This document shows positions 1-64,000 of a stretch of DNA of 64,000 nt, piece after piece. The DNA is from Pseudactinotalea suaedae (GTDB taxonomy: Bacteria > Actinomycetota > Actinomycetes > Actinomycetales > Beutenbergiaceae). Positions within the stretch are counted from its first letter, which is position 1. Each line of letters starts with the position of its first letter. Both the position numbers and the translations under genes were made by a program. Below the pieces are notes generated by a model, which worked only from the letters and a program-made list of their open reading frames with translations, did no database searches and was not told the DNA's origin. The stretch spans positions 372,001 to 436,000 of the forward strand of contig NZ_WNXY01000001.1 of the NCBI RefSeq assembly GCF_009733815.1, in the 5' to 3' direction.

Positions 1-975
1 CCATCCCTGCGCGACCAGCGGGGCGAACCCGCGCTGGACCCAGGTCAGCACCGTGTCGACGAGCGCGCCGTCGTCACCCCAGGCGGTGCCGCGCAGCACA
101 CCCAGGGTCTGCATGACGCGCGTCAGCAGCGCCCGCCCGTAGGAGCCGGTGTAGGCGACCGAGTGGTGCTGGATGAAGGAGCCGTCGGCGTAGTAGCCGT
201 CGGTGACGCCGTGCTGGAGGTTGTACGGGTCGACGGTCGCGAACACCGTGCGCTGGTCGGTCAGCGCCTTGGAGATCCGTTCGGCATCTCCCGTCAGGGC
301 GCCCTGGAGCACACGGTTGCCGGTGATGTCGGCGAGGTTGGCGCCGGTGTGGAACCGCGAGTCGAGGTCGACGTCGCCGTCCTCGCCGTTGAGCAGGAAC
401 GCGTCCATCGCGCTCACGCACCGCTGCACCAGCTCGGGGTCGACCGAGTCGCGCGTGAGCACGAGCGTGCGGGTCACCGTGGTGGGGATGCCGATCTCCC
501 ACTGGAACCAGTTGCCGTAGTATCCGGCGTCCACGTCGGCGTAGTGCTCCGACTGCAGCCGCTCGAGCGTGGCGATCGCACGGTTCGTGACCTCGGCGTC
601 GCCGAAGAGCGGCGAGGTCGGGGTGGCGGTCGCGAGCGCGATCTCGGAGACGTAGGTGAACGCGCGCGCGAGGGCGGCCTCGTCGCTGCCGAGGGTCAGG
701 CCCGCGAAGATCTCGTCACCGGTCGCGCGGTCGAGCAGGTCGAGCCGGCTGCGCGCGTTCGCGGTGATCACCTCGACCTTCGCCGCCACCGCGGGCGTCC
801 CGTTGATGTCCGGGGTTCCGGCCAGCAACGTCGTCGCGTTGGCCAGCAACGCCTCGGCGTCCTCGGGTCCCACCGGTGGTGCGGCAGCAGCAGGCAGCGT
901 GACCGCGCCTCCCACGACGGTGGCCAGCCCGACGGCGGGCATGGTGGCGAGCAAGGTTCGGCGCGTGACGCTCAC
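1..975 (-). CDS. Tat-exported polysaccharide lyase family 8 (hyaluronate/chondroitin lyase type), C-terminus beyond window
   Basis: Extracellular enzyme expected to cleave uronic-acid polysaccharides such as hyaluronan by beta-elimination. Only the first 325 codons are inside the window; the frame is open to position 1. The GTG start at 973-975 follows a GGGGAG ribosome site and gives SVTRRTLLATMPAVGLA, a twin-arginine signal. The alpha/alpha-toroid half carries PL8 hallmarks: NWFQWEIGIP, TGANLADITGN, and the catalytic stretch DGYYADGSFIQHHSVAYTGSYG (split here as DGYYADGSFIQHH and SVAYTGSYG), which keeps the His and Tyr known to act in streptococcal hyaluronate lyases. The Asn of the catalytic set would be the one in GANLAD or NWFQWE. 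Substrate (hyaluronan, chondroitin, xanthan) cannot be decided from this part. It points the same way as the next gene but 59 bases separate them. Confidence 0.88.
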   Translation of the reverse strand, partial: MSVTRRTLLATMPAVGLATVVGGAVTLPAAAAPPVGPEDAEALLANATTLLAGTPDINGTPAVAAKVEVITANARSRLDLLDRATGDEIFAGLTLGSDEAALARAFTYVSEIALATATPTSPLFGDAEVTNRAIATLERLQSEHYADVDAGYYGNWFQWEIGIPTTVTRTLVLTRDSVDPELVQRCVSAMDAFLLNGEDGDVDLDSRFHTGANLADITGNRVLQGALTGDAERISKALTDQRTVFATVDPYNLQHGVTDGYYADGSFIQHHSVAYTGSYGRALLTRVMQTLGVLRGTAWGDDGALVDTVLTWVQRGFAPLVAQGW

Positions 976-1034
976 GTGTTCTCTCTCCCCGAGGACGGCG
1001 GTCTCCAGCAGGTTAACGAGCGCCTGCGCCAGAG

Positions 1035-2354
1035 TCATCCAGCAGCTGTCAGCTTGGCGGCGCCATCCGGCGAATCCTCACGCTCCGCATCCAGCTCGGC
1101 GTTGACGATCCCGCCGAGCAGCACCGCGATGCTGGCCAGCCAGAGCCACAGCACCCCGGCGAGGACGAGGCTGAGCATCTGCGCGGCGGCCTGCACCACG
1201 ACGGCGTTGGCGGCGTCGGCCGAGAGGGGGTTCGGGGCGAACGCGCGCACGTAGACCGCGAAGCCCGCGGAGACCGCCAGCAGCCCGGCGGACCCGACCA
1301 CCGCGCCCGGCAGGCAGGTGAGCCAGTGGTGGTTCGCGTTCGGCGCGTAGCGGTACAGGAACGTCAGGAACAGCATCCCCAGGCCCAGCGCGACCGGCCA
1401 GCGCAGCACCTCCCAGGACACCCGGAACACCTCACCCAGCCCGAGCGCCTCGGCCAGCACGTCGCCACCGCCGAGCAACGGCCCGACGACCACGAGAAGC
1501 GCGATCGTGAGCAGCGTGACCAGGGCAGCGACCGTGAACACCAGGCCGAGCAGGAACTGGGCCACCACGTTGCGCCTGGCCGTGACCCGGTAGGCGTCGT
1601 CGAGGGCGCGCACGGCCGCGCGGAACACCCGGCTCGCGAGGTAGAGCGTGATCAGCAACGCCCCGATCGCCACCGAGGCCCGGCCCTCGTCGAGCAGCCC
1701 GTCGACCAGCGGCGCGAGGATGTCGCCGGCGACCTGCTCGGCGAAGATCGTCGTCAGCCCGTCGACGATCGAGGTGCGGATCTCCTCGACCTGCTCGTCC
1801 CCGAGCAACCTGCGCAGGAACCCCAGGCTCGAGCCGAGCGCCGTCGAGATGGGGACCAGCGAGATCAATGCGTAGTAGCTCATCTCGGCTGCCAGCCCGG
1901 TGACGCGCACGTCGGAGGCGCGCGCCACCGACCGCGCCACGACCGCGACGACGTTCCAGCGACCCACCCGCCACGGCACCGCATCGGCCCCGGCGATCAC
2001 CCGCTCCCGCATCGAGGCCAGCCGGCTGAGGGCCTCGCTGGAACCCACCCTGGCGGCGAGTCGTCCCAGGATCCAGCCCGTCAGCAGGATCGCCGCAGCT
2101 CCCAGCACGAGCGTGACGCCAGCCGCGATCGCCGCCCGCGCCACGCCCGGCGTGGTGTCGGCGAGCGCCACCACGGCCGCGGTGGCGGCCAGCGCCATGA
2201 GCGCCGTCGACGCCGGTGGCGGCATCCGCCTCCGCACCCACGGCACCCGCCGCGCCGCCACGGCCCCGGCGAGGGCGACGAGAACGGCCGTGACCAGCAT
2301 GACGGCCAAGGCTAGTCGCGCCGGGGTCACGGCCACGGTGGGCGGGGGACCCAT
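1035..2354 (-). CDS. YihY/BrkB (UPF0761) family integral membrane protein
   Basis: About 439 residues. Two or three N-terminal membrane segments precede a YihY domain, recognised by EMSYYALISLVPISTALG, the RVFRAAVRALDDAYRV segment and a run of hydrophobic helices ending in a short charged tail. Family members were once called ribonuclease BN; that activity is not accepted now, and the real function is unknown, perhaps transport or envelope maintenance. The start is uncertain. ATG at 2352-2354 has no good ribosome site and overlaps the -35 element of the SigK-like promoter that drives the opposite gene. A GTG about 18 bases inside is an alternative. It is divergent from the molybdopterin oxidoreductase gene. 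Confidence 0.8.
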   Translation of the reverse strand: MGPPPTVAVTPARLALAVMLVTAVLVALAGAVAARRVPWVRRRMPPPASTALMALAATAAVVALADTTPGVARAAIAAGVTLVLGAAAILLTGWILGRLAARVGSSEALSRLASMRERVIAGADAVPWRVGRWNVVAVVARSVARASDVRVTGLAAEMSYYALISLVPISTALGSSLGFLRRLLGDEQVEEIRTSIVDGLTTIFAEQVAGDILAPLVDGLLDEGRASVAIGALLITLYLASRVFRAAVRALDDAYRVTARRNVVAQFLLGLVFTVAALVTLLTIALLVVVGPLLGGGDVLAEALGLGEVFRVSWEVLRWPVALGLGMLFLTFLYRYAPNANHHWLTCLPGAVVGSAGLLAVSAGFAVYVRAFAPNPLSADAANAVVVQAAAQMLSLVLAGVLWLWLASIAVLLGGIVNAELDAEREDSPDGAAKLTAAG

Positions 2355-2377
2355 CCGCTGAGGCGTCGGCTGCGAAC
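2351..2377 (+). promoter_or_regulatory. SigK-like ECF promoter of the molybdopterin oxidoreductase gene
   Basis: CCATCC (2351-2356), 15 bases, GCGAAC (2372-2377). The same layout recurs before the fasciclin gene in the same module, and the -35 equals the CCATCC that I recall as the mycobacterial SigK -35. Seven bases separate the -10 from the GTG at 2385, so the transcript would be leaderless. Confidence 0.6.
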
Positions 2378-2384
2378 CACCGAT

Positions 2385-3983
2385 GTGACAGCAGACCCAG
2401 CACACACGCCCGTGCCCCGATGGCTGAGCGCCGGCTTCGGGGTGGTGAGCGCAGCGGCAGGGATCGGCGTGGCGCACGTCGTGGCAGCGCTGACCGTGCC
2501 GGCGGCGTCGCCGCTGCTGGCGGTCGGGTCGATCGCGATCGACGCCGCTCCGACGCCGGTCAAGGAGTGGGCGGTGCGGACCTTCGGCACCGCGGACAAG
2601 CCGCTGCTGCTGGGTGGCATCGCCGTGGTGCTGGTGCTGGCCACGGCGGCGATCGGGCTCGGCGCTGCCCGGCACCGATGGGTCGGCCTGGTGGGGATGG
2701 TTGCGCTCGCCGGCGTCTCGGGGGCGGCAGCCCTGGTCCGCATCCCGGGGCCGCTGGCGGTGCTGCCCGCACTCGTGGCGGCGCTGGTCGCCGCGGGTCT
2801 GCTGCTCGTGCTGGCGCGCGTCGGGAGCGGGTCGGGGCGCTCACCGGCGTCGGCGCCGGAACCGCCACCGCCATCACCTCTGGACGGCCCGCACGTGCGA
2901 TCCGGGCGGTTCCGCCCGGGTCGTCGCGGCGTGCTGCTGGGCGGACCGGCGCTGATCGCCGCCGCCGGTGTCGGAGGAGGCACGCTGCTGTCCTCGCTGC
3001 GCACGAGCGACGCGGCGGTGGGGCGCGACCAGGAGCTGCCCGAGCCGGTGAGCGCCGCCGCACCGTTGCCGGACGGCGTCCAGATCGACCTCGACGGCGT
3101 CACGCCGTTCGTCACACCGCTCTCGGACTTCTACCGGGTCGACATCGCGTTGAGCACCCCACGCATCGACGCGGCGACCTGGTCGTTGCCGATCGACGGG
3201 CTCGTCGAGAGCCCGGTCACGCTCAGCTACGCCGATCTGCTCGAGATGCCGATGGTCGAGCGGTGGATCACCCTCAGCTGCGTCTCCAACCCGGTCGGCG
3301 GGCCCTACGTCAGCACGGGTCGTTGGCTGGGTGTCCCGCTGGCCGACCTGCTGGACATGGTGGGCGTGGACGCGGAGGCGGAGCAGCTGTTCGCGCGGGG
3401 AGCCGACGGGTTCAGCTGCAGCATCCCGCTCGACGTCGTGCGCGACGGCAGGGACGCCATGCTCGCCATCGGCGTCAACGGCGAGCAGCTCCCGCTCGAG
3501 CGCGGCTTCCCCGCGCGGCTGATCGTGCCGGGCCTGTTCGGGTTCGTCTCCGCCGCCAAGTGGCTGACCGGCCTCACGCTCTCCACCTACGACGCCGACG
3601 TCGCCTACTGGACCGAGCGCGGGTGGGCGACGGACGCCCCCGCGCTCACCCAGACGCGCATCGACGTGCCACGCGGGCTCGAGACCGTGGCCGCCGGTGA
3701 GGTCACGATCGCGGGGATGGCCTGGGCACAGCACCGCGGCATCTCCCGTGTCGAGGTGAGCATCGACCAGGGGCAGTGGCAGGAGGCCGAGCTCGCCGCC
3801 GACGCCGGTGACGACCTCTGGCGCGCGTGGAGCCATGTCTGGGAGAGCACCGGGGCCGGCCGCCACGACGTCCAGGTGCGCAGCACCGACCGCACGGGCG
3901 AGGTGCAGCCGGAGGAGCGCACGGACCCCTTCCCCGACGGTGCTCGTGGATGGCACTCGATCGCGTTCGTCGTGGAGGAGTGA
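2385..3983 (+). CDS. Membrane-fused molybdopterin-dependent oxidoreductase (sulfite oxidase family)
   Basis: 532 residues. Four or five membrane helices fill roughly residues 14-147. A proline-rich linker and a Tat-like RPGRRGVLLGGPALIAAAG stretch (about 178-194) follow, then an oxidoreductase molybdopterin-binding domain (about 240-400) and a Mo-co dimerisation/Ig-like domain to the end. Cys299 in TLSCVSNPVGG is the expected molybdenum ligand. The catalytic part should face outside the cell; the substrate is unknown, with sulfoxides or oxidised thioethers of envelope proteins as possibilities for such families. The GTG start is placed by the SigK-like -10 box seven bases upstream. It is followed by the fasciclin, sigK and rskA genes, so it probably belongs to the SigK regulon. 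Confidence 0.88.
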   Translation: MTADPAHTPVPRWLSAGFGVVSAAAGIGVAHVVAALTVPAASPLLAVGSIAIDAAPTPVKEWAVRTFGTADKPLLLGGIAVVLVLATAAIGLGAARHRWVGLVGMVALAGVSGAAALVRIPGPLAVLPALVAALVAAGLLLVLARVGSGSGRSPASAPEPPPPSPLDGPHVRSGRFRPGRRGVLLGGPALIAAAGVGGGTLLSSLRTSDAAVGRDQELPEPVSAAAPLPDGVQIDLDGVTPFVTPLSDFYRVDIALSTPRIDAATWSLPIDGLVESPVTLSYADLLEMPMVERWITLSCVSNPVGGPYVSTGRWLGVPLADLLDMVGVDAEAEQLFARGADGFSCSIPLDVVRDGRDAMLAIGVNGEQLPLERGFPARLIVPGLFGFVSAAKWLTGLTLSTYDADVAYWTERGWATDAPALTQTRIDVPRGLETVAAGEVTIAGMAWAQHRGISRVEVSIDQGQWQEAELAADAGDDLWRAWSHVWESTGAGRHDVQVRSTDRTGEVQPEERTDPFPDGARGWHSIAFVVEE

Positions 3984-3984
3984 C

Positions 3985-4011
3985 CAATCCGCTCGCGCCC
4001 GCGCTCCGAAC
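3985..4011 (+). promoter_or_regulatory. SigK-like ECF promoter of the fasciclin gene
   Basis: CAATCC (3985-3990), 15 bases, CCGAAC (4006-4011). It matches the promoter at 2351-2377 in spacing and in flanking bases (ATCCGCT after the -35, GCT before the -10). It starts one base after the oxidoreductase stop codon, giving the fasciclin-sigK-rskA unit its own autoregulated start. Confidence 0.6.
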
Positions 4012-4061
4012 ACCACCTGTACAGACCAACCCGGTCGCGTGACACCCATGAGGAGAACATC

Positions 4062-4721
4062 GTGAAGATCCGATCCATCGCCCCAGCACTCCTGCTGGCA
4101 TCCGCGCTCGCCCTCACTGCCTGCAGCGGTGGCGGAGCCGAGGAGGGCACCGGTGCTCCCGAGGGCACCGACGAGGCCACCACCGAGTCCGACACCGGCA
4201 TGGGCGAGGAGGAGATGACCGACGACGCAGCCGCGATGTCCGAGCCGTTCGGGCCCGCCTGCGCGGACGTCCCCGCGGACGGCGCGGGCAGCTTCGACGG
4301 CATGTCGCAGGACCCGGTGGCCACGGCCGCGAGCAACAACCCGGAGCTGTCGACGCTCGTCGAGCTCGTGGGCCTCGCCGGACTCGGCGACACCCTGAAC
4401 AACACGGACGACATCACGGTCTTCGCACCGGCGAACGCGGCGTTCGCGGCCCTGCCGGCCGAGACGGTCGAGGCGGTGCAGGCCGACCCCGAGGGGCTGC
4501 TGACCACCGTGCTGACCTACCACGTCGTCCCCGGCCGCATCGCTCCGGAGGACCTGGCCGGCACCGTCACCACGCTGCAGGGCGCCGAGCTCACCATCGA
4601 GGGTTCCGGTGAGGACTTCATGGTGGGTGCCGACGGCGCCGCGGTCGTGTGCGGCAACGTCCAGACCGCCAACGCCACGGTGTACATCCTCGACGGCGTG
4701 CTGATGCCGCCGAGCGAGTGA
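4062..4721 (+). CDS. Fasciclin-domain lipoprotein (MPT70/MPT83-like)
   Basis: 219 residues with a lipoprotein signal ending in LALTAC (Cys21), an acidic Thr/Glu-rich linker to about residue 75 and one FAS1 domain to the end. FAS1 marks are TLVELVGLAGLGDTLNN, ITVFAPANAAFAAL, LTYHVVPGRI and a C-terminal VYILDGVLMPP. FAS1 proteins mediate adhesion or protein contact on the cell surface. The GTG start follows GAGGAG by six bases. It lies between a SigK-like promoter and sigK, the same association as mpt70/mpt83 with sigK in mycobacteria, so it is probably a main target of the sigma factor next door. Confidence 0.92.
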   Translation: MKIRSIAPALLLASALALTACSGGGAEEGTGAPEGTDEATTESDTGMGEEEMTDDAAAMSEPFGPACADVPADGAGSFDGMSQDPVATAASNNPELSTLVELVGLAGLGDTLNNTDDITVFAPANAAFAALPAETVEAVQADPEGLLTTVLTYHVVPGRIAPEDLAGTVTTLQGAELTIEGSGEDFMVGADGAAVVCGNVQTANATVYILDGVLMPPSE

Positions 4722-4760
4722 TCGACGCCTAACCTGAGCGCACCTGACCGAAGGGACCAG

Positions 4761-5381
4761 ATGGCGCCCCGATCGACGTCGGCGCCGGGGGAGCGAGAGC
4801 CCCTCGGCGCCGACGCGGCACCCGACCACGACCCCACGGCGCGGCTGATCTTCCTGATGCGCCGCAGCGCGCGCGGGGACGAGCAGGCGTTCGCGGAGCT
4901 GTACGACCTGACCTCCTCGCGTCTGTACGGACTGGTGATCAGGGTCGTGCGCGACCCCGCGCAGGCTGCCGAGGTCACGCAGGACTGCTACCTGCAGATC
5001 TGGCAGAACGCGGCCCGGTTCGACCCGGACCGGGGGAGCGTGCTGGGGTGGATGCTCACCCTGGCGCACCGCCGCGCGGTCGACCGGGTGCGCTCCGCCC
5101 AGTCGACCGTGGAGCGCGACCGCCGCTACGCCGTCCAGGAGCTCCAGGAGGTCCCCGACGTCAGCGAGGCTGTCGTCGACCGGCTGGAGGCCGAACGGGT
5201 CCGCAAGGCGCTCGGCGGACTGACGACGATGCAGAGGGAGGCGATCGAGCTGGCCTACTACGGCGGCTACACGCACACCGAGGTCGCCGGCCTGCTGGAC
5301 ATCCCGCTCGGCACGGCCAAGACCCGGGTGCGGGACGGACTGATCCGGTTGCGGGACTTCTTCGAGGGTGATCGACGATGA
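4761..5381 (+). CDS. sigK: ECF sigma factor SigK
   Basis: 206 residues. Region 2 runs from about LYDLTSSRLYGLVIRVVRD to WMLTLAHRRAVDRVRS, including QDCYLQIWQNAARFDPDRGS. Region 4 holds the helix-turn-helix YTHTEVAGLLDIPLGTAKTR near the C-terminus. The ATG has an AAGGGACC ribosome site and lies 39 bases after the fasciclin stop; the stop overlaps the rskA start in ATGA, so sigma and anti-sigma are translationally coupled. The name SigK rests on the anti-sigma-K partner, the fasciclin neighbour and the CCATCC-type promoters nearby. Confidence 0.92.
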   Translation: MAPRSTSAPGEREPLGADAAPDHDPTARLIFLMRRSARGDEQAFAELYDLTSSRLYGLVIRVVRDPAQAAEVTQDCYLQIWQNAARFDPDRGSVLGWMLTLAHRRAVDRVRSAQSTVERDRRYAVQELQEVPDVSEAVVDRLEAERVRKALGGLTTMQREAIELAYYGGYTHTEVAGLLDIPLGTAKTRVRDGLIRLRDFFEGDRR

Positions 5382-6202
5382 GGATGGACGACGAGTCCGT
5401 GCACGCGCTGACGGGCGCCTATGTCCTCGACGCGCTGACCGTGGACGAGCAGGTCGCGTTCGAGCGGCACCTCGCCGCCTGCGAGGACTGCCGTGCGGAG
5501 GTCCGCTCGCTGCGCGACGCCGTGGTGCGGCTCCCCGAGGTCAGCGCGATGACACCGCCCCCCGAGCTGCGCGCCTCGGTGCTCGCCGCGATCTCCACGG
5601 TGCGCCCGCTGCCGCCGCTGCCCGAGCAGACCGAGCGCGAGGAAGAACCCCTCAGCTCATCGGTGACACCGCCCGACGCCGCCCCCGTGAGCCTCGACCG
5701 ACGACGGCGCGCGAGGTCGGCGAGGCGCGCTGACCGGTGGCAGCTGGTGGCAGCCGCGGCCTGTGTCGTCGCGCTGGCCGGGGTCCTGTGGGGCGCGTTG
5801 CGGATGCCGGACGCCGAGCTCGGCCGTGAGGTCGCCGTCGTCGAGGACGAGGGCCGGACGCAGATGACGGCGCTGCTGGAGGCACCCGATCTGCGGGTCT
5901 ACGCGGCCGAGGGTGCCGAGGGCATGCGCGGCACGGTGCTGATGTCGGACGAGGTGGGCTCCGCCGTCGTGCTCCTCCAGGACCTTCCGGACCTGGGTGA
6001 CGACGAGGTGTTCCAGGCGTGGTCGATCGCGGGCGCGGCGCCTGCCGACGCCGGCGTGTTCAGGAGCGGCGACGGCTCGGCCACCGTGGTTCTCGACGGC
6101 GACGTGCTGGCGGCCGAGGTCGTCGCGCTCACGATCGAGCCGACGGGCGGGTCGCCCGCACCCACCGGCGACATCCTGATCCAGGTACCGGTCGCGGGCT
6201 AG
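5378..6202 (+). CDS. rskA: Anti-sigma-K factor RskA
   Basis: 274 residues. The N-terminal cytoplasmic part holds the zinc anti-sigma motif His31-X3-Cys35-X2-Cys38 (ERHLAACEDC). One membrane helix lies at about 121-140, and the outer part is an RskA-type domain with MTALLEAPDLRVYAAEG and FQAWSIAGAAPADAGVF. It should hold SigK inactive at the membrane and release it after regulated proteolysis. A site-2 protease candidate lies at 26140-27237, but nothing in the sequence ties it to RskA. It is the last gene of the fasciclin-sigK-rskA unit, convergent with the next gene 25 bases on. Confidence 0.92.
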   Translation: MRMDDESVHALTGAYVLDALTVDEQVAFERHLAACEDCRAEVRSLRDAVVRLPEVSAMTPPPELRASVLAAISTVRPLPPLPEQTEREEEPLSSSVTPPDAAPVSLDRRRRARSARRADRWQLVAAAACVVALAGVLWGALRMPDAELGREVAVVEDEGRTQMTALLEAPDLRVYAAEGAEGMRGTVLMSDEVGSAVVLLQDLPDLGDDEVFQAWSIAGAAPADAGVFRSGDGSATVVLDGDVLAAEVVALTIEPTGGSPAPTGDILIQVPVAG

Positions 6203-6227
6203 TACGGCGGGTGACGGCCGGCGACGG

Positions 6228-7538
6228 TCAGTCGAAGTCCATGTCGAAGTCGTCGAGGATGCCGCCGAGCATCATGCCGCCCAGCACACCGCCGAGCACG
6301 CCACCGAGGCCGCCGCCCGGTGCGCGGACGGGACCGCCCCAGTCACCGACGCCCGCCTGCCAGGGGTCCTGGTGGGAGGCAGCCACGTCACGCTCGGCCG
6401 CAGCGGCGGCCTCGGCGGCCAGGTCGGCGGCCTGCCGCACCTGCGCCAGAGCGGTGTGCGAGTCCGTCACCTCGGTGACGCCGTCGAGCAACCGCTGGGC
6501 CTGGGCGAGCCGGGTCCGCGCGTCTGGCCCGACGATGCCCGGGTGGTCGGCGACCAGCGCGCGCGCCAGGGCGACCTGGCGGTCGGCGTCGGCGAGGGCG
6601 GCCACCAGATGCGCGCGGAGGCGCTCCTGATCGGGTCGGCTGCGGCGCTCGTGCACCAACGCCTCGAGGGCGCCGTTCGCGGCGCGCAACCTGCTCAGCG
6701 TGGTGAACGGGTCGGCAGCCGCGCGTGCCGCGGACGCCTCACCGATGGCGCGTTCCAGGGCGGTGACCGCCTCGGTGATCTCCTCGTCCGGGGTGGCGGC
6801 CAGCAGCTGCCGCGCCTCGGTGACATCGGCGCGGGAGTCGGCCAGCACGGCGGCGAGCGTCGACTGGGCGTGCACGGTCTCGACCTCGAAGTCGGTCACC
6901 GCGTCGAGCAGGTCGACCGCACGGCGCACGCTGTCGGAGGCCACCTGGATCGCCTTGGTGGCCTCCTCGCCGCGCCCGCCCTCGTGGCGGCGCTCGGCCA
7001 GCGCGAGGCTCCGCTCGGCGAACCCGAGCAACGCCTCCGCCTGCTCGGGGTTCTCGGCGACGGCGAGCACCGCCTCCTGGCTGTAGCTGCCGGTCAGGTT
7101 CTCGGTGACCGTCCGTGCCTCGGCGATGCGGCCGCGGACGTCGGCGACCTCCGCGCGCAACCGGGCGATGGTCGCCGGCGCCTCGTGCAGAGCGGCGCGG
7201 CGGGCCGCGAACGCGCCGACGGGCTGGCGGAGCAGCCGCTCCACCTCGGCGGTGGCGGCAAGCACGGCCGCTTCGAGCTGCTGCCGCTGCTGCGGGGTCT
7301 CCTGCACGTCGTCCAGGAGCAGGGCGTGCAGCCGGAAGGCCTCCTGCAGCTGCCGCTGGGCCGCGCTCAGCGCGGACCCGAGCTCACGGGTCGAGGCGTC
7401 GCCGAACTCCGCGGTGGCGTACCCGAGCTCGTCGGTGGCGCGGCGCACGGTCTCGTCGGCGCGGACCAGCGCCGCACCCACCTCGGGTGAGACCTCGGCG
7501 GGCTGCTCCTGCCGGCGTCCGAAGATGCCACCGAACAT
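6228..7538 (-). CDS. Coiled-coil protein resembling the C-terminal half of actinobacterial TPM-domain proteins
   Basis: 436 residues, almost all alpha-helical and rich in Ala, Glu, Arg and Leu, with long heptad-like stretches. It ends in a Gly-rich segment (GGGLGGVLGGVLGGMMLGG) and an acidic tail. Actinobacteria often have a larger protein in which a TPM (YgcG-type) domain and a membrane helix come before such a coiled coil; both are missing here and no signal peptide is visible, so it is probably cytoplasmic. The start MFGGIFGRRQ has GAGGAG six bases upstream. Function unknown. Confidence 0.75.
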   Translation of the reverse strand: MFGGIFGRRQEQPAEVSPEVGAALVRADETVRRATDELGYATAEFGDASTRELGSALSAAQRQLQEAFRLHALLLDDVQETPQQRQQLEAAVLAATAEVERLLRQPVGAFAARRAALHEAPATIARLRAEVADVRGRIAEARTVTENLTGSYSQEAVLAVAENPEQAEALLGFAERSLALAERRHEGGRGEEATKAIQVASDSVRRAVDLLDAVTDFEVETVHAQSTLAAVLADSRADVTEARQLLAATPDEEITEAVTALERAIGEASAARAAADPFTTLSRLRAANGALEALVHERRSRPDQERLRAHLVAALADADRQVALARALVADHPGIVGPDARTRLAQAQRLLDGVTEVTDSHTALAQVRQAADLAAEAAAAAERDVAASHQDPWQAGVGDWGGPVRAPGGGLGGVLGGVLGGMMLGGILDDFDMDFD

Positions 7539-7625
7539 CGTGCGCTCCTCACCATCGGGTCAGGGAACTCAGTATGCGTGGTGATGACGACGTCCCGCCG
7601 CGCGTGGTCGCCCGTCCGAGCGCAT

Positions 7626-8771
7626 TCACCATCCTGGATAGCGCTCTGTCCACCGGGTGATCGGACCGTGGTCGCCGTGCAGCCTGGCGCCGGCGGTGAG
7701 CTCGTAGATCAGGTCGTCGGCCAGGCTGAGGATCGTGCCTCGGCCCTCGACCTCGAACGCCAGCTCGGGGGGCAGCGCCGTCTCACCGTGCAGCGCGCCG
7801 AGGATGTTGCCGCAGATCGCGCCGGTGGAGTCGCTGTCACCGGAGTGGGTCACCGCGAGCGCCAACGCATCGAGCATCTCGTCCGGTCCCGGGTGGGCGA
7901 GCGCGGCGTAGATCGCCATCGCCAGCGCCTCCTCGGCGACCCAGCCGCCGCCGAGCGAGGTGATCGCGGCTGCGCTCGGCGCCTCCTGGGCAGCCTCGGC
8001 GGCGCGCTCGATGGCCAGGACGCACTCCTCGTGGTGGTCCTGCTCGCGGAGCAGCCGCACCGTTGTGTCGACGGCGTCCGGGAGCTCCTGACCGCGCACG
8101 ATGGCCCCGACGAGGACGGCCAGGGCGCCGGAGGCGAGCTGTCCCGTGGGATGGCCGTGCGTGTATCCGGCAGCCTCGGCGGCCGTCTCGAGCTGCCACG
8201 GCAGCGAGTCCCAGACCCACGGCGGCATCAGCCCGAAAGGCGCGCTCCGCATGACACCACCGCAGCCCTTGGAGTCGTTGCGCGCCGGCTCGCCGAACCG
8301 CTCGAGCTTGCGCCGCCCGCCGCGCGGACCCTCCAGCGCGGACAGGCACGTGTTGCCCGGCGCTCGGCGCGAGTAGAGCCAGCGCTCGGTGACGAGCCAC
8401 CCGTCCCGTTCGCCGTCCGGGCCGCTCTGGAGCTGGGTGTCGAGCCAGCGGTCGTAGGCGTGGTGGAGGACGGCGACGGTGAACCCGAGGCCCCTGTCCC
8501 GGCGGACCGCCCCACGGATGATGCCCTCGACCGTGAACAGGGTCATCTGCGTGTCGTCGGTGATCCGGCCGTAGGTGTGCGTGCCGTCGACATCCTCGGG
8601 CACGTACTGCCGGACACCCGCCGGCCCGCACGCGGCCTGGATCCGCTCGAGGTCCCAGAACTCGACAGGTCCGCCGAGCGCGTCGCCGATCGCACCGCCG
8701 AGCAAGCACCCGCGCACCCGCGACCGGTACGCCTCGACCTGATCACGCTCAGGCGCGCTGGCTGTCGTCAC
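7626..8771 (-). CDS. ADP-ribosylglycohydrolase family protein
   Basis: About 381 residues; removes ADP-ribose from proteins or other acceptors, or acts on related N-glycosides. Family motifs in order are GAIGDALGGPVEF, ITDDTQMTLFTVEGI, SKGCGGVMRSAPFGLM, YTHGHPTGQLASGAL and the metal-binding THSGDSDSTGAICGNILGA near the C-terminus. The Asp-rich pairs (TDDT, DSDS) that bind two Mg ions are intact, so it should be active. GTG at 8769-8771 was chosen because a GGGGGG ribosome site lies eight bases upstream; upstream of it the frame codes unlikely protein. No ADP-ribosyltransferase is nearby to name the substrate. The upstream gap holds an 11-bp inverted repeat that could control it. Confidence 0.88.
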   Translation of the reverse strand: MTTASAPERDQVEAYRSRVRGCLLGGAIGDALGGPVEFWDLERIQAACGPAGVRQYVPEDVDGTHTYGRITDDTQMTLFTVEGIIRGAVRRDRGLGFTVAVLHHAYDRWLDTQLQSGPDGERDGWLVTERWLYSRRAPGNTCLSALEGPRGGRRKLERFGEPARNDSKGCGGVMRSAPFGLMPPWVWDSLPWQLETAAEAAGYTHGHPTGQLASGALAVLVGAIVRGQELPDAVDTTVRLLREQDHHEECVLAIERAAEAAQEAPSAAAITSLGGGWVAEEALAMAIYAALAHPGPDEMLDALALAVTHSGDSDSTGAICGNILGALHGETALPPELAFEVEGRGTILSLADDLIYELTAGARLHGDHGPITRWTERYPGW

Positions 8772-8835
8772 GATCGTCCCCCCGTCGCTGAGCGCCACCG
8801 ACAGATGGAGATCGACGGCGGCCGCACACACCTGA

Positions 8836-8862
8836 GTCGCGACACCCTGCCGGTGTCGCGAC
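8836..8862. repeat. Perfect 11-bp inverted repeat, 5-base spacer
   Basis: GTCGCGACACC and its exact complement flank CTGCC. Each arm also contains the self-complementary GTCGCGAC. It sits 65 bases upstream of the ADP-ribosylglycohydrolase start, so it may be an operator for that gene or a terminator for a transcript not recognised here. No T-tract follows on either strand. Confidence 0.65.
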
Positions 8863-8877
8863 CCACGATATGCGGTG

Positions 8878-8900
8878 TGTCCGAGGGGACCTGAATCCCC
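8878..8900 (-). other. tRNA-Leu 3'-end-like fragment
   Basis: On the minus strand this reads GGGGA, a 6-base loop TTCAGG, TCCCC and then TCGGACA. It resembles the T-arm plus 3' acceptor strand of the tRNA-Leu at 13959-14043, with which it shares TGTCCGAGGGG on the plus strand. The T-loop is one base short and no rest of a tRNA is present, so it is at most a remnant, for example of an attachment site. Confidence 0.3.
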
Positions 8901-9109
8901 GCGCGTCGATCTCGCGGTCACACCACGCAGGGACGCTCGACCGCGGGCACCGGAGGACCGCCCACGGTCGCGTCACACGAGATCGGCATCCGGACGCATC
9001 GGTCTTGACGCACAGCAGCGCAGGGAACGGTGCGTGACCTCGAGCTGGCGCCCGCCATCCCGACCTCGGGCGACGTCAGGCGTGCATGGCGACGCGCCGC
9101 ACACGACCG

Positions 9110-9265
9110 TCAGGGCGCGCGGAAACCTGCCTCGACGACGGTCGTGTCGCCGTCGCCGGTGGCCAGCACGTCGGTGGCGACCTGTGCGACCACGCCCGCG
9201 TAGAGCAGCAGCAGGGCGAGCACGAGGGCGACGAGGTGGTGGGTGTGGTTGCCGGTGGTGCGCAT
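9110..9265 (-). CDS. 51-residue single-span membrane protein
   Basis: The frame starts at ATG 9263-9265 with AAGGAGAG seven bases upstream. It encodes MRTTGNHTHHLVALV, a strongly hydrophobic helix (about residues 10-31, LVALVLALLLLYAGVVAQVA) and a short tail with TGDGDTTVVEAGF. The His-rich N-terminus would face inside. It is divergent from the SARP-type regulator, with 116 bases between the starts, so the regulator may control it. I do not recognise a family. The ribosome site, hydrophobic profile and clean stop support a real gene. Confidence 0.6.
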   Translation of the reverse strand: MRTTGNHTHHLVALVLALLLLYAGVVAQVATDVLATGDGDTTVVEAGFRAP

Positions 9266-9369
9266 CGCTTCTCTCCTTGTCTCGGCGGGTCCCGCGACCC
9301 GATGACGACCAGGCTGCTCGGAGGCGCTGAAGACGCACTGAAGGTGGGCGCGGGTGAGGCGTCCGCGGC

Positions 9370-9375
9370 TAGCCT
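9370..9375 (+). promoter_or_regulatory. -10 box TAGCCT, leaderless start of the SARP regulator
   Basis: TAGCCT lies six bases before the GTG at 9382 and there is no ribosome site, so the start codon is probably the first transcribed codon. Confidence 0.5.
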
Positions 9376-9381
9376 GAGCCC

Positions 9382-12309
9382 GTGGTACGCGTCCGGCTGC
9401 TGGGGCCGGTCGGCGTCGAGGCCGACCGTCCCGTCGCTGTGGGAGGTGGCCGCCAGCTGGCGCTGCTGGCCATGCTCGCGCTGCACACACCGCCGCGCCG
9501 GACCGACGAGCAGATCGTCGAAGGCCTCTGGGGAGACGATCCGCCGGCGTCGGCACGCAACGCGGTCCAGGTGTACGTGTCCGGGTTGCGCAAGGCGCTC
9601 GCCGGCAGCGAGGTGGAGATCGTCCGTAGCGGGGAGGGCTACGCCCTGGCCGGCGGGCCGCTCGAGGTCGACGCGGTCGCGTTCGAGACCGCCACCGCCC
9701 AGGGCCGCGCCGCGCTGCGGGCGGGTGCGGCCGCGTCGGCGGTCGCGCACCTCACGCAGGGCACCTCGCTGTGGGCCGGGGAACCGCTCGACGGCGTCGG
9801 CGACCTGCCGTTCGCCGTGCCCGCCCGGCAGCACCTCACGGCCGCGCGTCGGACCGCGACGGTCGAGCTCGCGACCGCGCTGCTGCGCTGCGGCCGCTAC
9901 GACGACGCCGTCGACCTCGCGGAGCGGCTGCTGGAAGAGCACCCTTTCGACGAGCGCGCCTGGGTCGCCCTGACGACCGGCCACTACTGGGCGGGCCGGC
10001 AGGACGAGGCGCTGGCCTCGTGCCGGAGGGCGCGCGACACCCTGGCGGAGGAGCTGGGCGTCGACCCCGGTCCCGCGCTGGCCGCGGTCGAGCAGCAGGT
10101 GCTGCGCCACGAGCTGCCGGATCCGGCGGCGGCCCAGGAGCAGCCGGCGGCCTCCGCCGAGGCGCCTGCCGCACCCGTCCCGTTGCCGCCGCTGCCCGAC
10201 CACGTCGTCGGCCGAGCCGAAGCGCTCGACGACGTAGCCGCCCTGCTCGTCGACGCCCGCCTCGTCACGCTGCTGGGCATCGGAGGCATCGGCAAGACGA
10301 CGCTCGCCGTCGCGCTCGCGCACCGCCTCCGCGACGAGGGGCGGGAGGTCGCCGTGTGCGAGCTCGGCACCGAGACCCGCGCGGCGTCGGCACTCGAGGC
10401 CGTGTGCCGCACCCTCGGGCTGCCGGCGGACGAGGACCCCGTCGACGCGATCGCGGCCGCCGCGCCCGAGGTCCTCGTCCTTGACAACCTCGAGCAGATC
10501 GACGGTCTCGCGCCCGCGCTGGACCGGCTGCTCACCGCGGCCCCCTCGGTGAGGGTCGTCGCCACCAGCCGACGGCCGCTCAGGATCGGTGGCGAGCACC
10601 AGTTCCGGGTGACACCGCTGACCAGCGCGGGGGCGCTGGGGTCCTCGCCCGCGGAGGCGCTGCTTCGGGCCCGCGCGCGGCGTGTCCGCTCCGGGGTCGA
10701 CGGTGATCCCGAGGGCGTCCGACGCCTCGTCGAGCTCCTCGACGGGATCCCGCTCGCCATCGAGCTCGCGGTCGCGCGGCTGCGCAGCCAGACCCCCGCG
10801 CAGCTGGCCGACCGGCTGTCGAGGCGCCACTCGGCTGTGCTCGACCTTGCCGACGCCTCCGGCCGCCCCGCGCGCCAGGTCTCGCTGCGCGCCGTTCTCG
10901 AGTGGGCCACCGAGGCCACCGGCGAGACGGCGCGGACCGCGCTCGCCGCGCTCGCCTGGTCCGACGGCTGGGTGGCGCTCGGGACGCTCGAGAGCGTCCT
11001 CGAACGGGCGCACCCCGGAGCCGACATGGTCGACGCCCTCGACGAGCTCGTCGACCACGGGTTGCTCCCGCCCCCGGAGGACGACCGTGCCCGGCTGCCG
11101 GTTCCGGTGCGGGAGCTGGTGAGAGCACGGGGCACGACCGACCCGGGCGTCGTCCCCGTCCTCGTGCGACTGGCCGAGGAGTGCGGATCCCAGCTCGCCG
11201 GCGCCGGCGCAGCTCGCGCGCTCGAGCGACTGAGCTCGGACGCGGATGCGCTCGTCACCCTCGTCAACCGCGCGGCGGAGACCGGCGCCCACCTCGCCGA
11301 TGCCGCCCGCGTGCTGATCGACCTGCGCCGCTTCTGGCTGCTGACCTCCAGGCTCCCCGACGTCCGTCGCTGGGTGGCCGGCATCCGCAGTCATGCCGGG
11401 CTCGACGACGTCACCGACGCCCGGCTACGCATCCTCGACGGCACGATCGGCCAGTGGTTGGGTCAGCCGGACGCCGGCGGGGTGCTCGAGCAGGCTCTCA
11501 CCGACAGCGACCAGCTGGGGGTCCGCGCCGACACCCTGAGCGTCGGCGGTTGGTGCAACCTCGCCGCCGACGCAGCCGTCCATGGCCACGCCGAACGTGC
11601 TCACACCGCCGTCGTCCGAGCCGGCGCGGAGGCCGAGACCACCGGCGACGCCGACCTCGTCGCGATGACGTACGACCTGCAGGCCTTCGTGGCGAGCCAG
11701 CTCGGCGACCACGAGCTGGCGGCGCGGGCGGGTCTGGCCGGTCTCGCACGCGCTCGTGTCTCCGCGGACGACCTCGTGGTGCTCGAGCGACTGACCGGGC
11801 TCTCGGAGGCCCTGGCCGAGCTCGGGCGCGACGACGAGGCGCTCACCCTCGCGCGTGAGGCTTTCGACCGGATGGCCACGCTGCCCCCGTCGCCGACGAC
11901 GACGGCCGCCTTGGCCGTGATCGGCCTCATCGAGACCGAGACCGAGACGGGCGACGTGCTGACCGGTGCCGGGCTGGTCCTCGAGGCGCTGCGTGGCTGC
12001 CGGGACCGCTGGCCGTCGGAACCGATGACGGCGTCGCTCCTGCTGGTGCTGTCCGCGGTCCGGGCGCGGCTCGGCGATGACCTGGAGGCGGCACGGCTGC
12101 TCGGGGCGTCGCGCGCGGTCGGCGAGCGTGCCGGCGCCGAGCCGAGCCCGCTGGAACAGACCCGCCTCGGTCGTCTCGTGGTGGCGGCGCGCGAGCGGGC
12201 GGGCGAGACGTGGCCGCTGCACGTCGCGCGCGGTGCCGCGGACCCCGACCGCGTGATCGCCGAGCTGCTCGCGTCGCTCGAGACGCCGCAGTCGAGGACC
12301 GGGGCCTAA
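9382..12309 (+). CDS. SARP/BTAD transcriptional regulator with NB-ARC ATPase (AfsR-like)
   Basis: 975 residues. Residues 1-90 form an OmpR-type winged helix of the SARP kind (VRLLGPVGVEADRPV, RTDEQIVEGLWGDDPPASAR, YVSGLRKAL). A BTAD helical domain reaches about residue 245. An NB-ARC/STAND ATPase follows with Walker A LLGIGGIGKTTLAVAL, Walker B VLVLDNLEQ and the RVVATSRRPL sensor. The C-terminal 400 residues are TPR-like helical repeats. Such STAND regulators switch on their targets after nucleotide exchange triggered by an unknown ligand. The start is set by the leaderless -10. Likely targets are the divergent small membrane gene and perhaps the protease downstream (78 bases away). Confidence 0.9.
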   Translation: MVRVRLLGPVGVEADRPVAVGGGRQLALLAMLALHTPPRRTDEQIVEGLWGDDPPASARNAVQVYVSGLRKALAGSEVEIVRSGEGYALAGGPLEVDAVAFETATAQGRAALRAGAAASAVAHLTQGTSLWAGEPLDGVGDLPFAVPARQHLTAARRTATVELATALLRCGRYDDAVDLAERLLEEHPFDERAWVALTTGHYWAGRQDEALASCRRARDTLAEELGVDPGPALAAVEQQVLRHELPDPAAAQEQPAASAEAPAAPVPLPPLPDHVVGRAEALDDVAALLVDARLVTLLGIGGIGKTTLAVALAHRLRDEGREVAVCELGTETRAASALEAVCRTLGLPADEDPVDAIAAAAPEVLVLDNLEQIDGLAPALDRLLTAAPSVRVVATSRRPLRIGGEHQFRVTPLTSAGALGSSPAEALLRARARRVRSGVDGDPEGVRRLVELLDGIPLAIELAVARLRSQTPAQLADRLSRRHSAVLDLADASGRPARQVSLRAVLEWATEATGETARTALAALAWSDGWVALGTLESVLERAHPGADMVDALDELVDHGLLPPPEDDRARLPVPVRELVRARGTTDPGVVPVLVRLAEECGSQLAGAGAARALERLSSDADALVTLVNRAAETGAHLADAARVLIDLRRFWLLTSRLPDVRRWVAGIRSHAGLDDVTDARLRILDGTIGQWLGQPDAGGVLEQALTDSDQLGVRADTLSVGGWCNLAADAAVHGHAERAHTAVVRAGAEAETTGDADLVAMTYDLQAFVASQLGDHELAARAGLAGLARARVSADDLVVLERLTGLSEALAELGRDDEALTLAREAFDRMATLPPSPTTTAALAVIGLIETETETGDVLTGAGLVLEALRGCRDRWPSEPMTASLLLVLSAVRARLGDDLEAARLLGASRAVGERAGAEPSPLEQTRLGRLVVAARERAGETWPLHVARGAADPDRVIAELLASLETPQSRTGA

Positions 12310-12387
12310 GCGGCTCTTAAGCGTGTGTCGGGAGGCTGCTCCGTATCCCGCCGCGACCCGTGGCGGACGGATCTCTGGGAGACTGCC

Positions 12388-13674
12388 ATGACCACCACCG
12401 GACTGCGCCCCGTCCTCGGTGCCGCCCTCGCCATCGTCGCCGTCACGGCGACGGCCTCGACTGCTGCCGCCGACACCGTCCCCGACGTCAACACCTCGAT
12501 CGTGTGGATCGCGACCACGTTCGACGCCGTCGTCGAGGTCCCGTGGGGCGACGGCACCACCACGACCCACGAGACCTCCGCAGTCAGCTACTGCACGGGC
12601 TTCTTCGTCAGCGACGAAGGCGAGATCGCGACCGCCGGCCACTGCGTGGAGACCGCGCGCTCGCACGAGGTGTACGCGATCGCCACCGTGCTCGACGCGC
12701 TCGCCAACGAGGGCTACGACGTGACAGGGCTGACCGCCGCGGACCTCGAGTGGGACGTGTCGTTCTCCGATCCCACGGTCATGGTCGGTCAGCCGCTCGG
12801 CATCCCGGACGGTGTGTTCAGCGGTGAGTCGATGATCGTCGCGCAGCTCGTCGATCACCAGCCCTTCGGGCGTGGCGACAACGCGCTGCTCCGGGTGGCC
12901 GACCTCACCGGCACCCAGGCGCTCGCGATCAGCGCCACCACCCCGGTGGTCGGCGACCAGATCGTCTCGATCGGCTTCCCGGGCAGCGTGCAGCGCGTCT
13001 CCGACGTGCAGCGGCAGCTGCCGTCCTACAAGACCGGAAGCGTCAGCTCGCGGCAGTACTCCGGGCAGGGCGTCCCGGCGACCGAGATCGACGCCGCGGT
13101 GTCGCAGGGCATGTCCGGCGGCCCGACGATCAACCTCACCGGCGAGGTCGTGGGCGTCAACTCCTTCGGCATCACCGGCGAGAGCCAGTCGTTCAACTTC
13201 ATCACCGACACCGAGACGCTGCGCGACTTCCTCACGCGCAACGGCGTCGACCTCGGCGCCACCGCCGCCCCCGGCGGCAGCGAGCCGACCGGTGACACCG
13301 GTGAGGCGGTGCCGGTCCCGCTCGAGGGCGAGGATGCGCCGGCACAGACCTCGGAGGGGAGCACGGCGCCGTTCGTGCTCGCGCTCGCCGGGCTCCTGCT
13401 GGCCGCGCTGGTGACGACCGCGGTCGTCCTCGGCCGGTCACGCTCGCACCGCCACCAGCCCGCCGCGCCCTTCGGCCCGACCAGTCAGGGCCTCGGCCAC
13501 ACGCCCGGTCAGGGCTTCCCGACCGGCCAGGCGACGCCGAGCACCACCGCTCCGCAGCCGTTCCCGGGTACCACGCCGTCGTTCCCGGCCCCGGACCAGC
13601 CGGGCGCGTGGTGGCCGGCGCCGGTCGAGACGCAGCCGCAGCCGGGTGCCGGCGCGACGACGCGGGTCCCATGA
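12388..13674 (+). CDS. Membrane-anchored trypsin-like serine protease
   Basis: 428 residues. A signal peptide ends near residue 28 (STAAADT). The chymotrypsin-fold domain holds the triad His85 (ATAGHC), Asp164 (GRGDNALL) and Ser243 (GMSGGPT). Cys69 and Cys86 could form a disulfide beside the active site. A linker with Glu/Pro/Thr leads to one membrane helix (about 328-350, FVLALAGLLLAALVTTAVVL), followed by a cytoplasmic tail rich in Pro, Gln and Thr. The protease domain therefore works outside the membrane with its tail inside. ATG 12388 has GGGAG at a good distance. Substrate unknown; the regulator upstream may control it. Confidence 0.88.
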   Translation: MTTTGLRPVLGAALAIVAVTATASTAAADTVPDVNTSIVWIATTFDAVVEVPWGDGTTTTHETSAVSYCTGFFVSDEGEIATAGHCVETARSHEVYAIATVLDALANEGYDVTGLTAADLEWDVSFSDPTVMVGQPLGIPDGVFSGESMIVAQLVDHQPFGRGDNALLRVADLTGTQALAISATTPVVGDQIVSIGFPGSVQRVSDVQRQLPSYKTGSVSSRQYSGQGVPATEIDAAVSQGMSGGPTINLTGEVVGVNSFGITGESQSFNFITDTETLRDFLTRNGVDLGATAAPGGSEPTGDTGEAVPVPLEGEDAPAQTSEGSTAPFVLALAGLLLAALVTTAVVLGRSRSHRHQPAAPFGPTSQGLGHTPGQGFPTGQATPSTTAPQPFPGTTPSFPAPDQPGAWWPAPVETQPQPGAGATTRVP

Positions 13675-13994
13675 CGACAGACCGACCGGCTGCGCCCGGA
13701 TCGCCCTCGAGCGGTCCGGGCGCAGCCGCGTGCCGGGTTCTCCATGGCGCCGCCGGTCAGGGGTGTGCCGCGCAGCTCGGCCACCGCCTCGGCGACCAGT
13801 GGGCCGCGACGCACCGCCCACTCGAGCACGACGGCGGCCCGTGGCTCGGCGGCAGCACGGCGCTGACCTTCTGCGGCCAGTGCGGTCAAGGGCTGGCGCC
13901 CTCGCTCAGTGGCGCCACGCGCCTGACGAATACGTGGAGCTCCGCCGGTCCAGTCGAGTGTCCGAGGGGGGACTTGAACCCCCACGCCCGTTAA
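13671..13994 (+). CDS. Possible small Cys-containing protein coupled to the protease
   Basis: An ATG overlaps the protease stop codon in ATGA. The frame of 107 codons keeps G/C-rich third positions for about 80 codons and contains LTFCGQCGQGLAP, a zinc-ribbon-like CxxC, plus two other Cys. Against it: the last 12 codons run through the tRNA-Leu gene on the opposite strand, giving a PRGDLNPHAR-type ending that is a common artefact. It may be a real gene with a chance extension or no gene at all. Confidence 0.35.
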   Translation: MTTDRPAAPGSPSSGPGAAACRVLHGAAGQGCAAQLGHRLGDQWAATHRPLEHDGGPWLGGSTALTFCGQCGQGLAPSLSGATRLTNTWSSAGPVECPRGDLNPHAR

Positions 13995-14043
13995 GGGCAC
14001 TAGCACCTCAAGCTAGCGCGTCTGCCATTTCCGCCACCCGGAC
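13959..14043 (-). tRNA. tRNA-Leu (anticodon GAG)
   Basis: 85 bases. Acceptor GTCCGGG pairs with CTCGGAC, with discriminator A. The anticodon stem CTAGC/GCTAG encloses TTGAGGT, giving GAG. The long variable arm (TGCCCTTAACGGGCG) and the T-arm GGGGG-TTCAAGT-CCCCC are intact. This is a normal class II leucine tRNA without encoded CCA. Confidence 0.95.
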
Positions 14044-14122
14044 AGGTGGTCGTCCCGGGCTCGTGAGAACCGCAGGACAACGCCGGAAAAGATACCACGC
14101 GAACGGGGGTACGCCCGCATGC

Positions 14123-14161
14123 GACGAGGCCCGCCCGGCAACCTGCCGGGCGGGCCTCGTC
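14123..14161 (-). terminator. 18-bp perfect hairpin, terminator of the subtilase gene
   Basis: GACGAGGCCCGCCCGGCA and its exact complement enclose ACC. It begins 16 bases after the subtilase stop. There is no T-tract, as is usual for actinobacterial terminators. It may also stop read-through of the convergent unit upstream. Confidence 0.85.
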
Positions 14162-14177
14162 ACCGTTCACCCAGGGA

Positions 14178-17042
14178 TCAGCAGATCCCGAGGACCTTGC
14201 AGATGATCTTCGCCAGGAGCTTGCCGAGCAGCTTGATCAGCTTCTCGAGCGGTGTCTCCTGCGGGTTGCCGTCGCCGTCACGGTCCACCGTGAAGGCAGG
14301 CGAGGTGTAGGTCTCCACGTCGTCGGCGTTCTCCCGGTCACCCAGGGCGTTCAGCACCGACAGCACGAGGACGTAGTCGCCATCCGGCACAGCCCGGTCC
14401 CGGTCGTTGTGGTTCCGGGTGCCGTCCCAGGTGTAGGGGACGAACACGTTCGGGCCACCGCCGGTGCGACCGACGTGGTCGACGTCCAGGTAGTTGAAGA
14501 ACCGCGGGTGCACCGGGTCGCCCCGGGTGCCGTCGGGGTTCGCCTTGTAGACGTCGATCCTCAGGTTGGACACCGGAGCGTCCAGGTGGGCGAGGATCGT
14601 CGGCACGTCGCCGTCGGCCATCGAGTAGACGGTGCCCGCCTCCACGAGGTCCCACGACCCGTTCATCGTGCAGTCCACCCCGACGACGCGGTCGCACGCC
14701 GTCAGCGAGGCCAGCACCGGGAACCCGTAGTCGCCCGGCGTGAGCACCGGCAGCGACTGGTAGTCGCCCGCGAAGCCCGCGTACGGGATCGAGATCCGCT
14801 CCTCGCCGCTGATCAGGTAGACGTAGCCGCCGTACTGAGCCAGGTCGAAGTCGGCGGACGGGCTGATCGTCACGTCGAAGGTCTCGGTGTGGCCCGGGTT
14901 CACCGTGACCGAGGCCGGGGCCTCGACGGTCGACTCCGCGTAGTAGAAGCCCGGCACGTCGGCAGAGTCGCCGTCGGCAGGGTTCTGACCCGTGGTGATC
15001 GCGTCCTCGAACGTGATGTCGTACGTCACCGGTGCGGTGCCGCCGTTGGTCACGCTGACCGAGGTGGTGACCGGTCCGCCCTGGCTCTCACCGAGCGACA
15101 GCTTGCTCGGCGAGACCGCGGTGGTGGCGAGGATCGCGTCATCGATGTCGAGCATGCCGGCGCCCTGGTGGTTCACCGGCTCCAGCAGCCCGATCTCGTT
15201 GTTCAGCGCCCACAGCGTCGGGTCGGCGCTGTTGAGCAGCGCGTCCCGCACCTGTGCCGGCTCCGAGTCCGCGTGCGCCTGCAGGTACAGGGCTGCTGCA
15301 CCGGCCACGTGCGGCGCCGCCATCGAGGTACCCGAGTTGGAGCCGTATCCGCCCTGCTCGACCGGGACGGTCGACCAGATCGAGCCACCCGGGGCGCCGA
15401 TGTCCGGCTTCAGGGACAGGTCAGCGGCCAGCCCGTAGGAGCTGAAGGAGCTGATCAGCCCGCCGGTCGGGTTGGGAGCCTGCGCGGTCTCCTCGGTCCA
15501 GACCAGCTCGGCGCCGTCGGCGTCGGTCGCGCTGGCGTGGATCGCCAAACCGTCCTCGAGGTCGATGAAGACGACCGGGATCGTGATCTCGACCTCGCCC
15601 TCGACCGTGGGGTTGAGCAGACCGGGGACGTTGTTGTAGATGATCGCCGCTGCCGCGCCGGCCTCCTGGGCGTGGAGCGCCTTCTCGTAGAAGCTGCTGC
15701 CGATCACACCCTCCGGGCAGGCGCCTCGCTGGATCAGCACCGCGGTGCCCGTGAGGTCGGCCTCGATGCCCGCGCAGGAACGACCCGCGTCGGTACCAGG
15801 GTCGCCGGCCACGGTGATCGGGAGGCTGCCCGACGTGGGCGGCGTCGGCGATCCCGATGCCGGCTGGTAGACGATCAGCTCGTCGTCGACCGAGACCGCG
15901 GCACCGGTCAGCGTCGTGTTGTCGTAGGACGCCACGCCGATGACCTTCTCGCCGACGCCCGGGGCGCCGGAGGCGTACAGACCGAGGTCGCCCTCGTTGC
16001 CGATCGAGGCGACCATGACGACGCCGGCGTCGACCAGGTTGTCGCTGCCGACCGCCGTCGGGTACTGCGGCCACGAGGAGAACGCCGACCCGATCGACTG
16101 GTTGACGACATCCATGCCATCGGCGAGCGCCCGCTCCATCGCGGCGAGCATGATGTCCGACGTGGTCGAGCCCGTGCAGCCGAACACCCGGTAGGCGCCG
16201 AGCTGGGCGTCGGGAGCGACACCACGGACGCCACCCTCAGCAGGGTCGCCGCTCGCACCGACGATGCCCGCCACGTGCGTGCCGTGACCCTCGCAGTCGT
16301 CAGGGTCGGCATCCGGCTGGGGGACCGGCTGCCAGTCGGGGGAGCTGTCGTCGGCGTTGAAGTCGTCGCCCACGAAGTCGTGACCGGCCACCACCCGGTC
16401 GTTGGGGAAGTTGGCCGGGTCGTCGGTGCCGGTGCCGCCCAGATCGGGGTGGTCGTAGTCGATGCCGGTGTCGATCACGCCGACGCGGATGCCCTCACCG
16501 GTGAAACCGAGCTCGCTCTGCGCGACGTCCGCACCGGTCATGCCCAGCGCCGTGATCATGTCCGGCACCGTGGGCGGCGGGCTGGTCGGAGCCTGCACCT
16601 CGAGCACCGGGTAGATCGCCACGACGTTCTCGGCCGTGCTCAGCGCGGCGGCGTCCTCGTCGCTCGCGTCGACCGCGAGGCCGTTCCACAGCGTGGTGAA
16701 GGTCTGTCGGATGTCGACCTCGACCTCGAGCTCCTCCACCGACTCCTCGAACGCGTCCTGGCTGCCCGCGATCGACGCGCTGCTGCCGCCCTGCGTGGTC
16801 GGGTCGCCCTCGAGCTGCACGAACCAGGCACCCGTGGGCGAGGTGGCGGCCGGCATGAAGGTGTCGGTGACACCGCTGGCGCCGTGATCGTCGGCACCTC
16901 CAAGGTCGGTGACGTCCGCGGTGTCCGCGGTCGCACCGGTCATCGTCGCCAACGAGGCCGCCAGGAGCGCAGCCGCGCTGCCGACGGTGATCGTGGCTCG
17001 TCGCACCGGATGGCGACGTCTGTCTCGAGCGACTCGACTCAT
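14178..17042 (-). CDS. Secreted subtilisin-like serine protease (S8) with PA insert
   Basis: About 954 residues. The start ATG 17040-17042 follows GAGGAG; a signal peptide with an Arg-rich N-region ends near residue 40. An inhibitor I9-type propeptide (about 65-150) precedes the catalytic domain with Asp191 (GVIDTGIDYDHPDLGG), His253 (GHGTHVAGIVG) and Ser573 (SGTSMAAPHVAGAAALY). A PA domain lies between His and Ser (about 400-510). Behind the catalytic domain are Ig-like domains. The last residues form a Lys/Leu/Ile-rich amphipathic helix ending in Cys (EKLIKLLGKLLAKIICKV then LGIC). A CRP-type box overlaps the promoter, pointing to control by cAMP or a related signal. Confidence 0.93.
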   Translation of the reverse strand: MSRVARDRRRHPVRRATITVGSAAALLAASLATMTGATADTADVTDLGGADDHGASGVTDTFMPAATSPTGAWFVQLEGDPTTQGGSSASIAGSQDAFEESVEELEVEVDIRQTFTTLWNGLAVDASDEDAAALSTAENVVAIYPVLEVQAPTSPPPTVPDMITALGMTGADVAQSELGFTGEGIRVGVIDTGIDYDHPDLGGTGTDDPANFPNDRVVAGHDFVGDDFNADDSSPDWQPVPQPDADPDDCEGHGTHVAGIVGASGDPAEGGVRGVAPDAQLGAYRVFGCTGSTTSDIMLAAMERALADGMDVVNQSIGSAFSSWPQYPTAVGSDNLVDAGVVMVASIGNEGDLGLYASGAPGVGEKVIGVASYDNTTLTGAAVSVDDELIVYQPASGSPTPPTSGSLPITVAGDPGTDAGRSCAGIEADLTGTAVLIQRGACPEGVIGSSFYEKALHAQEAGAAAAIIYNNVPGLLNPTVEGEVEITIPVVFIDLEDGLAIHASATDADGAELVWTEETAQAPNPTGGLISSFSSYGLAADLSLKPDIGAPGGSIWSTVPVEQGGYGSNSGTSMAAPHVAGAAALYLQAHADSEPAQVRDALLNSADPTLWALNNEIGLLEPVNHQGAGMLDIDDAILATTAVSPSKLSLGESQGGPVTTSVSVTNGGTAPVTYDITFEDAITTGQNPADGDSADVPGFYYAESTVEAPASVTVNPGHTETFDVTISPSADFDLAQYGGYVYLISGEERISIPYAGFAGDYQSLPVLTPGDYGFPVLASLTACDRVVGVDCTMNGSWDLVEAGTVYSMADGDVPTILAHLDAPVSNLRIDVYKANPDGTRGDPVHPRFFNYLDVDHVGRTGGGPNVFVPYTWDGTRNHNDRDRAVPDGDYVLVLSVLNALGDRENADDVETYTSPAFTVDRDGDGNPQETPLEKLIKLLGKLLAKIICKVLGIC

Positions 17043-17098
17043 CAAGGGGTCTCCTCTTCCTGTGGCGGGGCTGGCGTCGTCGGCAAGCACCCCCCAAG

Positions 17099-17128
17099 AA
17101 TGTAGGCGACATGTGACAGTCGTGTGAA
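17099..17128 (-). promoter_or_regulatory. Promoter of the subtilase gene
   Basis: On the minus strand, TTCACA (17123-17128), 18 bases, TACATT (17099-17104). The start codon is 57 bases further on, which leaves a leader with a good ribosome site. Confidence 0.5.
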
Positions 17129-17138
17129 CACGATCACA
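17123..17138. promoter_or_regulatory. CRP/GlxR-type binding site
   Basis: TGTGA-ACACGA-TCACA is a perfect match to the TGTGA-N6-TCACA consensus of cAMP-receptor-type regulators. It covers the -35 element of the subtilase promoter and extends upstream. Depending on the true start of transcription, binding could activate or repress. Confidence 0.65.
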
Positions 17139-17170
17139 GAAGCAATTTCGGATCTCGCGACAGGAAAGGT

Positions 17171-17204
17171 GTCAGCCCCGGCGCCGTGAGGCACCGGGGC
17201 TGAC
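17171..17204. terminator. Strong hairpin in the gap between divergent genes
   Basis: GTCAGCCCCGG pairs with CCGGGGCTGAC, extended inward by GCC/GGC across one mismatch. It looks like a terminator, yet both flanking genes are transcribed away from it. It may insulate the two promoters or end a small RNA. The rest of the 320-base gap (17043-17362) holds only the two promoters and the CRP-type box. Confidence 0.55.
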
Positions 17205-17362
17205 CGCGCGACGGTCGTTCGGAGGGGGGCCGACGACTCATCGCAGCGCGGCCTCGAGATCCCGAGGGGGACGGGAAAGTCTCGGCCGCTCGGCATGCTA
17301 CCCCCTCACCGGTGGCGCCCGCACGCCTCCGACGCTGGTCATCATCGGCCAGAATGGCCGGG

Positions 17363-19432
17363 ATGAACACCTCCTCGCAGACCACCCCACTGCCGCGCCT
17401 TCACGCCGGCCTCCCCGACTTCCCGGCGCTGTCGCTGGAGCAGATGCGCAGCGCGGTGCTCGCCGCGATGGCGGACCAGCGAGCGCTCTGGGAGCAGATC
17501 GCGACCGAGGACGCAGCGCCCTCGATCGCCTCGACGCTGGAACGCCTGGAACGGGCACGGGGGCCGCTGCGCCACGCCTACTGGCCGCTGTACACGCTCG
17601 CGAACTCGGCCGCCGACGACGAGATCCGCGCCGTGGAGACCGAGCTGGCCCCGAAGATGACCGAGCACCGGGACGCCCTCTACCTCGACAAGCGGATCTT
17701 CGAGCGGCTGCGCACCCTCAGCGAGACCCTGCCCGAGGACACCGACGCCGAGACCCGATGGCTGCTGCACCGGTACCTGCAGGACTTCGAGCGTGCCGGC
17801 ATCACCCTCGACGACGAGGCAGCCGGCCGACTGCGCGCGCTCAACTCGGCGATCAGCGCAGCGGAGACCGAGTTCTCCCAGCGCGCCGCTGCCGGCATGG
17901 CGGCAGCGGCCGTGCCGGTCACCGACGAGGCCCTGCTCGAGGGCCTCAGCGAGGAGACGGTGTCCGGGCTGCGTCGCTCGGCGGCCGATCGAGGCAGCGA
18001 CGGCGCACTCGTCACCTTCATCCTCCCCACGGCGCAGCCGCTCGTGACGCAGAGCCCTCACCGGCTGCTGCGCGAGCAGATCCAGCGCTCCTCGCTGGCA
18101 CGGGGCTGGGGCGCAGACGCCGCCACCGACACCCGCGAGCTCGTGCTGCGGCTGGCCCGGCTGCGTGCCGAGCGCGCCCAGCTGCTCGGCTACCCGCACC
18201 ACGCGGCCTACGTCGCGGCGGGTGGCACCGCCCAGTCCACCGACGCGGTCAGCGCGATGCTCACCCAGCTGGCCGCACCCGCGGTGCGCAACGCCCGCGC
18301 CGAGGCGGCCGAGCTCCAGGCCGCGCTGTCGGCCGATCACCCCGGGGAGAGCCTGCAGGCCTGGGACTGGGGCTACTACGCCGACCGCGTGCGCGCGGAG
18401 CGGTACCAGGTCGACCAGGCCGCGCTGCGGCCCTACCTCGAGCTCGAGAACGTCGTCCAGCGCGGCGTCTTCCTCGCAGCCGAGCGGCTCTACGGGCTCA
18501 CCTTCACCGAGCGGCCCGACCTGCCGGGCTACGCCGACGGCGTGCGCGTCTTCGCGGTCACCCGCCCCGACGGCACGCCCGGTGGGCTGTTCGTGGCCGA
18601 CTACTACGCGCGTGCGGGCAAGCGCGGCGGTGCGTGGATGCACTCGCTGTCCGAGCAGTCCCACCTCACCGGCGAGCTCCCGGTCGTCGTCAACAACCTC
18701 AACATCACCCAGCCGGCCGCCGGCGAGCCGACGCTGCTGACCTGGGACGAGGTGAACACGGCGTTCCACGAGTTCGGCCACGCCCTGCACGGCCTGCTCT
18801 CGGACGTCACCTACCCCTCGCTGTCGGGGACGGCGGTGCCGCGCGACTTCGTGGAGTACCCGTCGCAGGTGAACGAGATGTGGGCCACCCACCCCGAGAT
18901 CCTCGCCAGCTACGCCCGCCACCACCGCACGGGCGAGCCGCTGCCCGAGGCGCTGCTGGACGCGCTGCTCGCCTCGCAGTCCGACGGCGAGGGGTTCCGC
19001 ACCACCGAGTTCCTCGCCGCCGCGCTGCTCGACCAGGCGTGGCACACCCTCGCCCCCGACGACGTCCCGACCGACGTCGACGACGTCCTCGCCTTCGAGG
19101 AGCGCGCCCTGACCGCCGCGGGCGTCGCGCTCGCTGAGGTCCCGCCGCGCTACCGCACCACCTACTTCAACCACGCCTTCGGCGGGGGCTACGACGCCGG
19201 CTACTACTCCTACATCTGGAGCGAGGTCCTCGACGCCGACACCGTGGAGTGGTTCGGCACCGAAGCCGCTCGGGACGGTGACGGCGGGCTGAACCGCGAG
19301 GCGGGTGACCGGTTCGCCGAGGCGCTGCTCGCGCGCGGCCACTCGCGCGACCCGCTCGAGTCCTACCGCGACCTGCGCGGACGTGACGCCGACATCCAAC
19401 CCCTGCTCCGCCGTCGAAAGCTGGACTCATGA
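17363..19432 (+). CDS. M3 family zinc oligopeptidase (peptidyl-dipeptidase Dcp/OpdA type)
   Basis: About 689 residues. The zinc site is HEFGHALHG (His469, Glu470, His473) with the third ligand Glu498 in DFVEYPSQ. The mostly helical N-terminal half and the C-terminal YNHAF/YAGYYSYIWSEVLDAD-type stretch (here TYFNHAFGGGYDAGYYSY) are typical. It cleaves short peptides in the cytoplasm. ATG 17363 was chosen because CAGAAT lies seven bases upstream and would give a leaderless message; ATG 17354 is also possible. The stop overlaps the M20 peptidase start in ATGA, so the two peptidases are co-expressed and probably complete peptide breakdown together. Confidence 0.92.
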   Translation: MNTSSQTTPLPRLHAGLPDFPALSLEQMRSAVLAAMADQRALWEQIATEDAAPSIASTLERLERARGPLRHAYWPLYTLANSAADDEIRAVETELAPKMTEHRDALYLDKRIFERLRTLSETLPEDTDAETRWLLHRYLQDFERAGITLDDEAAGRLRALNSAISAAETEFSQRAAAGMAAAAVPVTDEALLEGLSEETVSGLRRSAADRGSDGALVTFILPTAQPLVTQSPHRLLREQIQRSSLARGWGADAATDTRELVLRLARLRAERAQLLGYPHHAAYVAAGGTAQSTDAVSAMLTQLAAPAVRNARAEAAELQAALSADHPGESLQAWDWGYYADRVRAERYQVDQAALRPYLELENVVQRGVFLAAERLYGLTFTERPDLPGYADGVRVFAVTRPDGTPGGLFVADYYARAGKRGGAWMHSLSEQSHLTGELPVVVNNLNITQPAAGEPTLLTWDEVNTAFHEFGHALHGLLSDVTYPSLSGTAVPRDFVEYPSQVNEMWATHPEILASYARHHRTGEPLPEALLDALLASQSDGEGFRTTEFLAAALLDQAWHTLAPDDVPTDVDDVLAFEERALTAAGVALAEVPPRYRTTYFNHAFGGGYDAGYYSYIWSEVLDADTVEWFGTEAARDGDGGLNREAGDRFAEALLARGHSRDPLESYRDLRGRDADIQPLLRRRKLDS

Positions 19433-20745
19433 CCGCGCACATCTCCCCGGAGGCCGACGCGGTCCGGATCTGCCGCGAGCTGATCCGGATCGACTCCTCG
19501 AACTACGGCGACGACTCCGGACCGGGGGAGCGGGCCGCGGCCGAGAAGGTCATGGAGCTGCTGACCGAGGTCGGCTACGACCCCACCTACGTGGAGTCGC
19601 GCCCGACCCGCGGGACGGTGCTGCTGCGCATCCCCGGCGCCGACCCCACCCGGCCGGCCCTGGTGGTGCACGGGCACACCGACGTGGTCCCGGCGCAGGC
19701 CAGCGACTGGAAGATGGACCCGTTCGGCGGGGACGAGATGGACGGCATGATCTGGGGCCGCGGCGCCGTGGACATGAAGGACATGGACGCGATGATCCTG
19801 GCGGTGCTCCGGGACATGAAGACCAGCGGCTGGCAGCCCTCCCGCGACCTGGTGGTCGCGTTCTTCGCCGACGAGGAGGCCGGCGGCAAGCTCGGTGCGG
19901 GCTGGGTCGTCGAGCACCACCCCGAGTGGTTCGAGGGCGCGACCGAGGCGATCAGCGAGGTCGGTGGCTTCAGCATCGAGATCGACGGCCGTCGCACCTA
20001 CCTGCTGCAGACCGCCGAGAAGGGCATCGCGTGGCTGCGGCTCGTCGCCGACGGCACCGCCGGGCACGGCTCCCAGGTCAACACCGACAACGCCGTGACG
20101 AGGCTCGCCGAGGCGGTCGCCCGGATCGGCCGGCACCGCTTCGAGACCTCGCTCGGCACCACCGTGACGGCGTTCCTCACCGGCGTCGCCGACCTCACCG
20201 GCAAGCGTTTCGACCCCGACGACCCCAGCACGGTCGACGACCTGGTCGCCGCGCTCGGCCCGATGAGCAAGTTCGTCGGCTCGACCACCGCGAACTACGC
20301 CAACCCGACCCAGCTCGACGCCGGCTACAAGGCCAACGTCGTCCCCGGGCAGGCGAGCGCCGCCGTCGACGTCCGGTTCCTGCCCGGGGCCGAGGAGGAC
20401 GTGATGGCCACGATCCGCGAGCTCGCGGGCGAGGGCGTGCGGGTCGAGGACATCCACCGCGACATCGCGCTCGAGGTGCCGTTCACCGGCGATCTCGTCG
20501 ACGCCATGGTGGCCTCGCTCGACGCCGAGGACCCGGGTGCGAACGTGCTGCCCTACATGCTCTCCGGCGGCACCGACAACAAGTCGCTCGCACGCCTGGG
20601 GATCACCGGGTACGGGTTCGCGCCGCTGCGGCTGCCTCCGGAGCTCGACTTCGCCGGGATGTTCCACGGGGTCGACGAGCGGGTGCCCGTGGAGTCGGTC
20701 GAGTTCGGCGTGCGGGTGCTGCGGCGGTTCCTGCAGAGCTGCTGA
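19429..20745 (+). CDS. M20 family metallopeptidase (dipeptidase/ArgE-DapE type)
   Basis: 438 residues. Zinc ligands and catalytic residues are visible: His83 and Asp85 in VVHGHTDVVP, Asp115 in GRGAVDMKDMDA, and Glu149/Glu150 in FADEEAGG. The dimerisation domain is inserted at about 185-300, and the last zinc His lies in the FAGMFHGVDERVPVESV segment. Probably a cytoplasmic dipeptidase or deacylase; the exact substrate is not clear. It overlaps the M3 peptidase gene by four bases. Confidence 0.9.
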   Translation: MTAHISPEADAVRICRELIRIDSSNYGDDSGPGERAAAEKVMELLTEVGYDPTYVESRPTRGTVLLRIPGADPTRPALVVHGHTDVVPAQASDWKMDPFGGDEMDGMIWGRGAVDMKDMDAMILAVLRDMKTSGWQPSRDLVVAFFADEEAGGKLGAGWVVEHHPEWFEGATEAISEVGGFSIEIDGRRTYLLQTAEKGIAWLRLVADGTAGHGSQVNTDNAVTRLAEAVARIGRHRFETSLGTTVTAFLTGVADLTGKRFDPDDPSTVDDLVAALGPMSKFVGSTTANYANPTQLDAGYKANVVPGQASAAVDVRFLPGAEEDVMATIRELAGEGVRVEDIHRDIALEVPFTGDLVDAMVASLDAEDPGANVLPYMLSGGTDNKSLARLGITGYGFAPLRLPPELDFAGMFHGVDERVPVESVEFGVRVLRRFLQSC

Positions 20746-20760
20746 GCGCCACAGCCGACC

Positions 20761-20973
20761 TCAGAGGGTGGACCGCACCCGGATGATCCGCCGGCGCAGC
20801 CAGACCTTGCGGCTGCCCCCGACGTACAGGCAATGGCGGGCGAGCTCCCACTTGCCGTACTCGGCCTCCTCGGTCAGGAGCCTGCGCACCTCGTTGCGGG
20901 TGGTCGTCCGGGGGAGCGTGAGCACCTTGACCTCGTAGGACGACGGCGGGCGCGTGTGGTCGGAACGCGACAT
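20761..20973 (-). CDS. DUF5703 family small protein
   Basis: 70 residues, basic: YEVKVLTLPRTTTRNEVRRL, EYGKWELARHCLYVGGSRKV and a terminal WLRRRIIRVR. This matches the actinobacterial DUF5703 family, function unknown, often beside an M20 peptidase gene as here. ATG 20973 was preferred over GTG 20982 because the -10-like TATACA (20983-20988 on the minus strand) abuts the GTG but fits a near-leaderless ATG. It is convergent with the M20 gene (15 bases apart) and divergent from the acidic protein gene. Confidence 0.8.
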   Translation of the reverse strand: MSRSDHTRPPSSYEVKVLTLPRTTTRNEVRRLLTEEAEYGKWELARHCLYVGGSRKVWLRRRIIRVRSTL

Positions 20974-21007
20974 GGCGCTCACTGTATAGGGCTGTCACCA
21001 CCTCTCG

Positions 21008-21019
21008 CGTAGCGCTACG
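21008..21019. promoter_or_regulatory. 12-bp palindrome overlapping the -10 of the acidic protein gene
   Basis: CGTAGCGCTACG is a perfect palindrome. Its right end is part of TACGTT (21016-21021), which lies seven bases before ATG 21029 and looks like a leaderless -10 box. A repressor bound here would block the start. Confidence 0.4.
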
Positions 21020-21028
21020 TTTACGCCC

Positions 21029-21322
21029 ATGGCCACCGATCCGAGTGCAGCGCTCGAGACGCTGATAGCAGCGTTCCGCTCCCACCTTGCCGCGGCCACG
21101 GCCGAGCAAGACCCCGATGCCGACACGGTGCTGGACGCCGCCGCGCTGCTCGCCGACGCGTTCGAGACCTACGACGACGCGCTGTACGAGGAGACCGGCG
21201 TCGACACGCCGTTCTACCTCGACGACGACTCCGACGAGGACGACGACGAGGACGACTTCGCGGACGACGACGACGCCGACGAGGACGAGGACGACGCCGA
21301 CGAGGACCTCGAGCAGACCTGA
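21029..21322 (+). CDS. Small highly acidic protein of unknown function
   Basis: 97 residues. The first 65 residues look helical (ALETLIAAFRSHLAAATAEQ, DTVLDAAALLADAFETYDDA). The remainder is almost only Asp and Glu with a few Ala (about residues 66-97). No Cys, no signal, no membrane segment. Such tails can mimic nucleic acid or bind basic proteins, but nothing here shows a partner. A leaderless ATG start seems likely. The next gene is convergent three bases away. Confidence 0.7.
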   Translation: MATDPSAALETLIAAFRSHLAAATAEQDPDADTVLDAAALLADAFETYDDALYEETGVDTPFYLDDDSDEDDDEDDFADDDDADEDEDDADEDLEQT

Positions 21323-21325
21323 CCC

Positions 21326-22264
21326 TCAGCGGCGCCCGGCAGGCTGGGTGATGTCGTCCAGGGCGTCACGGATCTCGTCGGGCAGGTCCAGGTCGGCCGC
21401 AGCCAGCGCGCCGCGCAGCTGAGCGGGCGTACGAGCGCCGACGACGACGCTGCTCACCACGGGCGCGTCGCGCGCCCAGGCCAGGGCGACCTCGACCGGT
21501 GCCCGGCTGAGCCCGTCGGCTGCGGTCGCGAGCGCCTCGACGACGCTGCGGGCGTACGCCGTCAGGTACGGCTCGACGAAGCCACGCAGGTGCGGTGAGG
21601 CGGCACGGGAGTCGGCCGGGACCGAGTGCCGGTACTTGGCCGACAGCACGCCACGCCCGAGCGGCGACCAGCCGACGACACCGACCCCGAGGGCCTGCGC
21701 CGCGTCCATGAGCTCCACCTCGGCCGAGCGGTTGAGCAGGGAGTACTCGGTCTGCGCGCACGCCAGGCCGACGCCGTGCTCGAGCAGCGTGGCGACCTGG
21801 GCCACCTGCCAGGCGGCGTGGTTGGCGAGCCCGACGTAGCGGACCTTGCCGGAGGACACGGCGTGCGCGAGCGTGTCCGCGACCTCGGGCACCGGGGTGC
21901 CGGGGTCAGGTGCCTGCACGAGCCACACGTCGAGGTGATCGGTGCCGAGCCGCCGCAGCGTCTCCTCCAGCGAGCTGAGCAGCGCTCGCCGCGAGGCGTC
22001 GAGCCGCCCGTCGACGACCCCCGACCGGGCCGAGAGCACCACGTCGTCGCGGTGGACCTCGTTCTGCAGCAGCCCGCCGATGATGTCGAGCGCACCGCCG
22101 TCGGAGTAGGTGGCGGCGGTGTCCACCAGCGAGCCGCCGGCGTCGAGGAAGATCCTCAGCTGCTCGGCCGCCTCGTGCTCGTCAGTGTCGCGGCCCCAGG
22201 TCATCGTGCCCAGCCCCACTGCCGACACGCGCAACCCCGTGCGACCCAACCGCCTCAGCTCCAT
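21326..22264 (-). CDS. Aldo/keto reductase family protein with altered catalytic residues
   Basis: 312 residues, (beta/alpha)8 fold: [90 protein letters not shown] and an NADPH-binding C-terminal [17 protein letters not shown]. The usual tetrad is Asp-Tyr-Lys-His. Asp and Tyr are kept (DTAATY), but the Lys position reads Arg (LSARSG) and the His position reads Gln ([10 protein letters not shown]). It may work on unusual substrates, be a weak enzyme, or act as a sensor. It is divergent from uppP with overlapping regulatory space. Confidence 0.85.
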
Positions 22265-22289
22265 GGCGATCAGGTTAGTGTTGCCGCCC

Positions 22290-23135
22290 GTGTCCTTCTT
22301 CGACGCGGTGATCCTCGGCCTGATCCAGGGCCTCACGGAATTCCTGCCCATCTCCTCGAGCGCGCACCTGCGGATCGTCGGTGAGCTGCTCGGTGCCGAC
22401 CCCGGTGCCTCGTTCAGCGCGATCACCCAGATCGGCACCGAGGCAGCGGTGGTGCTGTACTTCCGCCGCGACATCGCCCGCATCATCAGCCACTGGGTCA
22501 AGTCGCTGCCGGTCGGCCCCTGGGCCAAGCAGGTGCCCTCCACCGATCCCGACGCCCGCATGGGGTGGTACGTCATCGTCGGCTCGATCCCGATCGTGGT
22601 GCTGGGGCTGCTGTTCCAGGACCAGATCGAGCACGCGCTGCGCAACCTGTGGATCACGGCGGCCGTGCTGGCCGGCTTCGCGCTGATCCTGGGCTGGGCG
22701 GACAGGGTCGGCGCCAAGACCAAGACGCTGACCGAGCTCACCTGGCGGGACGGCATCCTGTTCGGGCTCGCGCAGGCGCTCGCGCTGATCCCCGGCGTGT
22801 CGCGCTCCGGTGGCACGATCACCGCCGGGCTGCTGCTCGGGTACACGCGGGAGGCGGCGGCCCGCTACTCGTTCCTGCTCGCCGTCCCCGCGGTACTGGG
22901 CTCGGGGTTCTACCAGCTGTTCAAGAGCGGCTTCAGCGGCGGTGAGGCCGGGCTGCCGGCGACCGTGATCGCCACCCTCGTCGCGTTCGGGGTGGGGTAC
23001 GTCGTCATCATCGCGTTCCTCAAGATCGTCTCGACCTACTCCTACAAGGGGTTCGTCTGGTACCGGGTCGGGCTGGCCGCGCTGGTCGTCGTGCTGCTGC
23101 TCACCGGTGTGCTGCAGGCGATGCCGCCCGCCTAG
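22290..23135 (+). CDS. uppP: Undecaprenyl-diphosphatase UppP (BacA)
   Basis: 281 residues, multi-span membrane protein that dephosphorylates undecaprenyl diphosphate to recycle the lipid carrier for cell-wall synthesis. Both signature regions are present: [16 protein letters not shown] near the N-terminus and [18 protein letters not shown] in the middle, with the catalytic Glu, His and Arg. GTG 22290 is placed by TAGTGT eight bases upstream (leaderless). An ATG at 22263 would add nine residues and is less likely. Homologues can confer bacitracin tolerance. Confidence 0.93.
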
Positions 23136-23178
23136 GCACCCGGTCCAGGGGGCCGTCAGGTCCGGCTACGCTCGTGGC

Positions 23179-24390
23179 GTGCAGAGCTGGAACGCCCCTG
23201 AGGTGCCGACGATCGAGGGTCAGGGCATCGTTCCCCGGGTCCATGACACCGCCTCCGGAGGGCTCCGCGAGCTGTCCGGCGTCGGCGGCCGCGTCGGGAT
23301 GTACGTGTGCGGCATCACGCCCTACGACTCGACGCACCTGGGTCACGCGGCCACGTACGTCGCCTTCGACACCCTCAACCGGGCCTGGCGCGACGCCGGT
23401 CTCGACGTGACCTACGTGCAGAACGTCACCGATGTCGACGACCCGCTGCTCGAGCGGGCCGAGGACACCGGTGTCGACTGGCGCGAGCTGGCCTCCTCGG
23501 AGATCGAGAAGTTCCGCGGCGACATGGCGGGCCTGCGGGTGATCCCGCCCGCGCACTACGTCAGCGTGGTGGACTCGGTCGACCTCGTGGTGACCGCGGT
23601 GTCGGAGATGCTGCGCACCGGCTCCGCCTACGTCGTGGGCGACGACGTGTACGCCGACCTCGCCGCCGACGCCCTGGTGGGCAGCATCGGCCACCTCGAC
23701 GACGCGGAGATGGACACCCTCTTCGCCGAGCGCGGCGGCGACCCCGACACACCGGGCAAGCGCCACCCGCGCGACCCGCTGCTGTGGCGCGGACGGCGCG
23801 AGGGTGAGCCCTCCTGGCCAGGCGGTGACCTGGGTGAGGGCCGGCCCGGCTGGCACATCGAGTGCGCCGCGATCGCCCGGGACCATCTCGACATCCCGAT
23901 GACCGTGCAGGGCGGCGGCTACGACCTGGTCTACCCCCACCACGAGATGTCCACCTCGCACCTGCGCGAGGTGACCGGCCGCCAGCACCCCGCCGAGGCG
24001 TTCGTGCACACCGGGCTGGTCGGCTACCAGGGTCACAAGATGAGCAAGTCCCGGGGCAACCTGGTGTTCGTCAGCCAGCTCGCTGCCGACGGCATCCCCG
24101 CCGACGTCGTGCGCCTCGTGCTGCTCGCCCAGCACTACCGGACCGACTGGGAGTACTCGAGCGCTCAGCTGGGCGCGGCTGCGCGCCGCTGGCAGCGGTG
24201 GCAGGACGCCGCGCACCTGGCGCGGGACACCGACGAGTCGGCCACGATCGCCGCGCTGCGCGCCGCGATCGCCGACGACCTCAACACCCCGGCCGCGGTC
24301 GCGATCGTGGACGCCTGGGCTGCGCGCCCCGGCCGTGGCCGAGCCGTGATCGCCGCTGTCTCTGCCCTGCTGGGCGTCGAGATCGGCTGA
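23179..24390 (+). CDS. mshC: Cysteine:GlcN-Ins ligase MshC (mycothiol synthesis)
   Basis: 403 residues. Ligates cysteine to glucosaminyl-inositol using ATP, the third step of mycothiol synthesis. A class I aminoacyl-tRNA-synthetase fold shows HIGH-type STHLGHAATYVAFD, a zinc-site Cys in YVCGITPYDS, ECAAIARDHL and the KMSKSRGNLVFVS loop. It is shorter than CysRS and lacks the anticodon-binding domain, which identifies MshC. Leaderless GTG 23179 follows TACGCT (23167-23172). It is co-directional with uppP (43 bases apart) but has its own promoter. Confidence 0.94.
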   Translation: MQSWNAPEVPTIEGQGIVPRVHDTASGGLRELSGVGGRVGMYVCGITPYDSTHLGHAATYVAFDTLNRAWRDAGLDVTYVQNVTDVDDPLLERAEDTGVDWRELASSEIEKFRGDMAGLRVIPPAHYVSVVDSVDLVVTAVSEMLRTGSAYVVGDDVYADLAADALVGSIGHLDDAEMDTLFAERGGDPDTPGKRHPRDPLLWRGRREGEPSWPGGDLGEGRPGWHIECAAIARDHLDIPMTVQGGGYDLVYPHHEMSTSHLREVTGRQHPAEAFVHTGLVGYQGHKMSKSRGNLVFVSQLAADGIPADVVRLVLLAQHYRTDWEYSSAQLGAAARRWQRWQDAAHLARDTDESATIAALRAAIADDLNTPAAVAIVDAWAARPGRGRAVIAAVSALLGVEIG

Positions 24391-24417
24391 CGCCGAACCG
24401 GCGCGCGGCTCCAGCGG

Positions 24418-24497
24418 GTGCAACACATCCGTCGCCACCTGCCGCCATCAGGGCCAGATCGCCGTGATCGGACTATCTGGCGACGGTTTCGTTGCAC
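24418..24497. repeat. Imperfect inverted repeat between convergent mshC and PAC2 genes
   Basis: The arms GTGCAAC-ACAT-CCGTCGCCA (24418-24437) and TGGCGACGG-TTTC-GTTGCAC (24478-24497) match at 16 of 20 positions around a 40-base centre. In the centre CCAGAT (24454-24459) can pair with ATCTGG (24475-24480), which competes with the outer stem. It may be a two-way terminator or the remains of a small mobile element. Confidence 0.55.
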
Positions 24498-24533
24498 GAG
24501 CGCGCCGACGCCGGCGCCCACACCCGCAGCGGG

Positions 24534-25394
24534 TCAGCCGTTGTCCCTGCCGCGACGGCGCAGGTAGCGCTCGAACTCGCGCGCGATCGCCTCGCCGCTG
24601 GCCTCGGGGAGGTCGGCGGTGTCCTTCGCCTCCTCGAGCTGCTGCACGTACTCGGCGATCTCCGGGTCCTCGGCGGCGAGCTCGTCGACGCCGCGCTGCC
24701 AGGCGTCGGCGTCCTCGGCCAGGTCTCCCGTGGGGACCGGCTCGCCCAGCACCTCCTCGAGGCCGGCCAGCAGCGCGAGCGTGGCCTTGGGTGAGGGCGG
24801 CTGCGCCACGTAGTGGGGGACGGCGGCCCACACCGACAGCGTGTGCATGCCGCGCTCGGCCGCCAGGTGGCCGAGCACGCCCACGATGCCGGTCGGGCCC
24901 TCGTAGTCGCTGCCCTCGATCCCGAGCAGCGCCTGCACCTGCGGGTCGTCGGAGCTGGTCTGCACCGGGATCGGGCGGGTGTGGGGCGCGTCCGCGAGCA
25001 GCGCGCCCACCGTCACGACCGTGCCGACCCGCAGCTCCTCGGCAGCGTCCAGCAGCTCGTTGCAGTAGCTGCGCCACCGCATCGACGGCTCGGTGCCCTG
25101 GGCGAGCACCACGCTGCGACCCAGCACCGGGCTCAGCGCGATCGAGACCGTGGTCTGGGGCCACTCGAGCGTGCGGCGGCCATCGGCGTCCCTGCTCGAG
25201 ACCGGGCGGTTGACCTGGAAGTCGTGGTACGGCTCCGGGTCGAGCGCGCGGACCTCGCGCGCCCGCCAGGCCCGCGCCAGGGCGGCGACGGCCGACGACG
25301 CGGCGGAGCCGGCGTCGTTCCAGCCCTCGAACGCCGCGATCATCATCGCGGGAGGGAGATCGGGACGCTCTGCGGCGTGACGAGGTGTGGTCAC
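24534..25394 (-). CDS. PAC2 family protein (proteasome-assembly-chaperone-like)
   Basis: 286 residues. PAC2 domain: MMIAAFEGWNDAGSAAS at the N-terminus, an RPVSSRDADGRRTLEWPQTT beta region, and SYCNELLDAAEELRVGTVVTVGALLADAPHTRP, ending in a basic helix. The family is named after a eukaryotic proteasome chaperone, but in actinobacteria a role in proteasome assembly has not been shown as far as I know. GTG start 25392-25394 is leaderless behind TAGGCT (minus strand, 25401-25406). It lies a few kb from the proteasome genes. Confidence 0.88.
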   Translation of the reverse strand: MTTPRHAAERPDLPPAMMIAAFEGWNDAGSAASSAVAALARAWRAREVRALDPEPYHDFQVNRPVSSRDADGRRTLEWPQTTVSIALSPVLGRSVVLAQGTEPSMRWRSYCNELLDAAEELRVGTVVTVGALLADAPHTRPIPVQTSSDDPQVQALLGIEGSDYEGPTGIVGVLGHLAAERGMHTLSVWAAVPHYVAQPPSPKATLALLAGLEEVLGEPVPTGDLAEDADAWQRGVDELAAEDPEIAEYVQQLEEAKDTADLPEASGEAIAREFERYLRRRGRDNG

Positions 25395-25469
25395 GGCTCC
25401 AGCCTAGATCGTGGGAGATATACCCTGAGCAGGCACATCGCCCGGCACCCACCTGGAGCCTGAAATATC

Positions 25470-26147
25470 GTGACGCTCGCCGCTGTCCTCTGGGACATGG
25501 ACGGGACCCTTGTCGACTCCGAGCCGTACTGGCTGTCAGCCGAGAAGGAGCTGGTCACCGCGGCAGGGGCGACCTGGAACCCGGCGATCCTGCCGCTCAT
25601 GATCGGGCAGTCGCTCGAGCACAGTGCCGCGCTGCTGCAGGAGTGGTTCGGCATCACGCTGTCAATCCAGGAGATCGTCGACACCCTGATCGACGCCGTG
25701 CTGGACCGGATGGCGACGCTCGGCGTGCCGTGGCGGCCCGGGGCCCGTGAGCTCCTCGTCGAGCTCCACGAGGCCGGTGTGCCGTGCGCGCTCGTGACGA
25801 TGTCGTGGAAGCGCATGGTCGACGTGGTGCTCGACCAGCTCCCCGACGGCATCTTCGCCACCGTGGTCACCGGCGACGCCGTGACGCGCGGCAAGCCGCA
25901 CCCCGAGCCCTACCTGACGGCGGCCGCGAACCTGGGCGTCGACGTCGCCTCGTGCGTCGCCATCGAGGACTCGACCCCTGGCGTCGCCTCCGCGGAGGCC
26001 GCCGGTGCCCGGGTGCTCGCGGTCGAGGCGCACGTCCCGCTGCCGGCCGCGCCCGGCCGCAGCCGCATGACGACGCTGGCCGGGGTCGGTGCCGCCGATC
26101 TGGAGAAGATCGCCGCCGGCGGCGTCGTGGACCTCATCGGTGCGTAG
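25470..26147 (+). CDS. HAD family phosphatase (beta-phosphoglucomutase-like)
   Basis: 225 residues. Motif I is LWDMDGTLVDSEPYW, motif II the T of CALVTMSWKR, the Lys is in TRGKPHPEPYLTAAANLG, and motif IV is VAIEDSTPGVASAEAAGA. A helical cap follows motif I. It is a cytoplasmic phosphatase or mutase of the GS1/PGMB group; substrate unknown. The GTG start has a weak TGGAG upstream and TATACC (25419-25424) may be the -10. The stop overlaps the site-2 protease gene by eight bases (GTGCGTAG). Confidence 0.88.
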   Translation: MTLAAVLWDMDGTLVDSEPYWLSAEKELVTAAGATWNPAILPLMIGQSLEHSAALLQEWFGITLSIQEIVDTLIDAVLDRMATLGVPWRPGARELLVELHEAGVPCALVTMSWKRMVDVVLDQLPDGIFATVVTGDAVTRGKPHPEPYLTAAANLGVDVASCVAIEDSTPGVASAEAAGARVLAVEAHVPLPAAPGRSRMTTLAGVGAADLEKIAAGGVVDLIGA

Positions 26148-27237
26148 GTCCGGGTTACGGGTCGGCGCGATCCGTGGCGTCCCGATCTACCTCACGCCCG
26201 GCTGGGCGCTCATCACCGTCGTCCTCATGGTGGTGTTCACGCCGACCGTGGCCCGCGTGCTCGGCCTCGACCTGGTGCCCGCCGCGCTGGTGGCGGCCGG
26301 CATCCCGCTGCTGCTGGCGCTCAGCGTGCTCGCCCACGAGCTCGCGCACGGGCTGACGGCGCAGCGGCTCGGCATCCCCGTCCGGGAGTACGTGCTGTCG
26401 TTGTGGGGCGGTCACACCTCGTTCCACGACGAGATCGCCCGGCCCGGCGCGTCCGCCCTGGTGGCCGTCGTGGGGCCCGCCACCAACGGGGTGCTGGCGC
26501 TGGTGTTCACCGCGACCAGCTCGGCCACCTCCTCACCGGCGACCTCGCTGGTGCTGTCGGCGGTGGCGTTCACCAACGTGTTCGTGGCGGTCTTCAACGC
26601 GATCCCGGCGCTGCCGATGGACGGTGGCCGCCTCCTCGAGGCGCTGGTGTGGAAGGTGCGCGACGACCGCGACCTGGGCACCCTGGTCGCCGCCCGGGTG
26701 GGTCAGGTCGTCGCCGTCCTCGTCGGCCTGACCGGCGTGTACCTCGGCGCCCTCACCGGGTCCCAGAACTGGATCACGCTGATCTGGGGTCTGCTGCTCG
26801 CCTCGGTGCTCTGGCAGGGCGCTGCCGCCAACGCGCGCCTGGCCACCGCACGCCGCGCCACCCGCGACGTCGACCTGATGGCCTGGGCCGTCCCGGTCGC
26901 CGTGCTGGACCAGGACGCGCCGATCCCGGCGCTGCGCGGGGTCGACGGCGGAACGATCGTGCTGCTCTCGGGTCCCGATGGTCGGCCGGTCGCCTGGGTC
27001 CAGCCCGCGGCGGTGCAGTCGGTACCGCCGGAGGCGATCGCCACCACGCCGCTGGCGGCCGTGGCTGCGCGACTTCCCGCCGAGGCGCTGCTGCTCACCC
27101 ACCAGGGCTCGGCCGCGGTGGGTCAGCTCGCCCGCGCTGCCCGGGCGGGCGCGAGGTTCGTGGTGCTGGTCGGGCTGGACGGGCGGGCGCTCGCCGCGGT
27201 CGACGTGCTCGACGCCAGCCGGCGGCTGCCGCGCTGA
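26140..27237 (+). CDS. M50 site-2 protease family zinc metalloprotease
   Basis: 365 residues. Membrane helices carry the zinc site LAHELAHGL and the second motif NAIPALPMDGGRLLEAL. The C-terminal region (from about 250) is a degraded CBS-like pair in the cytoplasm (PVAVLDQDAPIPALRG, FVVLVGLDGRALAAVDV). Proteases of this type cut membrane-bound substrates such as anti-sigma factors, like Rip proteins in mycobacteria. A link with RskA in this window is only a thought. GTG 26140 overlaps the HAD stop by eight bases. Confidence 0.88.
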   Translation: MRRSGLRVGAIRGVPIYLTPGWALITVVLMVVFTPTVARVLGLDLVPAALVAAGIPLLLALSVLAHELAHGLTAQRLGIPVREYVLSLWGGHTSFHDEIARPGASALVAVVGPATNGVLALVFTATSSATSSPATSLVLSAVAFTNVFVAVFNAIPALPMDGGRLLEALVWKVRDDRDLGTLVAARVGQVVAVLVGLTGVYLGALTGSQNWITLIWGLLLASVLWQGAAANARLATARRATRDVDLMAWAVPVAVLDQDAPIPALRGVDGGTIVLLSGPDGRPVAWVQPAAVQSVPPEAIATTPLAAVAARLPAEALLLTHQGSAAVGQLARAARAGARFVVLVGLDGRALAAVDVLDASRRLPR

Positions 27238-27283
27238 GCGGCGTGGACGTCGGGGCACCGGCTGGTTCCTACACTTGCCCCTC

Positions 27284-28321
27284 GTGACCACAGCCCCCAT
27301 CGGTGCCCAGATGCGCCGCGGACCGTTCCGGAACGGCGAGCGCGTCCAGCTCACCGACCCCAAGGGGCGGTTGACCACGATGACGCTCGGCGTCGGCAAC
27401 ACCTTCCACACGCACAAGGGATCGTTCGCCCACGACGAGCTGATCGGCGCGCCCGAGGGCACGGTGATCTCGACGAGCGGGGGAGTGGAGTACCTGGCGC
27501 TGCGCCCGCTGCTCGCCGACTACGTGCTCTCGATGCCCCGCGGTGCCGCGGTCATCTACCCCAAGGACGCCGCCCAGATCGTCACGCAGGCCGACATCTA
27601 CCCCGGCGCCCGGGTGGTCGAGGCGGGCGTGGGGTCCGGCGCGCTGACGCTCTCGCTGCTGCGCGCGGTCGGTGAGGGCGGCTCGCTGCTGAGCATCGAG
27701 CGCCGCGAGGACTTCGCCGAGATCGCCCGCGGCAACGTCCAGACCTTCTTCGGCGGCGACCACCCGGCGTGGGAGCTGCGCACCGGTGACCTGCAGGACG
27801 TGCTGCCGGGCGCCGTCGAGGCCGGCTCGGTCGACCGGGTGGTGCTCGACATGCTGGCGCCGTGGGAGTGCTTCGAGGCGGTCGAGCACGCGCTCGCCCC
27901 CGGCGGTGTGCTGCTGGCCTATCTCGCGACCACCACCCAGCTGTCCCGGTTCGCCGAGGACGCCAAGGACCGCGGCAGCTGGACCGAGCCGGTCGCGTGG
28001 GAGTCGATGGTGCGCGGCTGGCACCTCGAGGGCCTGTCGGTGCGCCCGGACCACCGGATGGTCGCCCACACGGGATTCCTGGTGACCACACGCAAGATGG
28101 CGCCTGGCGTGAACGCGCCGATCCGCCGTCGTCGGCCCGCCCCGGGGGCCTACAGCGAACCGGTCAACGACTTCGAGACGGCCGACCTCGCCGCCGACGT
28201 CGGCGAGCGCGGCGTGTCCGCCAAGAAGGTCCGGCGGGTGCTGCGCGCGCACGAGGCCGATCGCTCCAGGCGGGCCGAGCCCGCCGACGGCGAGACGGCT
28301 GCGCCCGACCCGCAGGACTGA
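27284..28321 (+). CDS. trmI: tRNA (adenine-58-N1)-methyltransferase TrmI
   Basis: 345 residues. N-terminal beta domain (RGPFRNGERVQLTDPKGR, FHTHKGSFAHDELIG), then a Rossmann methyltransferase domain with the SAM loop VVEAGVGSGALTLSLLRAVG and LSIERREDFAEIARGNV, and VDRVVLDMLAPWECF. The tail after about residue 275 is basic and probably disordered, longer than the minimal family. It makes m1A58 in the T-loop. It sits directly before arc/mpa, as in mycobacteria. GTG is leaderless behind TACACT (27270-27275). Confidence 0.92.
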   Translation: MTTAPIGAQMRRGPFRNGERVQLTDPKGRLTTMTLGVGNTFHTHKGSFAHDELIGAPEGTVISTSGGVEYLALRPLLADYVLSMPRGAAVIYPKDAAQIVTQADIYPGARVVEAGVGSGALTLSLLRAVGEGGSLLSIERREDFAEIARGNVQTFFGGDHPAWELRTGDLQDVLPGAVEAGSVDRVVLDMLAPWECFEAVEHALAPGGVLLAYLATTTQLSRFAEDAKDRGSWTEPVAWESMVRGWHLEGLSVRPDHRMVAHTGFLVTTRKMAPGVNAPIRRRRPAPGAYSEPVNDFETADLAADVGERGVSAKKVRRVLRAHEADRSRRAEPADGETAAPDPQD

Positions 28322-28336
28322 CCTATCGTTGAGGAC

Positions 28337-30010
28337 ATGACGGAGCAGGTCCCAGGCAGGGTCGGTGGCGGTGGCCGCGACGCCGAGAAGCGGCTGGTCG
28401 ACCTGCAGGCCAAGAACGAGCGGCTCGTCTCCGCCCTGACGGCCGCCCGCACCCAGATGGTCGAGCTGCGCGCCCAGCTCGAGGAGATGACCAGGCCCCC
28501 GGGCTCCTACGCGGTGTTCGTGCGCGCGCACGAGGACCGCTCGGTCGACGTGATGTCCTCGGGACGCAAGCTGCGGGTCGGGACCTCGCCGAGCGTCGCG
28601 ATCGACGAGCTCCGACCGGGGCAGGAGGTCCAGCTCAACGAGGCGATGACCGTGGTCGGCGCCGGCGCGTACGAGCCGGTCGGCGAGCTGGTCACCGTCA
28701 AGGAGGTGCTCGACGAGGAGCGGGTGCTCGCCGTCGGGCGGGCCGACGAGGAGCGCGTGCTGCGGCTCTCGGGGCCGCTCGCGCAGGCCGGTGTCCGCGT
28801 GGGCGACGCGCTCACGGTGGACACCCGCACCGGATTCACGTTCGAGCGGATCCCGCGCTCCGACGTCGAGGACCTCATGCTCGAGGAGGTGCCCGACGTC
28901 GAGTACTCCGACATCGGCGGCCTCGCCGCCCAGATCGAGCAGATCCGCGACGCCGTCGAGCTGCCGTTCCTGCACCCCGACCTGTTCCGCGAGCACGGGC
29001 TCAAGCCGCCGAAGGGCCTGCTGCTCTACGGCCCGCCCGGGTGCGGCAAGACGCTGATCGCCAAGGCGGTCGCGACCTCGCTCGCGGCGACCGCGCTCGC
29101 GAAGCGGGCCGAGTCCGAGGGCGCCCTCGAGCCCGACACGACCGGCAGGCCGAAGAGCTACTTCCTCAACATCAAGGGCCCTGAGCTCCTGAACAAGTTC
29201 GTCGGCGAGACCGAGCGACACATCCGCCTGATCTTCTCCCGTGCGCGGGAGAAGGCCTCCCAGGGCATCCCCGTGGTCGTGTTCTTCGACGAGATGGAGT
29301 CGCTCTTCCGCACCCGGGGGACCGGGGTGAGCTCCGACGTCGAGACCACGATCGTGCCCCAGCTGCTCAGCGAGATCGACGGCGTCGAGCGCCTCGAGAA
29401 CGTCATCGTGATCGGCGCCTCGAACCGTGAGGACATGATCGACCCGGCGATCCTGCGCCCCGGGCGCCTCGACGTGAAGATCAAGATCGAACGGCCCGAC
29501 GCCGAGTCGGCGCGCGACATCTTCGCCAAGTACCTCACGGCGGACCTGCCGATCCACCCCGACGACCTGGCCGAGCACGACGGCGACCCCCAGGCCGCCG
29601 TGGAGGCGATGATCGAGCGCGTGGTCGGGCGGATGTACGCCGAGGACCCCGAGAACCAGTTCCTCGAGGTCACCTATGCCAGCGGGGACAAGGAGGTCCT
29701 GTACTTCAAGGACTTCAGCTCCGGCGCGATGATCGCCAACATCGTGGACCGCGCCAAGAAGAACGCGATCAAGGACCTGCTGGCGACCGGTGTGCGCGGC
29801 ATCCGCGTCGAGCACATGCTCGACGCCTGCCTCGCCGAGTTCCACGAGAACGAGGACCTGCCCAACACCACCAACCCCGACGACTGGGCCCGCGTGTCCG
29901 GCAAGAAGGGGGAGCGGATCGTCTTCATCCGCACGATCGTGCAGCACAAGGGCGCCTCGGAGTCCGGCCGCACGATCGAGAACGTCTCCCAGACCGGTCA
30001 GTACCTGTAG
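28337..30010 (+). CDS. arc: Proteasome-associated AAA+ ATPase Arc/Mpa
   Basis: 557 residues. An N-terminal coiled coil ([20 protein letters not shown]) captures Pup. Two OB folds cover about 55-200, and the AAA+ module has Walker [17 protein letters not shown], Walker [13 protein letters not shown] and arginine-finger region [12 protein letters not shown]. It unfolds pupylated proteins and feeds them into the 20S core. The C-terminus TGQYL keeps the penultimate Tyr that docks into the core. Leaderless ATG 28337 follows TATCGT (28324-28329). It is transcribed toward dop, pup, prcB, prcA and pafA. Confidence 0.96.
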
Positions 30011-30133
30011 CGACGCGCTTCGGGGTCGTTCCGGGCCACCCGCTGGACCGCCGTCACCCCAGAGCGCTTTCCCGCGGGCGAGGTGCGTGACCAGGTGCGG
30101 ACCTCGACCGGGTGCGCACCTAGGGTTGAGCCC

Positions 30134-31738
30134 GTGACTGTGCGACGCATCATGGGCATCGAGACGGAGTACGGGATCCTCGGGGTCCGCGACCCCGGTG
30201 CCAACCCGATGATGCTCAGCGCGCAGGTGGTGACCGCGTACGCGAACGAGGGGGTCGCGGGCGGTGCCCGCGCGCGCTGGGACTACGCCGACGAGGACCC
30301 GCTGCGGGACGCGCGGGGCTGGCGGCTGGACCGCAGCGCCGCCCACCCGAGCCAGCTCACCGACGACGAGAGCAGCCCCGCACCGGACGGCGGGTGGAGC
30401 GTCACGCAGCGGCAGCGGCCTGCCCCGGACCCCGAGCAGGGTGTCGTCTCCAACGTGATCCTGCCCAACGGTGCCCGGTTCTACGTGGACCACGCCCACC
30501 CCGAGTACTCGGGGCCGGAGGTGACCAACCCGCGTGACGCGGTCGTCTGGGACCGCGCTGGCGACGAGATCCTGCTGCGCAGCTCGCGGCTGCTGGCCCA
30601 GATCCCCGGCATGCCGGAGGTCGCGCTCTACAAGAACAACGCCGACGGCAAGGGCGCCAGCTACGGCACGCACGAGAACTACCTGATGGACCGTGCGGTG
30701 CCGTTCACCGACATCGTGACGATGCTGACGCCGTTCCTGGTGACCCGGCCGGTGTTCGCCGGCGCGGGGCGGGTCGGGCTGGGGCAGCGCGGCGAGCGTG
30801 CCGGGTTCCAGCTGACCCAGCGCGCGGACTACCTCGAGGCCGAGGTCGGGCTCGAGACCACGCTGCGGCGACCCATCATCAACACCCGTGACGAGCCGCA
30901 CGCCGACTCGGAGCGGTTCCGGCGGCTGCACGTGATCGTCGGCGACGCCAACCTGCTCGAGGTGGCGACCTACCTCAAGCTGGGGACCACGGCGCTGGTG
31001 CTGTGGCTGCTGGAGCACACCGGGGTGCCGTGGGAGCTGGACTCGCTCGCGCTCGCCGACCCCGTCCGGGCCGCGCACGAGGTCAGCCACGACCTGAGCC
31101 TGTCCGCACCCCTGGACCTCGCCGACGGGCGCACCATGACCGCGCTGGCGATCCAGCGCGTGTACGCCGAGACCGTGGCCGCCGCTCTCGAGGAGGGCGC
31201 CACCACGGGGGAGGCGCCCGACGGCGTGACCGCCGACGTCGTGCGTCGCTGGATCGACCTGCTCGACCGGCTGGGGACCGACCCCGCCGGCTGCGCACGC
31301 GAGGTCGAGTGGCTCGCCAAGCTCCGCGTGCTCGAGGGCATGCGTCGCCGCGACCAGATCGGCTGGGACCACCCGCGCATCGCGGCGCTGGACCTGCAGT
31401 GGTCCGACCTGCGCCCCGAGCGGAGCGTCTACCGCAAGCTCGCGGCCGCCGGCGCGGTGGAGCTGCTGGTCACCGAGGCCGAGGTCGAGCGGGCGATCGC
31501 GCATGCACCGACCGACACGCGTGCCTACTTCCGTGGCGAGTGCATCCGCCGCTACCCCGAGGCGATCGCCTCGGCCAACTGGGACGCCGTGGTGTTCGAC
31601 GTCAGCGGCCAGCGCCACCTCCAGCGGGTGCCGATGCCCGACCCGCACCGCGGCACGGTCGACCACGTCGGCGAGCTGCTGGCCAGCCACACCGACGCGG
31701 CCTCGCTGCTCGCGGCGTTGTCCGGACCGGCCACGTAG
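30134..31738 (+). CDS. dop: Depupylase/deamidase Dop
   Basis: 534 residues, carboxylate-amine ligase fold related to glutamine synthetase. ATP/Mg motif IMGIETEYGILGV at the N-terminus, PNGARFYVDHAHPEYSGPE, KGASYGTHENYLMDR and [20 protein letters not shown]. The insertion after the first motif (RDPGANPMMLSAQVVTAYAN) is the Dop-loop region absent from PafA. It turns the C-terminal Gln of Pup into Glu and also removes Pup from targets. GTG is leaderless behind TAGGGT (30121-30126). The gap before it (30011-30133) shows no other gene. Confidence 0.95.
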   Translation: MTVRRIMGIETEYGILGVRDPGANPMMLSAQVVTAYANEGVAGGARARWDYADEDPLRDARGWRLDRSAAHPSQLTDDESSPAPDGGWSVTQRQRPAPDPEQGVVSNVILPNGARFYVDHAHPEYSGPEVTNPRDAVVWDRAGDEILLRSSRLLAQIPGMPEVALYKNNADGKGASYGTHENYLMDRAVPFTDIVTMLTPFLVTRPVFAGAGRVGLGQRGERAGFQLTQRADYLEAEVGLETTLRRPIINTRDEPHADSERFRRLHVIVGDANLLEVATYLKLGTTALVLWLLEHTGVPWELDSLALADPVRAAHEVSHDLSLSAPLDLADGRTMTALAIQRVYAETVAAALEEGATTGEAPDGVTADVVRRWIDLLDRLGTDPAGCAREVEWLAKLRVLEGMRRRDQIGWDHPRIAALDLQWSDLRPERSVYRKLAAAGAVELLVTEAEVERAIAHAPTDTRAYFRGECIRRYPEAIASANWDAVVFDVSGQRHLQRVPMPDPHRGTVDHVGELLASHTDAASLLAALSGPAT

Positions 31739-31740
31739 CG

Positions 31741-31779
31741 GTGCCGCTGCTGCCGCTCGTGAGCGGCAGGAGCAGGCAC
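31741..31779 (+). terminator. Terminator hairpin between dop and pup
   Basis: CTGCCGCT/AGCGGCAG around CGTG, with an outer GTGCC/GGCAC stem across a small internal loop. It begins two bases after the dop stop and ends before the pup -10 box, so it separates dop from the pup operon. Confidence 0.7.
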
Positions 31780-31791
31780 CACACACACGAC

Positions 31792-31797
31792 TAGGAT
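31792..31797 (+). promoter_or_regulatory. -10 box TAGGAT of the pup-prcBA-pafA operon
   Basis: TAGGAT lies 32 bases before the pup start. An AGGAGGAG ribosome site (31817-31824) then precedes GTG 31830, so pup has a true leader, unlike most genes around it, in keeping with high output of Pup. Confidence 0.5.
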
Positions 31798-31829
31798 CGA
31801 ACCCGAGCACCACACCAGGAGGAGCCAGC

Positions 31830-32021
31830 GTGTCGTCGCAGCAGTTCGAGAACCGTCAGAACCCCGACCCGCCGGACGACGAGACGCCGCCGCCGCCCAA
31901 GGCAGCCGCCGCGTCCGCCAACGAGGCGGAGGTGGACTCCCTGCTCGCGGAGATCGACGACGTCCTCGAGACCAACGCCGAGACCTTCGTGCGTGGCTTC
32001 GTGCAGAAGGGCGGCCAGTGA
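31830..32021 (+). CDS. pup: Prokaryotic ubiquitin-like protein Pup
   Basis: 63 residues, polar and disordered at the N-terminus, with the coiled-coil-binding helix [20 protein letters not shown] and the C-terminus VQKGGQ. The terminal Gln means Dop must deamidate it to Glu before PafA can couple it to lysines of targets. Strong ribosome site AGGAGGAG. First gene of the pup-prcB-prcA-pafA operon. Confidence 0.97.
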
Positions 32022-32079
32022 TCACCGCTCCGAGCACGTCCGTGCTGCGCCCCTCCGCACGCCTCTGCGGGGACCCCGA

Positions 32080-32922
32080 GTGAGCGGTGTCGACCCCGGC
32101 GGCCGCCTCCCCGCCGCGTTCACCACGCCCGGGAGCGCCTCGTTCACCGAGTTCCTCGCCTCGTACGCGCCCGACCTGCTGCCCGGCCGGCGGCAGGACC
32201 TGAGCGGGACCGAGTCGCTCGCGCACGTGAGCCCGCACGCGACCACGATCGTGGCGCTCACCTACGCCGGCGGCATCGTGATGGCCGGTGACCGCCGCGC
32301 GACCATGGGCACCCAGATCGCGCACCGTCAGATCGAGAAGGTGTTCCCGGCCGACGACTTCTCCGCGATCGGGATCGCCGGCACCGCCGGCCTCGCGGTC
32401 GAGCTGGTGCGGCTGTTCCAGCTCGAGCTTGAGCACTTCGAGAAGATCGAGGGCTCCCGGCTCTCGCTCGAGGGCAAGGCCAACCGGCTCGCCACCATGG
32501 TCCGGTCCAACCTCAGCCTCGCGATCCAGGGCCTCGCCGCCATCCCGCTGTTCGGCGGCTACGACCTGCAGCGCCAGATCGGCCGGATCTTCTCCTACGA
32601 CGTCGTCGGCGGCCGTTACGAGGAGCAGGACCACCACAGCGTCGGCTCCGGCTCGGTGTATGCGCGCGGCTCGCTGAAGAAGCTCTGGAGCCACGGCCTC
32701 GACGCCGACGAGGCGGTCCAGGTCGCGCTGCACGCGCTGGTCGACGCCGCCGACGAGGACTCCGCCACCGGTGGTCCCGACGCGATCCGCGGCATCTACC
32801 CGATCGTCGCCCGTGTCGACGCCGACGGCTACGAGGCGATCACCGCGGCCGACCTCGCCCGGTACACCGAGGTCATCGCCGCGCGACGCACCGCCAGCCC
32901 CGAGCGCGGAGGCGCCTCATGA
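32080..32922 (+). CDS. prcB: 20S proteasome beta subunit PrcB
   Basis: 280 residues. A propeptide of about 54 residues is cut before Thr55 (HATTIVAL), the catalytic N-terminal nucleophile. [20 protein letters not shown] holds the Asp and Lys of the active site; [18 protein letters not shown] and [17 protein letters not shown] are typical. GTG 32080 is chosen for a normal propeptide length; another start nearby cannot be excluded. The stop overlaps prcA by four bases (ATGA), so the two subunits are made together. Confidence 0.96.
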
Positions 32923-33617
32923 CCTCCTCGTTCTACGTCTCGCCCGAGCAGCTGATGAAGGACCGGGCCGACTTCGCACGCAAGGGCATCGCGCGAGGTC
33001 GCTCCGTCGTCGTGCTCGGCTACGAGGGCGGCATCGCGTTCGCGACCGAGAACCCCTCCCGGGCGCTGCACAAGATCAGCGAGATCTACGACCGGATCGC
33101 GTTCGCCGCGGTCGGCAAGTACAACGAGTTCGAGAACCTGCGGGTCGCGGGCGTGCGCTACGCCGACATGCGCGGCTACTCCTACGACCGCATCGACGTC
33201 ACCGCGCGAGGCCTGGCCAACGCCTACGCGCAGACGCTCGGCGCGGTGTTCACGACCGAGTCCAAGCCGCTCGAGGTCGAGCTCGCCGTGACCGAGGTGG
33301 GGATCACGCAGGAGCAGGACCAGATCTACCGGCTCTCCTACGACGGCTCCGTCACCGACGAGCCCGGCCGGGTCGTCATGGGCGGTGACGCCGAGCGCCT
33401 CGGCGCGATCGTGGACGCCGCCTGGCGGCCGGGGCTGACGCTCACCGAGGCGATGCAGCTCGCGGTCAGCACGCTCGGCACCGCCGAGGACGGCAGCGTC
33501 CGCGCCATCGAGGCGAGCGCCCTGGAGGCGGCGGTGCTCGACCGGACCCGCAGCCGCCGTGCGTTCCGGCGCCTCGACGCCGACGCCCTCGCCGCGGTGC
33601 TGGCGGACGAGGGGTGA
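32919..33617 (+). CDS. prcA: 20S proteasome alpha subunit PrcA
   Basis: 232 residues. [20 protein letters not shown] forms the gate helix. [40 protein letters not shown] and the [10 protein letters not shown] segment are conserved in actinobacterial alpha subunits. It builds the outer rings that bind the Arc/Mpa C-terminus. Overlaps prcB and pafA by four bases each. Confidence 0.96.
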
Positions 33618-35023
33618 TCCGGCGCATCTTCGGGCTCGAGACCGAGTTCGGGGTCACCTGCGCGGCGCCGGAGGGTCGCGGGCTCTCCGCCGAGGAGGTC
33701 GCGCGCTACCTGTTCCGCAAGGTCGTCGCCTGGGGGCGCTCGAGCAACGTGTTCCTCGGCAACGGCTCGCGCCTGTACCTCGACGTCGGCTCGCACCCGG
33801 AGTACGCGACCGCCGAGTGCGACGACCTCGCCCAGCTCGTCGCGCACGACAAGGCGGGCGAGCGCATCCTGCAGGGGCTGGTCACGGACGCGCAGGCTCG
33901 GCTCGACGCCGACGGCGTCCCCGGCAAGATCCACCTGTTCAAGAACAACCTCGACTCCGCGGGCAACTCCTACGGCTGCCACGAGAACTACCTGATCCGC
34001 CGGCGCGCCGACTTCGCCCGCACCGCCGAGGTGCTGGTGCCGTTCCTCATCACGCGGCAGATCCTCACCGGTGCCGGGCACGTGCTCGTCACCTCGCGCG
34101 GTCCGCAGTACACCTTCTCCCAGCGCGCGGACCACCTCTGGGAGGCCACGAGCTCGGCCACCACCCGGTCGCGCCCGATCATCAACACCCGCGACGAGCC
34201 GCACGCCGACGCCGAGGAGTACCGGCGCCTGCACGTGATCTCCGGCGACTCCTCGATGTCGCAGACCACCACGATGCTCAAGGTCGGCATGACCGACCTG
34301 GTGCTGCGGATGCTCGAGGCCGGCGCGACGTTCCGTGACTACTCGCTGGAGAACCCGGTCCGGGCGATCCGGGAGATCAGCCACGACCTCACCGGCACGG
34401 CGGCCGTGCCGCTGGCGCGGGGGGAGCGGATCAGCGCGCTCCAGATGCAGACCTCCTACCTCGAGCGGGTACGCGACTTCGTGGACGGCTCCGACGAGCA
34501 CGGGCCGCACGACGCGTGGGTGCTCGACCTGTGGGAGCGGGGCCTTACCGCCCTCGCGTCGGGCGACCTGACGGCCGTGGAGACCGAGCTCGACTGGGTG
34601 ATCAAGAAGCGGCTGATCGATCGCTACCGCAGCAGCCACGACGTCCCGCTGTCGGACCCGCGGATCCGTCGTCTCGACCTGGCCTACCACGACATCTCCC
34701 CGACCGACGGGCTGTTCGCACGGCTGCAGGAGCGCGGCCTCGCGGCCACCGTGGTCGACGAGGCGAGCATCGCGACCGCCGTCGACGTCCCGCCCCAGAC
34801 GACCCGGGCACGGCTGCGCGGCGACTTCGTCCGCGCCGCCACCGCGCGGCGACGTGACTTCACGGTCGACTGGGTGCACCTCAAGGTCAACGACCAGGCA
34901 GGCCGCACGGTGCTGTGCAAGGACCCCTTCCGCAGCGTCGACCCCAGGGTCGACCGGCTGATCGCCGGGCTCGAGTCGGGGGAGCCCACCGGTCCGGTCG
35001 GCGAGCCGCTCACGGGTCTCTGA
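33614..35023 (+). CDS. pafA: Pup-protein ligase PafA
   Basis: 469 residues, paralogous to Dop but without the Dop loop. [52 protein letters not shown] and [20 protein letters not shown] are visible ATP/Mg and Pup-binding motifs. It phosphorylates the Pup C-terminal Glu and joins it to a lysine of the target. GTG 33614 overlaps the prcA stop. Confidence 0.96.
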
Positions 35024-35055
35024 CCTCTCATCTGACCCCCGTAGGATCCGAGGCC

Positions 35056-35952
35056 ATGCCCGCGACGCTTCCGCGCCCTGCCCTGCGCGCCCTGGCAGCG
35101 CTGCTCGCGCTGCTGGTCGTCGTGGTGCTGGCGGGTTGTCGGCAGGACCCACCGCCGGAGGACCCGACCGACGGCGTCGAGGTCGCCGGTGAGGTCGGCC
35201 GGCGCCCGATGGTGAGCCTCGAGGTGCCGTTGCAGATCACCGAGGTGATCACGCGCGAGCTGGTCACCGGCGCCGGTGAGGCGCTCGCGGAGGGGGACGC
35301 GGTGATGCTCAGCTACATCGCGTACGACGCGATCACCGGCGAGGTCGTCGAGGACTCCTACGGTGCGCCGCCGCGGATCCTGCTGCTCACCGAGGACGAG
35401 GCGGGCACCCTCTACGAGGAGCTGCTGGGCCGTACCGAGGGCACCCGGCTGCTCCGGCTGGAGCCGGGCACGATGACCGTGCCGGACCCGGTGGTCATCG
35501 TCTACGACATCCTTCCCACCGAGGCGGTCGGCACCCCGCTGGAGGCGCCGGCGGCGCTGCCGCAGGTGGCGACCGTCGACGACGGCACCCCGACGATCAC
35601 GCTCCCCGAGAGCTCGCCGCCCAACTCGCTGACCATCGCCCAGCTCGTCCGCGGCGAAGGGCCGCAGGTGCAGGCCGGTGAGTCCGTGACGGTGCGGTAC
35701 GTGCAGATGGCGTGGTCGACGGGGGAGATCCTCGAGAGCACCTGGGGTCCCGGGTCGGTCCCGGTGACGATCCCGCTGGTCGACCGGATCCCGGGGCTGC
35801 AGGACGGCCTGGTCGACGCCGCCGTGGGCTCCCGCGTGCTGCTCGTGGTGCCGCCGGCGCAGGCCGACGGCACCGACACCATGGTGTTCGTCGTCGACGT
35901 GCTGGCCGTCACCTCCCAGGCCGAGGCCACTCCGGAAGGATCGGGTTCATGA
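35056..35952 (+). CDS. FKBP-type peptidyl-prolyl isomerase lipoprotein
   Basis: 298 residues. Lipoprotein signal ends in VVVLAGC (Cys28). Two FKBP-like domains follow: the first (about 60-155) is divergent, the second (about 190-285) keeps [19 protein letters not shown] and a MVFVVDVL end. It probably helps fold exported proteins at the outer face of the membrane. An FKBP gene after pafA is a familiar arrangement. Leaderless ATG 35056 follows TAGGAT (35042-35047), giving its own promoter next to read-through from pafA. It overlaps hisF in ATGA. Confidence 0.85.
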
Positions 35953-36722
35953 CCGTGGCGATCAGGGTGATCCCCTGCCTCGACGTCGACGGCGGTCGCG
36001 TCGTCAAGGGTGTCAACTTCGTCGACCTGGGCGACGTGGGCGACCCCGTCGAGATGGCGCACCTCTACGACACCGAGGGTGCCGACGAGCTCACGTTCCT
36101 CGACATCAGCGCCTCCTCCGACGGCCGCGCCACCACCCTGGAGGTGGTCGGCCGGACCGCCGAGGAGGTCTTCGTACCGCTCACGGTGGGGGGTGGCGTG
36201 CGCTCGGCCGAGGACGTCGCCACGCTGCTGCGCGCCGGCGCCGACAAGGTCGGTGTCAACACGGCGGCGGTCGAGCGGCCGGCTCTGATCGGGGAGATCA
36301 GCCGCCGGTTCGGTGCCCAGGTGCTGGTGCTCTCGGTCGACGCGCGCCGGGTCCGCCCCGGCGACGAGCCGACCCCCTCCGGGTACGAGGTGACGACCCA
36401 CGGCGGCCGCCGCGGCACCGGGCGGGACGCCATCGAGTGGGTGAGCCACGCCGCCGAGGCCGGCGTGGGCGAGATCCTGCTGAACTCGATCGACACCGAC
36501 GGCACCAAGGACGGCTTCGACCTGGAGATGATCGCGGCCGTGCGCGCCGCCGTCGACGTGCCGCTCATCGCCAGCGGCGGCGCCGGCAAGGCCGAGCACT
36601 TCGTCGCGGCGGTGCGCGCCGGCGCGGACGCCGTGCTCGCCGCGAGCGTGTTCCACTTCGGCTGGATGCGCGTCGGCGAGGTCAAGGACGCACTCCGCGA
36701 GGCCGGTTTCCCGGTCCGCTGA
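35949..36722 (+). CDS. hisF: Imidazole glycerol phosphate synthase cyclase subunit HisF
   Basis: 257 residues, (beta/alpha)8 barrel. [18 protein letters not shown] carries the first catalytic Asp, VLSVDARRV the second. The phosphate-binding loops [13 protein letters not shown] and [13 protein letters not shown] are intact. With HisH it forms imidazole glycerol phosphate and AICAR in histidine synthesis; hisH and hisA are not in the window. The start overlaps the FKBP stop. Confidence 0.96.
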
Positions 36723-36732
36723 GGCCGCGCGG

Positions 36733-37356
36733 TCAGAACGCGGCGGTGAAGCTGCCGATCGCGGCGTCCGAACCGAGGAGCTCGACGTCGGCGGCGCGCC
36801 GGCGGCCCGAGGCCACCAGCGCGAGCTCCACGGGGCTGCCGACGACCGCGACCGAGTCCTCGGCGCGCTTGACCACGCGCCGCCGCCCACCCGGGACCGC
36901 CAGCACCACGCCGACGCCCAGGCCACGCATCGTCATCCGGGCCATCTGCGCGACGGCGTCGAACAGCGTGTCGCTGTGCTCGGCCGGCAGCGTGCGCGCC
37001 GGGACCGGCCCGGCGCCGCGGCGGACGTCCTCGTGGTGGACCACGTACTCGACCGTGTTCGTCAGCCGGCCCATCGGGCCGTCCATCAGTGCCATCGGGC
37101 TCAGCCGCGCGACCGGCGAGGCGAACCGCTCGACCAGCGCCTGGTAGGCGCTGCGGTCCCTCGCCTGCTCGCTCAGCTCGGCGAACACGCTGCCCTCGTC
37201 CTCGTTGAACGTGCGCCACGGCTGGTGCCGCCGCAGGTACAGGTGGACGAGCAGGTGCCGGACCTCCCAGCCCTCGCACAGCGTCGGCGCGAGGGCATCC
37301 GCCCCCCGCAGCGTCGCCTCGAGGTGCTGCCGCTCGACCAGGTCCCATCGCGTCAT
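36733..37356 (-). CDS. TIGR03085 metal-binding protein (mycothiol-dependent maleylpyruvate isomerase/DinB-like)
   Basis: 207 residues. The helical bundle has LCEGWEVRHLLVHLYLRRHQ and TVEYVVHHEDVRRG, with the His positions that bind a metal in the DinB/MDMPI fold. Actinobacterial members are thought to use mycothiol, which fits mshC in the same window. Substrate unknown. The leaderless ATG lies six bases after TAGGGT on the minus strand, superposed on the -10 of the divergent ABC exporter. Convergent with hisF (10 bases). Confidence 0.85.
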   Translation of the reverse strand: MTRWDLVERQHLEATLRGADALAPTLCEGWEVRHLLVHLYLRRHQPWRTFNEDEGSVFAELSEQARDRSAYQALVERFASPVARLSPMALMDGPMGRLTNTVEYVVHHEDVRRGAGPVPARTLPAEHSDTLFDAVAQMARMTMRGLGVGVVLAVPGGRRRVVKRAEDSVAVVGSPVELALVASGRRRAADVELLGSDAAIGSFTAAF

Positions 37357-37362
37357 GCCGCC

Positions 37363-37372
37363 ACCCTAGGAT
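37363..37372. promoter_or_regulatory. Bidirectional promoter with overlapping -10 boxes
   Basis: ACCCTAGGAT reads TAGGAT on the plus strand (8 bases before GTG 37381) and TAGGGT on the minus strand (6 bases before ATG 37356). The two -10 boxes share the TA at 37367-37368. Both messages would be leaderless. Confidence 0.6.
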
Positions 37373-37380
37373 GGATCGTC

Positions 37381-39168
37381 GTGTATGCCCTCCCCGGTGG
37401 CGCCGTCCGCCGCTCGCTGCTGCTGATCGGCAGGGGTATCCGATCCCAGCCGAAGACCTTCGCCCTCGCGATCGGGGCCAGCGCGCTCTGGGGGCTGGCG
37501 TTCGTGGCCGTCGGCTGGCTGCTGGGGCGGCTGACCGACGACGTCGTGGTGCCGGCACTGACCGGTGAGGAGCTCGGCACCAGCAGGATCGTGGGAGCCG
37601 GTCTCGTGCTGCTGGGCCTCGCGGTCACCACCGCCGTGACGGTCGCCGGGAGGCGGATCTGGGCCGGCATCGGCGCGGTCGACGTGCAGGCGGGTCACCG
37701 CCGCCTCGTCACGCGCCAGTACCTGCGGCTGCCGATGTCCTGGCACCGCTCCCACCCGACCGGTCAGCTGCTCTCCAACGCGAACTCCGACGCCGAGAGC
37801 GCCGGCTACGTCTTCATGCCGCTGCCGTTCGCGCTCGGGGTCATCGTCATGGTGATCGGCGCGACGGCGGCGATGTTCGCCTCCGACGTGGTGCTCGGCT
37901 TCATCGGGCTGACGGTGCTGCCGCTCGTGCTGGCCGTCAACGCCGTCTACCGACGGTGGATGACGCCGGCGATCACCCAGGTGCAGGCCGAGCGCGCGGA
38001 GGTCTCGGACGTCGCGCACGAGAGCTTCGAGGCAGCCACCATCGTCAAGTCCCTCGGCACCGAGCAGATCGAGGAGGACCGCTTCACCGAGGTGACGCAC
38101 CGGTTGCGGGAGGCGAACGTCCGTGTCGGAAGGATCCGGTCGGTGTTCGACCCGGTGATCGACCTGATGCCCGCGCTGGCCACGCTCGCCGTGCTCGTGG
38201 TCGGCGTGCACCGGGTCTCCTCGGGCGACGCGCTCACCGGTGACGTGATCACCGCCTCCTACCTGCTGACGATCCTCACCTTCCCGGTGCGCGCGATCGG
38301 GTTCGTGCTCGGCGACCTGCCGCGCTCGCTGGTGGGCCACGACCGCATCTCCCGCGTGATCGATGCGCGCGGCTACCTCGAGCCGGGCGACGTCGACCTG
38401 AGCGGTACCGGTGGGCTGCACCTGGAGACCGAGCACGTCCGGCTCGAGGTCGGCCGGGGTGCCGAGGCCCGGCTGCTGCTCCAGGACGTCAGCCTGGTCG
38501 TGCCGCCCGGTGGCACCCTCGCCGTGGTCGGCTCGACCGGTGCGGGCAAGTCCACCCTCGTGGACGTGCTGCTGCGCATGACCGACGCCACCGAGGGGGT
38601 GGTCCGCTACGACGGTGTCGACGTGCGCGCGCTCTCGGAGGCCTCGCGCACCGCGGCGGCCGCCCTGGTGGCGCAGACGGCGTTCGTGTTCGAGGACACC
38701 GTCCGCTCCAACATCACCCTCGCCGACCCCGGCGCCAGCCCCATCACCGACGAGCAGGTCTGGGAGGCGCTGCGGCTGGCGCGCGCCGACGCCTTCATCC
38801 GCGAGCTGCCGGGCGGGCTGGACGAGGTCCTGGGGGAGCGCGGCACCTCGCTGTCGGGAGGCCAGCGGCAGCGGATCGCGATCGCCCGCGCCCTGGTGCG
38901 GCAGCCGCGGCTGCTCGTGCTCGACGACGCCACCTCCGCCGTCGACCCCCAGGTCGAGCAGGCGATCCTGGCGAACCTGCGTGAGCAGGCGTGCACGGTC
39001 GTCGTCATCGCCTACCGCAACGCGACCATCGCGCTCGCCGACCGGGTGCTGCACCTGGAGGCCGGCCGCGTCGTCGACGTGGGCACGCACGCCGAGCTGC
39101 TCGCCCGCGACCCCGGCTACGCCGAGATCGTCACCGCCTACGCACGCGACCGGGAGCAGAGGGCATGA
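37381..39168 (+). CDS. ABC exporter half-transporter, degenerate ATPase site
   Basis: 595 residues: six-helix membrane domain (about 1-320) then an ATPase domain. Walker A is VVGSTGAGKSTL and the signature LSGGQRQRIAIARAL is perfect. The Walker B catalytic Glu is Asp (LLVLDDATSAVD) and the switch His is Tyr (VVIAYRNAT). Such changes mark the degenerate half of heterodimeric exporters like TM287/288. Its stop overlaps the next half-transporter in ATGA, so the pair forms one exporter. Substrate unknown. It lies between hisF and hisI, but transport of a histidine intermediate has no support. Confidence 0.92.
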   Translation: MYALPGGAVRRSLLLIGRGIRSQPKTFALAIGASALWGLAFVAVGWLLGRLTDDVVVPALTGEELGTSRIVGAGLVLLGLAVTTAVTVAGRRIWAGIGAVDVQAGHRRLVTRQYLRLPMSWHRSHPTGQLLSNANSDAESAGYVFMPLPFALGVIVMVIGATAAMFASDVVLGFIGLTVLPLVLAVNAVYRRWMTPAITQVQAERAEVSDVAHESFEAATIVKSLGTEQIEEDRFTEVTHRLREANVRVGRIRSVFDPVIDLMPALATLAVLVVGVHRVSSGDALTGDVITASYLLTILTFPVRAIGFVLGDLPRSLVGHDRISRVIDARGYLEPGDVDLSGTGGLHLETEHVRLEVGRGAEARLLLQDVSLVVPPGGTLAVVGSTGAGKSTLVDVLLRMTDATEGVVRYDGVDVRALSEASRTAAAALVAQTAFVFEDTVRSNITLADPGASPITDEQVWEALRLARADAFIRELPGGLDEVLGERGTSLSGGQRQRIAIARALVRQPRLLVLDDATSAVDPQVEQAILANLREQACTVVVIAYRNATIALADRVLHLEAGRVVDVGTHAELLARDPGYAEIVTAYARDREQRA

Positions 39169-41081
39169 GCGCACCAGGGAGTGAGGACCGGAGCGGAGCG
39201 AGGACCGGAGCGAGCGTCGGTGCGCGACCGGCGGGACAGAGCGCACCAGGGAGTGAGGACCGGAGCGGAGCGAGGACCGGAGCGAGCGTGAGTGCGCGAC
39301 CGGCTGGACAGAGCACACGCATCGAGGCCACGTCCGACCTCGGGGTGTTCGGCACGCTCCGCGAGGGGCTGCGGCTGTCGCCGGCGATCACCCGCGGCAT
39401 CGGCATCACCCTCCTGCTGGCGGTCGTGGCCACGGTCGGCAGGCTCGTGGTGCCGTTCACGGTCCAGCAGGCCACCGACCGGGGCATCGTCGGCGACGCC
39501 GACCCGGACCTGGTGCTCCGGATGTGCGCGATCGCCGCGGGCGTGCTGCTGGTCACCGGCGTCGCGACCTCGTGGGTGAACGTGCGGCTGTTCACGGCCA
39601 CGGAGGCCGGGCTCGCGCAGCTGCGCATCCGCGCGTTCCGGCACGTCCACGACCTCTCGGTGCTCACGCAGAACACCGAGCGGCGCGGGTCGCTGGTCTC
39701 GCGCGTGACCAGCGACGTCGACACCATCTCGATGTTCGTGCAGTGGGGCGGGATCATGCTGATCCTGTCGATGCTGCAGATCCTCGGCGCCACCATCGCG
39801 ATGCTGTTCTACTCCTGGCAGCTCACGCTCGTCGTGTGGCTGGTGTTCCTGCCGATGCTGGTGCTGGCCCCCCGCGGGCAACGGCTCCTCAACGGTGCCT
39901 ACGGGCAGGTCCGCGCGCGTGTCGGCGGGATGCTCGCGGCGATCTCGGAGGCGGTCGTGGGCGCCCAGACCATCCGCGCCTACGGCTCCGGAGCCCGGGT
40001 GCTGGGACGCATCCACCAGGCGATCACCGCGCACCGGGACGCGGCCGTCAAGGCGCAGGTGTACTCCTCGCTGGCGTTCTCCACCGGCACCCTGCTCTCC
40101 GGCGTCGCGCTCGCCGCCGTGGTCACGCTCGGCACGATGCTGGGGCTGGCCGGCCAGATCACCGTCGGCGGGCTGCTGGCGTTCCTGTTCCTGGTCCAGA
40201 TCTTCACCGGGCCGGTGCAGTCGGCCACCGAGGTCCTCAACGAGATGCAGAACGCGGTCGCCGGCTGGCGCCGGGTCATCTCGGTGGTGCACACGCCGAT
40301 CGACGTCGAGGACCCGGAGCGGCCCGTCGACCTCGGGCCGCGACACCCGGCGTCGATCTCGTTCTCGGGCGTCGGCTTCGCCTACCCGGACGGCCCGCCC
40401 GTGCTCCAGGACGTCGATCTCGAGATCCCCGCCGGCTCGCGGGTCGCGATCGTCGGCGAGACCGGGTCCGGCAAGACGACGCTGGCGCGGCTGGTCACCC
40501 GGTTCGCCGACCCGCAGCGCGGCACCGTCTGCATCGACGGCGTCGACCTGCGCGACGTCCGGCTCAGCGACCTGCGGGGGCGCGTCGTCGTCGTCCCGCA
40601 GGAGGGTTTCCTGTTCACCGGCACGGTCGCGGACAACGTCGGCTACGGACGCCGGCGGGCCTCGCGCGAGCGGATCGAGGAGGCGGTGGCCGAGCTCGGC
40701 CTGAGCGCCTGGGTGGCGAGCCTGCCGCAGGGGCTCGACACCGACGTCGGGCAGCGCGGCGAGTCGCTCTCGGCCGGCGAGCGCCAGCTGGTCGCGATCA
40801 TGCGTGCCTACCTGGCCGACGCGGACGTCCTCGTCCTCGACGAGGCGACCTCCGCCGTCGACCCGGCCACGGAGTCGCGCATCACCAGGGCGCTGGTCGG
40901 CCTGACCGCGGGACGCACCTCGATCGCGATCGCCCACCGGCTGTCAACAGCAGAGGCCGCCGACATGGTCGTCGTCGTGGACGCCGGCCGGGTCGTCGAG
41001 GTCGGTCCGCACGCCGAGCTGGTCGCGCAGGGCGGCCGGTACGCCCGCCTGCACGCCTCCTGGGTGGTCCAGAGTGGTTGA
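39165..41081 (+). CDS. ABC exporter half-transporter, catalytic partner
   Basis: 638 residues. The first 50 residues come from two in-frame copies of a 72-bp repeat and are polar. The membrane domain follows, then the ATPase with Walker [16 protein letters not shown], Walker [13 protein letters not shown] with the catalytic Glu, and H-loop IAIAHRLST. Its signature is altered ([12 protein letters not shown]), as expected when the partner supplies the good signature. ATG 39165 overlaps the upstream stop. An in-frame GTG 39288 in the second repeat, with GGAG before it, could be the older start. Confidence 0.92.
39169..39312 (+). repeat. Two tandem 72-bp repeats inside the exporter gene
   Basis: Units 39169-39240 and 39241-39312 differ at only a few bases (CGTCGGTGC against CGTGAGTGC; CGGCGGG against CGGCTGG). 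Each also holds GAGGACCGGAGCG twice. 72 is divisible by three, so the frame survives, adding [16 protein letters not shown]-type residues twice. Confidence 0.92.
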
Positions 41082-41109
41082 GCCGCGCACGCGTGGCAGG
41101 ATCGTCGGC

Positions 41110-41478
41110 GTGCCGCTCGATGACGCGATCGCCGATCGCCTGCGCCGTGATGACAACGGTCTGGTCTGCGTGGTCGTCCAGGACGACCACGACGACCGCG
41201 TGCTGATGGTCGCCTGGATGGACGACGAGGCGCTCAGGAGGACCCTGACGACCGGGCGCGTGACCTACTGGTCCCGCTCGCGCCAGGAGTACTGGCGCAA
41301 GGGGGACACCTCCGGTCACCTGCAGCTGGTGCGCAGCGTCGAGATCGACTGCGACGGCGACGCGCTGCTGCTCCGCGTCGAGCAGGTCGGCCCCGCCTGC
41401 CACACCGGGACCCGCTCGTGCTTCGACGCCGGCGGTGCGCTGCCCGCGGTGCGCGGCGAGCTCGGGAGCATGGCGTGA
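41110..41478 (+). CDS. hisI: Phosphoribosyl-AMP cyclohydrolase HisI
   Basis: 122 residues. Opens the adenine ring of phosphoribosyl-AMP in histidine synthesis. [10 protein letters not shown] is present here as [14 protein letters not shown], followed by [20 protein letters not shown] and the zinc/Mg site [15 protein letters not shown] and [13 protein letters not shown] 41110 has CAGGAT seven bases upstream, so it may have a leaderless promoter of its own in addition to read-through from the ABC genes. The stop overlaps trpE in GTGA. Confidence 0.94.
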
Positions 41479-43073
41479 GCGTGTCGGACCCCGCAGCGCT
41501 GCACGTCGGCTGGGGCGAGCTCTGGCCCGAGCTGCCCGCGTTCACCGCGCTGGCGCGCGAGCGCCGCGTCATCCCCGTGGTCCGGCGGCTGCTGGCCGAC
41601 GACGTCACCCCCGTCGGGCTGTACCGGCGCCTCACGCAGGGGCGGGTCGGCACGTTCGTGCTCGAGTCCGCCGAGTCCGACGGCACCTGGGGCCAGTGGT
41701 CCTTCATCGGGGTCACCGCGCGGGCCGGGCTGGTCTCCCGGCCCGACGGCGACGCGAGCTGGTGGGGCGACGTCCCGTCGTCGGTCCGCACCGAGGGCGA
41801 CGTGCTCGAGGTGCTCGCCGAGGCGCTCGCGAGCCTGCACACGCCGCAGGTGGCGGGCCTGCCACCGTTGACCGGCGGGTTCGTCGGCGCGCTGGGCTGG
41901 GACGTGATCCATCACTGGGAGCCCACGCTGCCGCGACGGGCGCCCTCGGAGCACGAGCAGCCGGACGTCGGCCTGGTGCTGATCGGCGACATGGTCGCCG
42001 TGGACCACCGCAACGGCAGCCTGTGGCTGATCGCGAACGCGTTCGTCGAGCCCGCCGCCGGTCGCGACCCCGACGAGGAGCAGCTGCACGAGCTCTACCG
42101 CGACGCCGTGGCCCGGATCGAAGCGATGGTCGCCGCGCTCGCGGAGCCCGCCGAGCACGTGCTGGGCGTCCTCGACACCGGTGCGCCCGAGCCCGAGGTC
42201 AAGCACCGCACCGCGCACCTGGAGTACACCGACGCCGTGCGCACCTCGAAGCAGGCGATCGTCGACGGCGAGGTGTTCCAGGTCGTCCTCAGCCAGCGGT
42301 TCGACGTCGACTGCCCCGCCGACCCGCTCGACGTCTACCGGGTGCTCCGCACGGTCAACCCCAGCCCGTACATGTACCTCGTGCACCTGCCCGGCTCCGC
42401 GACCCCGGACGGCGGCGCGAGCAGCTACCACGTGGTCGGGTCCAGCCCGGAGACCCTGGTCAAGGTGGCCGGCAGGCAGGTGACGAGCTTTCCGATCGCC
42501 GGATCGCGCCCGCGCGGTGCCAGCCCCGCGGAGGACAAGGAGCTCGCCGAGGAGCTGCTGGTCGACCCCAAGGAACGCGCCGAGCACCTCATGCTCGTGG
42601 ACCTCGCCCGCAACGATCTCGGCAAGGTCTGCCTGCCGGGGACCGTCGCCGTGGTCGAGCTCATGGAGATCAAGCGGTTCAGCCACATCATGCACATGTC
42701 CTCCACGGTCACCGGCGAGCTGCGACCCGAGGCCACCGCGCTGGAGGCGTTCACCGCGACCTTCCCCGCGGGAACCCTCTCAGGAGCACCCAAGCCGCGC
42801 GCGATCGCGCTGATCGACGAGCTCGAACCGGCGCGCAGGGGCATCTACGGAGGCGTCGTCGGCTACTTCGACCTCGCCGGCGACATGGACACCGCTATCG
42901 CGATCCGCACCGCCGTGATCGCCGACGGCCGCGCCACCGTGCAGGCCGGCGGCGGGTTGGTGGCCGACTCCGACCCCGAGACCGAGTACATCGAGACCCG
43001 CAACAAGGCAGCCGCTGCGCTGCGGGCGATCCGGATCGCCTCGACGCTCGCCTCGGCCGGCGCGCCGCGATGA
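41475..43073 (+). CDS. trpE: Anthranilate synthase component I TrpE
   Basis: 532 residues. Converts chorismate to anthranilate with ammonia from TrpG, which is not in the window. The feedback site TFVLESAES lies in the N-terminal domain. Catalytic motifs are [44 protein letters not shown] and [22 protein letters not shown] 41475 overlaps the hisI stop, so there is no room for a classical Trp leader peptide directly before it. Confidence 0.95.
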
Positions 43074-43663
43074 GAGGCAGGCTCGGACGGGGGCGCGCGG
43101 TCGCCGTCGTCGTCCTGCTCGGGCTCGCGCTCTTCGGGCTGACGCTGCCCACCTGGGCGAGCGCCCTCGCGCCCACCACGGTCAGCACCGAGGCGGTCGC
43201 CGTCGGGGGCGCCGAGGCCGCTCCCGGTGTCGCGAGCGCGGGGCTGGTGGTGCTCGTGTCCGGTCTCGTGCTCGCCCTGGCCGGCAGGGTCGCGCGCGTG
43301 CTCGCCGTCGTCGGCGTGATCGCCGGGGGAGCGCTCGCGGGGGTCTCCGCCGCGCTGTTCCTCGCCGATCCCGAGCGTGGCGTGCTCGCCGCGGCCGCCG
43401 AGGTCAGCGGGGTGCCGCAGATCGACGGCGAGGTCGCGGTCGCCCCGTGGCCCACGATCGCCCTCGCGGTCGCCGTGGTGGCCGTGCTCGCCGGCGTCGC
43501 GCTGCCGTTCCTGGCGGGCTCCTGGCAACGGGTCGGTCGCCGCTACGAACGGGGCTCGCAGGCGGCGGCACCGGCGCCGGGCGGGCAGCCGCGAACACCC
43601 CGCGGACAGGCCATGGACGACTGGGACGCACTGAGTCGCGGAGACGATCCCTCTAGCAGGTAA
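43070..43663 (+). CDS. Trp biosynthesis-associated membrane protein (TIGR02234)
   Basis: 197 residues with four membrane helices (about 8-30, 56-75, 80-102, 122-150) and a polar cytoplasmic tail. It overlaps trpE in ATGA, the usual position of this actinobacterial family. Function unknown, possibly transport or positioning of tryptophan enzymes. Confidence 0.85.
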   Translation: MRGRLGRGRAVAVVVLLGLALFGLTLPTWASALAPTTVSTEAVAVGGAEAAPGVASAGLVVLVSGLVLALAGRVARVLAVVGVIAGGALAGVSAALFLADPERGVLAAAAEVSGVPQIDGEVAVAPWPTIALAVAVVAVLAGVALPFLAGSWQRVGRRYERGSQAAAPAPGGQPRTPRGQAMDDWDALSRGDDPSSR

Positions 43664-43679
43664 CCGGTAGGCTGCTGGC

Positions 43680-43991
43680 GTGGAGCGTGAGACCGTGATC
43701 GTGCGTCAGGTGAATGGTGAGGTCATCGAGGAGCCGGTCGGGCTGCCGAGGATGGCTGCCTACCCGAACGAGGGCAAGACCCTCGCCGCCTGGACCCTCA
43801 CCTGGGTCGTCAGCATCGGTGGTGTCGTCGTCGCGGTCGGCATGGCGCTGGCGCTGATCCCGCTGCTGATCGCCGGTATCGCTGTCATCGTGCTGGGCAT
43901 CGTCGCCAGCGCGATCCTGCGTCGGATGGGGCACGGCCAGCCGCGCTCACCCATGGCCCGGCAGGCCCAGGAAGACGACGAGACCGTCTGA
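43680..43991 (+). CDS. HGxxPAAD-like small membrane protein
   Basis: 103 residues with two membrane helices. NEGKTLAAWTLTWVVSIGG corresponds to the HGNTPAAWT motif of a small family found between trp genes in actinobacteria, but the His-Gly and Pro are changed. GTG is leaderless behind TAGGCT (43668-43673). Function unknown. Confidence 0.75.
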   Translation: MERETVIVRQVNGEVIEEPVGLPRMAAYPNEGKTLAAWTLTWVVSIGGVVVAVGMALALIPLLIAGIAVIVLGIVASAILRRMGHGQPRSPMARQAQEDDETV

Positions 43992-43994
43992 TCG

Positions 43995-44588
43995 ATGTCC
44001 TACGGCTCCGCACCTCCGCCGAGCGGCGGCGTCAACCCCTACGGTGAGCAGCCCGAGGGCGGTTCGTCCTCGAACCCCCGCCCCGGCACCCCGCCACCGG
44101 CTCCGGGTGCGCAGCCCTGGCAGACGCCCACCGACGTGCCCGTCTACGGGACGCCGCCCACGGACGCGCCGACGCCTCCGAGCTACGGCACACCGCCCGC
44201 AGGACCGGGCTACGGCACCCCGCCTCCGGGTCAGGGCTACCCCGGCCCGGCGGCCGGCTACTCGCCCTACACCGCGGCCGGCGGCTACCCCGGCGCGCCC
44301 GGCGCACCCGGGTACGGCGGGTGGATCAGCAGCTCGCTGGACAACGGCAAGGGCACCGGCGCGCTCGTCATGGGGATCCTGAGCATCGTGCTGTGCTTCG
44401 GGTCGCTGCTCGGCATCGGTCTGGGCATCGGCGCGATCCTCATGGGTATCCAGGGCCGGAGGGCAGCCGATGCCGGCACGGCCAGCAACCGGGGCGTGGC
44501 GACGGCGGGCGTGGTGCTCGGCAGCATCGGTGTCGGCCTCAGCGTGCTCAGCTCGCTCAGCTATCTGACGCAGCTCGCGCAGGTGTGA
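43995..44588 (+). CDS. DUF4190 membrane protein with Pro/Gly-rich N-terminus
   Basis: 197 residues. Residues 1-110 are disordered and rich in Pro, Gly and Tyr (YGTPPAGPGYGTPPPGQGYP). A DUF4190 pair of membrane helices follows (VMGILSIVLCFGSLLGIGLG and GVATAGVVLGSIGVGLSVLS). ATG three bases after the previous stop. Overlaps the next gene in GTGA. Function unknown; other such proteins gather at the membrane or septum. Confidence 0.8.
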   Translation: MSYGSAPPPSGGVNPYGEQPEGGSSSNPRPGTPPPAPGAQPWQTPTDVPVYGTPPTDAPTPPSYGTPPAGPGYGTPPPGQGYPGPAAGYSPYTAAGGYPGAPGAPGYGGWISSSLDNGKGTGALVMGILSIVLCFGSLLGIGLGIGAILMGIQGRRAADAGTASNRGVATAGVVLGSIGVGLSVLSSLSYLTQLAQV

Positions 44589-44995
44589 CGACGAGAGCCG
44601 GGACCCGTCGCGGTGTCGGTACGCCGCTGCTCGTCGGCGGTGTGCTCGCCGCGGCGACGCTCGTGGTCGCGCTGCGCGACCCGCACGAGGGCGGCTACCC
44701 GCTCTGCCCGCTGCTGGCCCTGACCGGCTACGCGTGCGCCGGCTGCGGCGGTCTGCGCGCCGCGCACGACCTGGCCACCGGCGACCTCGTCGGAGCCTGG
44801 TCGATGAACCCGCTGCTGACGATCGCGATGCCGGTCGTCGCGGTGCTGTGGCTGGTGTGGCTGGTGCGGGCCGCGACCGACCGGCCCGCCTGGAGCCCAC
44901 CGACCTGGGTCTGGGTGAGCGCGCTGGGCGTCGCGCTCGCGTTCTCGGTGCTGCGCAACGTGCCCGCGCTCCAGGGCGTGCTCGGCCCCGTCTGA
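44585..44995 (+). CDS. DUF2752 membrane protein
   Basis: 136 residues with three membrane helices and the family motif CPLLALTGYACAGCGGLRAA, in which a Cys-rich loop faces the membrane surface. GTG overlaps the DUF4190 stop. DUF2752 genes often sit near trp or spore/septum genes in actinobacteria; function unknown. Confidence 0.85.
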   Translation: MTTRAGTRRGVGTPLLVGGVLAAATLVVALRDPHEGGYPLCPLLALTGYACAGCGGLRAAHDLATGDLVGAWSMNPLLTIAMPVVAVLWLVWLVRAATDRPAWSPPTWVWVSALGVALAFSVLRNVPALQGVLGPV

Positions 44996-45058
44996 GGCGC
45001 CGCCGTCCGCCCTGCGTCGTGCCGCCCGGCCGTGGTACGGCGTCTGCGTGGATCCAAC

Positions 45059-45064
45059 TAGCAT
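45059..45064 (+). promoter_or_regulatory. -10 box TAGCAT of the trpC operon
   Basis: TAGCAT lies seven bases before GTG 45072, the first codon of the small upstream frame, and 66 bases before trpC. Confidence 0.5.
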
Positions 45065-45071
45065 GGTCGAC

Positions 45072-45134
45072 GTGGCGAGCATGAGGAGCGAATCAGGCAG
45101 GGTAGGCCGGACGGGCAGGGCAGGCACTGTATGA
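45072..45134 (+). CDS. 20-codon leaderless upstream frame coupled to trpC
   Basis: GTG start, then [19 protein letters not shown] and a TGA that overlaps the trpC ATG (ATGA). It begins where transcription should begin. It has no Trp codon, so it is not a classical attenuator peptide; it may load ribosomes for trpC, or sense Arg/Gly supply. It could also simply be an untranslated leader. Confidence 0.45.
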
Positions 45135-45939
45135 CCGTGCTCGAGGACATCGTCGCCGGGGTTCGTGAGGACCTCGCCGGCCGTGAGGCTGCGGTACCGC
45201 TCGCCGAGATGCGCTCGCGCGCAGCCGACCAACCGCCCGCACGCGACGCGATCACCGCGCTCCGCAGCGACGACGCCGTCAAGGTCATCGCCGAGGTGAA
45301 GCGGTCGAGCCCGTCGAAGGGGCCGCTCGCCGACATCCCCGACCCGGCTGCGCTCGCCCGCGAGTACCAGGCCGGCGGTGCCGCGATGATCAGCGTGCTC
45401 ACCGAGGAGCGCCGTTTCGGTGGCTCGCTCGCCGACCTGGCCGCCGTGCGTGCCGTCGTCGACGTCCCGGTGCTGCGCAAGGACTTCGTCGTCACGCCGT
45501 ACCAGGTGTTCGAGGCCCGCGCCCACGGAGCCGACGTGGTGCTGCTGATCGTCGCCGCGCTCGAGCAGCCGGTGCTGACCGGGCTGATCGAGCGGGTCGT
45601 CTCGCTCGGGATGACGCCGCTGGTCGAGGCGCACACCGAGGAGGAGGTCGACCGCGCGCTCGAGGCCGGCGCCCGCGTCATCGGCATCAACGCACGCAAC
45701 CTGCACACGCTCGAGGTCGACCGCGAGACGTTCTCGGTGCTGGCGCCGCGCGTGCCGCCCGGCGTGGTCATCGTGGCCGAGTCCGGCGTCCGCGGTCCTC
45801 ACGACGTCCTGGACTACGCCCGCTGGGGTGCGCACGCCGTGCTCGTGGGGGAGGCGCTGGTGACCACCGGCGACCCTCGCGGAGCGACCTCCGACATGGT
45901 CGCGGCCGGGGCGCACCCGGCGCTGCGGTCCGTGCGCCC

Positions 45940-45943
<4 letters not shown>
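45131..45943 (+). CDS. trpC: Indole-3-glycerol phosphate synthase TrpC
   Basis: 270 residues, barrel fold. [15 protein letters not shown] with the catalytic Glu and Lys, [32 protein letters not shown] and [15 protein letters not shown]. Makes indole-glycerol phosphate in tryptophan synthesis. No strong ribosome site precedes the ATG; the 20-codon frame upstream ends in an ATGA overlap. It overlaps trpB in GTGA. Confidence 0.95.
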
Positions 45944-47234
<1,291 letters not shown>

Positions 47235-47238
<4 letters not shown>

Positions 47239-48050
47239 GCCAGCCACGCAGGACCGCCGGCGCGGCCATCGACGACGCCCGCGCGCAGGGTCGCTCGGCG
47301 CTCGTCGTCTACCTGCCGGTCGGTTTCCCCGACGTCGACAGCTCGATCGCCGCGGCCCGCGCCGCCGTCGAGGCCGGGGCCGACATCATCGAGCTCGGGC
47401 TCCCGTACTCCGACCCCGGCATGGACGGGCCGGTCGTGGCGGCCGCGGCGCAGCAGGCCCTCGACGGCGGGGTGCGCACCTCCGACGTGCTCCGCGCCGT
47501 GCGGGAGGTCGCCGCCACCGGTGCCGCGACGCTGGTGATGACGTACTACAACCCCGTGCTGCGGTACGGCGTCGCACGCTTCGCGCACGATCTCGCGGCA
47601 GCCGGCGGCGCCGGCCTCATCACGCCCGACCTGATCCCGGACGAGGCGGGGGAGTGGGCCGCTGCCGCGGACGAGCACGGCCTCGACAAGATCTTCCTCG
47701 TCGCACCCAGCTCGACCACCGAGCGGCTGGCGATGACGTCGGAGGCGTCGCGCGGTTTCGTCTACGCTGCCTCCACGATGGGTGTCACAGGAGTGCGGTC
47801 GGCCGTCGGCAGCGGTGCCGAGGCGCTGGTCCGGCGCACCCGTGACGCGGGTGCCGAACGGGTCTGCGTCGGCATCGGGGTCTCCACCGCCGCCCAGGCC
47901 GCGGAGATCGCGGCGTTCGCCGACGGCGTCATCGTCGGGTCGGCAGCGGTCCGCGCCCTCGGCAGCGCGCCGGGGGACGCCGGCATCGACGCGCTGCGCA
48001 CGCTCGTGACCGATCTTCGGCGAGGCGTCGAGAGCGAGGAGAGCGCGTGA
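47235..48050 (+). CDS. trpA: Tryptophan synthase alpha chain TrpA
   Basis: 271 residues, barrel fold. [18 protein letters not shown] holds the catalytic Glu and Asp. [34 protein letters not shown] and [16 protein letters not shown] are typical. Cleaves indole-glycerol phosphate and passes indole to TrpB. Overlaps trpB and lgt in GTGA. Confidence 0.95.
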
Positions 48051-49057
48051 CCGGGATCCCGAGCCCGGCCGTCGGCGTCTGGTACCTCGGACCCCTCCCG
48101 ATCCGCGCCTACGCGGTCGCGATCCTCGCCGGGATCGTCGTCGCGACACTGATCGCCGGCAAGCGCTACCGGGCCCGTGGCGGCCCCGAGGGTGCGCTGC
48201 TCGACGCGGTGATGTGGGCCGTGCCGTTCGGGATCATCGGCGCCCGGATCTACCACGTGATCTCCTCTCCGGACCGCTACTTCGGTCCCGACGGCAACCT
48301 CGCGCTCGCGCTGCGCATCTGGGAGGGCGGCCTCGGCATCTGGGGCGCGATCCCCGCCGGCGCCCTCGGCGCGTGGATCTCGCTGCGACGCTCGGGGCTG
48401 CGGCTCCCGCCGCTCGCCGACTCGATCGCCCCGGCGCTGCTCGTCGCGCAGGCGATCGGTCGTCTCGGCAACTACTTCAACCAGGAGCTCTTCGGCGCCC
48501 CGACCACGTTGCCCTGGGGGCTGCAGATCGACCAGGCGCACCTGCGTGCGCAGGGCCTCGACCATCCCGAGGGCACCCTGTTCCACCCGACGTTCCTGTA
48601 CGAGCTGCTGTGGTGCCTGGCGATGGCCGCCGTGCTGATCTACGTCGATCGCCGGTTCCGGCTGCGCCACGGCCGGGTGTTCTGGCTGTACGTGGCGCTC
48701 TACACGCTCGGCCGGCTCTGGATCGAGATGCTGCGCATCGACGAGGCCGAGCTGGTCCTGGGGCTGCGGGTCAACGTGTGGGTCTCGATCCTCGTGCTGC
48801 TCGCCGCGCTCACGGCGTTCGTCGTCATCGGCCGGCGCACCCGCGGCGTCGAGGACCCGATCTGGGTCCCCGGCCGCGAGCCGGCGGAAGCCGACACCGA
48901 CGGGCACCCCGCCGACGACCCCGAGTCCGATCACGAGTCGGACGAGGCGGACCAGTCACAGGCTCCCGACGACCCGGTCGAGCCCGACGACCCCGTGGAC
49001 GACGACGCCGCCGACACCGTCCACGCTGACAAGCGCACATCGCCGCAGGTGGACTGA
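48047..49057 (+). CDS. lgt: Prolipoprotein diacylglyceryl transferase Lgt
   Basis: 336 residues. Seven membrane helices with [20 protein letters not shown], the Lgt signature [16 protein letters not shown] and [19 protein letters not shown]. It adds diacylglycerol to lipobox cysteines, needed by the fasciclin, FKBP and tandem lipoproteins in this window. The last 60 residues form an acidic cytoplasmic tail, as in other actinobacteria. Co-translated with trpA by overlap. Confidence 0.95.
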
Positions 49058-49133
49058 CACGACGTCAGCATCACGCATGTCGCTATCCTGACCAGGCATC
49101 ACGGGCCGATGACGTCCCTCGCCAGTACAACGG

Positions 49134-49151
49134 CTGCGACCCCCGTCGCAG
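49134..49151 (+). promoter_or_regulatory. Hairpin just before the gltB ribosome site
   Basis: CTGCGAC-CCCC-GTCGCAG, a 7-bp perfect stem, ends one base before TGGGAGGA, the gltB ribosome site. In the leader RNA it could tune access to that site. A possible -10, TATCCT, lies at 49084-49089. Confidence 0.4.
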
Positions 49152-49167
49152 TGGGAGGACGGACCCG

Positions 49168-55204
<6,037 letters not shown>

Positions 55205-55247
55205 GCAGACGTCCGATCCGTTACTGATTTCTCATTAGGGTTGAAGC

Positions 55248-56672
55248 ATGCGTAGAGCCAAGATCGTCTGCACGTTGGGTCCGGCGACCGAGAGCACGGA
55301 GATGATCCAAGCACTCGTCGACGCCGGTATGGACGTCGCCAGGATCAACAGGAGCCACGGCGAGGCCGAGCAGCACGCCCTCGTCATCGAGCGGGTGCGG
55401 GCGGCGGCGCAGGCCTCGGGTCGCGCGGTCGCGATCCTCGTGGACCTGCAGGGTCCGAAGATCCGGCTCGGCCGGTTCGTCGAGGGCAAGCACTACCTCG
55501 CCGAGGGCGACACCTTCACGATCACCACCGAGGACGTGCCGGGCACCAAGGAGCTGGTGTCGACGACGTTCAAGGGCCTCCCCGGCGACGTCGCGCCCGG
55601 CGACATGATCCTCATCGACGACGGTCGCGTCGCGGTGCGCGTCACCGCGGTGGAGGGACCGCGCGTGGTCACGCGCGTCGAGGTCGCCGGACCGGTGTCG
55701 AACAACAAGGGCCTCAACCTCCCCGGCGTCGCGGTCAACGTGCCCGCCCTGAGCGAGAAGGACGCCGAGGACCTGCGCTGGGCGCTGGCGCTGCGCGCGG
55801 ACTTCATCGCGCTCTCCTTCGTGCGCTCGGCCGCGGACTACGACGACGTCCGCGTGATCATGGACGAGGAGGGCTGCCGCGTCCCGGTGATCGCGAAGAT
55901 CGAGAAGCCGCAGGCGGTCGACAACCTGCAGGAGATCATCGCGGCGTTCGACGGCATCATGGTCGCCCGCGGCGACCTCGGCGTCGAGCTGCCGCTCGAA
56001 GAGGTCCCGCTGGTGCAGAAGACCGCGATCGAGATGGCGCAGCGCAACGCCAAGCCGGTCATCGTGGCCACGCAGGTGCTGGAGTCGATGATCTCCGCGC
56101 CCCGTCCGACACGCGCGGAGGCCTCCGACTGCGCGAACGCGGTCCTGGACGGTGCCGACGCGGTGATGCTCTCCGGTGAGACCAGCGTGGGGGACTTCCC
56201 GATCGAGTGCGTGCGCACGATGGCGCGCATCATCGAGAACACCGAGGAGCACGGCCTGGAGCGGGTCACCCGGGTGACGGTGCCGCCGCACACCAGGGGC
56301 GGCGTCATGACCCGCGCGGCCAAGCAGATCGCGGAGTCGCTCGAGGTCAAGTACGTCGCCTGCTTCACCCAGTCCGGTGACAGCGCCCGCCGCATGGCGC
56401 GGCTGCGCTCGGCGATCCCGCTGCTCGCGTTCACACCGGTCCCCGAGGTCCGCAACCAGCTCGCGCTCACCTGGGGCGTGCAGTCGTTCATCGTGCCGCA
56501 GGTCAAGCACACGGACGACATGGTCGCCCAGATGGACCAGGTGGTGCAGGACTCCGGGCTCGCCGACGTCGGCGACCCGGTCGTCGTGGTGGCCGGTCTG
56601 CCCCCGGGTGTGGCGGGCAGCACGAACTCGATCCGGTTGCACGCCATCGGCGAGCAGATCGTCCACGACTGA
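55248..56672 (+). CDS. pyk: Pyruvate kinase
   Basis: 474 residues. VDLQGPKIRLGRF, KIEKPQAVDNLQEI with the catalytic Lys, IMVARGDLGVELPLEEVP and LSGETSVGDFPIECV are conserved. Makes pyruvate and ATP from phosphoenolpyruvate. Leaderless ATG follows TAGGGT (55236-55241). It has its own promoter after gltD and a strong terminator. Confidence 0.96.
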   Translation: MRRAKIVCTLGPATESTEMIQALVDAGMDVARINRSHGEAEQHALVIERVRAAAQASGRAVAILVDLQGPKIRLGRFVEGKHYLAEGDTFTITTEDVPGTKELVSTTFKGLPGDVAPGDMILIDDGRVAVRVTAVEGPRVVTRVEVAGPVSNNKGLNLPGVAVNVPALSEKDAEDLRWALALRADFIALSFVRSAADYDDVRVIMDEEGCRVPVIAKIEKPQAVDNLQEIIAAFDGIMVARGDLGVELPLEEVPLVQKTAIEMAQRNAKPVIVATQVLESMISAPRPTRAEASDCANAVLDGADAVMLSGETSVGDFPIECVRTMARIIENTEEHGLERVTRVTVPPHTRGGVMTRAAKQIAESLEVKYVACFTQSGDSARRMARLRSAIPLLAFTPVPEVRNQLALTWGVQSFIVPQVKHTDDMVAQMDQVVQDSGLADVGDPVVVVAGLPPGVAGSTNSIRLHAIGEQIVHD

Positions 56673-56686
56673 CCGGCTGAGGGGTA

Positions 56687-56719
56687 CCCGGACGCGCAGG
56701 GGCGATCTGCCCGTCCGGG
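56687..56719 (+). terminator. Terminator of pyk
   Basis: CCCGGACG/CGTCCGGG, then GCAG/CTGC across facing single bases, around GGGCGAT: a 12-bp stem 14 bases after the stop codon. Confidence 0.85.
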
Positions 56720-56749
56720 GTCCGGTCCAGCTGTGTTAGACATCTGCGC

Positions 56750-57427
56750 ATGGGGCACCGACGAAAGCTCGCGCTGGTCGCGGCCGCACTGACGCTCGCG
56801 CTGGCCGGCTGCGGCACCAGCGGCGACGGCGGCGAGGGGTCGACCGAGGGCGGGTCCGGCGACGCGACCTCGGCCGAGGCGCCGACCTCGATCGACCCGG
56901 CGCTGCTGGACTGCGGCGACCCTGCGAACCAGGACCCGACCGTGCAGCTCTCGGACGACGAGCTCAGCACCGCGACCTGGGCGATGCCGGAGGGTTTCGT
57001 CGAGACGTTCAAGTACTCCGAGGACCGTCCCGTCGAGCACATCGAGTCCTTCTGGGCCGCCGAGCCGGCCCAGGACGCGGTCCCGCTCAACGTGCTGGCC
57101 GTCGTCGTCTACTCGGGTCTGAGCTGGGGCGAGGACATCGATCAGTGCGGCCGCGTGCCGACCACCGCGATCGACGAGCGGCTGGCCTCCTACCGCGAGG
57201 GCAGCGGGGCCGAGCCGATCGGCGATCTCGTCGAGGTCGAGGTCAGCGGGATGCCGGCCGTGCAGCAGGAGGTCGCGCTGCCCGAGTACTCCTACCGGGG
57301 GTACTGGGTCTTCGGTCGCAACCAGCTGATCCACCTGTACTGCCAGTGGACCTCGGACGCCGAGAAGGACCGGGTCCTCGCCGGCTGCGACGCGCTCGTC
57401 GCCTCGCTCGAGGTCACCGGTGGGTAG
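56750..57427 (+). CDS. Lipoprotein, first of three tandem paralogues
   Basis: 225 residues. Lipobox LALAGC (Cys21), a Gly/Ser/Thr linker, then a domain of about 170 residues shared by all three genes: LLDCGDPANQDP, TWAMPEGFVETF, VVVYSGLSW, QCGRVPTTAIDERLASY, QLIHLYCQWTSDAEKDR and AGCDALVASL. Four Cys recur in all copies and could form two disulfides outside the cell. It is the most divergent copy. Promoter TAGACA (56737-56742) gives a leaderless ATG. Family not recognised. Confidence 0.85.
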   Translation: MGHRRKLALVAAALTLALAGCGTSGDGGEGSTEGGSGDATSAEAPTSIDPALLDCGDPANQDPTVQLSDDELSTATWAMPEGFVETFKYSEDRPVEHIESFWAAEPAQDAVPLNVLAVVVYSGLSWGEDIDQCGRVPTTAIDERLASYREGSGAEPIGDLVEVEVSGMPAVQQEVALPEYSYRGYWVFGRNQLIHLYCQWTSDAEKDRVLAGCDALVASLEVTGG

Positions 57428-58118
57428 CCGGCAACGCAAGCACCCGGTCGTGGGCGCCCTGATCGCCCTCGCGGTGCTGGCAGGGTGCGCGTTCCCCGGT
57501 GGCGGGGGAGAGGACCCGACCGACGGTGCGAGCACGTCAGCCTCCGGCGAGAGCGCCACGATGCCGACCGAGGTGCCGTCCTGGTTGCTGGAGTGCGGGC
57601 AGGAGGACAAGGGCGACCGCGACCAGGATCTGCAGCTGACGACGCTCGACCTGACCCAGGCCACCTGGACCATGCCTGCGGGATTCGCGGCCGCGAGCGG
57701 CTACGTCGAGGACAACCCGGTCGAGACCCTGCACAGCGAGTGGGTCGCGGAGCCGACCGCCCCCCCGCTGCCCAGCCTCAACGTGATCAACGTCGTGATC
57801 TACACCGGCGTGGACTGGGCCGACCTGGCCGACGGCTGCGGTCGCGTGCCGCTCGAGGCGGTCGAGGAGAAGCTCGCCCGGTACCGCGACCAGATCGGGG
57901 CGCAGCCGCTGGGGGAGGCGCAGATGACCACGCTGGCCGGGTTGCCGGCCATCGGCCAGGAGATCGGGCTCTCCAGCTACGACTACACGGGCTACTGGCT
58001 CTTCAGCGAGAGCCAGTTGCTGCACCTGTACTGCCAGTGGACCGACGAGGCTCACCGCGTCACGATCCTCGCCGGCTGCGACGCGCTGGCGGCGTCGGTG
58101 ACGGTGCCCGGTGCCTAG
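57420..58118 (+). CDS. Lipoprotein, second of three tandem paralogues
   Basis: 232 residues. Lipobox VLAGC (Cys23). ATMPTEVPSWLLECG, TWTMPAGFAAASGYVEDNPV, VIYTGVDWADLADGCGRVP and YWLFSESQLLHLYCQWTDE follow the same order as the copies on both sides and are closest to the third. GTG 57420 overlaps the first gene's stop in an 8-base GTGGGTAG. Function unknown. Confidence 0.85.
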   Translation: MGSRQRKHPVVGALIALAVLAGCAFPGGGGEDPTDGASTSASGESATMPTEVPSWLLECGQEDKGDRDQDLQLTTLDLTQATWTMPAGFAAASGYVEDNPVETLHSEWVAEPTAPPLPSLNVINVVIYTGVDWADLADGCGRVPLEAVEEKLARYRDQIGAQPLGEAQMTTLAGLPAIGQEIGLSSYDYTGYWLFSESQLLHLYCQWTDEAHRVTILAGCDALAASVTVPGA

Positions 58119-58806
58119 TCGCACCGTCGCGGCTGCCGTCGCGGTGCTGCTCGCCGGTCTGCTGACGGTCGGCGGGTGCGGCCTCGCCGACGGCGACGAC
58201 GAGCCGGGCGTCGGGGGCGAGCGCACCACACCCGAGCCCGACCGGAGCGCGACGATGCCCACCGAGGTGCCGTCGTGGTTGCTGGAGTGCGGGGCCGAGG
58301 ACGACAAGGAGCGGGACACCGAGCTGCAGCTCGCCGCCATCGACCTCACCACCGCGACCTGGTCGATGCCCGCGGGCTTCACCGCCTCGACGAGCTATGT
58401 CGAGGACAACCCGGTCGAGGCGCTGCACTCGACGTGGTACGCGGTGCCGACCCAGCCTGCGCAGCCGACGCTGAACGTGATCCAGGTGGTCATCTACACC
58501 GGTCTCGACTGGGACGGGCTCGCCGACGGGTGCGGCCGCGTGCCGCTGGCTGCGATCGAGGAGAAGCTCGCGCAGTACCGCGAGCAGATCGGCGCCGAGC
58601 CGCTGGGCGAGGCCGAGATGACGACGCTGGCGGGGCACCCCGCCATCCACCAGGACATCGGGCTGTCCCGGTACTCCTACACCGGGTGGTGGCTGTTCAG
58701 CGAGACGCAGCTGCTGCACCTGTACTGCCAGTGGACGCCCGACGGCGACCGCGCCGTGATCGAGCGCGGCTGCGACGACCTCGTGTCCAGCCTCCAGGTC
58801 GGCTGA
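58111..58806 (+). CDS. Lipoprotein, third of three tandem paralogues
   Basis: 231 residues. Lipobox TVGGC (Cys23). Nearly the same blocks as the second copy: ATMPTEVPSWLLECG, VIYTGLDWDGLADGCGRVP, MTTLAGHPAIHQDIGLSRY and LFSETQLLHLYCQWTPDG. GTG 58111 overlaps the second gene's stop in the same 8-base pattern (GTGCCTAG), so the whole gene with its junction was duplicated. Function unknown. Confidence 0.85.
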   Translation: MPSRTVAAAVAVLLAGLLTVGGCGLADGDDEPGVGGERTTPEPDRSATMPTEVPSWLLECGAEDDKERDTELQLAAIDLTTATWSMPAGFTASTSYVEDNPVEALHSTWYAVPTQPAQPTLNVIQVVIYTGLDWDGLADGCGRVPLAAIEEKLAQYREQIGAEPLGEAEMTTLAGHPAIHQDIGLSRYSYTGWWLFSETQLLHLYCQWTPDGDRAVIERGCDDLVSSLQVG

Positions 58807-58851
58807 GCAGCCCGACCCGCGGACGCGAACGCCGCCGTCCTCCGCGACCGG

Positions 58852-58870
58852 TTAGGTTTGCCTAACCACG
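58852..58870. promoter_or_regulatory. IdeR/DtxR iron box
   Basis: TTAGGTTTGCCTAACCACG matches the DtxR/IdeR consensus TTAGGTTAGSCTAACCTAA at all but a few places and is itself near-palindromic. It ends 13 bases before the siderophore-interacting protein start, so iron-loaded regulator would block transcription or its start. Confidence 0.85.
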
Positions 58871-58883
58871 AGGAGAGGAAACG

Positions 58884-59690
58884 ATGGCAGACGTACGAGG
58901 GCGCGGCGGGCGACCCCAGACCGTGCTCGAGGTGATCCGGACGCAGCGGCTGACGCCGCACCTGATGCGGGTGGTCGCCGGCGGGCCGGGGTTCGCCTCG
59001 TTCCAGAACAACGCGTGCACCGACCGCTACGTCAAGCTCCTGTTCGTCGAGCCGTCCCACGCGCTGGAGCCGCCCTACGACCTCGAGCAGCTGCGCGCCG
59101 AGCGCCCGGAGGCGCTCCCGCGGATGCGGACGTACACGGTGCGGTGGGTCGACACCGAGGCCCAGGAGCTGGCGATCGACTTCGTGCTCCACGGCGACGA
59201 CGGCGTGGCCGGCCCGTGGGCCGCACGCGCCCGCCCCGGCGACCAGCTCGTCCTGTCCGGGCCGGGCGGCGGCTACGCACCCGACCCCGCGGCCGACCGG
59301 CACCTGCTGGTGGGCGACCTGTCGGCCCAGCCGGCGATCGCCGCGGCGCTGGAGGCCATGCCGGCGGACGCCGTCGGCCACGCGGTGATCCAGGTCGAGG
59401 ACGAGAGCGACGTCGTCGAGCTCGCCCACCCCGACGGGGTCCATCTCACGTGGGTGCGCGAACGCGGCGAGCAGGCACTGCTCGCCGCCGTGCAGGCGCT
59501 CGCCTGGCCCGAGGGCGACGTCCAGGCGTTCGTCCACGGCGAGCGCGGCAGCGTCAAGCTGCTGCGCCGCTACCTCAGCGAGGAGCGGGACCTCGACCGG
59601 GCCCGGCTGTCGATCTCGGCGTACTGGGCGCAAGGACGGGTCGAGGATCAGTTCCAGGCCGAGAAGCGCGAGCCCGTCGGGCAGATCTGA
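58884..59690 (+). CDS. Siderophore-interacting protein (FAD/NAD(P)H ferric-siderophore reductase)
   Basis: 268 residues. FAD-binding domain with RMRTYTVRWVDTEAQEL and FVLHGDDGVAGPWAARARPGD. The SIP C-terminal domain has HLLVGDLSAQPAIAAALEAM and VQAFVHGERGSVKLLRRYL. It releases iron from imported ferric siderophores by reduction in the cytoplasm. ATG 58884 has GAGGAGAGG. An IdeR-type box upstream means expression under low iron. No siderophore importer is in the window. Confidence 0.94.
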   Translation: MADVRGRGGRPQTVLEVIRTQRLTPHLMRVVAGGPGFASFQNNACTDRYVKLLFVEPSHALEPPYDLEQLRAERPEALPRMRTYTVRWVDTEAQELAIDFVLHGDDGVAGPWAARARPGDQLVLSGPGGGYAPDPAADRHLLVGDLSAQPAIAAALEAMPADAVGHAVIQVEDESDVVELAHPDGVHLTWVRERGEQALLAAVQALAWPEGDVQAFVHGERGSVKLLRRYLSEERDLDRARLSISAYWAQGRVEDQFQAEKREPVGQI

Positions 59691-59743
59691 GACGTGGCTG
59701 CCGCCCTCGCCAGGTCCTGGTCGACGTGACTACAGTTGCTCGT

Positions 59744-61171
59744 GTGACCGGGACTCAGGACGGTACGGCTGGCGTGGGCGATGTGCATCGCCACGCCGTC
59801 GAGATCCTGCAGACCGCCCAGGAGCACGCCGACCGGTTGCGCGCCGAGGCAGCCGAGGCGGCTGCCGCGCAGGCGCGTGAGCTCGCCGAGCAGCGCCGTG
59901 CGGAGCAGGAGAGCTACGACGCCGCAGCCGCGGCACGCCGCGATGCCGAGCTCGATCGGAGCGCGGCCGCGACGACGCTCGCAGCCGCGCGCGAGGACGC
60001 GACGCAGGCGCTGGCGGACGCGGCGGACCAGGCCGCGATCGTCACCTCGACGGCGGAACGCACCGCTGCCGCCGCGGTCGCTGACGCGCGCGCCGAGGCC
60101 GAGCGGCTGGTCGCCGACGCCACCGCCCGCGCGGAGGCGATGATCGCGGGGGCGACCCGCGAGGTGGAGCGCGAGCGCGCCGAGCACGACGCCGAGCTGG
60201 CCGAGCTCGCGCGCACCACGCACGAGGGCCTGGACCAGGCACGAGGTCAGGCCGAGCAGGCCGTGCGCGCCGCCCATCGCACCGCGCAGGAACGGCTCGC
60301 GAGCGCCGATGCCGACGCCGACCGGGTCCGCTCCGAGGCGGCCGCCGAGCACCAGCGGCTGCTGCAGGAGGCCACCGGGGTGCTCGCCGACCACCGGCGC
60401 CGTGGCGAGGAGCTGCTCGCGGACGCCACCGCGCAACGGGATCGCGCGCTGGCCGACGCGCAGGCCGAGGCCGAGGCGATCCTCACCGAGGCGCAGGATC
60501 ACCTCGCGTGGGCGAAGGGCACGGTGGCGGCCCTGCTCAGCGGCGCCCAGGCCGAGGCCGACGCGAGCCGCCGCCGCACCGCCTCGGAGCTGGCGGCGCA
60601 CACGCGGGCGGTCCGGACCCGGCTCTCGCTGATCCTCGCCCGCTCCTCGCACCGGGTGCGGCAGCAGCTCGCCGACGCCCACGCAGCCGCCGAGGAGACC
60701 ACCTCGCGCGCGCTGGCCCTGGTCCGCGTCGCCGACTCCGACGCCGCAGCGACCCGCAGCAGGGCGGAGGACGACGCCCGGGCCATCCTGGAACGTGCCG
60801 GCGCCGAGGCGGCCGAGAAGGTCAGCCGGGCCGATCAGCGGCTCGCCGACGCCGCCGACGGCGCACGCCTCGTGCGCGAGCGGACCGCGAGCGATCTCGA
60901 ACGGATGCAGCGCGAGACCTACGCCGAGACGGCGAAGGTGCGGGCCGAGGCGGTCCAGCTGCTCGACGACGCGCGCCGTGAGTCCCAGCAGCTGCGCGAG
61001 GAGGCCGCCCAGGTCCTCGCCGTGGCGCGCGAGGAGGTCGCGACGCTACGAGCCCGTCGCGACGCGATCACCTCCGAGCTCGGCGATCTCGCCGGAGTCA
61101 TCGAAGCCTTGTCCGTGCCGGAGCAACCCGAGCAGGCGGACTCATCCACCCGAGGAGCCATGAATGTCTGA
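59744..61171 (+). CDS. Long coiled-coil protein (Scy/FilP-like in character)
   Basis: 475 residues, nearly all Ala/Glu/Arg helical heptads from about residue 15 to 455 with no membrane segment. It lacks a clear DivIVA domain at the start. In this order and length it resembles the cytoskeletal, polarity or filament-forming coiled-coil proteins of actinobacteria, but low-complexity composition makes similarity weak proof. GTG is leaderless behind TACAGT (59731-59736). Its end overlaps the next gene by eight bases. Confidence 0.75.
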   Translation: MTGTQDGTAGVGDVHRHAVEILQTAQEHADRLRAEAAEAAAAQARELAEQRRAEQESYDAAAAARRDAELDRSAAATTLAAAREDATQALADAADQAAIVTSTAERTAAAAVADARAEAERLVADATARAEAMIAGATREVERERAEHDAELAELARTTHEGLDQARGQAEQAVRAAHRTAQERLASADADADRVRSEAAAEHQRLLQEATGVLADHRRRGEELLADATAQRDRALADAQAEAEAILTEAQDHLAWAKGTVAALLSGAQAEADASRRRTASELAAHTRAVRTRLSLILARSSHRVRQQLADAHAAAEETTSRALALVRVADSDAAATRSRAEDDARAILERAGAEAAEKVSRADQRLADAADGARLVRERTASDLERMQRETYAETAKVRAEAVQLLDDARRESQQLREEAAQVLAVAREEVATLRARRDAITSELGDLAGVIEALSVPEQPEQADSSTRGAMNV

Positions 61172-62255
61172 GACTGCTTTCCGTACCGTGCTGCGCGGTT
61201 ACGAGCCCACCGAGGTCGACCGTTACGTCGCCTCGCTCGAGGAGGCGACCGAGGCCGCACGGGTCGCCGCCGCGCAGCGCGCCGTCGAGCTCGAGAAGGC
61301 CCGTGCCCAGCACACCCAGACGCTCGACGAGACCGAGCAGCTCCGCCGGCGCGTGGCACGACTGGAGGAGAGCTCGCGCACGAGCGCTCCGCCGTCGTTC
61401 GCCGAGCTGGGGGAGCGGGTGGGCCAGATCCTGGCCCTGGCCCAGGAGGAGGCGGGAGCACTGCGCGCAGCGGCGCGCGAGGAGGCCGACCGCGTGCTGT
61501 CCGAGGCGCAGGCGAAGGCCGAGCGGGTGCTCTCCCAGGCGCAGGCGCACGCCGACGAGTCGCTCTCGCGGACCGATGGCGAGGTGGCCCGCCGGCTCGC
61601 AGATGCCCAGCGTCGCTCCGACGAGATCCTCGACGTCGCCGACCGTGAGGCCGCGGCCCGCCGCGAGGAGGCCGAGGCGGTCTACGAGCGCCAGCGCGCC
61701 CGCGCGGCCGCCGCCGCCACCGAGTTCGAGACCACGCTCGCGGAGCGCCGCGACAGCTCGGCCGCCGAGTTCGCTCGCGCGCTGGCGGCGCAGGACCAGA
61801 AGCTCGCCGCGGCCGAGGAGCGCCTCACCGCCGTCGAGAAGGAGGCCGAGACCCGCAAGACCGACTCCGAGCGCGAGGCCGAGGAGCGGCTCTCGAGCGC
61901 TCGGGCCGAGGCCGCGCGGATGGTGCAGGAGGCGCGTGAGATCGCCGAGAAGGTGCGGCGCGAGTCCGAGCGCGAGCTGGCTGCTGCCTCGCACCAGCGT
62001 GAGGCCATCACCGCACAGCTGTCCAACGTGCGTCAGATGCTCGCCACCATCGGTGGTGGTGCGCACGGCTCGATCCTCGACGCCGTGGTCCAGGAGGTGA
62101 CGGAGGAGGCTCCCGCCGCCGCTGCCGGGCCGGCCGCACCTGCCGAGGAGGGCGACGAGGGCGAGGAGTCCGAGGACGCCGAGGCGAGCACCGAGCCCGA
62201 GGCGGACCCGGCCGAGATCTCCGGCGATCAGCCGCAGGACAAGCCCAGCTCCTGA
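61164..62255 (+). CDS. DivIVA-domain coiled-coil protein
   Basis: 363 residues. The N-terminus FRTVLRGYEPTEVDRYVASL is a DivIVA-type membrane-binding start. Coiled coils run to about residue 300. The tail is acidic and rich in Pro, Glu and Asp. DivIVA-like proteins mark cell poles or septa and recruit wall synthesis. ATG 61164 has GAGGAG inside the upstream gene, so the two coiled-coil proteins are made together and may co-assemble. Confidence 0.8.
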   Translation: MSETAFRTVLRGYEPTEVDRYVASLEEATEAARVAAAQRAVELEKARAQHTQTLDETEQLRRRVARLEESSRTSAPPSFAELGERVGQILALAQEEAGALRAAAREEADRVLSEAQAKAERVLSQAQAHADESLSRTDGEVARRLADAQRRSDEILDVADREAAARREEAEAVYERQRARAAAAATEFETTLAERRDSSAAEFARALAAQDQKLAAAEERLTAVEKEAETRKTDSEREAEERLSSARAEAARMVQEAREIAEKVRRESERELAAASHQREAITAQLSNVRQMLATIGGGAHGSILDAVVQEVTEEAPAAAAGPAAPAEEGDEGEESEDAEASTEPEADPAEISGDQPQDKPSS

Positions 62256-62265
62256 TCGTCGCGGG

Positions 62266-62973
62266 TCAGCGCAGCCAGCTCGCCACCTCGCCGGGGTCGT
62301 TGCACGAGATCTCGTCGACCCCGAGCGCGAGCGCCCGCTCGACCTCCTCGTGGGTGTTGACCGGCCACACGGTGACGAGGAGGCCGGCCTCGTGCAGCGA
62401 TCGGACCGCCGTCTCGGTCAGGCCCTCCCAGCCGCAGTAGGCGACACTGCTCCCGAGCGCGCGCTGGCGCGCGTCCAGCCCCTCCTCGTACCGGTGGGTG
62501 ATGAGGCCGCGCGGAACGCCGGGGAGCGCTGCGGCGAGCCGGCGCACGATCTCCTCGCTGAACGAGGACAGGACCAGTCTCGCGGCGGACTCGGGCAGGT
62601 CGGCCAGCAGCTCGACCAGCGGCTCGACCGCCAGCGGGTCCTTCACCTCGACCTGGATCGGTGCCTCGACGGCGGCCAGCACCTCGGGGAACGTGGGCAC
62701 GCGCTCGCCGCCCGCGCTCAGGCCGGCGATCGCGGCCAGGTCGAGGTCGTTGACCGCTCCGGTGCCGTCGGTCGTGCGGTCGACCGTGGCGTCGTGCATG
62801 ACGACGAGGGCACCGTCCGCCGACCGGTGCAGGTCGAGCTCGACGACTGCGGCGCCGTCGGCGATCGCGCGGCGGAACGAGCGGATCGTGTTCTCCGGCT
62901 CGACCGCGAGCGCGCCACGGTGGCCGGAGATGCGCGGCCGGGCCGCACGCTCGTCGGGGAGGGTCTGCGTCAC
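62266..62973 (-). CDS. Glycerophosphodiester phosphodiesterase family protein
   Basis: 235 residues. ISGHRGALAVEPENTIRSF with the catalytic His and metal Glu, VELDLHRSADGALVVMHD with the second His, QVEVKDPLAVEPLV, and LVTVWPVNTHEEVERALALG. No signal peptide, so it probably acts in the cytoplasm on glycerophosphodiesters from lipid turnover. GTG start has AAGGAG at seven bases. The 199 bases upstream to the tRNA show no gene. Confidence 0.92.
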   Translation of the reverse strand: MTQTLPDERAARPRISGHRGALAVEPENTIRSFRRAIADGAAVVELDLHRSADGALVVMHDATVDRTTDGTGAVNDLDLAAIAGLSAGGERVPTFPEVLAAVEAPIQVEVKDPLAVEPLVELLADLPESAARLVLSSFSEEIVRRLAAALPGVPRGLITHRYEEGLDARQRALGSSVAYCGWEGLTETAVRSLHEAGLLVTVWPVNTHEEVERALALGVDEISCNDPGEVASWLR

Positions 62974-63172
62974 GGTGGTGCTCCTTCTGTCGTGTCGGGC
63001 CTCGCTCCGAGGCGGCGAGCCCAGCAGGAAGTCGACCAGCAGATGGTGAACGAGACGCGTCCGGCAGGCGACCTGCGGCTGCCCGGCCCCGTGCCGGCTG
63101 ACCGCGAGAACGGCAGTTTCCGCCGAGTGCGGCAGGCGCTGGCGGGTGTGACGGTGCGGTCACGTCACAGGG

Positions 63173-63246
63173 TGCCCCGGGTGGGATTCGAACCCACACT
63201 GGATGGTGTTTGAGACCACTGCCTCTGCCGGTTGGGCTACCGGGGC
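63173..63246 (-). tRNA. tRNA with anticodon CAA (Leu) but a short variable loop
   Basis: 74 bases. Acceptor GCCCCGG/CCGGGGC with discriminator A; D-stem GCCC/AGGC with three pairs; anticodon stem GTGGT/ACCAT around CTCAAAC, giving CAA. The variable loop is only CCAGT, and the T-arm is GTGGG-TTCGAAT-CCCAC. Anticodon and A73 say leucine, yet the class II long arm of leucine tRNAs is absent. CCA is not encoded. Confidence 0.85.
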
Positions 63247-63386
63247 GCCGGGGAAACGGTAGCGCCTCGCGCGCACCGGGTGCGTCCACGGGCACGCCAC
63301 CCGGCCGCGTCGCCCCGATCCGGGCCGCGCGTCGACGTGACGTTCCTCTCGCGTACACGGGGGCGCTGGACCATTACGCTACCCAG

Positions 63387-64000
63387 GTGACCGAAGCCAA
63401 GCCGAAGAAGACCGCGAAGGACTCCGAGCCGCTGCTCCTGGACCTCGACGAGGCCCTGCAGCGAGAGCCCGAGACCGAGCGCGAGCCGCGTGACCGCCGT
63501 ACCGTCGTCGTCGCCGAGGACGAGCCGCTGATCCGCATGGACGTCGTCGAGACGCTCAACGAGGCGGGCTTCGACGTCGTCGGCGAGGCCGGTGACGGCG
63601 AGACGGCGGTCCGGCTCGCGACCGAGCTCGAGCCCGACATCGTGGTCATGGACGTCAAGATGCCCGTCCTCGACGGCATCACCGCCGCCGAGCGCATCAC
63701 CAAGGCCCGGATCGCCCCGGTCGTGCTGCTGACCGCGTTCTCGCAGACCGAGCTCGTCGAGCGTGCCCGTGACGCCGGCGCCATGGCGTACGTCGTCAAG
63801 CCCTTCACGCCCGCCGACCTGCTGCCGGCACTGGAGATCGCGCTGCACCGCCACCGCGAGATCGCCGCGCTCGAGGCGGAGGTGGCCGACCTCACCGACC
63901 GGTTCGAGACCCGCAAGCGCGTCGACCGCGCCAAGGGCCTGCTGATGACGCGGATGGGTCTGTCGGAGCCGGAGGCCTTCCGCTGGATCCAGAAGACCTC
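63387..64000 (+). CDS. pdtaR: PdtaR-like response regulator with ANTAR RNA-binding domain, 3' end beyond window
   Basis: 204 codons are present. Residues 1-38 are a charged N-terminal extension. The receiver domain has VVVAEDEPLIRMD, phosphoacceptor Asp89 (IVVMDVKMPVLDG), VLLTAFS and Lys138 (AYVVKPF). The ANTAR domain begins at about 180 (RVDRAKGLLMTRMGLSEPEA) and is cut by the window end. ANTAR proteins bind paired hexaloops in RNA and prevent termination; the mycobacterial homologue pairs with the kinase PdtaS, not seen here. GTG is leaderless behind TACGCT (63375-63380). Confidence 0.94.
   Translation, partial: MTEAKPKKTAKDSEPLLLDLDEALQREPETEREPRDRRTVVVAEDEPLIRMDVVETLNEAGFDVVGEAGDGETAVRLATELEPDIVVMDVKMPVLDGITAAERITKARIAPVVLLTAFSQTELVERARDAGAMAYVVKPFTPADLLPALEIALHRHREIAALEAEVADLTDRFETRKRVDRAKGLLMTRMGLSEPEAFRWIQKT

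Follow-up and report, generated by a model that had tools for sequence, protein, structure and literature searches.

How two divergent genes can both be transcribed when only 24 nucleotides separate their start codons is the question raised by the locus at positions 37,357-37,380 of the window, the whole 64-kb stretch of Pseudactinotalea suaedae DNA analysed here (GC 71-75%). The earlier note on this DNA had described two hexamers, TAGGAT on one strand and TAGGGT on the other, that overlap on a shared TA within this gap, and direct reading of the sequence confirmed the overlap, the shared TA and the length of the gap (Table 1). Hexamers at 6 and 8 nt from their respective start codons need 26 nt if they are not to overlap, so in a gap of 24 nt superposition follows. 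We compared the locus among three genomes of the genus, namely the source genome (G000), G001 and G002, and then among members of the family and wider relatives.

Table 1. Coordinates of the divergent genes, their intergenic region and a second superposed site, as positions in the window.
Feature	Position	Strand	Details
DinB/maleylpyruvate-isomerase-like gene (TIGR03085 family)	36733..37356	minus	207 aa; ATG start at 37356
Intergenic region	37357-37380		24 nt, GCCGCCACCCTAGGATGGATCGTC; read directly from sequence; flanked by CAT (37354-37356) and GTG (37381-37383)
-10-like hexamer TAGGGT, for the DinB-like gene	37363..37368	minus (37368-37363)	6 nt before ATG
-10-like hexamer TAGGAT, for the ABC exporter	37367..37372	plus	8 nt before GTG
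TA common to both hexamers	37367..37368	both	positions -12/-11 in each direction
ABC exporter subunit 1	37381..39168	plus	permease + ATPase (ABC_membrane + ABC_tran), 595 aa; GTG start
ABC exporter subunit 2	39165..41081	plus	likely ATG overlaps the TGA of subunit 1 (ATGA); start placed from this overlap
Aldo/keto reductase (PF00248)	21326-22264	minus	
Second superposed site	22262..22292		CAT-N7-AGGTTAGTGT-N8-GTG; between aldo/keto reductase and uppP
uppP (PF02673)	22290-23135	plus	

The two divergent genes were intact and coding-like, with GC3 values of 0.97 and 0.96, and both the DinB-like gene and the exporter gene look genuine. The minus-strand protein matched TIGR03085, a model of hypothetical proteins, above its cut-off (E 4.4e-42; 143.9 bits, cut-off 138.85), and also TIGR03083, the mycothiol-dependent maleylpyruvate isomerase domain (E 3.9e-22), while searches of Pfam and of the PDB with this protein returned no match at E 0.001. 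The label 'DinB-like' presumably fits the superfamily of the protein. We know of no tested function for TIGR03085, nor of any link between this family and export. In the PDB the exporter matched ABCB1- and MsbA-type transporters. Within the start of ABC subunit 2, at 39167-39318, a 72-base unit is repeated 2.1 times (95% matches); similar copies were found elsewhere in the genome (contigs C13 and C14) and in G002, and none in G001 at up to 3 mismatches. This unit looks like an interspersed repeat that is read in frame.

Leaderless starts with TANNNT are common in actinobacteria, according to the available portions of three studies (PMC3898074, PMC4895711, PMC3848588). In Mycobacterium tuberculosis, 73% of primary starts are reported to be preceded by a TANNNT centred at 7-12 bp, and no -35 is conserved (PMC3898074), and in Streptomyces coelicolor 21% of primary starts are reported as leaderless (PMC4895711). 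At our locus, no -35 stood out in either direction. The best TTGACA-type match was 3/6 each way in G000 and 2/6 in G002, and 3/6 or better was reached at 2448 of 5000 random positions; the best match to the Streptomyces-type NTGACC was 2/5 each way, and 4873 of 5000 random positions reached at least 2. In S. coelicolor a less conserved -35 (NTGACC) accompanies 58.6% of starts (PMC4895711), so its absence here is not the rule for all actinobacteria. The -35 positions of both directions would fall in the neighbouring coding DNA. The exporter GTG is some 2 nt further downstream than the optimal start, and a leader of no more than about 3 nt may therefore precede it in the mRNA. Nine nucleotides before this GTG is an AGGA (37368-37371), which could act as a weak Shine-Dalgarno sequence for the exporter if a longer transcript exists.

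Comparison within the genus showed a conserved -10 at leaderless distance from each start codon in all three genomes. The exporter hexamer lies 8 nt before GTG throughout (TAGGAT in G000 and G002, TACGAT in G001), and the DinB-like hexamer is TAGGGT at 6 nt in G000 and TAGGCT at 7 nt in both G001 and G002. When the gaps of the three genus members were letter-shuffled, both motifs (4-10 nt allowed) appeared in 0.4% of cases. The TA is common to both hexamers in G000 (gap 24 nt) and G002 (gap 25 nt), whereas G001 has them apart (gap 51 nt); opposite-strand -10 elements that overlap, the mark of a bidirectional promoter, were thus found at 37367-37368 and also in G002.

In the family, the DinB-like gene was present at 25 loci in 23 of 24 genomes, two of these loci being weak second matches. 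The loci were inspected with 1.5-kb flanks, and some contigs end within them. A divergent exporter was found at 12 of the 25, nine of them outside the genus with gaps of ~135-545 nt, which are approximate values extrapolated from alignments. Several family members have a DinB-like hexamer that lacks the first T (CAGGCT and similar). Conservation of the spacing had been proposed in the earlier note as a check, and it held in part: hexamer-to-start spacings were kept in all three genus genomes, whereas the fused arrangement was found at only 2 of the 12 divergent family loci, with gaps from 51 to ~545 nt at the other 10. Among the wider relatives (the best 80 of 563, with 2.5-kb flanks, one of which, L026, was already in the genus sample), 21 of 80 had a divergent exporter, at gaps of ~51 to 1899 nt, and 50 of 80 had a TANNNT followed after 5-9 nt by a start codon close to the expected DinB-like start, compared with 9, 3, 2 and 1 of 80 for four control motifs at that start. 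Together, this comparative evidence supports the earlier proposal of two leaderless starts, both of them predicted, on a superposed -10 element.

The word ANNNTANNNT occurred twice in the 64-kb window against 9.16 copies expected from shuffles, and every one of 100 shuffles contained at least two. Each copy sits at leaderless distance from two divergent start codons and is flanked on either side by a coding-like ORF. The word may be scarce because -10-like sequences are avoided in coding DNA. CCTAGG alone was unremarkable in the window (3 copies, 4.7 expected).

We searched 464 kb of contig C11 (positions 1-360000 and 372001-476000, a sample that includes the window) for divergent pairs with gaps of 12-120 nt. 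This identified 14 pairs with TANNNT at 5-8 nt on both sides and coding-like ORFs, at gaps of 24-119 nt, and no such pairs in the same 464 kb with the control motifs TNNNAT and TTNNNA. Single candidate starts in this DNA numbered 106 for TANNNT versus 33 and 25 for these two controls. The two pairs in the window have the shortest gaps of the 14 and are the only ones below 42 nt. The DinB-like/exporter site is the compact extreme of a common divergent architecture that looks leaderless on both sides.

Superposed sites were sought with the pattern CATN5-8ANNNTANNNTN5-8RTG, in whose matches ATG-ATG sites are counted twice. It gave 24 matches in G000-G002 versus 9 for the reversed control and, by our own sums, at least 229 versus at least 112 in the 24 family genomes, where it exceeded the control in 22 genomes, equalled it in G014 and fell short of it in G023 (1 vs 8). 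Coding-like ORFs, taken as at least 80 aa with GC3 of at least 0.84, were present on both sides at 9 of 19 distinct superposed sites in G000-G002 (4/7, 2/4 and 3/8). A gene-caller count of 13/48 versus 3/48 is indicative only, as the caller takes the longest ORF and missed both the DinB-like gene and the aldo-keto start. The superposed class exceeds its control, but the background is high. The 18-bp class (TANNNTA between start codons) showed no excess in the three genus genomes, with 10 matches versus 15 for the control.

The second superposed site in the window lies in a gene pair that is widely retained. A uppP match was present in 23 of 24 family genomes, and at all 23 loci the uppP/aldo-keto pair was divergent and carried TANNNT at 6-8 nt on both sides; shuffled gaps of this pair contained both -10s in 0.05% of cases (4-10 nt allowed). 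Fused hexamers occur in G000 alone (gap 25); the remaining 22 genomes have them apart (gaps 33-58). A further divergent pair, DUF4229/PLDc_N, for which Pfam domains were checked in one locus and protein starts compared by eye in 14, is fused around AGCCTACGCT, 6-7 nt from each start, in 14 of 24 family genomes. These are all the sampled members of four genera (G004, G005, G010-G021; L148-L153, L166-L179). The same pair is separate in G000, G001 and G007 (gaps 120, 41 and 71), and in G002 it had no clear partner start. Across the order, the pattern gave 21 matches versus 11 for the control in 297 genomes; 14 of the 21 were DUF4229/PLDc_N in the family, and the other seven, among the 273 non-family genomes of the order, lay beside other genes or short ORFs.

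Two further superposed sites were observed. An HTH regulator/MFS transporter pair is superposed in all three genus genomes (L109, L122, L123), with an AT-rich gap that is identical in G000 and G002; its regulator matched HTH_20, and ArsR HTH_5 just over the cut-off (domains checked in G000 only). In G002 (L119, C8:211864-211893), a superposed site lies between proteins that by eye resemble a DinB/maleylpyruvate isomerase and an oxidoreductase.

We considered three other explanations for the arrangement at the DinB-like/exporter locus. It is unlikely that one gene alone uses the promoter while the other is read from a longer transcript starting inside its neighbour, the second hexamer being a chance match. 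AGGA could be the ribosome site of the exporter on such a transcript, but it is absent in G001, and every genus genome, the unfused G001 included, has a TANNNT at leaderless distance from both starts. The imperfect palindrome CCANCCTAGGATGG might instead be the operator of a regulator, with its likeness to a -10 secondary. Symmetry at 12 of its 14 positions and its retention in G000 and G002 favour this, as does the example of M. tuberculosis, where the available text of one study describes an inverted repeat that is central in the overlapping lysG/lysE promoters and is bound by LysG (PMC5648196). However, the symmetry follows from two facing TAGGNTGG stretches, the palindrome is missing from the G001 locus, and exact copies of it occur only at this site in G000 and G002 and nowhere in G001. 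Forward matches with at most one mismatch were fewer than for the reversed control (5 vs 14 and 7 vs 17, and 6 vs 10 in G001), and we regard an operator here as highly improbable. CCANCCTAGGNTGG was rejected as a candidate operator on its copy number, which did not go beyond control in the three genomes.

The third explanation is that the site works as a competitive switch, in which traffic one way shuts off the other, so that expression alternates between the DinB-like enzyme and the exporter. The earlier note had reasoned that two polymerases cannot occupy the site at once and that the genes must compete, perhaps as a simple switch between detoxification and export. The first step is sound in principle: the shared TA rules out simultaneous binding. 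The fused state is also kept in two species, and strong activation one way is reported to repress the opposite RNA, including at the acrA/acrR exporter-regulator pair (PMC12825309). Obligatory competition nevertheless finds no support in the available text of the same study, in which five of five tested E. coli bidirectional promoters were too weak basally for either direction to have a substantial effect on the other, although strengthening or activating one direction can repress the other (PMC12825309). The proposed switch also fits poorly with the comparative data: fusion is not kept with the gene pair, whose gap is 51 nt in G001 and ~135-545 nt at the nine non-genus loci, and among the best 80 of 563 wider relatives only 21 showed the exporter in divergent orientation. 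In addition, the -35s are no better than random, the pair includes no regulator gene, and the family of the DinB-like protein is not known to be linked to export. We therefore judge a switch to be very unlikely. Positions 37367-37368 belong to both hexamers, so that mutating them in a two-reporter construct, as had been suggested, would hit both promoters and cannot reveal competition.

Our preferred reading is that the 24 bases are, very probably, a minimal bidirectional promoter of housekeeping type for two leaderless genes, giving weak, largely independent expression and no switch. From the motifs, their spacings, their conservation and the existence of separate and fused forms, we infer the following scheme of starts, strength, occupancy and direction of change. 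RNA polymerase would bind in one of two orientations, in each of which the -11 base would be the A that the shared TA places on the non-template strand of that orientation. Binding would be mutually exclusive at any instant, and upstream polymerase contacts would fall inside the coding DNA of the opposite gene. Transcription is predicted to start at or within about 3 bases of the start codon, at A37356 for the DinB-like gene and at 37378-37381 for the exporter, which would place the opposite starts 22-25 bp apart; by our own derivation, a shared TA with optimal spacing gives starts 23 bp apart. Since the promoters look weak (poor -35s, no TGn), low and largely independent expression of both genes is likely, not a switch, and a measurable contest between the directions is not expected unless an activator is present. 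The fused form probably arose when a short gap that held a distinct leaderless -10 for each gene contracted until the TA was shared.

The published bidirectional promoters of Warman, Grainger and colleagues offer the closest comparison. In the available parts of these papers, bidirectional promoters are defined by opposite TSSs 7-25 bp apart (PMC10268837) and are found in all prokaryotes, with 18 bp as the commonest divergent TSS distance and 10 and 23 bp also common (PMC12825309). Judged from its sequence, the site described here is a predicted new member of this group, and the 23-bp class fits its geometry. It resembles the published promoters (PMC12825309, PMC10268837) in its superposed opposite -10s, its predicted distance between starts, its predicted divergent mRNAs and the expected steric exclusion. 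It differs in that both mRNAs are predicted to have almost no 5' UTR, which would make the whole intergenic region promoter, and in being of TANNNT type with no clear -35 in DNA of 71-75% GC, its starts being predicted from sequence.

Closely juxtaposed divergent promoters are called common in M. tuberculosis, and the pair Rv1130/Rv1129c described in the available text is alike in comprising divergent actinobacterial genes with TANNNT, both leaderless; this likeness covers the juxtaposition of the promoters (PMC3898074). The lysG/lysE pair of the same species is also divergent with an exporter, has overlapping -10/-35 motifs and produces a leaderless lysE transcript. It differs in the length of its intergenic region (108 bp), in having as one partner a LysR-type regulator whose binding site is an inverted repeat in that region, and in the source of the leaderless start, which belongs to a second lysE promoter and not to the one that overlaps (PMC5648196, as far as its available text goes). 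In leaderless TANNNT genes in general (PMC3898074, PMC4895711, PMC3848588, available portions), the hexamer likewise immediately precedes a start codon, and transcription begins at this codon or close to it, whereas here one element is shared in part by two such genes. Literature on leaderless genes combined with bidirectional, divergent or overlapping promoters, represented mostly by titles and the opening parts of abstracts, contained no description of this class, and a study of leaderless genes in Deinococcus-Thermus (PMC12340547) made no mention of divergent or bidirectional.

The interest of this locus is mainly that the same genome and its relatives carry separate and fused versions of several leaderless pairs. 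The proposed promoter would illustrate the small amount of DNA on which two bacterial genes may manage, with next to no leader, no -35 that can be recognised and a single shared melting step. Natural separate and fused forms of one gene pair in close relatives would also make the cost or benefit of sharing a -10 measurable with no need for designed variants. We tentatively suggest, as a possibility that we hold with less than even confidence, that double-leaderless divergent pairs form a large class in GC-rich actinobacteria, in which gaps contract to a floor of 22-25 nt as the -10s fuse on one TA. Such fusion would have been repeated, at din/ABC, at uppP/aldo-keto reductase and perhaps at DUF4229/PLDc_N, where its direction is unsettled, and a fused form could be shared by several genera. 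If this is true, leaderless pairs would have the 23-bp arrangement as their end point, and not the 18-bp one most frequent in E. coli.

Follow-up and report, generated by a model that had tools for sequence, protein, structure and literature searches.

Leucine tRNA Without the Long Variable Arm

Can a tRNA that reads the leucine codon UUG and lacks the long variable arm of class II tRNAs be an ordinary leucine tRNA? The question is raised by a gene in the window, the 64,000-nucleotide stretch of Pseudactinotalea suaedae DNA analyzed here, in which ARAGORN called a tRNA-Leu(CAA) on the minus strand at 63171–63246. The tRNA body, GCCCCGGTAGCCCAACCGGCAGAGGCAGTGGTCTCAAACACCATCCAGTGTGGGTTCGAATCCCACCCGGGGCA, occupies 63173–63246 and has 74 nt (nucleotides 1–73 of tRNA numbering), A73 being at 63173; positions 63171–63172 encode the CC of the 3′ end, and the final A is not encoded. 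The gene is no chance match, as the Rfam tRNA model (RF00005) gave it 57.3 bits with an E value of 1.6e-11. ARAGORN placed the anticodon CAA, which reads UUG, at 63210–63212. The variable loop, CCAGT at 63198–63202, is only 5 nt long, and its U48 pairs with A15 (Levitt pair). The D-arm, GCCCAACCGGCAGAGGC at 63221–63237, resembles that of long-arm leucine tRNAs: its stem has 3 bp (GCC/GGC) rather than the usual 4 bp, C13 and A22 are unpaired, and A14A15, GG and CAGA are present. An earlier note on this DNA had read a five-base variable loop, the anticodon CAA and A73 from the letters, and ARAGORN and the sequence agree with it; the leucine tRNA at 13959–14043 (minus strand), which it had set against this gene, is tRNA-Leu(GAG) as called by ARAGORN and indeed has a normal long variable arm. 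The tRNA-Leu(CAA) is a leucine tRNA though not of class II, combining a leucine anticodon and the discriminator A73 with A15–U48, G18G19 and A20a within a leucine-type D-arm. RNA energy folding of single tRNAs gave no cloverleafs, even for the normal Leu(GAG), and was left out of the evidence. No sigma-70-like promoter was found near the gene, which carries little weight in a GC-rich genome.

The P. suaedae genome (4.54 Mb, 99.99% complete) gave 45 tRNA matches, and their re-annotation identified five leucine tRNAs: CAG, GAG and UAG with long arms, and CAA and UAA with five-base loops. The UUR codons are thus read by two tRNAs only, both of them short, and none of the 45 matches is a long-arm tRNA for these codons. 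The second, normal tRNA-Leu(CAA) that the earlier note suggested looking for is absent. Only one leucyl-tRNA synthetase gene, a full-length one, is present in the genome, and the three other genomes tested likewise have one.

Leucine Signature and Selection

In long-arm leucine tRNAs, the D-arm has a stem of 3 bp, an unpaired position 13 opposite A22, A14A15 and GGYAGA, and the short tRNAs share this layout. We defined a leucine signature as a 3-bp D-stem, unpaired 13/A22, A14, GG[CTA]AGA and A73, and scored it on all unique tRNAs fetched. The signature was found in 177 of 183 short leucine tRNAs and 25 of 28 long ones, and in none of the 87 tRNAs of other isotypes. When trained on long-arm leucine tRNAs, a simple position-weight isotype test gave no clear assignment of the short ones to leucine; its training sets were tiny and short leucine tRNAs dominated its background, and the signature count was used instead. 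By the same weights and their tiny training sets, the short tRNA body beyond the D-arm and A73 is not leucine-like.

The D-stem varies among the short tRNAs, appearing as GCC/GGC, CTC/GAG, TCC/GGA, GTC/GAC, TTC/GAA and GAC/GTC. As these changes are compensatory, the short family is under selection as a tRNA and not decayed. C13, A14 and GG.AGA are near-constant, and A15–U48 has changed to G15–C48 in two lineages. Taken from sequence comparison, the tRNA-Leu(CAA) is almost certainly a functional elongator that belongs to a distinct short-arm leucine family and decodes UUG as leucine.

Meaning of UUG Codons

For the codon itself, we turned to conserved genes of the pdtaR–polA region and demanded an excess of third-position differences, which keeps out the wrong frames of GC-rich DNA. 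Where columns were clear (at least 70% conserved), UUG fell on leucine at 73 of 82. When the genomes were divided by their CAA tRNA, 79 of 95 UUG codons were at leucine columns where it is short, and 18 of 22 where it is long. Most exceptions lay at methionine columns, of which one is probably a start site; a single phenylalanine column fell in a short, doubtful frame. The leucine columns, a comparative indication that the codon is read as leucine, argue strongly against UUG having been systematically reassigned away from leucine. The suggestion that the molecule is charged with another amino acid finds no support, given the leucine columns and the D-arm and A73 signature.

Distribution Across Actinobacteria

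The D-arm motif of both short tRNAs was present in 37 of 39 near relatives. With a pattern for UUR leucine tRNAs of either type that shows their length, most families of the order yielded short UAA tRNAs, and the CAA form differed by family, some having short and others long tRNAs; the class as a whole gave the same picture. Among 198 genomes sampled from the phylum, a stricter pattern for the short form matched 43, which is a lower bound, and the reversed control pattern gave no match. The carriers include Mycobacterium, Nocardia, Gordonia, Rhodococcus, Corynebacterium, Pseudarthrobacter, Cellulomonas, Cellulosimicrobium and Amycolatopsis, and relatives of Arthrobacter and Cellulomonas also lie within the range of the short type in the class Actinomycetes. 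Both UUR tRNAs are short in four genomes (G075, G110, G132 and G186) that group with Mycobacterium in the PdtaR tree. The pooled unique UUR tRNAs numbered 170 short vs. 26 long, a count biased by one collection scan that asked for the short form. Judged by these patterns, the short-arm leucine tRNA is widespread in the class Actinomycetes, a normal but little-discussed type, and the suggestion of a shared oddity in the earlier note is borne out by the relatives and the class-wide patterns.

A genome of the same genus has one further short match that resembles a tRNA (G001:C7:1032029-1032068); its anticodon is CAA, its D-arm is TAGCCCAGCCGGCAGAGGCA, and it may lie on a mobile element.

Probable Exchange of Short and Long Forms Beside pdtaR

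Divergent from the tRNA, a gene for a pdtaR-like ANTAR response regulator starts at 63387 on the plus strand and extends past the window end at 64000. The earlier note proposed to check conservation beside pdtaR, and we found the neighborhood kept across the class: Leu(CAA) adjoins pdtaR, usually divergently and 100–300 bp off, whether the tRNA is short or long, and the site is nearly always occupied by Leu(CAA). Placed on a quick PdtaR tree (89 rows), the short or long state requires at least 16 changes, at least 9 of which are forced by well-supported branches. In one genus (g28), five genomes have a short and two a long Leu(CAA) at this site. Sister genomes also differ in the form found beside pdtaR, namely G343 and G372 (g231) and G325 and G385 (g216), which makes them good pairs for studying the exchange.

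These changes could have arisen by in-place deletion of the variable arm from a resident long-arm Leu(CAA) in the lineage, an account that concerns the origin only and leaves leucine function normal. The single site shared by short and long forms fits it, as do the similar GCCCCG acceptor stems of short and long tRNAs in one family (f1). However, the two forms differ in a coordinated set of features: short Leu(CAA) has A9, a GCC/GGC D-stem and C13, and long Leu(CAA) has G9, GCG/CGC and G13. The short CAA features (A9, GCC/GGC and C13) are moreover common to short UAA tRNAs, and G343 and G372 differ over the whole tRNA body, which points to gene replacement. Because changes in the D-arm come with changes at position 9 and in the variable region, and in some cases throughout the tRNA body, we infer from the sequences that tRNA genes were more likely exchanged than merely shortened by loss of the arm, and in-place deletion is unlikely. 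On this view, short and long-arm Leu(CAA) would have displaced each other repeatedly beside pdtaR, and what was swapped was probably either the entire tRNA gene or the D-arm together with the variable region. A further reading, rather improbable, is that Actinomycetes run the short (UUR) and long (CUN) types in one cell under one synthetase and that the repeated exchange at this site has been selected, for example by tRNA-attacking toxins, phage factors or modification enzymes that distinguish the forms.

The position beside a response regulator gene, from which the tRNA is divergent, also bears on a regulatory reading, in which the tRNA is deliberately poorly charged and acts as a switch for UUG-containing genes as Streptomyces bldA does for UUA. 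The class offers this precedent of a rare-codon leucine tRNA with a regulatory role (PMC4932002, PMC12772374), but housekeeping genes in this region also use UUG, and pdtaR keeps its neighborhood with a short or a long tRNA, so nothing links the arrangement to the short form in particular. We consider such a switch very unlikely. The purely regulatory role raised in the earlier note is likewise unsupported, since the two short tRNAs are the only UUR tRNAs in the genome and Leu(CAA) is nearly constant beside pdtaR.

A derivative of a CAU tRNA (elongator tRNA-Met or tRNA-Ile2) that is not charged with leucine would explain two features: a CAU tRNA of Met/Ile2 type in the same genome (G000:C13:164323-164396) has exactly the same acceptor stem (GCCCCGG) and T-stem, and whole-body position weights often bring short UUR tRNAs closest to Lys, Glu or Ile, ahead of long-arm Leu. 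A human precedent has been described (PMC8450103), but the leucine-type D-arm with C13 and A22 unpaired in place of the 4-bp GCTC/GAGC of the CAU tRNA, the conservation of the short family across the class with compensatory changes, the leucine columns of UUG and the lack of any other CAA tRNA in the genome make this derivation extremely improbable. Past gene conversion between the two genes is a possible source of the shared stems.

Charging and Known Systems

With a functional leucine tRNA as the preferred reading, its charging can be related to the work on Escherichia coli, where leucine identity depends on A73, A15–U48, G18G19 and A20a, the long arm is unneeded, and truncated leucine tRNAs without it remain charged (Giege and Eriani review, PMC9976931). 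The single leucyl-tRNA synthetase gene and these arm-independent determinants suggest that one enzyme charges both tRNA types, the short (UUR) and long (CUN) tRNAs being charged side by side. The short tRNA would be recognized via A73, U8–A14, A15–U48, G18G19 and A20a, and its leucylation would not require the variable arm. The poor charging raised in the earlier note is accordingly unsupported.

The window tRNA shares with the E. coli-type class II tRNA-Leu the D-arm (3-bp stem, unpaired 13 and A22, A14A15 and GGYAGA), A15–U48, A73, a leucine anticodon and a single leucyl-tRNA synthetase, but class II tRNA-Leu has a 13–17-nt arm, G9 and G13 where the window tRNA has a 5-nt loop, A9 and C13. 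Animal mitochondrial tRNA-Leu(UUR) also lacks the long variable arm and has leucine identity set by A73 and A14 (PMC9976931); it is, however, structurally relaxed and served by a mitochondrial synthetase, whereas the window tRNA is a regular bacterial cloverleaf found beside class II CUN tRNAs. A human tRNA with a CAA anticodon and no variable arm (PMC8450103) is, unlike the window tRNA, a recent anticodon mutant of tRNA-Met with low or no expression and no conservation. In M. tuberculosis, a long variable loop is listed for Leu-2, -3 and -5 only, which implies short loops like the present one in the other leucine tRNAs, and the short ones are undiscussed (PMC11541572).

The same review names animal mitochondria as the only exception to the rule that leucine tRNAs have the long arm (PMC9976931). 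The short family contradicts this rule in a bacterial class that is large and counts Mycobacterium and antibiotic producers among its members. Individual short tRNA genes are not new, as tRNA databases probably contain such genes, but we found no description of the short UUR family as such in the open-access literature, and the class-wide split between UUR and CUN tRNAs and the repeated exchange at one locus look undescribed. The short leucine tRNAs are natural substrates on which to test whether leucyl-tRNA synthetase, a drug target, recognizes a tRNA independently of the arm, and the site adjacent to pdtaR is a clean locus for studying how essential tRNA genes change structural class. In annotation tools, short leucine tRNA genes should not be flagged as isotype conflicts.

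Short Leucine tRNAs in tRNA Arrays and Metagenomes

A short-loop tRNA-Leu(UAG) has been reported in Mycobacterium tRNA arrays (PMC6582537). It is actinobacterial and has a short variable loop like the window tRNA, but it belongs to a cluster of tRNA genes and is an additional copy, while the window tRNA is the sole chromosomal reader of UUG. Many leucine tRNAs of the tRNA arrays that we examined have the same D-arm as the window tRNA. Arrays with short-arm leucine tRNAs were seen in Moorena bouillonii (L124), Dactylosporangium (L111) and the MAGs L150, L158 and L171; many of these tRNAs have the D-arm AGCCCAA..GGCAGAGGC, and they cover several leucine anticodons, including those for CUN. Such arrays are possibly a mobile source of the short type.

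Short Leu(UAA) tRNAs with a different acceptor stem were present in eight MAG contigs (L071, L090, L068, L077, L113, L127, L147 and L172), several of them beside tRNA-Cys. The MAGs are labeled Rokubacteria, Deltaproteobacteria, Planctomycetota, Acidimicrobiia or Actinobacteria, and the short form may extend beyond Actinomycetes.
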